Below the pieces are notes generated by a model. The model saw only the letters and a list, made by a program, of their open reading frames with translations. It did not search any database and was not told the origin of the DNA. The translations under genes were made by a program, and so were the position numbers. Below are positions 1 to 48,850 of a stretch of 48,850 nt of DNA, piece by piece (position 1 is the first letter of the stretch; each line of letters opens with the position of its first letter). The stretch comes from an uncultured Desulfovibrio sp. (GTDB lineage Bacteria > Desulfobacterota > Desulfovibrionia > Desulfovibrionales > Desulfovibrionaceae). The stretch spans positions 1 through 48,850 of the forward strand of contig CAMQVJ010000012.1 in assembly GCA_947038175.1 (NCBI GenBank), in the 5' to 3' direction.

Positions 1-21
1 ATATCACAACTTACGGGGTTT

Positions 22-118
22 CCAAAGGGATTCAATCCCTTTGGCGGTGGGTTTGGGAGGCAGAGCCTACCAAAAATATCACCTTGTCACGGTGGGCTTG
101 GGAGGCGGAGCCTCCCAA
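22..118. repeat. Two intergenic hairpins: CCAAAGGGATTCAATCCCTTTGG (22-44) and TTGGGAGGC-GGA-GCCTCCCAA (98-118)
   Basis: Perfect inverted repeats read directly; the flanking GGTTTCCAAAGG...CCTTTGG(C/T)GG resembles the repeats at 5031 and 5131. Confidence 0.75.
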
Positions 119-133
119 ATAAAAAGCCCCGTT

Positions 134-3100
134 TTATTTACTTGAGTCGTAGTATTCTTGTAGGCATTGCACTGAGCGTTCGTTGTTTTGCATAGACTCG
201 ATAGCTCTTGCAATGGCTTTTGCGCCTGAAAGAGTTGTTGTGTATGCTACACCGTAGTGCAGGGTTGCTTCACGAATGGCTTTGGAGTCATTCACGGTTT
301 GCTTGCCTGATGCGGTGTTGATAACGAGGGCAATTTCGCCATTCTTTATCATGTCTACTACGTTAGGTCTGCCTTCGTAAACCTTGAGAACGGTTTGCGC
401 GCTGAGTCCTTGATTGCGAAGTAGGGTTGCAGTTCCTGACGTAGCCAAGATTTCAAAGCCTATGTTGGCTAAGGATTGTGCTACTTGAGCAACTTGTGTT
501 TTGTCTCTGTCATTTACAGAGATGAACACTTTGCCCCAGCGAGGGAGTATTTGGCCCGCAGCGATTTGGCCTTTAAGGAAGGCTTCTTCGAAGGTGAGGC
601 CTATGCCCATAACTTCGCCTGTGGAGCGCATTTCTGGCCCAAGCAAAATATCAACCCCTGGGAAGCGCTTGAATGGGAAGACGCTTTCTTTTACAGAAAC
701 GTAGCCGCTCTTGCGCATGCTTTCAGGCTTGAGGTCTGCAATTTTTTGCCCAAGCATAACGAGGGTTGCAAGACGAGGAAGCGGAACGCCTGTTGCTTTT
801 GAAACAAAAGGTGCGGTGCGAGAGGCTCTTGGGTTCACTTCAAGAAGATAGACTGTGCCATCTTTGACAGCGAACTGAATGTTCATAAGCCCGATAACTT
901 GTAGTTCTTTTGCAAGAGCTATAGTTTGACGGCTGATTTCGTCGATAATATCTTGCGGTAAGGAGTGGGGAGGAAGCACACAAGAGGAATCTCCTGAGTG
1001 TATACCTGCTTCTTCGATATGCTCCATAATACCAGCAACATAAACATCTGTTCCGTCGCAAAGTGCGTCCACATCTACTTCGATGGCGTTTTCTAAAAAC
1101 TCATCGATAAGAATAGGATGTTCTGGGGTGTCTGAGCCAACGATATTATTGAAATACTCGTCAAGATCTTCAGGTGCGTAGACAATTTGCATTGCACGGC
1201 CACCAAGAACATAACTTGGTCTTACAATAACGGGATAATTTATTTCAGCAGCCACTTTCTTTGCTTCTGCAAGGGTGGTTACTGTTCCGTTTTCAGGCTG
1301 ATGCAAAGAGAGTTTTTGTACAAGGGCTTGGAAGCGTTCACGATCTTCTGCTCTGTCGATGGCGTCTGGGCTTGTGCCAAGAATAGGCACGCCTGCACGC
1401 ATAAGAGGAACAGCAAGATTGAGAGGTGTTTGCCCACCAAATTGAACAATAACGCCATCTGGCTTTTCTTCTTCAATGATATGCATCACGTCTTCAAAAG
1501 TGAGCGGTTCAAAGTAAAGGCGATCGGAGGTGTCGTAGTCAGTGGAAACGGTTTCAGGGTTTGAGTTCACCATGATGGCTTGCACCCCTGCGTCACGAAG
1601 AGCAAAGGAGGCATGGCAGCAGCAATAGTCAAATTCAATACCTTGTCCAATTCTGTTTGGTCCGCCACCCAGAATAATAACTTTTTTGCCTGTATGTTCA
1701 ACAACTTCTCTGCCACTTTCGTAGGTAGAATAGAAGTATGGAGTTTTTGCTTTGAATTCGCCGGCGCAGGTGTCTACCATATAATAGGCAGGATTTATGC
1801 CTAATTCTTTGCGAAGTCTGCGAACGTCTGATTCAGGGCGCTTCCACATTTGTGAGAGCTGTCCATCGGAAAATCCGTATTCTTTTGCTTTTTTCATGAT
1901 GCTTTTGAGTTCATCGTTATCGGCTGTCATGGAATTTGCAAGGGCAAAATCTGCCAGTACGTTTTCCATGTTCACGATATCTCTGATTTCACGCAAGAAC
2001 CATAAATCGATGGCGCACGCTTCATAGATTTCTTCAAGACTGATGCCTGCTATGATAGCTTGACGAAGAGCAAAAATACGCTTTGAGTTCGGTGTACGAA
2101 CTTGCAGCATGATTTCTTCTTTTGTAGGAAGCTCTGCTTTGAAATTACTTCCAAGACCTTGAACGCCAACCTCAAGAGAGCGCATACCTTTTTGTAAAGC
2201 TTCTTTGAAGGTACGGCCAATAGCCATGGTTTCACCCACGCTCTTCATGGCGGTGGTGAGTTCGTCTTTTGCGCCTGGGAATTTTTCAAAGGTGAAGCGA
2301 GGTATTTTGATAACGCAATAGTCAATTGTTGGTTCAAAACTTGCTAATGTGGTGCGTGTGATATCGTTAGGAAGTTCGTCAAGAGTGTAACCTATGGCGA
2401 GCTTTGTGGCGATTTTAGCGATAGGGAAGCCAGTGGCTTTTGACGCAAGAGCGGATGAACGAGAAACACGAGGGTTCATTTCGATAACGATAAGTTCGCC
2501 ATCAACAGGGTTCATAGCAAACTGTACGTTTGAGCCGCCTGTTTCAACACCAATTTCACGCATGATGGCGATGGTCGCTTCACGAACTTTTTGATATTCA
2601 GGGGTTGAAAGCGTTTGAATAGGGGCAACAGTGATAGAGTCACCTGTATGTACGCCCATAGCGTCGAAGTTTTCAATGGAACATATAATGATGCAGTTAT
2701 CGTTTTTGTCACGTATAACTTCCATTTCAAGTTCTTTCCAACCAAGCACGGATTGCTCAAGCAAAATTTCACTTGTGAGACTTGCGTCAAGACCTGCTGC
2801 GGCAATATCTTCAAGGTCTTCTTGGTTATACGCAATACCACCACCAGCTCCACCCAAGGTGAAAGCAGGGCGGATAATAATAGGAAAAGGCACTCGTGCG
2901 GCAATTTCTCTCACATCATCCATGGTTCTTGCGATATCACTTTTAGGAACTTTAAGCCCAATGCGATTCATAGCATCACGGAAAAGCTCACGGCTTTCTG
3001 CTTTTTCAATAACGTCAGCACGTGCACCAATAAGCTCTACATTACATTCTTTTAGGACGCCCATTTTTTCAAGAGCAAGAGCAGTGTTTAGCCCTGTTTG

Positions 3101-3376
3101 TCCGCCGAGTGTAGGCAGAATTGCGTCAGGTCTTTCTTTACGCACAATAGCCGCAACGGTTTCAGGCTCAATAGGTTCAATGTACGTTCTGTCTGCAAGA
3201 TTAGGATCCGTCATAATGCTTGCAGGATTCGAGTTCACTAAGATGACCTCGTATCCTTCTTCTTTTAGGGCTTTGATCGCTTGTGTTCCAGAATAGTCAA
3301 ATTCACAAGCTTGTCCAATGACGATGGGGCCAGACCCAATCACCATAATACGTTTCAGGTCGGTACGTTTAGGCAT
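134..3376 (-). CDS. carB: Carbamoyl-phosphate synthase large subunit
   Basis: 1080 aa; [33 protein letters not shown] start, duplicated ATP-grasp halves, C-terminal MGS-like domain. Confidence 0.98.
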
Positions 3377-3547
3377 TATTCACTCCTTCAATTATTGTAC
3401 TAAATATGTCTTATTGGATAATAAGACGTCCTTAACCTTGCGTTTTACCGCTTTATGTTTTTGAGGAAATGCGTTGTCACCATTAGTGATTCGGCATATC
3501 TCTCAGTTTGAGAATACTGTTATCTAAAGTATAAGGGACAATCTCAA

Positions 3548-3573
3548 AAAAAAAGGCACTGTGTGCCTTTAAA
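3548..3573 (-). terminator. Rho-independent terminator downstream of the ACT-domain gene
   Basis: AAAGGCAC-TGT-GTGCCTTT hairpin followed by a T tract on the minus strand. Confidence 0.75.
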
Positions 3574-3584
3574 ATGGAGAAAGA

Positions 3585-4013
3585 TTAACCCGATACTTTG
3601 GAAGCAGGAAGAATGGGGATATCCTTCTTCTGTAAAACTTCAAGAGCCGCTTCGGTGTGATCAAAGCGGAAAATCAGTGTTGCAAAATTTGTTTTTGGCT
3701 GCACGTAGGCATACATATATTCTACGTTAACTTGTGCTTCGCCTAAAACGCTCAGAATATAATGCAAGCCACCTGGGGTGTCGTTTACTTGAACAGCAAC
3801 AACGCTCGTTCTGCCAACAGTAAAGCCACGCTCACGCAACATGCTTTTTGCTCTTTCAGTGTCGTCAACGATAAGGCGCAATATGCCAAAATCGGAAGTA
3901 TCAGCTAAAGAAAGGGCTCGTATATTAATTTTAGCTTCGGAAAGGGCTGCGGTAACTTCTACAAGCCGTCCCGCTTTATTTTCTAAAAAGATAGATATTT
4001 GTTCAACAATCAT
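3585..4013 (-). CDS. Tandem ACT-domain protein
   Basis: 142 aa; MIVEQISIFLENKAGRLVEVTAALSEAKINIRALSLADTSDFGILRLIVDD is a typical ACT repeat, with a second repeat VNDTPGGLHYILSVLGEAQVNVEYMYAYV. Confidence 0.9.
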   Translation of the reverse strand: MIVEQISIFLENKAGRLVEVTAALSEAKINIRALSLADTSDFGILRLIVDDTERAKSMLRERGFTVGRTSVVAVQVNDTPGGLHYILSVLGEAQVNVEYMYAYVQPKTNFATLIFRFDHTEAALEVLQKKDIPILPASKVSG

Positions 4014-4038
4014 TGATTACCTCCCACAGAATATGGTT

Positions 4039-4302
4039 TTAACTTTTATGCTCTTCTGCTTGTTCAGCACGAGAGCTTGTGGTTTCTGATTGTTTATGGT
4101 CAATATTGTCCATTTTTTCAGAAGGCTTTTTTGCAGAAATATCAATTTCATCAGGCTCACTAGCCCCTTGACGAAAATTACGAATGGCTTTACCAAGTCC
4201 GCCACCAATTTCTGGCAAACGTTTGGCGCCAAAAACAACAAGCACAAGAACTAGAATTATAAGCAGTTCATGCATGCCAATACCAAACATAGAAGCCTCC
4301 AT
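4039..4302 (-). CDS. tatA: Sec-independent translocase TatA/TatE family protein
   Basis: [40 protein letters not shown] helix plus FGxxxLPxxGxGLGKxIxxFR motif. Confidence 0.93.
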
Positions 4303-4468
4303 TTTTTCTGTGAGTTTTTTTAGACGCTTACACTTTGCTTATTGGTAAATAAACCACGCAAGTCGCGCACTCACTCGGTGAGTATACCCATCAAGTTTCA
4401 TTTGGTCAAGAAAAGTATGAGGTTTTTAAGGCAAAAATAGAAAGAGGACGGAGGGAGACAGGGCATTT

Positions 4469-4547
4469 CAATTTACTTTTTTGGGGGAGTTGAACTCCCC
4501 CAAAGCCCCCACATTACGTATTTTTATAAACAAAGTTTCCAAAAATA
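4469..4547 (+). repeat. Composite intergenic repeat, copy A (left part)
   Basis: TTGGGGGAGTTGAACTCCCCCAA palindrome (4481-4503), then CCCCCACATTACGTATTTTTATAAACAAAGTTTCCAAAAATAC; matches the reverse complement of 10680-10775. Confidence 0.75.
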
Positions 4548-4865
4548 CTAGTCAAAATCACCAATGTGTATGGTGGCTGTTTTTGTAAGATATTCATCAC
4601 GTTGTTTTCTTTTGCATTCTCTGTATTCGGAAAGTACATTAGTAAGCTCTTCTTCCCCTACGAGAGGGGCGAGAAAGCCTAAATAGTTTTCATCAATGGG
4701 AATAAACGCTTCAAAATCTTTTGCTTCTTCTATTTCACCAGCGTGTTCAAGGCGGAAAACTTCATCGAGAACAGATTTACCAAGGCTTCTGAGCTTATCG
4801 GTAAGGCCTTTTTCTTCTTCACGCATGATAGCTAAACCTAATTCGTGGCGTTCTTTCGTTGTCAT
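4548..4865 (-). CDS. Hypothetical protein
   Basis: ORF 4548-4904; start MTTKERHELGLAIMREEEKGL at 4865 preferred because of an upstream AAGGGA ribosome-binding site. Confidence 0.6.
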   Translation of the reverse strand: MTTKERHELGLAIMREEEKGLTDKLRSLGKSVLDEVFRLEHAGEIEEAKDFEAFIPIDENYLGFLAPLVGEEELTNVLSEYRECKRKQRDEYLTKTATIHIGDFD

Positions 4866-5028
4866 GATCGTATTCCCTTTTTTATAGTGATAATGAATCC
4901 GCACATGTTTTTAGCATTGAACGGTAAAGCTGCATCAATCCATAAAACCAGTATTGTAAGGCTTTTTACATATCAAATGAAATAAAAAAACTAAGGCTGT
5001 GTATAAAAACGAATAAAAGAAATAGCTT

Positions 5029-5190
5029 ATGAGGTTTCCAAAGGACATCATGTCTTTGGTGGAGAGTGTGAGAGTCCCCCTCTCCATTATGTGTTTTTAT
5101 AAATAAAGCTTACAAAAAACATTAAAATATGAGGTTTCCAAAGGACATCATGTCCTTTGGTGGAGAGTGTGAGAGGCAAAGCCTTTCACA
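5029..5190 (+). repeat. Composite intergenic repeat, copy B (right module twice)
   Basis: ATGAGGTTTCCAAAGGACATCATGTC(C)TTTGGTGGAGAGTGTGAGAG occurs at 5029 and 5129; the spacer TGTGTTTTTATAAATAAAGCTTACAAAAAACATTAAAATA matches copies A and C. Confidence 0.85.
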
Positions 5191-5233
5191 TTTACCATAC
5201 GACCATACTACCATAACAACTTAATAACATATA

Positions 5234-8014
5234 TTAAAGACGCATGCTGTTTTTGCGAACTTCGGCGGCTTCGGGGAAGCGGCCTTGCGCTTCAAGGGCT
5301 CTTGCAAGTTCGGCCCAAGCGGATCGCCTCCATGGAAGTAGTGCCACGCTTTGCCTTGCGAGAACTTCTGCAAGTTCTGCGTCTTCACCACCGTCAAGAT
5401 ATAAACCTGCAAGTAGTTGTAAACTCACCGCATCTTCTGCGTTTTTTTGCAGGGCTAATTGGAGAAGCTCACGTGCTCGTTCTTTTTGATTTTGTAAGGA
5501 GTAAAGTCTTGCTAGACATCTAAAAGGCACGGAACTATTGGGATTGTCGATACTTGCTTTTGTGTACTGCTCGAAGGCATCGTCGAAGGTTTTTTCTTTT
5601 TCTGCGATTTCTCCGAGGCGAATACGGGCAAAGAGGTGATTCTTTTCTTGGTTGAGGCAAACTAAAAAATATTCTTTTGCTTTGTCTCTGTCATCAAGGG
5701 CAAGGTTTGCTGTGCCAAGATTATAACAGGTTGCGGCGTCTTTGCTGTGCCTAGCGTAGGCAACCTCAAAGGCGTTTCTTGCTTCTGTATGCCTGCCTAG
5801 TTCTGCAAGGCAAACTCCAAGAGAATTCCATGCAAGAATATTGTCACCGTCGGCTAAAAGGGCGAGGCGGTATTCTTCAACAGCACCAAAGGTGTCGCCT
5901 TGGCTGAATTTTCTATCCGCACTGATATTGATAGCTAAACTATTCAAAATCCCCACGTGTGGTTCTGGTAAAAGCATGGCGTAATCAAGAGCTTTTCTGC
6001 AAGCGTCCCACATATCCGCAGGGCGAAAACGTAGAAAAGGATAAGAGGCTATGCCGACGGCGCAGGGCACGTTGAATCTTTCTTCAATGAGTACGCCTAT
6101 TTTTATGTAGATTTCCTCAAGTGCTTTTCCGTCCATATGCGGATGATAGAGAATTAAACTATTAAAACTCATACTACCTATAATGGGTACGGTGTTATTT
6201 ACGGGGAAGTCTTTGAAATAAATATCCAGTTCTCTGGCGATATCTTTCATGGAAAAATCATGGGAATTTTTATCGTGATCTATTTCATTAAGGGGATTGC
6301 TTGTGTCCGCTAAATGATTTTTTTCTCCACGGGTAGCAGTAGTGCTTTGCGCTTGGGAAAGAGATTTATCCGTGTCTGTTTGATTTGATAAGGCTTTAGA
6401 ATATTCGTTAAACTTTGTTGTTTTTGCGCTTCTACTTTTCTGCTTTTCCCATTGGATACGTATAAGAGACAGGGAGAAATCTTTTATTTTTTCTACACTG
6501 ACTTGATCCGTCACAACGCTCATAAAGTCTCGGTAAGCGTAGAATAATGTTCCGTCTTCGTTTAGCACTTCGCTTTGTGAACGGCTTTGGGGAATATATT
6601 GTAAAAAATCGCCTTCTTCAATGTTTTTTGCAGGATCGCTTAACATGAGAATTTCAGCTTCTGATAACCTTTCCCCTATTTTGCGTAATAAAATTTCTCC
6701 TTTATAACGCAAATGCTCAACGTCTGCCCATACACTAAAACACATGCTTTCTTGCGCGCCGTCTTCTTTTCCTAAATTCACACGGACTTGAGAATAGGGC
6801 AAAATGTCTTCAACACTACCACCCTGTAGTAATATTTGTTTGAATGCAAGGCTTGTTCCTGCGATATGAAGGGCTTCTTTGTCTATGGCAATACCCTTTT
6901 TATTGGGCATGCTTTTTAGTCGTTGCGCCGCTGTGCGGGCTTTATGTAAAAGTAGGTGAGGAATTTCTGCGCTATCTCTAGAATCTGCCGTGCCGTCCCA
7001 GTCTTGTGGGAAAAGAGCATAACCTGCGCAGAGTTTTGCTTCCACAAGTTCACTCAAATTTTCCATACTCGCAAGCATAGTAGCCACGGGCATGGCGTCC
7101 ATGGATTCTTCAAGAAAAATACATTGGCTTGTGAGATTTTCCATCATGCGTCTTGTGGCACCAGGAAAAAGAATGGCAAAGCTATCGTTATCAAGCATAG
7201 TGCAAAGAGCATCTTCTGGAATAATATCTTGTATTTTTTGTGAAAAAGACACAAATATTTGCTCTGCTACTGCAAAACCATAAAATTTACGAATATAATC
7301 AAGGCCAAGAACAGGCAAAACCATAAGCCCAACACTACTTTGACGTTCAACATGCCCGTCTTTTAGATAGTCTTGCGTGTCTTCTAATAATTCTGAATAA
7401 ATATTAGTGGCAAAACCATTAAATACGTGCTCATTATCTGTTAGGATGTTGACGTCTTCGCCGTTTTCACTATGCACATTAGCCGCCGCAGAACGGAAAA
7501 AAGATTGCGCATAAAAATCTGTTATTCCTGATATTTCCCTTTGCAATCTTGCCATGAAATATTGGGAGCGCATAAGGTGACAAAGTTCGTCAAGTTCGCT
7601 GAGTTTTATATAGTAGAGTTTATCAAGGCAAAGCTGTGCAAACTTAGGAAGCTGTGCTATTGCGTGTTTATCTAAAGAAACCTCACGCAGAAGCAAAACA
7701 CCAAGCAGAGCGTTTTCACGGCGCAAAGGCAAAAGAATTTTTCTTTCGTCTTCTAAATATTGAACATCGGGTAATTCGTCTTGTGTTGGAAAATAGAGAG
7801 CATGGGCTTCAAAACTAATGAGTTTAGAAAAATCACGGCAAAGCACATCCTCGTATTTGAGAAGATCACGGCGAACAAGGGAGGGTTTTCTTCCTTTCAC
7901 AGCGCCCGTTGTAGCGGTACTTAGCGCCGCCCCTAAGGATTGAGTCAAGGTATCGGCATAACTGAGGTTTGCGTCAGAACCTTGTTTTTGAGAATCCTGT
8001 GTTTTTTTTGCCAT
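5234..8014 (-). CDS. Large protein with a degenerate GGDEF-like central region and C-terminal TPR repeats
   Basis: 926 aa; LGLDYIRKFYGFAVAEQIFVSFSQKIQDIIPEDALCTMLDNDSFAILFPGA resembles a GGDEF fold without the signature; C-terminus has repeated AWNSLGVCLAELGRHTEARNAFEVAY-type TPRs. Confidence 0.75.
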   Translation of the reverse strand: MAKKTQDSQKQGSDANLSYADTLTQSLGAALSTATTGAVKGRKPSLVRRDLLKYEDVLCRDFSKLISFEAHALYFPTQDELPDVQYLEDERKILLPLRRENALLGVLLLREVSLDKHAIAQLPKFAQLCLDKLYYIKLSELDELCHLMRSQYFMARLQREISGITDFYAQSFFRSAAANVHSENGEDVNILTDNEHVFNGFATNIYSELLEDTQDYLKDGHVERQSSVGLMVLPVLGLDYIRKFYGFAVAEQIFVSFSQKIQDIIPEDALCTMLDNDSFAILFPGATRRMMENLTSQCIFLEESMDAMPVATMLASMENLSELVEAKLCAGYALFPQDWDGTADSRDSAEIPHLLLHKARTAAQRLKSMPNKKGIAIDKEALHIAGTSLAFKQILLQGGSVEDILPYSQVRVNLGKEDGAQESMCFSVWADVEHLRYKGEILLRKIGERLSEAEILMLSDPAKNIEEGDFLQYIPQSRSQSEVLNEDGTLFYAYRDFMSVVTDQVSVEKIKDFSLSLIRIQWEKQKSRSAKTTKFNEYSKALSNQTDTDKSLSQAQSTTATRGEKNHLADTSNPLNEIDHDKNSHDFSMKDIARELDIYFKDFPVNNTVPIIGSMSFNSLILYHPHMDGKALEEIYIKIGVLIEERFNVPCAVGIASYPFLRFRPADMWDACRKALDYAMLLPEPHVGILNSLAINISADRKFSQGDTFGAVEEYRLALLADGDNILAWNSLGVCLAELGRHTEARNAFEVAYARHSKDAATCYNLGTANLALDDRDKAKEYFLVCLNQEKNHLFARIRLGEIAEKEKTFDDAFEQYTKASIDNPNSSVPFRCLARLYSLQNQKERARELLQLALQKNAEDAVSLQLLAGLYLDGGEDAELAEVLARQSVALLPWRRSAWAELARALEAQGRFPEAAEVRKNSMRL

Positions 8015-8060
8015 GAAAATCTCCGAGTCGTAAGGTGTTCAAGTCATAATATATTAAAAT

Positions 8061-9086
8061 TTATGCAAAATAAAGTAGAAAAGAGAGCAAAAGAGGCACA
8101 ATGAGCGTGAGAAAAACTCCTGAAAAAATAGCGATGATGGCGTAACGCTCACCGCAGTATTTTGCGATAACAGGCAGTGAACTATCGTTTGATGTTGCTC
8201 CGCCAGCCATAACAGGCCCTAAGCGTCCGAAATAACGCACCATAAGCGGGGCGAGTACTAAAGTAAGAATTTCTCGTATCATATTAGCAAGAAGCGCCAC
8301 TGAACCGAGCGCAGGGCTGATTTCTTGAGAAATCATGGTGGAAGATAAACTGTAATACCCTAAACCAATACCCACCGCCATGGCATCAATAATCCTTAAA
8401 TCAGGAAAAATCAAACACGCAAGGGGGCTGGCGAGTAATGTGCAAACAACGGTTACAAAAGGAACGAGTAATATCTTGCCTTTAAGTTCTCGTAAAATAC
8501 GAAAGGCTTGTAAGTCAAAACCAACGCTCATACCTGCTAAAAATAAAAGAATGTAGAGCGTCCATGCTGCGGCGTTGCCCATTGCCCATTCCATTGGAAT
8601 CATAGGGTATGCGCCTAACAAAATTCCGCCTATAAAAAAAGTAAGTACAATAAGTGAATCTTTTAAGGCGCTGAGCTTACTTTGCTTTTCACTGTCGCTG
8701 TTTTTTGGTGTGCAATCGTTTTTTACCAGTTCTGGTGCGATGCCTTGTTTTTTTTCTTCTCGATTAATACATTCTCTTTCTTCCCATTCTCTTGCTTCTT
8801 GGTTTGATAAAAAAGCATCGGGAAAAGCATAACGGCCTAAAACGCCACCGCCCATAATAGTGCCAAGTGTGGCAAAAAGACTGATGAGAAGCGCTTGTAA
8901 TCCAAGGCTGTCTAACTGCCCCATAAGGGTGGAATCAAGCCCAAGCCCTATTCCTAAAATAAAGAGCAAAATCCAAACAGAAAAGTTAAGCGCATGCCCG
9001 ACAAATACTTGTGTAGCAGTGCTTTTTCTGAATAAAAAACCAACAGGCATACCTGCAAGAATGGTTAGAATAGCAATTATCATCAT
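8061..9086 (-). CDS. LysO/YbjE-like (DUF340) membrane exporter
   Basis: 341 aa multi-TM; FILGIGLGLDSTLMGQ, AYPMIPMEWAMGNAAAWTLYILLFLAGMSVGFD, GYYSLSSTMISQEISPALGSVALLANMIREILTLVLAP. Confidence 0.82.
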   Translation of the reverse strand: MMIIAILTILAGMPVGFLFRKSTATQVFVGHALNFSVWILLFILGIGLGLDSTLMGQLDSLGLQALLISLFATLGTIMGGGVLGRYAFPDAFLSNQEAREWEERECINREEKKQGIAPELVKNDCTPKNSDSEKQSKLSALKDSLIVLTFFIGGILLGAYPMIPMEWAMGNAAAWTLYILLFLAGMSVGFDLQAFRILRELKGKILLVPFVTVVCTLLASPLACLIFPDLRIIDAMAVGIGLGYYSLSSTMISQEISPALGSVALLANMIREILTLVLAPLMVRYFGRLGPVMAGGATSNDSSLPVIAKYCGERYAIIAIFSGVFLTLIVPLLLSFLLYFA

Positions 9087-9178
9087 GGCAATTTAGTCTC
9101 GACTTTTATAAGGTATGTTTGAATGCTCTGTTTTTATACGGTGGCATCAATTTTTATTTTCTTCGTGCTTATTGGTCT

Positions 9179-9982
9179 CTATATTGTCTGTTTGGGTGTT
9201 TTTTGAGTGGTGTCACTTGGCGGAGTGATATCCTTGGGAATGTTGTCTTGACTAACAGTATGAGGTTTCAATATGGATCGTATAATGGTTTTTAAGCCCA
9301 TGCTATTATCTGGTTTATATTTTTTAAAAAGCCAGAGTCCCACAATAATACCAATGCCATATAAAAGAGCTGCGATGCTGACACGTACAAGAGGGTCGGC
9401 ACGCATGCCCGTCCCTAAAAGAGCGCTCACTAAATTTTGAGGGATATAACCTATGGCAGAACCAAGGCAAAAAGGAATGGTGGAAATTTTAGTGACACCT
9501 GCGAGCATATTTAAAAGAACATTACTTCCCACGGGAATAACTCGAATACTCAGCGCCATGCCAAAGGGGTTTTTTGAGAAAAGATGCTCCATCCATGCGA
9601 TGCGTAAACCGAGCTTTCTTTGTACTATTTTTTGTATCATAAACCGTGAATATATAAAGGTAAGGAAGCAACCAAGTGTAACACCTACGGTCACAATAAG
9701 CGTCCCGAGCCATACACCATATGCATAGCCTCCGACAAATGCGAGCAATTGCCGTGGCACAAAAAAACTAGAAAGCACGGAGGAAAGAATCGCAAAAGCA
9801 AACATGCCCCAAATACCATAGCGGAGTATGTGCGTATCTACAAAGGTGGAAAGGGTTTCTGATGTAGGGTTTATCTGCTTTAAAAGCACAACGGCAAACG
9901 CAACAATGGCGAAGAGACTCAGCACTTTTATAAGGAAAAGGGCGTATATTCTAAACTGTTTGTTTTTTACAACAGACGACAT
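9179..9982 (-). CDS. TVP38/TMEM64 (VTT/SNARE-associated domain) membrane protein
   Basis: VPRQLLAFVGGYAYGVWLGTLIVTVGVTLGCFLTFIYSRFM and FGMALSIRVIPVGSNVLLNMLAGVTKISTIPFCLGSAIGYIPQNL. Confidence 0.83.
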   Translation of the reverse strand: MSSVVKNKQFRIYALFLIKVLSLFAIVAFAVVLLKQINPTSETLSTFVDTHILRYGIWGMFAFAILSSVLSSFFVPRQLLAFVGGYAYGVWLGTLIVTVGVTLGCFLTFIYSRFMIQKIVQRKLGLRIAWMEHLFSKNPFGMALSIRVIPVGSNVLLNMLAGVTKISTIPFCLGSAIGYIPQNLVSALLGTGMRADPLVRVSIAALLYGIGIIVGLWLFKKYKPDNSMGLKTIIRSILKPHTVSQDNIPKDITPPSDTTQKTPKQTI

Positions 9983-10015
9983 AATTTAAATCACAATATA
10001 TATAAATTTAAAGAG

Positions 10016-10312
10016 CTATTTCAATAATTTACCGAAAATAAAAGGGTAAATAAAAATAAAAAAAAGGCACTGAGCCACAAGAAGAATATAGTCGGAATCA
10101 AGAAGCGCAACAATACCTACAGAAATCACACCGAAAACCAAAAAGCAACGGGATATAATAACTGTATTGCTCATAAAAGGAAAGCTTTTATTTAGGAAGC
10201 GATAAACCAAGAAATCTGTTTTGAGAAGGGAAGTCAGAACGGCGAATGCTTGTGATAAAATACCGAGAATAAGGAATAACTGCCCCGTTCTTGTGATGAA
10301 AATGCTGTCCAT
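10016..10312 (-). CDS. Small hydrophobic membrane protein of unknown function
   Basis: 98 aa, about three predicted TM segments, consistent orientation and spacing. Confidence 0.5.
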   Translation of the reverse strand: MDSIFITRTGQLFLILGILSQAFAVLTSLLKTDFLVYRFLNKSFPFMSNTVIISRCFLVFGVISVGIVALLDSDYILLVAQCLFFIFIYPFIFGKLLK

Positions 10313-10629
10313 AAGAAACCCTTTTTAGCTCAATAAATATGTCGTGAATGTGTTTTTGATTTTTGCCTGTCGCTTATTTGTCTTCTGTTTGCTCTCTGGC
10401 TATTCTTTGCCCATTGTTTGCCTATCGCTTTATGTGTTGATTTTTTGTGTGTCTCTTCTTTATTCTTTCTTTTACGTCTTCTTTTGGAAAAAGAAAAGTC
10501 TTGAAAAAATATGGGCAAAATTGTATTTTAAGGGAAGAAATACAGAGTTCGGCTTCTTTTTGTCCTCGTTGCTTAAACAACCTGTATAAAATTAAGCGGA
10601 ATCATTTGATAAAAAATTTGCTTGCTAGT

Positions 10630-10780
10630 CAGGTAACTCTCCACAAAGGGATATAATGTCCTTTTGAAGCCTCGTATTTTAGTATTTTTTGTAAACTTGT
10701 TTACGAAAAATATATATGTGGGGGTCAGGGGGAGTTCAACTCCCCCTGAAAAAAAGTAAAAAGTAAACTGAAATAACATA
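10630..10780 (-). repeat. Composite intergenic repeat, copy C (complete, reverse orientation)
   Basis: Reverse complement reads ...AGGGGGAGTTGAACTCCCCCTGACCCCCACATATATATTTTTCGTAAACAAGTTTACAAAAAATACTAAAATACGAGGCTTCAAAAGGACATTATATCCCTTTGTGGAGAG, joining copy A and copy B modules. Confidence 0.85.
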
Positions 10781-10795
10781 TTAAAAGGAGGTTTC

Positions 10796-12241
10796 ATGCC
10801 CATAAAGAATACGCTTAAAAAATACATTTTTCGAGAATACGATATACGTGGCCTTATGGATATAGAAATCGATTTTTCTTTTGTGTCTGTGCTTGGGTAT
10901 GTTCTTTCAATGTATTATAAAGAGCTGGGGCATTCTCGTGTTTTGCTTGGCTACGATACAAGAAGAAATTCCAAAGCCTATCATGATATTCTTTGTGAAG
11001 TGCTTAATAGAAATGGGCTTGATGTGATAAGCCTTGGAATGATTCCAAGCCCTTGCCTTTATTTTGCTGTGCATCATTTGCAAATTTTTGCTGGTATTGT
11101 GGTTACTGCTAGTCATAACGATGCCCCCTATAATGGCTTCAAAATATGGGAAGGTAAAAGCACTTTGTATGGTGACGCTATCCATGATATTTACCTTCAA
11201 ATGCTTAAATTTTATGAAAAAGATAAAGAAAATTTAGTCAGTCCTCATGTTTTTTGCCAGCAAGAAGTATGTGAAGATAATAAAAAATCTGAAAGTTTTG
11301 GAATCACCTCATTTTTTGATATAAAAACCCCGTATGCCCGTATTCTTCATGAACAAACGGGGGAGCTTGCATATAAAATTGTGGTTGATGGCGCTAATGG
11401 TGCTGCTGGTGAATTGTGTTGTGACGTTTTGCAGAACATGGGAGTTGAGGTTATAGCTCTTTACTGCGAGCCAAAGAGTGATTTTCCTAATCATCCTCCC
11501 GATCCTACTATTCTTGAAAATTGCAAAGATTTGCGTGAAATGATTCTTTCCCGTGGTGCGGATTATGGCATTGCTCTTGATGGTGACGGCGATAGGGTAG
11601 TGATGTTAGATAGAAACGGGCGTATGCTTTTTTCTGACGAGCTTCTTTCTTTGCTTGCAAGGGACATGCTTTTGCGTGTGCCAAAGGCGCGCATATTGGC
11701 AGATGTGAAATGTAGCCATCATATTTTTAAGGAAATAGAAGACCTTGGAGGAATTGCGCTTATTGCTCCAACGGGGCATTCACTTATGAAAGCGAGTATG
11801 CAAAAAGAAAGGGCTCATATTGGCGGTGAACTTTCTGGGCATTTTTTCCATGCAGAAAATTGGTTCGGAACAGATGATGGCATATTGACCTCAGTGCGAG
11901 TGCTTGGAATTTTGCAAAAGCGAAATTGGGATTTGACACAATTCCCTTTTTGGGCAAAATCCTATGCGAGCCCTGAAATTCGTTTTGATTGCCCAGAGCA
12001 TAAAAAAGAAGCGCTGATTAAAAAGGCTCAAAGCTATTACGAAGAAAAATACGCAGATTCTTATAAGGTGACTTGTATAGACGGGGTTCGTGTTGATTTT
12101 GGGTCAAGTTGGTTTCTTGTACGTGCCTCTCATACCTCGGCTAATTTGACTTTGCGCTTTGAAGCAGAAACGCAAGCGGCTCTTGATACACTCAAGGAAA
12201 AAACGCTGCAACAAATCACAGAATGGATTAACGAATTATAG
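10796..12241 (+). CDS. Phosphomannomutase/phosphoglucomutase
   Basis: FREYDIRG start, TASHNDAPYNGFKI (phosphoserine loop), ALDGDGDRVVMLD (metal loop), GGELSGHFFHAENWFGTDDGI (substrate loop). Confidence 0.95.
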   Translation: MPIKNTLKKYIFREYDIRGLMDIEIDFSFVSVLGYVLSMYYKELGHSRVLLGYDTRRNSKAYHDILCEVLNRNGLDVISLGMIPSPCLYFAVHHLQIFAGIVVTASHNDAPYNGFKIWEGKSTLYGDAIHDIYLQMLKFYEKDKENLVSPHVFCQQEVCEDNKKSESFGITSFFDIKTPYARILHEQTGELAYKIVVDGANGAAGELCCDVLQNMGVEVIALYCEPKSDFPNHPPDPTILENCKDLREMILSRGADYGIALDGDGDRVVMLDRNGRMLFSDELLSLLARDMLLRVPKARILADVKCSHHIFKEIEDLGGIALIAPTGHSLMKASMQKERAHIGGELSGHFFHAENWFGTDDGILTSVRVLGILQKRNWDLTQFPFWAKSYASPEIRFDCPEHKKEALIKKAQSYYEEKYADSYKVTCIDGVRVDFGSSWFLVRASHTSANLTLRFEAETQAALDTLKEKTLQQITEWINEL

Positions 12242-12328
12242 TATCTCTTTGTTTGACGAAATAGGGCTCTTTTGTTAGAATGCTCCGCATTAAGAAATGT
12301 TTTTCAATTCTATAACGCAGATGGTGGC

Positions 12329-13234
12329 ATGATGTCAGAAGAAGATACGAATCCCAAGGGGCAATACCTAGGTAGACACAAAGATCTTGCCTATGAACCT
12401 TGTGGTTTGCCCACTGAGCGTGTTCGCCGTTTACAGTATGAGAATAGAGTCTTACCAGCGCCGCCAGTAGAAATAAAGCGTCATAGAGAGATTCCAGCTC
12501 ATATGCCAGGTCATATGGTGGGTGATATTGCAGGCGATTGCGCGCTTGACGCTCACCTCAATAATTCATCCCATGACTTTAATAAGGCTGATATTTTTAA
12601 ATATTCTCGTCGGCGTATGGTGCAAGAACAGCTTGTTTCTAGAAATATAAATGATAAACATGTACTGCGAGCGATGGAAAGTATACCTCGACATCTCTTT
12701 ATTTCTGAGGCTTTGCACGCAACGGCGTATGAAGACAGGCCTTTACCTATAGCGAATGGGCAAACTATTTCACAACCTTATGTCGTTGCATTTATGTGCC
12801 AACTGCTTTTGGCTGAGCCTCTTATGAAAGTGCTTGAGATTGGAACAGGTTCAGGCTATCAAGCTGCGGTGCTTCATGAGATGGGGCTTAAGGTTTTTTC
12901 TGTTGAGCGTATTCAAAACTTGTATGAAAACACCCGTGTTTTGCTTCAAGAAAAATTTCGTTATAAAAATATGGTGCTTCATCTGAGCGATGGAACTCTT
13001 GGCTGGACACAGCATGCGCTTTATGACCGTATAATAGTAGCGGCAGGTGGCCCAAGCGTGCCACAAGCTTTAAAAGATCAATTAGCGGAGGGGGGAGTTA
13101 TGCTTATCCCCATCGGTGATGAGCGTAAAAAGCAAAGAATAGTGCGGGTATTTAAGATTAATGGGCAATGTAAGGAAGAGGACTGTGGCCCTGTTTCTTT
13201 TGTGGACTTAGTGGGCGCAGATGGTTGGCGTTAA
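12329..13234 (+). CDS. pcm: Protein-L-isoaspartate O-methyltransferase with an N-terminal extension
   Basis: RRMVQEQLVSRNINDKHVLRAMESIPRHLFI, NGQTISQPYVVAFMCQLL, VLEIGTGSGYQAAVL, GGVMLIPIGDE; in-frame ATG at 12329 preferred over the ORF-track start 12272. Confidence 0.93.
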   Translation: MMSEEDTNPKGQYLGRHKDLAYEPCGLPTERVRRLQYENRVLPAPPVEIKRHREIPAHMPGHMVGDIAGDCALDAHLNNSSHDFNKADIFKYSRRRMVQEQLVSRNINDKHVLRAMESIPRHLFISEALHATAYEDRPLPIANGQTISQPYVVAFMCQLLLAEPLMKVLEIGTGSGYQAAVLHEMGLKVFSVERIQNLYENTRVLLQEKFRYKNMVLHLSDGTLGWTQHALYDRIIVAAGGPSVPQALKDQLAEGGVMLIPIGDERKKQRIVRVFKINGQCKEEDCGPVSFVDLVGADGWR

Positions 13235-13285
13235 AACAAATAAGCAAAAATTCTTTCTAACTCAATATATGCAAGTGAGCAAAAC

Positions 13286-14140
13286 ATGTTAAAACGCCGT
13301 TTATATGATTATCCTCTTTGGAATCTCTTTCTCCTTACTATTGGTGGTTTTTTTGTTGCCCTTGCTGTTCAAAGTATCACCGCTCCTCATGGCTTTTTGA
13401 CGGGTGGGCTTTTGGGGCTGAGTTTGCTTGCGGAATATGGCTTTGGACTTTTTCCTAGCACGACATGGAACCTTTTTCTCAATATTCCACTTCTTGTTTT
13501 TGCTATGTTCAAAACAAGCAAAGAGTTTGTTTTTTATAGTGTTTATGGTGCGGTGAGTATCACTGTTACGGGTATGTTTTTGGATGGTGTGGTTATTCCC
13601 GTGCAAGATCCGCTTTATGCTAGTATTTTGTCTGGTGTATTATTGGGGCTTGGGGGCGGGCTTATGCTCAGAACTCGTGGGTCTGCTGGTGGGCTTGATT
13701 TGGTCACCGTTTATATTTATCAGCGATGGAATATTCAAGTTGGTAGCTCCACTTTTGCCTTCAATGCCACTCTTTTTTCTCTCTCCCTTATTACTATTCC
13801 TATTGATCTTGTTATTGTTTCTTTTATTCAAATATTTATTATGAAGCAGGTTTTGAGCTACGTTATGACGCTCTTTAACCAGAGAAAAATGGTGTTCGTC
13901 GTGACCAGTAAAGGGCAAGAAATTTGTTATGCCATCGCTGAACAGGGGGGTAGAACCACTCTTTTACCTGCGTATGGCGGTTATAGCCACGAATCAAAAG
14001 AACTTGTTATGACCATCACTACAAACGCTCAAGTTAGAAGCCTTGAAGAGCTCGTGTTTAGACATGACCCACAAGCTATATTTTCTGTGGAAAATACCTT
14101 CTATGTTTCTGGGGGGCAGTATAAACGAGTTAGTAAGTAA
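13286..14140 (+). CDS. YitT family membrane protein (DUF161/DUF2179)
   Basis: AVQSITAPHGFLTGGLLGLSLLAEY, GGGLMLRTRGSAGGLDLVTVYI; C-terminal DUF2179-like region. Confidence 0.88.
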   Translation: MLKRRLYDYPLWNLFLLTIGGFFVALAVQSITAPHGFLTGGLLGLSLLAEYGFGLFPSTTWNLFLNIPLLVFAMFKTSKEFVFYSVYGAVSITVTGMFLDGVVIPVQDPLYASILSGVLLGLGGGLMLRTRGSAGGLDLVTVYIYQRWNIQVGSSTFAFNATLFSLSLITIPIDLVIVSFIQIFIMKQVLSYVMTLFNQRKMVFVVTSKGQEICYAIAEQGGRTTLLPAYGGYSHESKELVMTITTNAQVRSLEELVFRHDPQAIFSVENTFYVSGGQYKRVSK

Positions 14141-14283
14141 CGTGTCAAAATATATGTATTATTTATTACTAACACTTGGCTATAGAATAAAAAATAGGTT
14201 GAAGACTTTCCATATAAACTTTCAAAGTTCTCTCTATCTTTAGATTGAAGTACAAAGATCCCCTTTACGGAGAACACTATTTT

Positions 14284-14350
14284 TTTCAGGAAGGGGAGGG
14301 TGTGGGAGGGGAAAACTCATTTTTTAAAAAAATGGGGTTTCCCCTCCCAC
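14284..14350 (+). repeat. G-rich hairpin repeat, intergenic copy 1
   Basis: TTTTTTCAGGAAGGGGAGGGTGTGGGAGGGGAAAACTCATTTTTTAAAAAAATGGGGTTTCCCCTCCCAC. Confidence 0.8.
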
Positions 14351-14422
14351 AAAATAACAAAAATAACAAAAATAACAAAAATAACAAAAATAACAAAAAT
14401 AATAAAAATATAAAAAATATAA
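14351..14422 (+). repeat. 9-bp tandem repeat (AAAATAACA)n in the glnN leader
   Basis: Five exact units then about three degenerate units, ending shortly before the glnN RBS AAAGGAG. Confidence 0.9.
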
Positions 14423-14465
14423 ACTAAACTAATAATAAAATAAAATTCGCAATAAAGGAGAAAAT

Positions 14466-16646
14466 ATGACCGCTTCCACAATGTCTGTAGATTTGGGTTT
14501 ACCAACAGATTACTACGGGGTAAATGTTTTTGATGATAAGGCTATGCGTCAGCATTTGCCAAAAGCGGTGTATAAATCCTTGCGACAAACCATGGATAAG
14601 GGCGAGGGGCTTGACCCGAGCATTGCAGATATTGTTGCTACTGCGCTTAAAGATTGGGCAATGAGCAAGGGCGCTTCACATTATACTCATGTATTTTACC
14701 CTCTTACGGGGAATAGTGCAGAGAAGCATGATAGCTTTTTAAGCCCTGATGAGAATGGCGGTGCTATCGCAGAATTTAGCGGAACTATGCTTGTGCAGGG
14801 TGAAGCGGACGGCTCAAGTCTGCCTTCTGGTGGGCTTCGTTCTACTTTTGAGGCACGTGGTTATACTGCTTGGGACGTGACGAGTCCTGCGTATATTATA
14901 GAGAACGCTGGTGGTATTGTTCTTTGTATTCCGACGCTTTTTCTTTCTTGGACAGGACTTGCCCTCGATAAGAAAACCCCGCTTATTCGTTCTAATCAAG
15001 CTATTAGTAAACAGGCTTTGCGTGTTCTCAAACTTTTTGGAGCAGAAACAAACCTGCCTATCACCTCGAATGGTGGGCTTGAGCAAGAATATTTCCTTAT
15101 TGACCGTGATTATATTATGAAGAGACCTGACCTTATGGTTGCAGGGCGCACTCTTTTTGGCGCACGCCCTCCTAAGGGGCAGGAATTTGAAGATCAATAT
15201 TACGGCGTTATCCCTAATCGTGTTTTGGCTTTTATGGTGGAAGTGGAGAGAGAGCTTTATAAGCTTGGCGTGCCTGTTAAGACTCGTCACAATGAAGCGG
15301 CACCAAGTCAATATGAAATTGCTCCCATGTATGAAGCGGCTAATCTTGCCACCGACCATAATCAGCTTATTATGACCGTTTTGCGTCGTGTGGCTCGTTC
15401 GCATAATCTTGTTTGCCTTCTACACGAAAAGCCTTTTCATGCCCTTAATGGTTCAGGGAAGCATCTCAATTATTCCATCGGTAATAAGGACGTGGGCAAT
15501 CTTTTTGACCCAGGCGATACACCGCATGAAAACGCTCAATTCCTCGTTTTTCTTTGCTCAGTTATTCGTGCTGTTCATAAATACAGTGGATTCTTACGTG
15601 CTTCCGTTGCTTCTGCTTCAAACGATTTCCGTTTAGGTGCACACGAAGCTCCGCCGTCGATTATGTCCCTCTTTTTGGGCGATCAACTTTCTGACGTTCT
15701 AGAGCAATTCCGCATAGGTGATGTGAAAGGCTCTCGCAAAAAACGCATCATGAATGTTGGTGTTGACACATTACCGCAATTTCCTGCTGACCCAGGCGAT
15801 CGCAACCGCACAAGCCCCTTTGCTTTTGTAGGTAATCGCTTTGAATTTCGTGCCGTAGGTTCTTCCCAAAGTCCTGCGGATTCTATAGTTGCTCTCAACG
15901 CAATGCTTGCAGAGTCCCTTGATTTTGCCGCTACATTCCTTGAAAGAGAATTGCAGTCAAAAGAAGTCAAGAACCTTGGTGAAGCCGTTCAGCATTTTAT
16001 CGCTCACGTAGTGGAAGAACACAGCGCCGTGCTTTTTAGTGGTGATGGCTATTCTGAAATTTGGCACAAAGAAGCGGAACGTCGTAATTTGCCCATCTAT
16101 CCCCACACCCCAGACGCACTGCCTGTATACACCCATGCGGAAGTGATAGATCTCTGCACCCGTTATGCCATTATGAGCAGAGAAGAACTACGTGCACGCC
16201 AAGATATTTATCTTGAGCAGTACACAAAGACTATCCGCACAGAAGCTCTTCTTGCCGTGAACATGGCAAGAACCCTCATCTACCCAGCCTCCATTCGCTA
16301 CCAAACAGAGCTCGCCAAAAACAGCAAAGCTCTCAAAGAATGCGGTATAGAAGCAAAGTCAAAGCTTCTCGTTGAAATTACAGAATGTATAACAAACCTC
16401 GACACCTCAATTAGAGCCCTAGAAAAAACAATAAAGACAGACCCAGTAGACACAAGAGAAAGAGAAATTGCAGCGAAAAACGCAGGCAACTCTTTCAATA
16501 TTCAACTTGCAGAAGCAAAACACTGCAAAAATCTCATTCTCCCCACTATGCTAGAACTACGCAAATGTGTAGACACACTCGAACTCATGGTGGCAGACGA
16601 TTTATGGCCGCTACCAAGCTATCAAAATATGCTTTTTGTTAAATAA
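14466..16646 (+). CDS. glnN: Glutamine synthetase type III
   Basis: 726 aa; [82 protein letters not shown]. Confidence 0.96.
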
Positions 16647-16671
16647 GGGAGAGATTTTTACAGGGGTGGGG

Positions 16672-16741
16672 AGATTTTTTTTACAGGGGGAACCCCATTT
16701 TTTTGAAAAAAATGAGGTTCCCCCCGTACCCCCCTCCTGAA
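16672..16741 (-). repeat. G-rich hairpin repeat, copy 2 (reverse orientation)
   Basis: Reverse complement reads TTTTTTCAGGAGGGGGGTACGGGGGGAACCTCATTTTTTTCAAAAAAATGGGGTTCCCCCTG. Confidence 0.8.
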
Positions 16742-16800
16742 AAAACAAATGAGTCGGTATAGTTTTTTATTGTTTGATGAGTTATAAACGTGGATATAAG

Positions 16801-16830
16801 AAAAGGGAGCTAAACGCTCCCTTTTTTATT
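16801..16830 (+). terminator. Rho-independent terminator downstream of glnN
   Basis: AAAAGGGAGC-TAAAC-GCTCCCTTTTTTATT. Confidence 0.8.
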
Positions 16831-16854
16831 ATTAAAAATCATGCCCGTATTTTA

Positions 16855-17098
16855 TATAAAGTTCTTTGGAAGGGGGTTTGGGGGAAAGCCTTTCTTACAA
16901 GAAAGGTTTCCCCCAAAAAAATCGTCATTCCAAAAAAGTATTATTCAAAAAAAAAGAGAGGCTTTGCCTCTCTTTTTTATTATTAAACCATGTGTGTATT
17001 TGTCTTAAACTACTGTCAATTGGAATATGTCATATAAAGTTCTTGGGAAGGGGGTTTGGGGGAAAGCCTTTCTTTCAAGAAAGGTTTCCCCCAAAAAA
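16855..17098 (+). repeat. Two direct copies of a G-rich hairpin element (16855-16920 and 17033-17098)
   Basis: TATAAAGTTCTT(T/G)GGAAGGGGGTTTGGGGGAAAGCCTTTCTT(A/T)CAAGAAAGGTTTCCCCCAAAAAA is almost identical at both positions. Confidence 0.92.
16946..16981. terminator. Terminator-like hairpin between the two G-rich repeats
   Basis: AAAAAAAAAGAGAGGC-TTT-GCCTCTCTTTTTTATT. Confidence 0.75.
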
Positions 17099-17143
17099 CA
17101 TCACTCCCCAAAAAACATCACTCCCAAAAAACATTATTTCAAT

Positions 17144-18397
17144 TTAGAATTTGTATCCTGCGGATACTACAATAGAGTTAGCGTAAACATTGGTAGATTT
17201 TCCTTCGTAGACGCCTTCGTGTGATGTTGTGTAATCAGCGGAATCGAGGTCATGGAAGACGTAGGCTGCATCGAGAGTCCAGTTGCCTTTTTGTATACCT
17301 GCACCGACGGCGTATTTCCAGCGTCCATTTGTTGGTGTCATGTATTCAGCGGTTGCATCTGGAACGGGAGAAGTTTCACGGCTGACACCTGCACGTAGGG
17401 TGAGCCATTCGAGGGCTTGGTATTCTGCACTGAGGGAGAAGAGCCATGAGTCTGACCAGTCTTTCTTGCTGCGCACTGTGCCCAGAGAACCATCAAAGTG
17501 GAGATTGAGGTTCTTGTATCTGCTCCATGTGTAATAGGCAGCTTGCGCTTCAAAGCTGAGTTTTTTGTTAGGAGCAAAAGAAACTGCCGCTGTGATTTGA
17601 TCAGGTAGGCTCATAGTGGTTGTGCCATCTTGTTTGATGCTCACACCTGGCAATACTGAAGTGATATTTGCTGTGCCGTCAAAGTCAATATCAACGGCGG
17701 AGCGGTAGGTTAAGCCAGCATTCCATTTTTCATTAAAGCGATAATGGGCGGCTAGGTTGAAGCCAAAACCGTATTCAATATCTTCGTGATCGAGGGAGAA
17801 ATCTGCATCAGGAAGGCCAGTCATTGTCGGGACTTTTTTCTTGAGTTCAACTTTTGCCCCTGTGATTTCAAGGCCGGCAGCGACGGAGAAATGATCATTG
17901 AAGCGCCATGCTATGACGGGGTTTGCTGTAACTGTTTGGAGTTTAACAAAATAGATGTTATTACGACCTGGCCAGTTGGGCTCGTATTCGTTGCCGAGTC
18001 CAAAGCGAGAAAATACACCAAAACCCAAGGAAAGGCTGTCGTTATACTTATGGGTAACATAGCCGTGGGGTACAAAGAATAGAAGGTCTTCTGTTCTTGT
18101 TGAGCTGAATCCTGTGGGGCCATTCATCTCAATAGTATTAGTAGGAGCAACAGCTTCAAAACCAAACATCACTTGCGTGCCAGGGAGTTCTGTAATAGCG
18201 GCTGGGTTGTAGGCTATGGCGGATGCGTCGCCACCACGGGCAACGAGACCACCAGCTAAAGCAGCGCCTCTAGCAGACCAGTCTTGTAATGCAAAGCCTT
18301 CAGCAAGAGCAGGGCTTGGCAAACATAAGGCAGCGCCCATTAGAAAGCCGATAACTTTCTTATTGATGGCAAATAAAGAGTGTGATGTTTTGTTCAT
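17144..18397 (-). CDS. Outer membrane protein transport protein, OmpP1/FadL family
   Basis: Signal peptide then EGFALQDWSARGAALAGGLVARGGDASAIAYNPAAITELPG; C-terminal SIVVSAGYKF; start at 18397 has an upstream GGAGG. Confidence 0.92.
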   Translation of the reverse strand: MNKTSHSLFAINKKVIGFLMGAALCLPSPALAEGFALQDWSARGAALAGGLVARGGDASAIAYNPAAITELPGTQVMFGFEAVAPTNTIEMNGPTGFSSTRTEDLLFFVPHGYVTHKYNDSLSLGFGVFSRFGLGNEYEPNWPGRNNIYFVKLQTVTANPVIAWRFNDHFSVAAGLEITGAKVELKKKVPTMTGLPDADFSLDHEDIEYGFGFNLAAHYRFNEKWNAGLTYRSAVDIDFDGTANITSVLPGVSIKQDGTTTMSLPDQITAAVSFAPNKKLSFEAQAAYYTWSRYKNLNLHFDGSLGTVRSKKDWSDSWLFSLSAEYQALEWLTLRAGVSRETSPVPDATAEYMTPTNGRWKYAVGAGIQKGNWTLDAAYVFHDLDSADYTTSHEGVYEGKSTNVYANSIVVSAGYKF

Positions 18398-18837
18398 TTT
18401 TCCTCCGAAGATATTAAACAAGTTTTAGTTTGTTCAAACCGTATATAGGAATATTTATGGGGAGTAAAGACTTATTTGTTTATTCTTACGACTAACTACT
18501 TGTATTGTCATTCGTATTCTATGTATTTGAAACAATATATTATTCTTTGTAAAATAAGTATGTATTATTTTTGCGTGTAATAAGAAATAGGGTGAGTTTC
18601 ATGTGTATTTTTTACACTTTAATAGCTCAAAGATATTAAACAGACGAATAAAATTTAGAGTAAATCAATCGACTAACAGAGCTTTTTTAGCTCTAAAAGA
18701 AGCTGACGGGCTTTATTTTTTTTGTCGGTCGGTATAAGAATTCATGTGCCATTTAGTCTAAAATTTTATTTTTACCTATAAGCGTGGGGGCTTATGTGTT
18801 TTTTATCAAAAAATCACGTAATTTTCCACATATAGAT

Positions 18838-18853
18838 TGGCATGAATATTGCT
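18838..18853 (+). promoter_or_regulatory. Predicted sigma-54 promoter
   Basis: TGGCATG-AATA-TTGCT fits the TGGCAYRNNNNTTGCW consensus, about 80 bp upstream of the 18933 start codon. Confidence 0.7.
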
Positions 18854-18932
18854 ATACTCTTTTTATAACGAGAAGGTGAAAAAATTGCCTAGCAATTGAT
18901 TCAAGCGATTCTTCCAAATAAAAGAGGTTTTT

Positions 18933-19751
18933 ATGTCAATAAGTGGAATTAGCAATTCATATAATAATTATTATGGAACAACGTTCACTCGTAGCAAATC
19001 AGAAGTAAAAGAAGAAGATAAAAATACAGATGTGACTGACGGTTCTACGGGAACTGACGGTTCTACTGGGACTGATGGCAGCACAGGAACAGGCGGCAGC
19101 ACAGGAACGGACGGTAGTACGGGAACTGATGATGGTACATCAACTGACGATAAAACAGATGGCAGCACAACAACCAAGCCAACTGTTACGCCTCCGCTTA
19201 TCAATCCTTTCTGGTCTGGCAATGTCAGTATGGATGGCGTAGATAGCAGTACAAGTTCGGACAAGCCTTTTAATCCAAGCATGGAATATCTAGAAGCATT
19301 ATCCGCATCAGCGGCAGAAGATCTTGGAAAAGAATCTGTTACTTTTTATGATTTGCTCAACCACAGGGACGATCTCACAGAACTCTTTGCGGCAAAAGTA
19401 AAAGTAGGGCTTGCAATGGAAGAGGTTTCAGAGGACGCAGACTTTAGAATAACCCTGACAGACAGTGGGCAAATTAAAGTACATTCCAATCACCCTGACA
19501 AAGCAAAAATTGAAAGATTCTTTCAGGAAAATCCCTCTCTCGCAAGAGATTATCAGCATATTGAATCCCTCAATCAATTAGACCAAACAAGAGCCCAAGA
19601 AGGCTATGACGTGAATTCAGCCTATACTCAAGGGAAACTTCTTTCCATGTCCTCTATGGTGATGGGGCAACCGTCAAGTACTATGGCAGTGACTGGCGCA
19701 GGTAGTCTTGCTGGTCTCATACAAGGTAATAGCTTGAATGCGGTGGCGTAG
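18933..19751 (+). CDS. Hypothetical protein with DGSTGT hexapeptide repeats
   Basis: 272 aa; AGAGG RBS; (DGSTGT)n at 19038-19127; MSISGISNSYNNYYG N-terminus. Confidence 0.8.
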   Translation: MSISGISNSYNNYYGTTFTRSKSEVKEEDKNTDVTDGSTGTDGSTGTDGSTGTGGSTGTDGSTGTDDGTSTDDKTDGSTTTKPTVTPPLINPFWSGNVSMDGVDSSTSSDKPFNPSMEYLEALSASAAEDLGKESVTFYDLLNHRDDLTELFAAKVKVGLAMEEVSEDADFRITLTDSGQIKVHSNHPDKAKIERFFQENPSLARDYQHIESLNQLDQTRAQEGYDVNSAYTQGKLLSMSSMVMGQPSSTMAVTGAGSLAGLIQGNSLNAVA

Positions 19752-19767
19752 TTTCCTTTAGGTAAAC

Positions 19768-19844
19768 GCTGTCCAACGCATTCTAAGTGTATTCCAAACG
19801 CATTCCAAGCGCCTCCCAGATGTCTTCTAAACGTCTTCCATGCA
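19768..19844. repeat. 11-bp degenerate tandem repeat spanning the lysR 3' end
   Basis: Seven consecutive 11-mers: GCTGTCCAACG CATTCTAAGTG TATTCCAAACG CATTCCAAGCG CCTCCCAGATG TCTTCTAAACG TCTTCCATGCA. Confidence 0.65.
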
Positions 19845-20708
19845 ACGCTGAATAGCGTCTGAAAGTAGCTCAACGAGTACGGAAGATTGCTTGTCTTTAT
19901 GTTCCACTCGGTAAAAAGTTCGTGTTAGTTCCACATCATGAACTTTTACGATAAATAATTCTTCAGCAGAAAGCTCTCTCCCTACGATATGTGGGGAAAA
20001 ACAAGCTAAAGTGCCCTCGTTACGCAATAACATCTTGATAGGCTCGTTATGGTTAAATTCCATAAAGCGTTCAGGTCTAAGCCCCAACGAGAGGAGTTTA
20101 TCGAGAAAAGCTTCCCTTGTTCCAGAGCCACCTTCACGCAAGAGCCAGTCGCTATCCATAAGAGAAGCAAGCGCATATTCGCCACTTTGAGCAAATTTTT
20201 TGTCGCCCGTTACTATTAATAAAGATTCCTGCACAAGAGGACTCACAATAACATTAAGACTGCGTACCTCGCCTTCAACAAAGCCAATATCATAAAAGCC
20301 GTCTTCAACTAAACGCACAATATCCGCAGTATTTCCTGCATCACATCGGATATTCACATTTTGGTGCTTCTTATTAAAATCATAAATAATTTGAGGAATG
20401 ATAAAATCCGCCAGAGTTGTGGAGGCACCCACTCGAACATCACCCGCAAGCCCATCGTTACTCACAAGTGCAAGCACTTCTTTTATCTGTGCATGTATCG
20501 GGCTAAGGCGGTCTTTTAATAATTTTCCCTTCTCATTCAGAATGAGCCTATGGTTCACCCTATCAAAAAGCTGTACCCCAAGCGCTTCCTCAAAAGCATT
20601 AAGGGAGCTTGACACAGCAGCCTGTGAAAGATAACATCTTTCTGCTACCTGACGCATATTGGGTGTTCGAGCTAAGGCCAAAAATATTTCAAACTGTCGA
20701 ATAGTCAT
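19827..20708 (-). CDS. LysR family transcriptional regulator (YeiE/CysB-like)
   Basis: MTIRQFEIFLALARTPNMRQVAERCYLSQAAVSSSLNAFEEALGVQLFDRVNHRLILNEKG wHTH; LREGGSGTRE effector-domain motif as in YeiE. Confidence 0.9.
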   Translation of the reverse strand: MTIRQFEIFLALARTPNMRQVAERCYLSQAAVSSSLNAFEEALGVQLFDRVNHRLILNEKGKLLKDRLSPIHAQIKEVLALVSNDGLAGDVRVGASTTLADFIIPQIIYDFNKKHQNVNIRCDAGNTADIVRLVEDGFYDIGFVEGEVRSLNVIVSPLVQESLLIVTGDKKFAQSGEYALASLMDSDWLLREGGSGTREAFLDKLLSLGLRPERFMEFNHNEPIKMLLRNEGTLACFSPHIVGRELSAEELFIVKVHDVELTRTFYRVEHKDKQSSVLVELLSDAIQRCMEDV

Positions 20709-20797
20709 GCCTACCTGCCGAGTATAATTGAATGGTATGAAAGCTCATCTCTGTCATAAATGCACAAATCTATGAGAATATCTTTCGTGATGAATAT

Positions 20798-20816
20798 TGA
20801 TAAGAAAAACTTATCA
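20798..20816. promoter_or_regulatory. Inverted repeat in the lysR-yeiH divergent region, candidate LTTR operator
   Basis: TGATAAG-AAAAA-CTTATCA, perfect 7-bp arms. Confidence 0.5.
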
Positions 20817-20908
20817 GCGTGAAAGAAAAGAACCGCTTGAAATTTATGGGATTAGCCCCTATAACCCCTATATGTGTCAGTCCCTTTTATGTGTCCGGAG
20901 GAAATTCT

Positions 20909-21985
20909 ATGTTGAGCGTACAATATTTTAAAAGCGAACGCAATATACAGCTTGTAAGCGGTATATTTTTTGTCGTCATTTTCGCTAGTGCCGCATGGCA
21001 AATTTCGCAGATGTCTCTCTTTACTGCGCTTGGGATTAGCCCTCTTATTGTAGGTATTTTGTTCGGCATTGTCTATGGCAACACCCTACGCCAACATATG
21101 CCCGATTATTACGTGGGCGGAATTTCCTATTCTTCAAAGACTCTACTTCGCTTCGCCATTATCCTTTACGGATTTCGCCTTACCTTTCAAGATCTTCTTC
21201 TTGTTGGACTTGACGGTTTTGCCATAAGTGCTTTTATGCTTGTCACCACCTTTGTGGGTGGTTCATGGCTCGGGATAAAACTCTTCAAACTTCCTCGTCG
21301 TCTTGCTTTTCTCACGGCATCAGGTAGTGCCGTCTGTGGTGCGGCAGCTGTGCTCGCAACTGAACCTGTAGTAAAAGGCAGAAACTACGAAAGTAGTATA
21401 GCCGTTGGCACCGTCGTTGTTTTTGGTACGGTTTCCATGTTTATATACCCATTCCTCTACAGTCACGGTTTTCTTGATATGACTATTGAACAATATGGCG
21501 CATACGTCGGCGGAACACTTCATGAAGTGGCGCACGTTGTGGCAGCAGGTCAAGCTGTATCACCAGAAGCAGGAAATATCGCCGTTATCGTAAAGATGAT
21601 GCGTGTTATTCTCATCGCACCCCTTCTTATCTCCCTAGGCTACTGGTTACGCACTCACCCCGATTTCACCGACTGTGACGATGATCCACAAGATGAAAAT
21701 GCCTGTCGTGGTGGTAAATACACCTTCAGAACATTCCCTTGGTTTGCCGTGCTTTTTATCGTGTGTGTTGGCTTCAACTCCCTTCACCTTTTGCCGCAAG
21801 ATGTCGTAAACGCCATAAACACCTTCGATATATTCTTGCTCACCATGGCAATGTGTGCCCTCGGTATTCAAACAAGCATCAAACAAATTCGTGAAGTTGG
21901 ACCTCGACCTTTCCTACTAGCGGCACTTTTAGCCGTATGGCTCGGCGTTGGCGGTTACTACGTAACCAAGTTAGTTATTGTATAA
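20909..21985 (+). CDS. yeiH: YeiH family (UPF0324) putative sulfate/anion exporter
   Basis: PLIVGILFGIVYGNT, FRLTFQDLLLVGLDGFAI, SGSAVCGAAAVLATEPVVK, GGTLHEVAHVVAAGQAVS; ATG at 20909 with GGAGG RBS preferred over GTG 20819. Confidence 0.9.
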   Translation: MLSVQYFKSERNIQLVSGIFFVVIFASAAWQISQMSLFTALGISPLIVGILFGIVYGNTLRQHMPDYYVGGISYSSKTLLRFAIILYGFRLTFQDLLLVGLDGFAISAFMLVTTFVGGSWLGIKLFKLPRRLAFLTASGSAVCGAAAVLATEPVVKGRNYESSIAVGTVVVFGTVSMFIYPFLYSHGFLDMTIEQYGAYVGGTLHEVAHVVAAGQAVSPEAGNIAVIVKMMRVILIAPLLISLGYWLRTHPDFTDCDDDPQDENACRGGKYTFRTFPWFAVLFIVCVGFNSLHLLPQDVVNAINTFDIFLLTMAMCALGIQTSIKQIREVGPRPFLLAALLAVWLGVGGYYVTKLVIV

Positions 21986-22024
21986 ACCTAATTTTGTTTT
22001 ATTTATTTTTAGCTAGTTAGTTTA

Positions 22025-22051
22025 TGGGGGATTTTATCCCCCTTTTTTTTT
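22025..22051 (+). terminator. Terminator downstream of yeiH
   Basis: TGGGGGATTTTATCCCCCTTTTTTTTT. Confidence 0.75.
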
Positions 22052-22106
22052 GGATTTTATCCTCCTTTTCTTTGGGAAACGGGATTTCTTTTTTCTTTTC
22101 TTTTTT

Positions 22107-22194
22107 GCGAGGGATTGAATCCCTCGCGCTCCCTCATATGGGGATTTCGGGGTAAGAAGTTTTTTGCTTTTTTACGAGGGATTGAATCCCTCGT
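22107..22194. repeat. Two copies of a CGAGGGATTGAATCCCTCG palindrome
   Basis: GCGAGGGATTGAATCCCTCGC (22107-22127) and ACGAGGGATTGAATCCCTCGT (22174-22194); the outer pair changes G:C to A:T. Confidence 0.85.
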
Positions 22195-22269
22195 GCTCCC
22201 CCTTATTATTGAGACGATATTTTGGTGTGAATAACAGGGTACTTTTTATTCTAATATTTGTAGGGGGGG

Positions 22270-22605
22270 ATGGCGACATCATTGGAATATATGGGATTTG
22301 TATGCGAGCAAATGCTCGGTTTGGGTGATGTTCGCTATAGGAAAATGTTTGGGGAGTATATGGTTTATTTGAATGATAAACCAATTTTACTCATCTGTAA
22401 TAATACGGCATTTATAAAAATGCGAGACGAGATAGCAGAACATATGTAAGAAGCGCAAACAGGTATTCCCTACAAGGGCGCAAAAGAACATTATATAATA
22501 GACGCTGAAGATAAGGAGATGCTTGCGACTATTATGGGGATTTTAGAGAAAATTACCCCAGTGCCAAAGCCTAGAAAAAAACCTGAAAAAGCAGATACTA
22601 ACTAA
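22270..22605 (+). pseudogene. TfoX N-terminal-domain-like gene interrupted by an in-frame TAA at 22447-22449
   Basis: Frame reads MATSLEYMGFVCEQMLGLGDVRYRKMFGEYMVYLNDKPILLICNNTAFIKMRDEIAEHM*EAQTGIPYKGAKEHYIIDAEDKEMLATIMGILEKITPVPKPRKKPEKADTN*; both halves fit a TfoX-like protein. Confidence 0.8.
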
Positions 22606-22659
22606 TATTAAGGACTTCTAAGCAGGTGATTGAACTGCGTGCAGGTATAGGAATATTCT

Positions 22660-22688
22660 TTGACAAATGAGCAATGAATCCGTATTAT
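22660..22688 (+). promoter_or_regulatory. Predicted sigma-70 promoter
   Basis: TTGACA-17 bp-TATTAT. Confidence 0.6.
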
Positions 22689-22721
22689 ATTTCACAAGTC
22701 GTGATTAAGATAGGAGTTTTT

Positions 22722-23666
22722 ATGAATTTTAAAACAGCAGTCAACACATGCCTCAAAGAAAAATATTTTGTGTTTGAAGGACGTGCCTCCCGTTCAGAAT
22801 TATGGTTTTTTTCACTTTTCTTTAGTCTCTGTATGGTTGGGCTTTGGACACTAGTAATCCTCCTTTCCTCATTATTGCCAAGCATGGCGACCGTTCTTGT
22901 TGTCGTTTCCGCTCTCGCCTCTCTTGCTCTTGTTATTCCTCACTATGCTGTGTCTGCCCGTCGCTTACATGACGTCAATCTCTCAGGTTGGTGGCAACTA
23001 TGCTCATTCATTCCTCTCGCTTTTTACCTTATATTGATGTTTGGGTTTGACTCTTTAGTTCAGGAAGAGTTTCTTATGTCCGCACTTGATTTTATTGGAC
23101 TTATTCTTGTTATTTATTATGTGCGTCAAGGTGATAATGGCGACAACAGGTTTGGTTCTTCTCCTTTTGGCGATGCAGTGTCAGAGCCAGAAATAAATTT
23201 TGAAACATCAGCCAAGATTTGTTTGAGAGAAAAATACGCCACTTTTTTTGGGCGAGCCTCTCGTGCAGAGTTTTGGCAGTTTTCCTTATTTACCTATTTC
23301 CTTTCTGTGATAGTAATCCTTTTTGGTAGCGTGACTGGCGATGGACTTTTATACAATATTCTTCTTGGCTTAGTTACTATTGGGACATTTATACCCGGCT
23401 TGGCAGTAACTGCTCGTCGCTTGCATGACGTGGGTTATTCAGGCTGGTGGCAAATGCTGCCTATTCTTTTGAGTGGCTTTGCTATAAGCTTTTTTGTAAA
23501 TGAGAATATAATGCTGGCTATTATTATATCTGTACTGTTGATTGTTTCATGGATTATTTTTATTCTTGTGCTTATCCGTAAAGGGACGAATGAAAAAAAT
23601 AGATTCGGCATGCCAGCTATAGGCTTACCAATTGAGCAGCCTGAGCCAACAGAGCCAACAGAATAA
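22722..23666 (+). CDS. Tandem DUF805 membrane protein
   Basis: Two DUF805-like copies: FEGRASRSELWFF...SARRLHDVNLSGWWQL and FFGRASRAEFWQF...TARRLHDVGYSGWWQM; start at 22722 downstream of the predicted promoter. Confidence 0.85.
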   Translation: MNFKTAVNTCLKEKYFVFEGRASRSELWFFSLFFSLCMVGLWTLVILLSSLLPSMATVLVVVSALASLALVIPHYAVSARRLHDVNLSGWWQLCSFIPLAFYLILMFGFDSLVQEEFLMSALDFIGLILVIYYVRQGDNGDNRFGSSPFGDAVSEPEINFETSAKICLREKYATFFGRASRAEFWQFSLFTYFLSVIVILFGSVTGDGLLYNILLGLVTIGTFIPGLAVTARRLHDVGYSGWWQMLPILLSGFAISFFVNENIMLAIIISVLLIVSWIIFILVLIRKGTNEKNRFGMPAIGLPIEQPEPTEPTE

Positions 23667-23771
23667 GTCATACTCATGGATTTACCTACTAGAGTGTATT
23701 CTTTTTTGGCTTCAACATTCTAATTATATATAAGGCTTAGCTACGAATACCTTTAGAATAAATGGTTTATT

Positions 23772-23812
23772 AAAAAAAGTCCCCACAGAAAAAAATGTGG
23801 GGACTTTTTGTT
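23772..23812. terminator. Bidirectional rho-independent terminator
   Basis: AAAAAAAGTCCCCACA-GAAAAAAA-TGTGGGGACTTTTTG. Confidence 0.85.
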
Positions 23813-24005
23813 TAACCAAAAAAGAAAGGGACAGCTTAAAGGGTGAAATTGTTTGAGGGAGGTCATAGATTCCTTATTTGCTCTTCGTTTGCTCACGGTT
23901 TGCCCGCTGTTTTCTCGGCTTATGAGAACTTGTCTATAGAATCTATTAGAAAGAGATTCTATAAATATACTTGTTTGTTCGTATTCTTTGTATTTTTATG
24001 AGACG

Positions 24006-24138
24006 GCAAAAGTAGTACTAAGCATAAAGAAGCATGAGGCAAAAGAAGTATGAGACATAAAGAAGTATTAAGCATAAAGAAGTATGAAGTATAAAGAAAC
24101 ATGAGGCATAAAAAAGTGTGAGGTAAAAAAGTGTGAGA
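24006..24138. repeat. 17-bp tandem repeat (consensus CATAAAGAAGTATGAGG), about 8 units
   Basis: Units start at 24006, 24023, 24040, 24056, 24073, 24090, 24107, 24124. Confidence 0.8.
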
Positions 24139-24156
24139 TATCAAGATGGTTAAGCA

Positions 24157-24191
24157 TAAAAAAAGAGAGAGTAAAAACTCTCTCTTTTTTA
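24157..24191 (-). terminator. Terminator downstream of dsrB
   Basis: AAAAAAAGAGAGAGT-AAAA-ACTCTCTCTTTTTT. Confidence 0.8.
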
Positions 24192-24239
24192 TAAACCAAG
24201 TTTGCATGTGATTTTTACAAATCACTTACAAAATATATA

Positions 24240-25676
24240 CTATTCTTCTTCTTTACCAGAACCTTTCAAGCCGTACATGGTAGTAGAGCCTGAAGACCAG
24301 TACATGAGTTTTTCTTCAGCAATAAGCTTAGAAAGAACGTCCTTAACCTTACGTGCGCTTGCACCAGGAAGTACTGCAAAGAAGTCGTTGAAGTAATACT
24401 TAGTTTTAGCACCAGCTTTCTTGTTTTCTAAGAAGCTAACAATTGCTTGTTTTTCTTCGTCAGTGATAGCAGTAGCCGCAACCGCTGCTGTCTTTTCTGC
24501 GCCTTCATATGCATGAATAGCCGCATCAGAAAACTTGAACTGTGTGCTTTGACGCCATGTGTAGTACGCTGGGTCACGGAAATCATCGATGAGGTGATGA
24601 GTAAACTCAAGATCACACACTTCGAAGAACTTTTCCCAACCGATACGTTCTGCCCATTCGCCAAGACGTTCGTATTTATTAGCTTGTTCTGCATAGATAT
24701 CAATAATGTGCTTGATAGTCTTAGTCAGTGTAGGCCAACGAGGAGTTTCGTTAGGGATGTAGTGAACTACAACCTTAGAGAACTTAGGCATGCTGATACG
24801 GTTAGAAACCTTACCACCTACCATGATAACGCAACCGTCTCCGCCTTGCCCATCAGAGATAGGAAGAGCTGGACACATGGTGTAGCAGTTACCGCAGTAC
24901 ATGCAGCGTTCGTTTTTGATAGCAAGAGTGTTGATTTTCTTGCCGTTGCTCTCTTCTTTGGTCGGACGCACAGCTGCAACAGGACATGCCGCAACAGCTA
25001 GTGGGATTTCACAAAGTTGGTCAACCCATTCATGGTCGATCATAGGAGGCTTACGGTGAATACCAACAATACCAATATCAGAACAGTGAACCGCACCACA
25101 CATATTTAGGCAACATGCCAAAGAAATACGCACAGGTGCTGGTAAACGGTGATCTTGGAAATCAGCGAAAACTTCGTCCATAATCGCTTTAACAGGGCCG
25201 GAAGCGTCTGTTGCAGGAGTATGGCAGTGAATCCAGCCTTGGGTATGAACGATGTTGGTAACACCAGCACCAGTTCCGCCAATTGGGAATTTCAAAGAAC
25301 CAGCTTCAAATTTACGTGAAGCAAGGTCTTTTTTCAAAGGTTCAAGCTTAGATTCGTCAGATACCATGAATTCTACGTTGTTACGAGTTGTAAAACGTAG
25401 GAAACCGTCACAGTATTTGTCAGCGATTTCGCAACATTCACGAATGTAAAGTGTAGATACAGTACGAGCCGCACCACAACGAACAGTGAAAACTTTGTCT
25501 CCACTTTCTGCTACGTGAACGAGTACGCCTGGTTCAAGTATTTCGTGGTAAAGCCATTTGCCGAAGTTCTTTTTAATAACCGGAGGAAAAAAGTTGTCAT
25601 ATGGACGAGGTCCAATGTCAGAAAAACGATTTTCCATAGGTTTTGCAGGATTATATCCAGAAGAAATGAAAGCCAT
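24240..25676 (-). CDS. dsrB: Dissimilatory sulfite reductase beta subunit fused to a C-terminal DsrD domain
   Basis: [34 protein letters not shown]...[15 protein letters not shown]...[19 protein letters not shown] is DsrB to STQFKF; the extra C-terminus [52 protein letters not shown] is DsrD-like. Confidence 0.96.
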
Positions 25677-25694
25677 TTTTGCTCTCCTCCTAAA

Positions 25695-27020
25695 TTAGCG
25701 TTGGTGTCTATTGCGGTAAGCAACAATGTCACGGTCCCAACCACCAGGTACTTCTTCTTCTTTGAAGAAGATGTATGGGTTAGAACGAGGTTCCTTAACA
25801 TGTTGTGGAACAGCAGGGATTTCAGTAACTTCAAGAAGCTTTTGGAATGAAAGACGCTTGATAGTTTCACCTACACGTTCACGGTTCTTACCTTCTTCCA
25901 TCCACCAATCCCAAATCTTTTCGATTACGCCCTTGATTTCATCAAATGGCTCATCAGCAGGAATGAAAGGAACAAGTAATGAACCCATTTGTGCACCATC
26001 AAGGATAGGAGCTTTAGCACCTACGAGGATAGAAGCACCACGTTCGTCACCAATGCGAAGAGCGCGAGGCATTGTGTTGATACAGTGCATACAACGTACG
26101 CATTCTTTTGTATCAATACAAAGTTTAGGTCCGTTCATTTTCATTGCATGGCTTGGGCAAAGGTCAATAACTTCAGCTTGAATGTCAAACTTGCCCCAGT
26201 CACGACCGGAGTGCGCGCCTGCGTTTGGTTTGAAATTGCCAGCTACGTATTCTGCTACTGCGGATTGATCGATTTTAATATCGTCTTTCCAAGTACCAAT
26301 TACGGAGAAGTCAGAACGAGCAATAGAAGCTACACAACCGTTAGGACAACCATCAAATTTAAATTTAAATTTGTAAGGGAATGCTGGACGGTGTAACTCA
26401 TCTTGATAGTCCATTGTTAGTTGGTAACAAGCTTGTTGCGCATTGTAACAAGCATATTCACAACGTGATTGGCCAAGACAGGATTCTGGTGTACGTAAGT
26501 TTGAACCAGATCCACCAAGGTCAGTCGGATATGTTTTATGATGAGTAAGTTCCCAGAAGATTTCTTCTAGCTGTGGTGTTTGTGTTCCAAGAAGAACGAT
26601 ATCACCAGTAGCGCCGTGCAAGTTGGTAAGACCAGAACCACGTAGGTCCCAAATATCACAAATCATTCTTAAGAATTCAGAATTGTAATATTTACCAGCA
26701 GGCTGGTTCACACGTACTGTGTGAAAGTGTGCTACGCCAGGGAATTGTTGAGGTTGATCGCAGTAACGACCAATAACGCCGCCACCGTAACCGAACACAC
26801 CAACGATACCGCCGTGTTTCCAGTGAGTTTCACCGTCGCCGTAAGATAACTCTAGAACGCCAAGAAGATCATCAGGTGAATCGACAGGGATTTGATAATC
26901 AATGCCTTTTGGATTCGCTGCACGTTCAGCAGCCGCCTGTTTGATGTCAGACACGAAGCTGGGCCATGGCCCGGATTCGAGCTGGTCCAACAGGGGGGTT
27001 GCATGTTTCGCCATTGCCAT
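25695..27020 (-). CDS. dsrA: Dissimilatory sulfite reductase alpha subunit
   Basis: MAKHATPLLDQLESGPWPSFVSDIKQ, GSGSNLRTPESCLGQSRCEYACYNAQ, FKFDGCPNGCVASIARSDFSVIG, ECVRCMHCINTMPRALRIG. Confidence 0.98.
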   Translation of the reverse strand: MAMAKHATPLLDQLESGPWPSFVSDIKQAAAERAANPKGIDYQIPVDSPDDLLGVLELSYGDGETHWKHGGIVGVFGYGGGVIGRYCDQPQQFPGVAHFHTVRVNQPAGKYYNSEFLRMICDIWDLRGSGLTNLHGATGDIVLLGTQTPQLEEIFWELTHHKTYPTDLGGSGSNLRTPESCLGQSRCEYACYNAQQACYQLTMDYQDELHRPAFPYKFKFKFDGCPNGCVASIARSDFSVIGTWKDDIKIDQSAVAEYVAGNFKPNAGAHSGRDWGKFDIQAEVIDLCPSHAMKMNGPKLCIDTKECVRCMHCINTMPRALRIGDERGASILVGAKAPILDGAQMGSLLVPFIPADEPFDEIKGVIEKIWDWWMEEGKNRERVGETIKRLSFQKLLEVTEIPAVPQHVKEPRSNPYIFFKEEEVPGGWDRDIVAYRNRHQR

Positions 27021-27299
27021 ACCTCCAGATGGGTTAATGAATATGTCATGTTTTATAAAACTAAAACACGATTAACAACAATATTTATACGCATATGCGT
27101 TTATACTGGATGTCATGTGTCATCTAAAAGAAATACACAAAAGCTACTAGTACTGTTAAGCGCACACGCGAAGTATAGTAAATTTTTTAAATAAGCACAA
27201 GGCTAAAAGGGATTTATTTGTGAAATATTTCTGTATTTATTTAAAAGCTTCATTTTCACCAGCTTAGGCAGCGTCTTTTGAAATAAATAAAAATATCGG

Positions 27300-28634
27300 C
27301 TAATTCTGTTTCTCAGATAAAAATGCGTACTGTGTGGTGAAATTTTGAACTTTCCCTTTTTCTTGCTCATTAGCCCCATGAAAAAAGATATTATTCAAGG
27401 GGAGTCGTTTAGCCCATTCTTCTTTTAAACAGTTCTTCTCACCAAAAATAAAGCCCTGAAAATTTTTCGGTACATGTAATTCTAAATTTTCTAGCGGGGA
27501 GTCTGGTCTTCCATTATATAGAGAGGATGATGGATTATTGAGATGAAAACTTTCGTCCTGAAGATTCATTACATCAAGATTCACTGTATCAATATTCATA
27601 GTATCAAGATTCATAGTGTCGTTTTGCTTTGTTTCTCCAAGCATCTTTGTTTTATCTGATTCTTCCCTTTTATGTATTTGAGGGAATTGACGGTTTTTTT
27701 CCGCATCGAATGCGTAGAGTAATGCCTGTGCTTGAATGAGAGAACCAAGGGCAGGGTGTCTTACGCCTGCAAGAACATGCACATCAAACTCTTTTTCTGG
27801 GGCAATAGAAAGCCGTATGACGGGCACTTTTTCTTGCCACGCTCTACAAAGTGCATGACCAAGGGCGTCAACACAGGTGTTCAAATCCCATGGTGAAAAT
27901 TTCCCTGCCTGCCAAAGTTTTGCGAGGCCTGTGCCGCTAGGTACTAAACAGGGATAGTAGCGCAAGCAAGAAGGTTTATAGCTGAGTGCTAATTCAACAT
28001 CCTTGTGAAAATCCTCCACACTCTGTGAAGGAATGCTTGGCATAAGCTGTATGCCAAGTTCAAAGCCCTGTTCCTTTATATAGGCACACGCTTCTTGTGC
28101 GACTTCTGAGTTATATCCTCGACCTATGCCCGAGAGTAGTTCTGTGTTGAAACTTTGAATGCCAAGCTCAATAAGGTTGATACCCGCTTCTTTTAATAAA
28201 GATAAGACAGGGGATAGTTGGGATTTGTCGCCTGATACATTATTTAGCCCGAGACAATCAGGCCTCGTGGAGCAGCGCCCGAAAAGTTTAATGCATGCTT
28301 CTGACAAGCGAATCTTGTGTTTTTTAAAGGCATTAAGACAGAGCGTGAGTTCCTTTTCTTTTAGAGCTGTGAACGTTCCGCCATAGAAGGCTATTTCTAA
28401 GGTCTTTATTGTAGAAACCGAGCCTACGTTTTTTTTAATGACCTGATCGATGCGCATGTCTAATTCTTGTAGAGCGTCTGTTATCCCTCTATTTCCAACG
28501 CCGCTTTGTCTGTCTTGCACACAATAAATACAAGGAAAGGGACAGCCTGCAAAAGGTAGGAAGACGGGAATAAGAAGCCCTCTTTCTTGCTTTGTTCCTA
28601 CGGGGAAATGATACGCTTCGATATTTGTATTCAC
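27300..28634 (-). CDS. Radical SAM protein, Elp3/HemN-like
   Basis: FAGCPFPCIYCVQDRQSG (CxxxxxCxxC-type cluster), IEIAFYGGTFTALKEKE, SDKRIRLSEACIK region, LIELGIQSFNTELLSGIGRGYNSE. Confidence 0.85.
   Translation of the reverse strand: MNTNIEAYHFPVGTKQERGLLIPVFLPFAGCPFPCIYCVQDRQSGVGNRGITDALQELDMRIDQVIKKNVGSVSTIKTLEIAFYGGTFTALKEKELTLCLNAFKKHKIRLSEACIKLFGRCSTRPDCLGLNNVSGDKSQLSPVLSLLKEAGINLIELGIQSFNTELLSGIGRGYNSEVAQEACAYIKEQGFELGIQLMPSIPSQSVEDFHKDVELALSYKPSCLRYYPCLVPSGTGLAKLWQAGKFSPWDLNTCVDALGHALCRAWQEKVPVIRLSIAPEKEFDVHVLAGVRHPALGSLIQAQALLYAFDAEKNRQFPQIHKREESDKTKMLGETKQNDTMNLDTMNIDTVNLDVMNLQDESFHLNNPSSSLYNGRPDSPLENLELHVPKNFQGFIFGEKNCLKEEWAKRLPLNNIFFHGANEQEKGKVQNFTTQYAFLSEKQN
27564..27623 (-). 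repeat. 15-bp in-frame tandem repeat (about 4 units) inside the radical SAM gene
   Basis: ATTCATTACATCAAG ATTCACTGTATCAAT ATTCATAGTATCAAG ATTCATAGTGTCGTT; encodes NDTMNLDTMNIDTVNLDVMN. Confidence 0.85.
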
Positions 28635-28885
28635 GAGTTAAGCCTTTGTATAATAGAGGGATGTTGGAATAAAACGGCAAAAAGACTAGACAGGTAATAA
28701 TATTTGCAGTAGTATTTGTGTTAAATGTCTTTTAGGTGTGGCGCTATTTGTGTTCTTATTTGCGTTAATAATATTCTTTTTTTTTAAGGTAAAGAATTAT
28801 TTTGAAAATAATGAATGTACGTGTGCCAAAAACAAAAGACGGAATAAAAAAACTCTTTGGATAAACTAAAACAAGGGAAAAACAA

Positions 28886-29314
28886 ATGACAACAAATACA
28901 GATGATTGTTTATTCTGCCGCATTGTCAAAGGGGAAATTCCTTGTGCAAAAGTTTACGAAGATGAATATGTGTTTGCTTTTCTGGATATAGCGCCTTTTA
29001 AGGAAGGACACACTTTGCTCATTTTAAAAGAGCATTCTAATACTGTTTTAGATGTAAACCCAAACCATATGCAGTATGTTTTAAAGGCAATCCAAAAAAT
29101 TGCTCCTGCTGTGATGGAAGCAACCCATGCTCAAGGTTTTCATGTTTTGCAGAATAATTTTGCCGCCGCAGGTCAAACTGTTTTTCATACCCATTGGCAT
29201 ATTATCCCTCGGTCTGAAGACGATACCCTTTCCCTTTGGGCGCAAGGGGCGTATACAGATAATGGAACTATGGGCGCAATGGCACGGGTAATATCTCAGA
29301 ATATTATACAATAA
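28886..29314 (+). CDS. HIT family hydrolase
   Basis: DCLFCRIVKGEIPCAKVYEDEYVFAFLDIAPFKEGHTLLILKEH and HTHWHIIPR catalytic motif. Confidence 0.94.
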   Translation: MTTNTDDCLFCRIVKGEIPCAKVYEDEYVFAFLDIAPFKEGHTLLILKEHSNTVLDVNPNHMQYVLKAIQKIAPAVMEATHAQGFHVLQNNFAAAGQTVFHTHWHIIPRSEDDTLSLWAQGAYTDNGTMGAMARVISQNIIQ

Positions 29315-29487
29315 TGCCTGTAATTATTTGAAAATATTAAGAGGTATTCCATTCGTTGGGGTTTACAGGAAGAAGCGCTCTTGAACAACGTAGCCCCTGC
29401 GCCAAAAATTTTTACTAAAAAATACCTACAATCGCTTGCCAGTACAGCATTTTCGGTGTACTTAAAACGTGACACACGGAGGATTTC

Positions 29488-29784
29488 ATGAACAAAGCAC
29501 TTACCAAGGCAGATATCGTTGAGGCCATTTATGCACAAACAGAACGTAACAGAGCGGAAGTAAAAACAATTGTTGAAAAACTTCTTTCTATTATGAAACA
29601 ATCTATCAAGAAAGATCATGCACTTCTTGTTAGCGGTTTTGGCAAGTTTGAAGCATATGACAAAAAAGCACGTAAAGGTCGCAACCCACAAACAAACGCA
29701 TCTATAACACTTCCCCCTCGTAAAGTGGTTGTGTTTCGCTTATCACGTAAATTTCGTGCAGAATTGAACGGCGAAGAAGCTTAA
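29488..29784 (+). CDS. Integration host factor alpha / HU family DNA-binding protein
   Basis: LTKADIVEAIYAQTERNRAEVKTIVEKLL...LLVSGFGKFEAYDKKARKGRNPQTNASITLPPRKVVVFRLSRKFR. Confidence 0.92.
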   Translation: MNKALTKADIVEAIYAQTERNRAEVKTIVEKLLSIMKQSIKKDHALLVSGFGKFEAYDKKARKGRNPQTNASITLPPRKVVVFRLSRKFRAELNGEEA

Positions 29785-29933
29785 CCTCTATTCATTTACT
29801 GCTTTTCGCAGATATTTTTAAAAGCGTGGCTTTATGCTGCGCTTTTTGTTGCTTAAAGCTGTAGAGTAGGGAAAGGCAGGCTTGCGGAATCTAAGTGAGA
29901 GTGAAGAATGATACATTTCGATTCTATTAAAAG

Positions 29934-29970
29934 AATAAGCCTACTTCGTGTGAAGCAGGCTTATTTTTTT
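29934..29970. terminator. Rho-independent terminator between convergent genes
   Basis: AATAAGCCTACTTC-GTGT-GAAGCAGGCTTATTTTTTTT. Confidence 0.8.
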
Positions 29971-29989
29971 TATTTTGAAAAAGGGGATT

Positions 29990-30574
29990 TTATTCTTCGT
30001 TTAATTCGTTAAGTTCATTTTCGAGCATGGAAAGTTCTGCTTGTATCAGGGATATTTTAGCTTGAGACTCTTCGCTATCGTCGCCCATGAGCTCTTGCAG
30101 TTCTTTCTGTTTTGCTTCTATTTGCTTCTCAAGGGTTTCTCTCATGGCTGCTTTTGTGTCTTGTTCTGTTTCGCCTTCGGAAGAGATTTGGAATGCTCCG
30201 CCTCCAGGCGCAGACTCAGCGGCTGTTTTTCCATTCGCACCACTGATGCTACCAGAAGGATTTTCCTCTTCTGTTTGTTCTACAACCTTTCTTTCCATTG
30301 CTTCTTCAGCTTTACGTACTTGCTTTACAAGGGCAGAAGTTTCTGCGGCATTGGCAAGATTACCACTATCAACTACTTTATTAAGAGAGCTGTTAATAAT
30401 GAGTCTAGCTTGGTCAGAAATGGTTACTGAATCACCTTTTTGAGGATTTTGTTCAGCGCTTATTTTTTTATCTGCTTCTTCTTGCTTTGCATGCATAGCC
30501 TGCACAGAACCAAAGCCTCTGTCACGTTCATAAAGGGCGGTTGTCTGTGCATTGTTGATACCAAAAGTAGTCAT
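29990..30574 (-). CDS. Hypothetical coiled-coil protein
   Basis: 194 aa; MTTFGINNAQTTALYERDRGFGSVQAMHAKQEEADKK; charged heptad-rich C-terminus. Confidence 0.65.
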   Translation of the reverse strand: MTTFGINNAQTTALYERDRGFGSVQAMHAKQEEADKKISAEQNPQKGDSVTISDQARLIINSSLNKVVDSGNLANAAETSALVKQVRKAEEAMERKVVEQTEEENPSGSISGANGKTAAESAPGGGAFQISSEGETEQDTKAAMRETLEKQIEAKQKELQELMGDDSEESQAKISLIQAELSMLENELNELNEE

Positions 30575-31253
30575 ATATAAATCCTTTTAAATGTGGCTTA
30601 TTTTATGGTAATATATTGTCTCAAAAATATAAAAAGTATATTTAGCATTTGAAATTTGTATGTGCCTCAACGCTCTCGATTCTAACGGGAATTTCATTCT
30701 ATAGAATATTTTTGTACCGAATGAAGTCCAAATCGTGCTGAGTTTTTTGTGCTCAATATATTTTTAATCGGTTCAGTTCTTTTAAACTTTAGGTTTCTTC
30801 TGCGTGTTTAGGTTCTTTTTCAACTTGAGATAAGAGAGGATTTCCCCCTGTTATTTTTTAGTATGAATATTGATATCAGAATAAATAAGGGTTAGGGTGT
30901 CATGTTTGCAACATGAGCAAAAAGAATCAATCTTCATGTCGGGAACCCTGCTTTGTCTTGTGTATAGAAATTTGTGTTTTAGAAACATATACGTTATAAA
31001 TAGTTTCCTATTGCAATGATTATTCAGTCTTTTAGCTATGTTTTTTATTTCCTTTTTCACTTACTATTTGTTGTGACGAAAGAATGTGGGCAGCGCAAAG
31101 AATAGAAAACAGCGTATTACTAAATAGTTTGATTATTTCCTATACTGAACTAATTTTTCCTTGGAAAATGACGAAAAGATATTTATTACAAAAAATAATC
31201 CAGAGTATATGCGTTACTTTTTTAGCGCATTATTTGGAAAGAGGTCTTCCAAT

Positions 31254-32468
31254 ATGTCAACACCTTCGACTCCCTTACGTATTTTATGGGCTGCCCCAAT
31301 CTGTTTGCATGATTCCTCTTCTGGTGCAGCTATACAAGTCAAGCTTATGTTTGAAAAATTAGTGCAACGAGGTTTTTCTTGTCATGTGCTTTCTGCACTT
31401 ACCTTTGATTCACCTAACGGAGCACAGGTTTTTTCCCATGTGGCAGAACGACTTAAAGACAAAACGGAAGAGTGGTTTAGTATTCAAGATAATGGTATAT
31501 CCTATAGGTATTTCAATACAAAATCCTATACTATTGGAGAGATGACACGGATTGAAGAGTCTACATTTTACCGAGGTTTTTTAGAAGCTCTCCACGATTA
31601 TCAGCCAGATATGCTCTTTATTTACGGAGGGTCACCTCTTGAAATGGCTATTGTTGCAGAGTGTAAGCGTCGTGGTATTATGGTTGTGCTTGGTGTTTAT
31701 AATGGATATTATGCCAAATATAATTTTCCTGGCGTGGATATGCTTTTTACTGATTCTGCTTTATCTGCACGTAATTATTATAATGACTCTCGTATCAATA
31801 TTATGCCAACAGGGGTTTTTATTGATCCCGATAAAGTTGCTGTGCGGGGAAAAATTGAACCTAAATACATAACCCTTATTAATCCAAGTTCCGCAAAAGG
31901 TGTTTCCCTTATGATGCGCCTTGCTCTTATGGCTAGGGAAAAATACCCTGAAGTTCGTTTTTTAGTGGTGGAAAGCCGTGGAACATGGGCTTCTGCTCTT
32001 GCCTTTTATAGGCAGAATCCTGCTGATTTTTGGAATGTCGATGTGGCAACACATACACAGGATATCACGTTGGTATTTGCAAAAACAAAAATATTGTTGG
32101 CACCGTCCTTATGGTATGAAGGCTTTGGGCGTGTGACGGCGGAAGCCTTGCTTAATGGAATTCCTGTCATTGCATCAAAATCAGGTGGCTTAGCTGGAAC
32201 CGTAGGTACTGGTGGTGTTTGCCTTGATGCTCCAGCAGAATGCACAAAGGCTGGGTACGAGTATTTTCCATCAGAAGAAGAAATGGGCCAATGGTTTGAG
32301 GCGCTTGAAGAAATGATGGATAAAGAGAACTATTTAGAGTGGCAAGAAAAAGCAAAAGAAGCCAGTAAAGAACATTATATTGAAAAGAACACAGACATAG
32401 TTTTGGGATATATTGATGGACTGTTTAAGCGCTTGGCACGGTATAGTCCTCACTATTTTATTAAATAG
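31254..32468 (+). CDS. Glycosyltransferase family 4-like protein
   Basis: RILWAAPICLHDSSSGAAIQVKLMFEKLVQRGFSCHVLSAL and WYEGFGRVTAEALLNGIPVIASKSGGLAGTVG; in-frame ATG at 31254 gives the conventional N-terminus. Confidence 0.87.
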   Translation: MSTPSTPLRILWAAPICLHDSSSGAAIQVKLMFEKLVQRGFSCHVLSALTFDSPNGAQVFSHVAERLKDKTEEWFSIQDNGISYRYFNTKSYTIGEMTRIEESTFYRGFLEALHDYQPDMLFIYGGSPLEMAIVAECKRRGIMVVLGVYNGYYAKYNFPGVDMLFTDSALSARNYYNDSRINIMPTGVFIDPDKVAVRGKIEPKYITLINPSSAKGVSLMMRLALMAREKYPEVRFLVVESRGTWASALAFYRQNPADFWNVDVATHTQDITLVFAKTKILLAPSLWYEGFGRVTAEALLNGIPVIASKSGGLAGTVGTGGVCLDAPAECTKAGYEYFPSEEEMGQWFEALEEMMDKENYLEWQEKAKEASKEHYIEKNTDIVLGYIDGLFKRLARYSPHYFIK

Positions 32469-32508
32469 AAAGTAGGAAAATAGCGTATTTTATTGAGAGA
32501 AAATATTT

Positions 32509-32550
32509 GAAAGCTTCTCCGTAATTTTAGATTATGGAGAAGCTTTTTGT
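32509..32550 (+). terminator. Terminator downstream of the glycosyltransferase
   Basis: AAAGCTTCTCCGTAAT...ATTATGGAGAAGCTTTTTGT. Confidence 0.75.
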
Positions 32551-32673
32551 ATTGCTAGAGGTTCGTGGGCTTTTGAATATAACAAAAAAGTGTAGTTTAC
32601 TAAGAGTTGAAAATACGGTATAGAGCTTGTTCTAGGAAAGAAAGTTTACCTAAGGCATAAAGGATAGCATGCA

Positions 32674-33540
32674 ATGACAGAAGAAATAATGGGCGAAATA
32701 ATGGACGAGAGCATACCTGAAATCACACAAAAGGTATCAGCAAATACAGCAATAATGACAGGCACAGCACAAAAGACAATACCAAATGTGCAGCACTTAA
32801 TAAGGAAAGAAAAAAACTTATCCTTCGCTTTGCGCACTTTGTATATCTGCTTTGTTCTTTTTTTTATAGGTGCAGTTTTTGCCCTTTTTATCATAGATTC
32901 TCAATGGCAATCTCTTTTTCTCGCTGTATTTTTAGGGGGCGTTCTTTCTTTTGTGATATGTCTTTACATGGTGATTGTGAGTCTATTAAAAACGCATAGA
33001 GAAATTGCCCGTAACTATCAGCAAATTTTTAGCCTTGAAAATGTTCCCAGTTTTCTTGACTGCAAGGAATATTTTAAGGGTGCAGGCTTTTTAGTCTATG
33101 AAGATGAAAATGTGATGATAGCAAATAAGCTTCTTATACAGAAAAATAAAGGCTATGTGAAAAGGGATTACCTTATTCAAGTGGTTGTTACGTCTAAAGA
33201 AATCTGCTTGGATACGTATTTTGAAACGCATCAGGACGCTATTAGTGCATACGCCCAAAAGTTTCAAGAAAGCCTTGATGAGACGCCTAATAAACTTGTG
33301 AAAGTTGGGGCTTATGTGCATTATGTGGAAGCTATTCCTAAGGAACTTGCCCAAGAATTTAAAATCCAAGCTCAGCAGCGCTACCTTTTAAAATTTGATA
33401 TGATTATTGATGAAACAAATAAAAAGCTCTATTATCCGAGCCATATTGAAAGCTATAAAGAGAGACGCTGGTGTGGGCAATTGCTCCCTGCTCCTTATGA
33501 TGAGGTGGCGAGTTTTGCACAGACACTTTATTTGAGGTAA
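32674..33540 (+). CDS. Hypothetical membrane protein
   Basis: 288 aa with two predicted TM helices; no family recognised. Confidence 0.7.
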   Translation: MTEEIMGEIMDESIPEITQKVSANTAIMTGTAQKTIPNVQHLIRKEKNLSFALRTLYICFVLFFIGAVFALFIIDSQWQSLFLAVFLGGVLSFVICLYMVIVSLLKTHREIARNYQQIFSLENVPSFLDCKEYFKGAGFLVYEDENVMIANKLLIQKNKGYVKRDYLIQVVVTSKEICLDTYFETHQDAISAYAQKFQESLDETPNKLVKVGAYVHYVEAIPKELAQEFKIQAQQRYLLKFDMIIDETNKKLYYPSHIESYKERRWCGQLLPAPYDEVASFAQTLYLR

Positions 33541-33574
33541 GAGCTTTTGATGATGCGTTCTTTTCTATCTTGTT

Positions 33575-33627
33575 AAAAAAATAAGTTTTATCCATTGTTT
33601 TCATATGGATAAAACTTATTTTTTTAT
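33575..33627. terminator. Bidirectional terminator between convergent genes
   Basis: AAAAAAATAAGTTTTATCCA...TGGATAAAACTTATTTTTTT. Confidence 0.85.
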
Positions 33628-33666
33628 AGGATTATTTGATTTAATTATTTCGCTATGAGAATCGTA

Positions 33667-35700
33667 TTAATTTGATTTAAGGCTCTCAATAATAGAGGAT
33701 AGGGACTGTGCTTGATTGGCTAATTCTGAAACAGCAGCGTTAGCAGCAATCATGGCTTGAGTGGTTTCATTTGCTATAGTACTAATTCCGCTAATGGAAA
33801 GTGTTATTTTATCGGACGTCCTTGATTGTTCTTCACTCGCTATGGCGATAGCCTTTACGCCGCCCGCACTTTTATCTGCTATTTCTAGTATGCCATGCAA
33901 GGCTTCTCCACTTGCATCGGTTAGTGTTGTTGCATCTTCAATCTTTTGTATAACGCTATCCACATGGTTTACGTTAATACTGGTACTTTTTTGAATATCA
34001 GCAATGGTATTTGCAACATTAGTAGTTGAGACAAGTGTTTTTTCTGCTAGTTTACGTACTTCATCTGCCACAACTGCAAAGCCTCGCCCTGCCTCGCCAG
34101 CCCTTGCCGCTTCAATGGCAGCATTCAAAGCAAGCAGATTTGTTTGGTCGGCAATGTCGGAGATGACTCCCATAATAGTTGAAATAGAACCTGCGTGCGT
34201 GGCTAAAGTATTCATACTTTCTTTTAGTAGCGCAGAATCTTCTTGGACATCTGTGATTGCGTTTTTACATTGTTCTGTGATTTTTGAACCGTCTGTTGCT
34301 TGCAATTTTGTTGTTTCTGAAAGTTCAGCACTTGTACTAGCATTTCTTGCAACTTCAAGCACAGTACTGTTCATTTCTTCCATGGCGGTTGCCGTCTCCA
34401 TAATTCTCACGGCTTGTTCTTCTGCCCCTCGTGAGGATAATTCAATTTGTGCAACAAGTTCTTTGGAGGCAGAGGCTATAATGTCAACTATGCCTTCTAA
34501 TTGATTCGCAGCATCGAGAAGTCCTTCTTGTTTTGCTGTCTCTGCTGCTAGTTTTGCTGCTTCCGCTTCTTTTGTTGCTCTTTGTGCTTCATCTTTTGCG
34601 CAAAGCGCTTCTTGGTTTTGTTGATTTGCTTCTTCAATTTTATTTTTAAGAGAATCTACCATATATCTGAGTGTGTCTGCTAATTTACCAAGGTCATCCT
34701 GTCTATAGACGTCAAGCTTTGCATCAGCATTTCCACGAGTAATCTCATCTGTAAACGCGATGATTTTTCCAATAGGTGCTAATATTCGAGAAAGTATGAT
34801 TAAACCGAGTATAACCGTAATAATAAACGTGATCACACACGCTAATATGGTCATATATATGGCTTCATAATACTGTTTAAATGCCGTCGAAAGGGGAGTG
34901 CCAATAAAGTGGATGCCGATAATCTTGTTGGCGTAATTAGTAATAGGCCAGTAGGTCGTTACAAAAGATTCGTTTGCTATATCACTAATGCTGTTAGTTA
35001 TTTTTCCGTGTTCAAATATATTACTACGAATACTATCGCTCGCTAATTGTGATCCTGTAAAGCGTGATCCGTTAACTTCGATAGTGGTTGCTACTCGAAT
35101 GTCATCTTTGAATATGGTCACATGGAATTGTGTTAACTCTTTGATATAATCTACAAAGTAAGGCGTTTCTGTGTCGATAGCAGCGAGTAATACAAAATCT
35201 GTATCGGTAATGGGTTCCATTGCGCCTAGCATCATTTTGCCAGCAAAATCCCCCGCTCCTTCTGGTGCAATAAAAAAGCTATTTTCGCTATCATCAAATT
35301 TTCCTTGTGTAATGCCTGGGGGGAATTTTGGATTGGCATTTAGTCCCGTGCTATCCAGAATAATACCTTCTTTATCAAGGAGGACAATAAAAGATGTTCC
35401 TAGTGTTTTTTGTAGAATTTCTAATTCTTGTTTGATATCATCTGTGAAGCCGTTTACGATGAGATTTTTAAAATTATCCATACTAGCTGTAAGGGATCTA
35501 TCTATGGTGTCCTGCGCACCATCAAGAATAAAATCATGAAAGTGCTTTGTTACAAGATTTCCCGCTTGCAAATTGGACATGATAGGTTTTCGCATATAAT
35601 AAATAGATGATAGAGTAACAACGCACGCAAGGAATAGTAAAAAACAAGCCAATAAACCTAGTATTTTTCCACGTGTACTTTTTGTCTCTAGTAATTTCAT
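33667..35700 (-). CDS. Methyl-accepting chemotaxis protein with periplasmic single-Cache-like sensor
   Basis: HAMP-like region and [43 protein letters not shown] hairpin tip; [26 protein letters not shown] sensor. Confidence 0.95.
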
Positions 35701-35948
35701 GATAAAACCCCTTTTGTTATTAAGATTTATATTCACCCTACTTATGAAATTATAGGAGGAAATAAACCTTCTATGGTATGGTATGTAACATTTTAGGGGG
35801 ATAAAGACAATAGAAAAAATAATTGTGTCTCATAGATTTAAAGGCTATTTTAAAAACACGAGAGGAGAGCTTTTTAGATAAATGGTTTTAAAAATAAATC
35901 AAAAATCGCAGTATGTAATAAGCGATATATTAAATAGAAGGAGCTTTT

Positions 35949-36362
35949 ATGCTTGAAAGATATGATGAAATTATGCGATTGAGTGAAGACGGGTATAATT
36001 GTGCACAAGCGATCGCCTGTGCGTATGCTGATATTACGGGATTATCGCATAAAGATTTATTTAAACTCACTGAATTTTTGGGCGGTGGCATAGGGCGTAT
36101 GCAAGAAATGTGTGGAGCTTTGTGTGCTGCGTTTCTTGTGGTCAGCTATCTTAATAGCGACGGGGAGCTTGCCCAAGGCAAAACAAAAAATGACACGTAT
36201 GTAAAGGTTCGTGCCTTGCATGATGCTTTTGTGGAGAAACTTGGCTCTTCTCAATGTAAGGTTTTGTTGAACGGCGAAACGCCAAGGAAGGGCATGTGCC
36301 GTGATAAGCTCTTAGTTTCTTGTGAGAACTTAGAAAAGATGCTTGAAGATATGAAGCTCTAA
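35949..36362 (+). CDS. C_GCAxxG_C_C family protein
   Basis: SEDGYNCAQAIACAYADITGL, GGGIGRMQEMCGALCAAFLVVSYL. Confidence 0.88.
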   Translation: MLERYDEIMRLSEDGYNCAQAIACAYADITGLSHKDLFKLTEFLGGGIGRMQEMCGALCAAFLVVSYLNSDGELAQGKTKNDTYVKVRALHDAFVEKLGSSQCKVLLNGETPRKGMCRDKLLVSCENLEKMLEDMKL

Positions 36363-36418
36363 AGTCCAAAAATAAATTGATATATTAACACCCTCTCCGT
36401 AATCGTATTCTATACGCT

Positions 36419-36484
36419 TTTTCAGGAAAGGGGGGTACGGGGGGAAGACCTCATTTTGTGCTACAAAATGGGGTTTTCCCCCCG
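36419..36484 (+). repeat. G-rich hairpin repeat, copy 3
   Basis: TTTTTCAGGAAAGGGGGGTACGGGGGGAAGACCTCATTTTGTGCTACAAAATGGGGTTTTCCCCCCG. Confidence 0.85.
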
Positions 36485-36518
36485 TTAATTCCAACTCCAA
36501 AAAAACAGATTATCGAAA

Positions 36519-37988
36519 CTATGAATTATTCTTTATAGCATCGTCAAGACTAATGCCAATTGCTTTTGCGATACCTGCGCCGTAATCGGGGTCAGCTTTG
36601 TAGCAGTGGTATATGTGGCGTTCTTGTACGTCTTTGCTCACGCCTGCAATGGCACGAGCGGTGTTGCCAAAGAGTGCTTCTTTTTCTTTGGTGTTCATGA
36701 CTCTGAATAATTTGCCTGGTTGCTCAAATAAATCCGCATCGTCGCAGACGTAGTTCCAGCGATCTGCGTTGCCGTCAATTTTGAGTGGTGGTTCGGAAAA
36801 ATCGGGTTGTTCTTTCCATGCGCCAGTGGTGTTTGGCTCGTAAGAAGTTGTTCTTCCGTGATTTCCGTCTACTCGCATTTGTCCGTCTCTGTGATAGCTG
36901 TGGAATGGGCATCGGGCGGTGTTTACAGGAATAAGATGATGGTTGACTCCTAGGCGATAGCGCTGTGCATCACCGTAGGAAAAGAGTCGGCCTTGTAGCA
37001 TTTTGTCGGGTGAAAATCCGATACCAGGGACGACGGAGGCAGGGTTGAAGGCAGCCTGTTCTACTTCTGCAAAGTAGTTTTCAGGGTTGCGATTGAGCTC
37101 AAGCACACCCACTTCTATGAGGGGAGCGTCTTTGTGGAACCAAACTTTTGTAAGGTCGAAGGGGTGGTAGCCAAGTTCTTCTGCTTTTTTTTCTTCCATC
37201 ACCTGAATTTTGAGAGTCCAGCGAGGGTAATCCTTCTTTTCGATGCTTTCAAGGAGATCTTTTTGGAAGCTTTCTCTGTCTTTTGCTACAATGGCTTCTG
37301 CTTCTGCGTCCGTTTGGTTTTTAATACCTTGTTGTGTCTTGAAATGAAATTTCACCCAGTAGCGTTCGTTGTTGGCATTAATGAAGCTGAAAGTGTGACT
37401 GCCGAACCCGTGCATGTGGCGATAGGAAAGAGGGATACCTCGATCACTCATAACAATGGTTACTTGGTGTAGGGCTTCTGGAAGTCCTGTCCAAAAATCC
37501 CAGTTGTTTTGAGCGCTTCGCATGTTTGTGTGTGGGTCACGTTTGACAGCGTGGTTAAGGTCAGGGAATTTGAGAGGGTCTCTTAGGAAGAATACAGGAG
37601 TATTATTGCCCACCATGTCCCAGTTGCCTTCGTCTGTGTAGAATTTGAGAGCAAAACCACGAATGTCACGCTCGGCATCTGCCGCACCACGTTCGCCCGC
37701 AACAGTTGAGAAGCGTGCAAAAAGCTCTGTTTGTTTACCAATGTGTGAAAACATATCGGCACGTGTGTATTTTGTTATATCATGGGTGACGGTGAAAGTA
37801 CCATAAGCAGCAGAACCCTTTGCGTGCATGCGTCTTTCAGGAATTACTTCTCTGTCAAAATGGGCTAGTTTTTCTAAAAACCATGTGTCTTGCATGAGAA
37901 GTGGGCCACGAGGACCTGCTGTGAGTGAATGTTGGTTGCTTGAAACGGGGGCGCCATTATTGTGGGTTAGTTTTTGATCCTTGCTCAT
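36519..37988 (-). CDS. katA: Catalase (monofunctional heme)
   Basis: [68 protein letters not shown] heme-ligand motif. Confidence 0.98.
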
Positions 37989-38101
37989 GTAAACTCCTTT
38001 TGGTTGTAGATTGTATGCTAAATACCATTAATCCCATGGAATAGAATTAATATTAAAATGATATTTTTGAGGTGTTAGAATGATTTCTAGGGGGGAATAT
38101 G

Positions 38102-38161
38102 AAGGGCATGGTTCTCAATGGTGAGATTTTTTTATTTGGGAGAATTGAGAAACATGCCCTT
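38102..38161. repeat. 18-bp inverted repeat upstream of katA
   Basis: AAGGGCATGGTTCTCAAT (38102-38119) and ATTGAGAAACATGCCCTT (38144-38161), one mismatch. Confidence 0.8.
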
Positions 38162-38386
38162 ACTCGTGTGTGTAAGCGATGCTTCATCGCTTGATTAATA
38201 AACTACAGTATAACTAAGGACAGGTCAAGCTATTAGTAATAAATACTAATAAGGATGCTCTGCTTTATAGGATTGTCTTGTGAATTAATTAGTAATTTTA
38301 ATGACTCACAGCATTATTGATTAATGTTGGAAAGTTTAGTCCTAATTATACCTTGCTTCTAAATTAAATCAAGGCTAGCATATTTT

Positions 38387-39781
38387 ATGCAAAATTCATC
38401 TGAAACAAAAGATACTTTTATACAAAATTTTTCCCTAAAAGCCCCTATTATTAATATACTTTGGGACGCTGCTCCATTATGGGGGCATCTTGTTTTGAAT
38501 GCTGTTATTCAAACGGGGCTTTCTTATGCGCTTATCCGCTCTGAGGATTGTAAACAGGGTGATATTCAAGCAAAAATACTCATTGTTCCAGGTGGTTCTG
38601 GAAGATTGAAAGCGAGTAAGCTTGGGAAAAAGGGTATCGAGACTGTACGGAAATTTGTTGAAAATGGTGGCACGTATATCGGGTTTTGTGGAGGGGCTGG
38701 TTTAGCCCTTACCGATGAAAATGGTGGGCTTGGTATTTGCCCATGGGGACGTAATTTTTATAAGAATCGCATGCAACACCTTGTTTCAGGGCATATTGTT
38801 TCCACACTTTATGATGATGAACTTATTCCAAAGAACCTCGCTCCTTCTGAACTTGCATGCACGCAAGGGATAGAGCTTCCCGTTTGGTGGCCAGGTAAAT
38901 TCCAAGAACCAGAAACGGAAATAGCACGAGATTCCTTACAAGGGCCTGTTCGTGTTCTAGCTCGTTATAAGGATATGGGAAAGGATTTGCACGTTGCAGA
39001 TTTACCCATGCAGAAACTCCCCGCCAGTGCGTTGGAAGATTGGCATACATTATACGGTGTTACTTTGCGCCCTAATCTTCTTGATGGACAGCCCGCTATT
39101 CTTACAGGTACATTTGGCAAGGGGCAATATATTATAAGTTACAGTCATTTAGAAACACCTGATTCTCCAGTTGCCAACGAAATTTTTGCCCATATGCTTT
39201 GCACTTCACTGAAGAATGTTGACTCTTATATTTCTGATGCAACAAGTGTGGCTTTTGATTCCAAAGGGAAAGGGCTTGTTAAAAACATATTAAATACAAA
39301 GCCTTATTTGCCCACATGGATTAATCCGTATAAGGAAAGTACGTCCCAAAGTCATTGGACTATCTTGAATGAATTTTATGGAAAGCTTGAGGATTTATTC
39401 AGGCTAGGCGTTGATTTGCATCTGCTCTTTTTTCGCACAGAATGGCTGTATGGATGGCATAATGCTGTTCCTGGGTCACAGCTCAATGCACTGCGTGTGG
39501 CGCTTTTGCGCTCTTTATTATTACCGAGCAATGCACGGCGTGAAAAATATATGCTTGAGCACGGTATGCATTTTGCGGAAAATATGCTTTTATTTATCAC
39601 AAGTGCGGAAAGTTGGCTTTTGGCAAGGCGTTTAAGTGAAACTCTAGGAGAGGCTGGCATGATTCCTTTACCTATTTTGAACGCACAAAAGCAAGAATTA
39701 TTTGGAAAACATATGGCCGGTGGTGGCTTATATGGAATTTTACTTGAATGGTTGGATGAATTTCTTTTTTTAGAAAGTTGA
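38387..39781 (+). CDS. BPL_N (biotin-protein ligase N-terminal, glutamine amidotransferase-like) domain protein
   Basis: ILWDAAPLWGHLVLNAVIQTGLSYALI, ILIVPGGSGRLKASKLGKKGIETVRKFVENGGTYIGFCGGAGLAL, GTFGKGQYIISYSHLETP. Confidence 0.8.
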   Translation: MQNSSETKDTFIQNFSLKAPIINILWDAAPLWGHLVLNAVIQTGLSYALIRSEDCKQGDIQAKILIVPGGSGRLKASKLGKKGIETVRKFVENGGTYIGFCGGAGLALTDENGGLGICPWGRNFYKNRMQHLVSGHIVSTLYDDELIPKNLAPSELACTQGIELPVWWPGKFQEPETEIARDSLQGPVRVLARYKDMGKDLHVADLPMQKLPASALEDWHTLYGVTLRPNLLDGQPAILTGTFGKGQYIISYSHLETPDSPVANEIFAHMLCTSLKNVDSYISDATSVAFDSKGKGLVKNILNTKPYLPTWINPYKESTSQSHWTILNEFYGKLEDLFRLGVDLHLLFFRTEWLYGWHNAVPGSQLNALRVALLRSLLLPSNARREKYMLEHGMHFAENMLLFITSAESWLLARRLSETLGEAGMIPLPILNAQKQELFGKHMAGGGLYGILLEWLDEFLFLES

Positions 39782-39800
39782 AGCTTGTACGGAGAATAGT

Positions 39801-40841
39801 ATGCGTATTGTTTATATGGGAACACCTCAATTTGCAGCCCAAGTTTTAGAAAATATCGTGAAATTTGAGCATGCAGAAATTGTTGCGCTTTATGCTCAGC
39901 CCGATAGGCAAGCAGGGCGGGGTAAGAAATTACATGAGCCAGAAACAAAAATTCTAGCGACTAGCCTTGGTATTCCCGTTTTTCAGCCTCAAAGTTTTAA
40001 AAATAATCCAGAAGCACTTGCGCAGTTGAAAGAATTAAATCCCGATGTTTTAGTGGTGGCAGCGTATGGGATGCTCCTTCCGCAAGAAGTTCTCGATATT
40101 CCAAAATATGGCGCCTATAATGTGCATGCCTCTCTTTTGCCACAATATAGAGGAGCAGCACCCGTTCAACGTGCTCTTATCGCAGGCGATCGCCTTACAG
40201 GGGTGACTATTATGCGCATGGAAAAGGGACTCGACACAGGGCCTATTCTTTTGCAACAGGTTGTGGATATCAAAGATTCAGAAAGCTTGAGCGATAATTG
40301 CTATACATTACTTGAGGCCTTGGCTGACCGTGGCGGAAAACTCATGAATATGGCTTTAAATATGATACGGGACAATAGGGCAGACGTGGTTATGCAAAAC
40401 CATGAAAAAGCTACTCATGCACCGAAACTCACCAAGCAAGAAGCTCTCATAGATTGGGCGAAAAGTGCCGAAGAAATTCATAATCATGTGAGAGGTTTTT
40501 CTCCAAATCCAGGGGCAACAGCTAAACTGCAAATCAATGATAAAGAACCTATACAAGTGCGTATCGAAAAAGGTTTTGTGCTTGAACGCCTTGGCTTTGA
40601 TGTGGTAGAATGGAATACACAAAATACACAAAGCCCTTGCAGTGAAAGCCATGTAGGAAAAATAATGGGGATTTATAACGATTATATCCTTGTAAAAACG
40701 GGTAAGGGTTATTATGGAATAAGCCAGATTCGTTTGGCAGGAAAAGACCCTATGAATGCAAAAGCGTTTAATAATGGTTATTTCAAAAATAACGAATCTT
40801 TGCAGTTTTTACCAAAAGAAGCCGAAATCGTAGCAGAATAA
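39801..40841 (+). CDS. fmt: Methionyl-tRNA formyltransferase
   Basis: MRIVYMGTPQFAAQVLENI, YGMLLPQEVLDIPKYGAYNVHASLLPQYRGAAPVQRALIAGDRLTGVTIMRMEKGLDTGPIL. Confidence 0.98.
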   Translation: MRIVYMGTPQFAAQVLENIVKFEHAEIVALYAQPDRQAGRGKKLHEPETKILATSLGIPVFQPQSFKNNPEALAQLKELNPDVLVVAAYGMLLPQEVLDIPKYGAYNVHASLLPQYRGAAPVQRALIAGDRLTGVTIMRMEKGLDTGPILLQQVVDIKDSESLSDNCYTLLEALADRGGKLMNMALNMIRDNRADVVMQNHEKATHAPKLTKQEALIDWAKSAEEIHNHVRGFSPNPGATAKLQINDKEPIQVRIEKGFVLERLGFDVVEWNTQNTQSPCSESHVGKIMGIYNDYILVKTGKGYYGISQIRLAGKDPMNAKAFNNGYFKNNESLQFLPKEAEIVAE

Positions 40842-40884
40842 AATCTTAGACGTAAAATATTAATTCCTCATAGGAGCAATAAAA

Positions 40885-41292
40885 ATGGCGACATTAAAAG
40901 CAGAATATCTTGGTGAGCTTAGAACACAAGCGACACATGTGGAAAGTAATACAACTATTATTACGGATGCACCTGTTGATAATAATGGAAAAGGCGAAGC
41001 TTTTTCTCCTACAGATTTATGCGCAAGTGCCCTTGCAACATGTGCTATGACGATTATTGGGATTTATGCCCAAAGTCATGGGATGACTGTTGAAGGCACA
41101 AAAATGGATATTGTGAAAGTGATGGCTTCTGAGCCTAGACGTATAGCTAAGATTGAAATTACCTTCACTATGCCAGCAAATAATTATTCTGATATGGCGA
41201 AAGCATCGATTGAAAAAGCGGCTCATACATGCCCAGTTTCTCAAAGTTTGAATAGTGATTTAGAGCAGGTGTTTAATTTTATTTGGTTATAA
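40885..41292 (+). CDS. OsmC family protein
   Basis: AFSPTDLCASALATCAMTIIGIYAQSHGMTVEGTKMDIVKVM and HTCPVSQSL. Confidence 0.92.
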   Translation: MATLKAEYLGELRTQATHVESNTTIITDAPVDNNGKGEAFSPTDLCASALATCAMTIIGIYAQSHGMTVEGTKMDIVKVMASEPRRIAKIEITFTMPANNYSDMAKASIEKAAHTCPVSQSLNSDLEQVFNFIWL

Positions 41293-41346
41293 TGGGTTCT
41301 TTGTTTTTTAGAAGTATAAGTCAAAACGTATGTATAAAGGTATATA

Positions 41347-43023
41347 ATGGAAGATTCCAAACAAGAACGAGGAAAGCTTTGCTCTCAAGTGCAAGTAAAG
41401 ACACATAAAAAAGCAGACTCAAGCAAAAAAGAAAAGCATCTAGAAAGTGCTCGCCATCTTGCTGTTTTTGTTATTGGGGCGTCTCTTGGCTCGTCTGTCC
41501 CATTGCCTGTTATGCTCAATAATGCCTTTCAAGACCAAGAAGAAAAAAATCCTGCGGCGTATGCCAGTCGAAACAATGCATTTTGTACCCAGCTTGTTTA
41601 TGGTTATTTTCGACATGCAGGGCTTTTGCGTTTTGCTCTTGCTGATTTTGTAAAAAAACCTCAGAGTTTGCCACAAGAATGCCTCATAGCTCTTTATCTT
41701 GGGGCTTATGAAATATTGTTTTTAAACGATGTGGAAAATTTTAGAGACAATAGCCACGCCATTCTTTTTGAATATGTGGAAATGATAAAAACAGGATTTG
41801 GGCAGAAACTTTCAGGACTTATTAATGGTGTTCTGAGAAATGTGCAACGTGGTAAAGAAGAAATTCTTATGCGTCTTGAAGAAGTGAAAAAAACATATAC
41901 TGCGCCCATTCTTTCGCATCAAATTCCGAGTAAAAAAAGTATACGCAAAATGCACGCACTCGCTGATTTTCCTGATTTTTTTAGCGATGAAATACATAAA
42001 GACTTTTTGCAAGGCCTTGTTAGGAATAGTTTTTTTGCTCCTGTTCCTAGCTATCGAGTGAACGCAAAGTTTAAAGATATGCTCTGCGAAAATCTCCAAG
42101 ATATTCAAATGACGCAAGCAGAAACTAAAAATTCAGAATATACTTTAATAGAAAATACTTGTCTTTATTGGGCAAAGCCAAAAGAGCAAAGTAAGGAATT
42201 AGTAAAAGAAATTAAGCAATGGGAAAATGATGGTTTACTCACAAGGCAAGGCGTCAGCTCTCAATTGGTGGCGAAGAAAATTGCTGAATTTATTCAGTCG
42301 CTCCCTAAGTTTAGAGGTCTTGAAAATCAAAATACTGATAATACATTAGCACAAAACGAATTTCTTGTGTGGGATGCATGCTGTGGGCGTGGCGGTAAAA
42401 GTAGCGCTGTTATGGAAACAGGAGTGCCTGTCCATCTTTGTAGTGACCCAAATGCGGAACGCCTTTCTTATGCAGAAGAAAACATGGGACGACTTCGCCT
42501 TTTTGATACTCATAATAGTCCTGATGTTCCTAGTTCCCCCGACTGCCTTGGCACCCCCCATACTCCCGACAGCGCTGCCTCTCCTGATAAACCTCTTTTT
42601 TGTGTGAAGTCTGCTGAGGAAATAGCCGAAAAGATAGGCTCAAAAGAATCCGAAGACTTCGCCCATAGATTCAGCAGTGAGAAATTTTCTTTTATAATAC
42701 TTGATAGTCCTTGCTCTACATCGGGAACGATAGCGAGAAACCCTGAAGTTAAGCATCGTATTAATCCTGAAAGCCTTGAAGTGATCACGAAATTGCAAGC
42801 AGAACTTTTGAATACGACATGGGAATGCCTCCAAGAGGGTGGATATCTTATGTATATAACGTGTTCTGTTTTTAGCAAGGAAAATGACGAACAAGTTTCC
42901 CGTTTTATGGAAGAGCATAACGCTACGCTTGTTGAACAAAATTATATTATTCCTTATGCAATTTCCGAGGAATTTAAAGGACATGATATTTTATTTTATG
43001 CACTTTTACAAAAAACGCCCTAA
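41347..43023 (+). CDS. RsmB-like (NusB/Nol1/Nop2/Sun) 16S rRNA m5C methyltransferase
   Basis: NusB-like N-terminus, WDACCGRGGKSSAVME SAM motif, IILDSPCSTSGTIARNPEVKHRINPES, EGGYLMYITCSVFSKENDEQV. Confidence 0.87.
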   Translation: MEDSKQERGKLCSQVQVKTHKKADSSKKEKHLESARHLAVFVIGASLGSSVPLPVMLNNAFQDQEEKNPAAYASRNNAFCTQLVYGYFRHAGLLRFALADFVKKPQSLPQECLIALYLGAYEILFLNDVENFRDNSHAILFEYVEMIKTGFGQKLSGLINGVLRNVQRGKEEILMRLEEVKKTYTAPILSHQIPSKKSIRKMHALADFPDFFSDEIHKDFLQGLVRNSFFAPVPSYRVNAKFKDMLCENLQDIQMTQAETKNSEYTLIENTCLYWAKPKEQSKELVKEIKQWENDGLLTRQGVSSQLVAKKIAEFIQSLPKFRGLENQNTDNTLAQNEFLVWDACCGRGGKSSAVMETGVPVHLCSDPNAERLSYAEENMGRLRLFDTHNSPDVPSSPDCLGTPHTPDSAASPDKPLFCVKSAEEIAEKIGSKESEDFAHRFSSEKFSFIILDSPCSTSGTIARNPEVKHRINPESLEVITKLQAELLNTTWECLQEGGYLMYITCSVFSKENDEQVSRFMEEHNATLVEQNYIIPYAISEEFKGHDILFYALLQKTP

Positions 43024-43061
43024 GCGAATAAATGATTAAGAATTTTCTGAAAAATAAATAT

Positions 43062-43107
43062 TCAAAAAAAGGCATTATTATCTAGCCGATAATATTGCCT
43101 TTTTTTA
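43062..43107. terminator. Bidirectional terminator between rsmB-like and dus
   Basis: AAAAAAAGGCATTATTATC...GATAATATTGCCTTTTTTT. Confidence 0.8.
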
Positions 43108-43148
43108 AACAAAATTTCTTTTCTTTAAAAATCTCATGCCCTAATAAA

Positions 43149-44486
43149 TTATAAAGATTCCCCAAAGTAGGTCTCAAGAACGCTTTTGAGTTCCTCGTGG
43201 GTGCGGCAAGCGATAATGGCAAGGCGCAATGCTTTTGCGTTTTCAAGATGTTTTACGTACCTAGGAACTATGGTGCGCATTTGGAGAAGGGCTCTGTGTG
43301 GGTTAAATTCTTTGGCGTAGGTGAGATGTCTTTCTATGAGTTTGCCTAAGTCGTTGCGCATGTTTTCTGTGGTTTTAGGCATGAGGTCATTTATGTGTGG
43401 GATTTCTGAAGGCTTTAGTTTATTTTCTTGTGCGTAATTCCATAAGAGTACGTGTTCTTTGAATATGACAGGGTTTGACATGGCGCCACGTGCGTACATA
43501 ACGCCGTCGACCCCTGTTTCTAGGAGTATACGAACGCCATCTTGTGCGGTGAATAAGTCCCCACTTGCGATAACGGGGATTTTTATGGTGCTTTTTAGTT
43601 TTGTAAGGGCTTCGTAATTTGGCACACCACTGAAACTTTGTTTTGCGTAGCGTGGGTGTAGGGTTATCCAGTCTGCTCCAAGGGCTTCTAATTCTTTTGC
43701 TAAATCAATATAAACATCATTTCCCATTTCATAGCCAAGGCGAATCTTAAAACCAATCTTTCCAGCTCTAATGCCTTCTTTATTTTCCTCATTCCGAGTG
43801 GAATCTGTCGCACATTGTTTTGTGTTTATATTTTTCGTCGCCTTTTCAGGAAAGGGGGAGTTTGAGGGGGAAAAACTCATTTTGCGCTGCAAAATGGGGT
43901 TTTCCCCCTCATAAAAATCTTCTCCATCTGAATTACACAAAATGGGGTTTTCCCCCTCATGAAAATCCTCTCTATTCCCAAAATTCCCAAAATCATCAAA
44001 ATCTTTGCAGTCGGGATTGTGTACTTGTTTTATGACATGCTCTGCTATTTTGAGTAGATTGGGAATATCTTTGAGTAGTGCAGCGCCAGCGCCTGTTTTG
44101 ACTACTTTGGCAACGGAGCAACCGACATTGACGTCGAAGTGCTGGAAGCCTTTTTTTTGTAGGAGTGCGACGCCTTTCGCCATGAAATCGTGTTCTGCGC
44201 CGAATATTTGTGCTACGACGGGGCTGTCTTCTGGGCAGGTGGCGAGTAGAACTTCTGTGTGTTTTCCACCGTAAACGAGACCTTTTGCGCTGATCATTTC
44301 GGTGCAGGTTACTTTTGCCCCTTCTTCTTTGCAGAGAAGCCTGAAGGGCAGGTCTGACCAACCAGCGAGAGGTGCAAGCCAAGGGGATTCTGGGGTGATA
44401 GTTAATGTGTTATCTGTTGTGTCTTTTGCTGTGTTAGCTGTTGTATTTTCTGTTGTATCATTGTGCATAGTTATTGTTTTTTGCAT
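43149..44486 (-). CDS. tRNA-dihydrouridine synthase with an in-frame repeat-derived insertion
   Basis: SPWLAPLAGWSDLPFRLLCKEEGAKVTCTEMISAKGL, FDVNVGCSVAKVVKTGAGAALLKD, KIGFKIRLGYE, HPRYAKQSFSGVPNYE; insertion at about 43767-44015. Confidence 0.93.
   Translation of the reverse strand: MQKTITMHNDTTENTTANTAKDTTDNTLTITPESPWLAPLAGWSDLPFRLLCKEEGAKVTCTEMISAKGLVYGGKHTEVLLATCPEDSPVVAQIFGAEHDFMAKGVALLQKKGFQHFDVNVGCSVAKVVKTGAGAALLKDIPNLLKIAEHVIKQVHNPDCKDFDDFGNFGNREDFHEGENPILCNSDGEDFYEGENPILQRKMSFSPSNSPFPEKATKNINTKQCATDSTRNEENKEGIRAGKIGFKIRLGYEMGNDVYIDLAKELEALGADWITLHPRYAKQSFSGVPNYEALTKLKSTIKIPVIASGDLFTAQDGVRILLETGVDGVMYARGAMSNPVIFKEHVLLWNYAQENKLKPSEIPHINDLMPKTTENMRNDLGKLIERHLTYAKEFNPHRALLQMRTIVPRYVKHLENAKALRLAIIACRTHEELKSVLETYFGESL
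43847..43965 (+). repeat. G-rich hairpin repeat, copy 4 (43847-43913) plus a partial copy (about 43940-43965), inside dus
   Basis: TTTTCAGGAAAGGGGGAGTTTGAGGGGGAAAAACTCATTTTGCGCTGCAAAATGGGGTTTTCCCCCTCAT, then AAAATGGGGTTTTCCCCCTCATGAAAATC. Confidence 0.88.
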
Positions 44487-44626
44487 GAGAGAATCTTTGT
44501 ATGTGTTGGATGATATTATAAGAGGTAGGATGACTTTTGATATGAGAGGGGATAGAGAGTTTTTGAGATTGTAGATATAATTGAAATATAAAATGTGAAA
44601 TGTGAAATATGAAATATGTATGGGGG

Positions 44627-45592
44627 CTAAAAATAGATATAATAATAAATAACGGTAAGAATTGCCATGCTAATCATGCGGAAAAATTGATTGTATATAA
44701 TGAGTTTTCCGGCAAAACGAGCGTTGAAATAGCCCATGTATGCGGGCAGTTGGTGGCGTATGCCACGCATGGGTGTTGAGAGAAGGTTGCCGATGAGCAG
44801 AGCAAAGACGACTTCGTGGGTGTTGAGTGCACCGTCGTGGTAGAGGGAGGCCGCAGCGATGAGAACGGCTTGCATTTCTGCCGCCATGTAGAGAACTATG
44901 AGGCCTAGGCTTTGTACTTTTAGGAAGTCAAAGCCAACGCTTGTGGCAAGCCAGTTTTCCATATTATCAAAAATACCAAAAAACTGTAAATAATAAATAA
45001 TACAATAAATGGGAATACTTATATAGATAAGACGTGGGCATCTTTTGAGAAAGCGCTTGAGGCCTTTTTGCCAAGCGTTTTTCCAGAAATTACCTTCTCT
45101 TTTTGGTGCTTCGTAATGGGAGTATTCACGTGTGCATTTTGGCAAAATCATGCGCCCCACAAAGACTGTGACTATGGTGCGAAGGAGGGCTGCAAGCACT
45201 GATATGGCAACATAAATAAGGGCTGGCATGCCTAAAATGGGAACGGCGAGAAAGAAGAGACTCGGTAAATGTATAAGTGTTGATGGGAAGCTATTGAATA
45301 TATTAGAAATAATAAGTTCTTTCTGTGATATTTCATTTTGCTCTAATTTTTCGCCCATGTATGCGTTTGAGGAAGCAGGGGAAAAAATAGAGATCGCAAA
45401 GGCAGTTGCTGAGATATCGCTTAGATGTGCAAAGCGCACGAGGGGTTTCGTCAATTTTGCTATAGGTTCTGTTAGCTTCAGAGCTTCTAGGAAAGAGGCG
45501 ACGAAAAGCCCGAATGTTAAACCCATGAACAATTTGAAAAGGGGCGTAAGTGGGGGCAGATAATAGATTATTTCGTTTAGGTTTATCATCAC
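44627..45592 (-). CDS. Nucleoside-recognition (Gate) domain membrane protein
   Basis: 321 aa multi-TM; SDISATAFAISIFSPASSNAYMGEKLEQNEISQKELIISNIFNSFPSTLIHLPSLFF and GIRHQLPAYMGYF. Confidence 0.75.
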   Translation of the reverse strand: MMINLNEIIYYLPPLTPLFKLFMGLTFGLFVASFLEALKLTEPIAKLTKPLVRFAHLSDISATAFAISIFSPASSNAYMGEKLEQNEISQKELIISNIFNSFPSTLIHLPSLFFLAVPILGMPALIYVAISVLAALLRTIVTVFVGRMILPKCTREYSHYEAPKREGNFWKNAWQKGLKRFLKRCPRLIYISIPIYCIIYYLQFFGIFDNMENWLATSVGFDFLKVQSLGLIVLYMAAEMQAVLIAAASLYHDGALNTHEVVFALLIGNLLSTPMRGIRHQLPAYMGYFNARFAGKLIIYNQFFRMISMAILTVIYYYIYF

Positions 45593-45680
45593 GTGTCAGC
45601 TTTTAGGATTTAGGGATTAAATATTTTTTTATTGAAATTAAATATTTTTTTGGGTGTTCGATAGAACACGGTCGCCCTGT

Positions 45681-48671
45681 TTAATGCGCTCCGCCCCAGT
45701 CAACGCCAACGCCATAATCTACGAGTAATGGCACAGATAAACGCTTACCGCCTGGGGCGATATTCATCATAATTTCCGCCATGCGTTTTCCTGCTTTTTC
45801 TGCGTTTTGTTCTGGCACTTCAAGAATAAGTTCATCGTGAATTTGCAATAATAATCGTGCGTCCCATTCTTTTAGTTGCTCGTCGTTGTTGACGGCAAGC
45901 ATGGCAAGTTTGATAATATCCGCTGCCGTGCCTTGAATCATGGTGTTCACAGCTTGGCGTTCGGCAAGGGCTTTAGCTTGATTATGAGTTGATACAATAT
46001 CAGGCAAAGCACGTTGTCTGCCTGCTAAAGTTGTGACGTATAGGTGCTCACGAGCGAAATCTTCCACTTCCGTATAGAAGGCTTTTATTTGATGGAATCG
46101 GCTAAAATACACTTCCATAAAGCGTTTAGCTTCTTGGGTTGTGATGTGCAAATCTTGAGCAAGTTTTCGCACGCCCATACCGTAGAGCAATCCAAAGTTT
46201 ATGGTTTTTGCATGACGGCGCATATCCGAGGTGACGGAATCAATATCCTTATCATATAAAAGAGCCGCCGTGCGAGAGTGAATATCTTCGTTGTTGAGGA
46301 AGGCTTCTCGTAGGGTTTCGTCTCCTGAGCAGTGAGCAAGTACTCGTAATTCTACTTGAGAATAATCCGCTGAAACGAGGCAATAGCCAGGCTTTGCGGT
46401 GAAGCATGTGCGCATGCGTTTACCAAGTTCGCCACGAATGGGGATATTTTGCAAGTTTGGATTGCTTGATGATAAACGGCCTGTCCCTGTTGCGAATTGG
46501 TTGAGGGTGGTGTGTATACGTCCGTCATTTCCTGTGAGGCGTGGAAGCGGTTCAAGATAGGTGGAGCGTAATTTTTCAAGCTTGCGATATTCTTGTAAAA
46601 TCTCAATAACGGGGTGAGAGCCTGAAAGCTTTTCTAATACCTCGTGCGAGGTGGAGGCTTGCCCACCCTTTGTGGATTTTGTCATGGGTAGGTCTAGCTT
46701 TTTGAAGAGAATTTCTCCAATTTGTTGAGCGGAACGAATATTAAATTCTCCGCCAGCGACTTCGTAAATTTGACCTGTGAGTGTTTCAAGCTCTGCGTTT
46801 ACTTCGTTGAGGAAAGTGAATAATGCACCCACGTTAACTTGTATTCCTGCTTTTTCTATGGAGTAGAGAACAGGCACAAGAGGCATTTCCATTTCAAGCA
46901 TAAGCGTGAGTAGGGAACGGCTTTCCAACTGGCGCATCATATGCTCGTAAAGAGAGAGCGCTAGGTGGGCAGGATGGCTCGCAGGTAAGCGATTTGCAAA
47001 GGCGTGGCTACGGGAGATAGCCGCCCAGCTATAATCTTTTTCATCGGGTGAAAGAAGCCAAGTCCCAATACTAAGGTCAAAAAATCGTTGATGATTTTTG
47101 AATTGCGTCGCAAGTGCTGGTGTGTCGTGCATGAGTTTTTTTAGATCAGAAACAACAATGTGTGCCGCATTTTTTATGTAAGGAAGAAGGGACTCAAGGC
47201 TTCCCTTATAAAAAATATCTATTTTGCCTTCTGTGGGAAGAGCGAGGATTTTAGCCGCTTCTTCCACCATGTTCAGGCTTTTTGGAACAGGACTTGTTTC
47301 TTTTTCGATAAGGGCAAAGAGACTTTGCTGGGAGTTTTTTGCAGTTGTTTTTTGTGTCTTAGCTTCTGTTTTGTGCTTGAGTTCTTTACTGGTAACTTCG
47401 TTGGTGAGCATGGGGGCGATTGTGGTTTTATGCCCATTTTCGCTAAGAGCAAGCGCTCTTAAAAAGTCCACAGATTTTGGCAAAGGTGCAAGGGCGATGT
47501 AAATCCCCTCTTCTTTGTTTTGATCTTCTTTGTTTTGATCTTTTTTGTCACCCTCTATTTTGATGAGAGCTAAAACCTTGTCTGTGCAATCGGGTAAGTT
47601 TTCAACAAAATTAATTTCTAAGAGTGGGGCAGCTTCAATTTCAGGTTCGATTTTCGTTTCTATTTCTTGATTATTTTCGATACTGTTCTGTTCTTGATTT
47701 TCGCCAACAAGGAGGGCATTTGCGGAAGGCTTGTTGTTTAAAGAACCTTGTTCGCCAGAGTTTTCTATAATATTTATAACATTTTTGCGTACGAGTTCTT
47801 TAAAATCTTTCGCCAAACCGTGCAATTCAAATTCTTTAAAGAAGGTGAGAGCATTTTGTTCATGTGCGTCTTGAATAGTCATATCGTCAAGGCTTATATC
47901 TAGGCATTGCTCGGTGTTTAGAGTTGTGAGCTTGCGGTATAAAAACATAATATCAAGATTGCCTTCCATCTTCTTTTTGACGGGTAGCGGCAAGTCTTCA
48001 TAATTATCACGAATAGATTCAAGGTTTGGAAAGTCTTGAAAAAGCTTCATAGCTGTTTTTTCGCCAATGCCACGCACCCCAGGAATATTATCGCTGGCAT
48101 CACCAATAAGCGCTTGAACGTCAGCCCATTGATTTGGGTGAAGCCCTGTATTGTCTTTAAAATCTTGTTCTGTGAGAATCTTTTCTTCTTTTGTGGCAGG
48201 GTCCCACATGATGACGTTATTGTTCAGACATTGGCGTAAATCTTTATCCATTCCAATGATAACAACGGGGCGCTCTTTTGAATATCGCTTCGCAAGGGAG
48301 GCTATGCAATCGTCCGCTTCACACGCACAAGAAACCTCCACTTTAATGCCAAACTGTTCAAGCATGCGCTTTATGGGGGCAAATTGTGCTTTTAGCTCTT
48401 CTGGTGCGCTTGGACGTTGTGCTTTGTATTCGGGAAAAAGTTCATGACGGAAATGGGGCCCTTGCCCGTCGAGTACAAATATAAAATATTTAGGCAGCTC
48501 TTCACGTAAAATTTTAAGAAGTATGCGCCCGACGATATACATGGCGCCTGTGGGGAAAGAGTCTGATCTGGTCATTTTTGAATTAGCAAAATAACCTCTA
48601 AAAATAAAAGCATTCCCATCCATTATATAGACAGGTTCTTTATCAAAAATAAATGTTTTCTTTATTGGCAT
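45681..48671 (-). CDS. polA: DNA polymerase I
   Basis: 996 aa; 5' nuclease domain (MDGNAFIFRGYF, GDASDNIPGVRGIGEKTA), DYSQVELRVLAHCSGDETL, RRHAKTINFGLLYGMG, LLQIHDELILEVPE. Confidence 0.98.
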   Translation of the reverse strand: MPIKKTFIFDKEPVYIMDGNAFIFRGYFANSKMTRSDSFPTGAMYIVGRILLKILREELPKYFIFVLDGQGPHFRHELFPEYKAQRPSAPEELKAQFAPIKRMLEQFGIKVEVSCACEADDCIASLAKRYSKERPVVIIGMDKDLRQCLNNNVIMWDPATKEEKILTEQDFKDNTGLHPNQWADVQALIGDASDNIPGVRGIGEKTAMKLFQDFPNLESIRDNYEDLPLPVKKKMEGNLDIMFLYRKLTTLNTEQCLDISLDDMTIQDAHEQNALTFFKEFELHGLAKDFKELVRKNVINIIENSGEQGSLNNKPSANALLVGENQEQNSIENNQEIETKIEPEIEAAPLLEINFVENLPDCTDKVLALIKIEGDKKDQNKEDQNKEEGIYIALAPLPKSVDFLRALALSENGHKTTIAPMLTNEVTSKELKHKTEAKTQKTTAKNSQQSLFALIEKETSPVPKSLNMVEEAAKILALPTEGKIDIFYKGSLESLLPYIKNAAHIVVSDLKKLMHDTPALATQFKNHQRFFDLSIGTWLLSPDEKDYSWAAISRSHAFANRLPASHPAHLALSLYEHMMRQLESRSLLTLMLEMEMPLVPVLYSIEKAGIQVNVGALFTFLNEVNAELETLTGQIYEVAGGEFNIRSAQQIGEILFKKLDLPMTKSTKGGQASTSHEVLEKLSGSHPVIEILQEYRKLEKLRSTYLEPLPRLTGNDGRIHTTLNQFATGTGRLSSSNPNLQNIPIRGELGKRMRTCFTAKPGYCLVSADYSQVELRVLAHCSGDETLREAFLNNEDIHSRTAALLYDKDIDSVTSDMRRHAKTINFGLLYGMGVRKLAQDLHITTQEAKRFMEVYFSRFHQIKAFYTEVEDFAREHLYVTTLAGRQRALPDIVSTHNQAKALAERQAVNTMIQGTAADIIKLAMLAVNNDEQLKEWDARLLLQIHDELILEVPEQNAEKAGKRMAEIMMNIAPGGKRLSVPLLVDYGVGVDWGGAH

Positions 48672-48776
48672 ATTTTTCCCCAGTTCAAATCAATTGTGAA
48701 AGCCCGTATGTGAAAGCTCGGATTGACATTAACGTATTTCTTCCACTTAGAAAAGGTTTTTGTGCTTAGTATTAAA

Positions 48777-48850
48777 TTATTTAAGCCGAGAATGTAAAAG
48801 CCGCGCACCTATCCAACGGGCGACGTAGTCGTTTCCGTTTACGAGGAACG
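48777..48850 (-). CDS. 3' end of a truncated upstream gene, product unknown
   Basis: Minus-strand frame reads ...FLVNGNDYVARWIGARLLHSRLK* to the window edge. Confidence 0.4.
   Translation of the reverse strand, partial: FLVNGNDYVARWIGARLLHSRLK

Follow-up and report, generated by a model that had tools for sequence, protein, structure and literature searches.

A dispersed repeat of proposed triple-helix type lying in frame inside a conserved tRNA-dihydrouridine synthase (Dus) gene of an uncultured Desulfovibrio

Near one end of the 48,850 nucleotide stretch of Desulfovibrio sp. DNA that we analysed (contig CAMQVJ010000012.1 of assembly GCA_947038175.1, positions 1 to 48,850; hereafter the window) lies an open reading frame for a Dus protein, which is interrupted in frame by a copy of a short repeat that elsewhere in the genome sits mostly just after genes (Table 1). 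The identity of the protein is confirmed by Pfam, where PF01207 matches in two pieces (E 1.6e-53), and by solved Dus structures, which align on both sides of residues ~158–241 and skip what lies between. In four species of the same genus (one is Desulfovibrio sp. UBA8003) the orthologue has 336–339 residues and runs VHKDKGRKIGFK or similar, where the window has VHN, 84 further residues, and then GKIGFK. The insert is 252 nt long. Of its six frames only that of dus is open, and shuffled inserts stay open in 0.2% of cases. No second Dus was found in the genome, so the gene is probably in use. Though this is a single draft assembly for which no reads were examined, and the insert is repeat-rich, an assembly error or a pseudogene still open by chance is very unlikely given the open frame, the conservation of both Dus halves, the fact that no other Dus was found in the genome and the position of the copy inside a contig.

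Table 1. Features of the window, in coordinates of the whole stretch
Position	Strand	Feature	Remarks
43149..44486	-	Dus (tRNA-dihydrouridine synthase) gene	445 aa; the only Dus found in the genome
43764..44015	-	84-codon in-frame insert (PDCKDF...GIRA)	absent from four same-genus orthologues
43843..43911	-	repeat element core (hairpin + third segment + CCTGAAAA tail)	sense with dus; covariance model E 1.4e-19
43900..43910	-	purine arm GAGGGGGAAAA	
43864..43874	-	pyrimidine arm TTTTCCCCCTC	Watson-Crick partner
43861..43863	-	3-nt connecting loop AAA	
43851..43860	-	third segment CTCCCCCTTT	parallel (Hoogsteen-type) match to the purine arm
43938..43970	-	first copy of the duplicated 5′ arm (EDFHEGENPIL)	
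43890..43922	-	second copy of the 5′ arm (EDFYEGENPIL)	belongs to the full element; 48 nt later
36419..36485	-	intergenic copy	36-37 nt after a same-strand stop codon
14283..14349	-	intergenic copy, GGGAGGGG arm type	third segment CCCTCCCCTT
16681..16743	+	intergenic copy	
16870..16914	-	same architecture, different stem interior	GGGGGAAACCTTTCTTG...
17048..17092	-	same architecture, different stem interior	about 52 nt after a same-strand stop codon

The original prediction, made from the sequence alone, was that Dus homologues run directly across this point, that about 80 residues intervene here, and that the intervening DNA is a G-rich hairpin repeat also found between genes at 14284, 16672 and 36419, with a partial second copy giving EDF(H/Y)EGENPIL twice and the frame remaining open. 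This observation holds, and the phenomenon is larger than was described. Two findings had been named in advance as fatal to it, namely related Dus proteins carrying the same segment or an absence of other genomic copies, and we found neither. The duplicated peptide reflects a 48-nt, in-frame duplication of the 5′ arm of the element. However, the core is only part of the insert, which also holds a T/G-rich leader of the kind seen before other copies and a tail of roughly 75 nt, and the description as a G-rich hairpin misses a third segment that mirrors the stem. We looked for a target-site duplication around the dus insert and found only a 7-nt AAAGATT match, which is not convincing.

A BLAST search of the whole genome with the insert gives 56 matches. 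A covariance model built from 22 copies gives 142, which collapse to 78 distinct places when the palindromic counterparts are removed, and the window holds five further members or relatives of the repeat. Contig ends fall in copies, as expected of a repeat. The 5′ arm is also tandemly duplicated upstream of copies on contigs C58, C2, C49, C78 and C19 of this genome, with spacings of about 34–48 nt, suggesting replication slippage at the structure. Other copies are themselves interrupted: those at C50:4630-4712 and C42:5344-5414 by another repeat (TTGCTCTCTATTTCCGTAATTGCTCCCATG...GCAAACG...), a nested insertion, and that at C131:2024-2085 by an insertion with its own hairpins lying in the loop.

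On the dus strand the element reads GAGGGGGAAAA - CCCCATTTTGCAGCGCAAAATGAG - TTTTTCCCCCTC - AAA - CTCCCCCTTT - CCTGAAAA, where the first and third blocks form the stem. The block CTCCCCCTTT, three bases after the stem, is the mirror of the pyrimidine arm, that is, the parallel complement of the purine arm, and it changes when the stem changes: GGGGGAAAA goes with CCCCCTTT, GGGGGGAAA with CCCCCCTT, GGGGGGGGAA with a C8-9 run and one T, GGGAGGGGAAA with CCCTCCCCTT, and GAGAGGGGAAA with CTCTCCCCTT. In 59 of 62 parsed copies the number of T in the third block equals the number of A in the arm minus one, over four run-length classes (A2 to A5). The same stem interior occurs with several arm types, so the arms changed on a shared background and the third block changed with them. 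This is the architecture of a pyrimidine-motif intrastrand triplex.

To test this covariation we identified hairpins without looking at their 3′ side, and then permuted the 3′ flanks among hairpins of the same sample. The observed mirror scores exceed the permuted ones in the sample from the genome itself (5.09 vs 4.35+-0.17; 0 of 2000 permutations) and in the samples from genomes G141 (6.76 vs 5.91+-0.17; 0 of 2000) and G207 (6.75 vs 5.61+-0.28; 2 of 2000). The alternative that the third block is a second Watson-Crick partner of the first arm was not significant in the first two samples (209 and 121 of 2000) and was weaker than the mirror in most other sets, though in G010 both were significant. 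In three other families of the phylum the mirror signal gave 0 of 2000 (G533), 9 of 2000 (G600) and 46 of 2000 (G490), while in a further sample, f21, it was absent. Nor does the third block pair with upstream DNA (4.34 vs 4.49 permuted); only copies with a duplicated 5′ arm, such as that in dus, can do so. The longest matches are asymmetric and leave no doubt of direction: GGGGAAGGGAGGGAAA with CCCCTTCCCTCCCTTT, 16 of 16, in G207, and GGGGGAGAGGGA with CCCCCTCTCCCT in G141. A mirror cannot arise by ordinary template copying, and the explanation known to us is a third strand lying parallel in the major groove (pyrimidine-motif Hoogsteen triplets). One could instead suppose that the third segment, which is C-rich and in most copies lacks a Watson-Crick partner, is a conserved site for Rho or an RNA-binding protein behind an ordinary hairpin, with a mirror match due to composition only. 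We consider this very unlikely, since a fixed protein site would not change in step with the stem inside one genome, and the asymmetric matches of 12–16 nt are not compositional.

The same architecture is widespread. The exact pattern GGGGGAAA-stem-TTTCCCCC-N(1-8)-CCCCCTT occurs in 65 of 297 genomes of the order, all in the family of the window, Desulfovibrionaceae (16 genera; taxon names are inferred), with up to 147 per genome and only a handful of hits for the reversed control pattern. Phylum-wide it also appears in other families, with 18 copies in G600 and 245 in the 2.5 Mb of G533, where there are two arm types (TGGGGGAAA and TGAGGGAA) whose third segments follow suit. Stem interiors differ entirely between genera; the architecture is what is shared. 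Loci of one genus (genomes G069, G082 and G101) share elements at orthologous gene ends, with a changed stem interior at the pair L186/L202. Elements at loci L172-L207 of these three genomes and L156-L159 of G207 share a GC-rich 5′ lead, GCCTCCGGCGGCC, directly before the purine arm and often a downstream GTCGCGCTTCGCGTCCGCG. Plasmid and phage records gave no match to an element from G101.

In the genome studied, 43 copies have a same-strand ORF stop within 90 nt upstream of the 5′ arm and none on the other side, while 2 show the reverse, 6 both, 26 neither, and 1 has no data. Over six sample sets, with a 60-nt limit, the corresponding count is 56 vs 6. Gene ends were taken from an ORF heuristic; the typical distance is 7–55 nt. 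The gap between stem and third block is 3 nt in 96 of 131 elements from ten sample sets. Downstream of the third block, 79 of these 131 have an A-tract followed by CTT (background 3.7%), most often 6–8 nt after it (mode 7 nt). The tail position follows the end of the third block (slope 0.99), though part of this is built in, because the tail was searched for after that block. In the own genome the tail is less T-rich, with 5 of 14 elements having the CTT motif. The elements have the position and orientation of intrinsic terminators, but not the canonical form, in which a G+C-rich hairpin is directly followed by a T run: here the C-rich third segment follows the full stem, the A-tract-CTT tail comes about 19 nt after the stem in the 79 elements that have one, and a simple terminator scan marks only the inner stem before TTTTT.

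The orientation bias bears on two other readings. The first is a purely selfish repeat (MITE, REP or RPE-like) whose hairpin serves transposition, whose place behind genes reflects where insertions are tolerated, and whose third segment has no role on the RNA. It is favoured by the close sequence relationship of the own-genome copies, which share stem interiors and even stem mismatches, by the contig breaks at copies, and by the two coding genes that are hit. However, tolerance alone does not give a 43:2 sense orientation, the three-part architecture is kept while stem interiors differ completely between genera, and a search for Y1_Tnp (PF01797; RAYT-type) transposases returned no match in the 96.7% complete genome (controls were positive in 5 of 14). 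We thus regard it as unlikely. The second is a DNA-level element, in which the template strand forms a purine-motif (class I) triplex at neutral pH that stalls polymerases or causes instability, as proposed for BoxC/PIT elements. The complementary strand does have the class I order (G-rich third strand, purine, pyrimidine), G-rich purine-motif triplexes are stable in vitro (PMC4666352), and the tandem 5′ arms suggest slippage. A DNA role does not need sense orientation, however, and the E. coli motif has no strand bias, in contrast to the 56:6 seen here; this reading is possible but also unlikely.

What the analysis itself establishes is that the Dus insert contains one member of a repeat family with the order purine arm, stem/loop, pyrimidine arm, 3 nt, third pyrimidine segment and A-rich tail, that the third segment is the parallel match of the purine arm and varies in step with it, and that the family sits mostly behind genes in sense orientation. 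From this we infer, with moderate confidence, that the element works at the RNA level at transcript 3′ ends, as a terminator or 3′ protector. The orientation bias makes RNA the likelier working molecule. The sense strand has the class III order (purine, pyrimidine, third), and the pyrimidine motif is the one reported to form in RNA (PMC4666352). In this view the RNA hairpin, clamped by the third segment in its major groove (U.A-U and C+.G-C triplets), brings the end of the folded structure up to a weak A/U-rich stretch (AAAAACUUUU type in most relatives), which would promote transcript release and/or block 3′ exonucleases. Neither triplex formation nor termination was measured, and no transcript data were examined. 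Runs of C+.G-C triplets are weak at neutral pH, as also stated for the class III form (PMC4666352), and E. coli PIT elements are reported to show no promoter or terminator activity (cited in PMC4666352). Copies would have spread through the genome by an unknown route, and in dus one copy with its leader and tail would have landed in a loop between a helix and a strand of the TIM barrel, in a frame without stops. Translating ribosomes would melt the structure, so that the gene still works with a long disordered surface loop.

A structural model of Dus is consistent with this. The insert (161–239) has pLDDT near 25, is unstructured, and lies between helix 141–156 and strand 243–249, before a barrel strand, which by TIM-barrel topology is the face away from the active site. 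The model rests on two sequences (mean pLDDT 57.8), and translation of the insert, which would give EDFYEGENPILQR-type peptides, was not tested. At 41347-43023 and 44410-44480 of the window, the neighbouring RsmB-like gene has a low-complexity stretch (SPDVPSSPDCLGTPHTPDSAASPDKP) and Dus an N-terminal stretch (TTENTTANTAKDTTDNT) absent from same-genus Dus proteins; the genome may favour in-frame expansions generally.

The closest known systems share some of these properties. BoxC, also known as PIT elements or the triplex motif TM_ECO, of E. coli and other bacteria (Hoyne and Maher; Holder et al. 2015, PMC4666352) is a dispersed repeat with three segments that can form an intrastrand triplex, with a 3-nt loop before the third strand. 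However, BoxC is class II, with the consensus CCCTCNCCC N3-6 GGGNGAGGG N3 GGGNGAGGG, always intergenic in MG1655 and without strand bias, whereas the element here differs in segment order and sequence, is class III on the sense strand (class I on the other), has a longer stem, varies freely in sequence with three-way covariation, is strongly sense-oriented behind genes, and also occurs inside genes. It has the purine, pyrimidine and third segments of the ITxF intrastrand triplex motif, matching in the Hoogsteen sense and separated by short loops, except that the loop between the two arms is a stem extension longer than the 1–6 nt of the ITxF definition. REP/BIME elements are likewise short imperfect palindromes at gene ends with many copies and tandem partial copies, but the element here has a three-part architecture, and the lack of a Y1_Tnp protein in the 96.7% complete genome speaks against a REP mobilised by a RAYT transposase. 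Mobile terminator-like repeats such as SPRITE of pneumococcus (PMC10969869) are dispersed hairpins in a different phylum. No third strand is described for SPRITE, a point that was not tested here. The MALAT1/ENE RNA triple helices suggest what the element might work like, a 3′-terminal RNA triple helix that protects the transcript, though those are eukaryotic, rich in U.A-U triplets and use an A-rich tail, whereas the triplets here are mostly C.G-C and lie within one stem. No Rfam 15 family matches in the window at the gathering threshold, and we found no published account of the repeat in the open-access literature, a search that did not cover subscription journals or supplements.

The element works like an intrastrand-triplex repeat and, in two genes, like a Rickettsia palindromic element. 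It is possible, though less likely than not, that several families of this phylum mark gene 3′ ends with a class of transcript terminator or stabiliser whose active structure is an RNA triple helix, conserved by three-way covariation and not by sequence, and mobile enough in the genome studied to insert in frame into housekeeping genes. Evidence that natural selection keeps a nucleic-acid triplex is scarce, and what exists is mostly in vitro folding. Here three segments change together in many copies and many genomes, and the orientation relative to genes says which molecule to test. If the element is a terminator or 3′ protector, transcript ends in a large group of sulfate reducers have been misread.

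The original prediction also compared the insert to Rickettsia palindromic elements (RPEs), stating that no such report was known for Desulfovibrionaceae, and this interpretation is partly supported. As in RPEs, a dispersed palindromic repeat lies in frame in conserved housekeeping genes whose orthologues lack it, in dus and, in antisense, in aroE. However, it is not mainly a coding element: only 3 of 78 places are coding, compared to nearly half for RPEs (as cited in PMC10969869), there is no single preferred frame or strand, 31 of 111 sense frames are open, and the element is shorter. No set of RPE sequences was compared. The comparison also missed the triplex-type architecture and its spread across the phylum. 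Among other in-frame candidates, small ORFs over copies have no Pfam support above the cut-off, and an open frame at tex (contig C2) begins upstream of the real Tex domains.

The dus and aroE inserts are natural experiments on how such repeats become protein. In aroE at least two antisense copies lie in the inter-domain linker, two of them 243 nt apart on contig C33 (locus L260). The open frame reaches a contig end, and the N-domain lies on contig C96 (locus L290) with a separate in-frame insert. The joint between C96 and C33 is not shown, the two open frames having been written end to end as a query for the search only. Same-genus AroE proteins lack both inserts: in genome G004 the gap between the two matched blocks is 10 nt, where the window's genome has about 100 codons or more. 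The aroE gene also carries another GC-rich palindromic repeat (SRGALPPSPPSKGAEPLCNPRSGRDF), again lacking in same-genus AroE.
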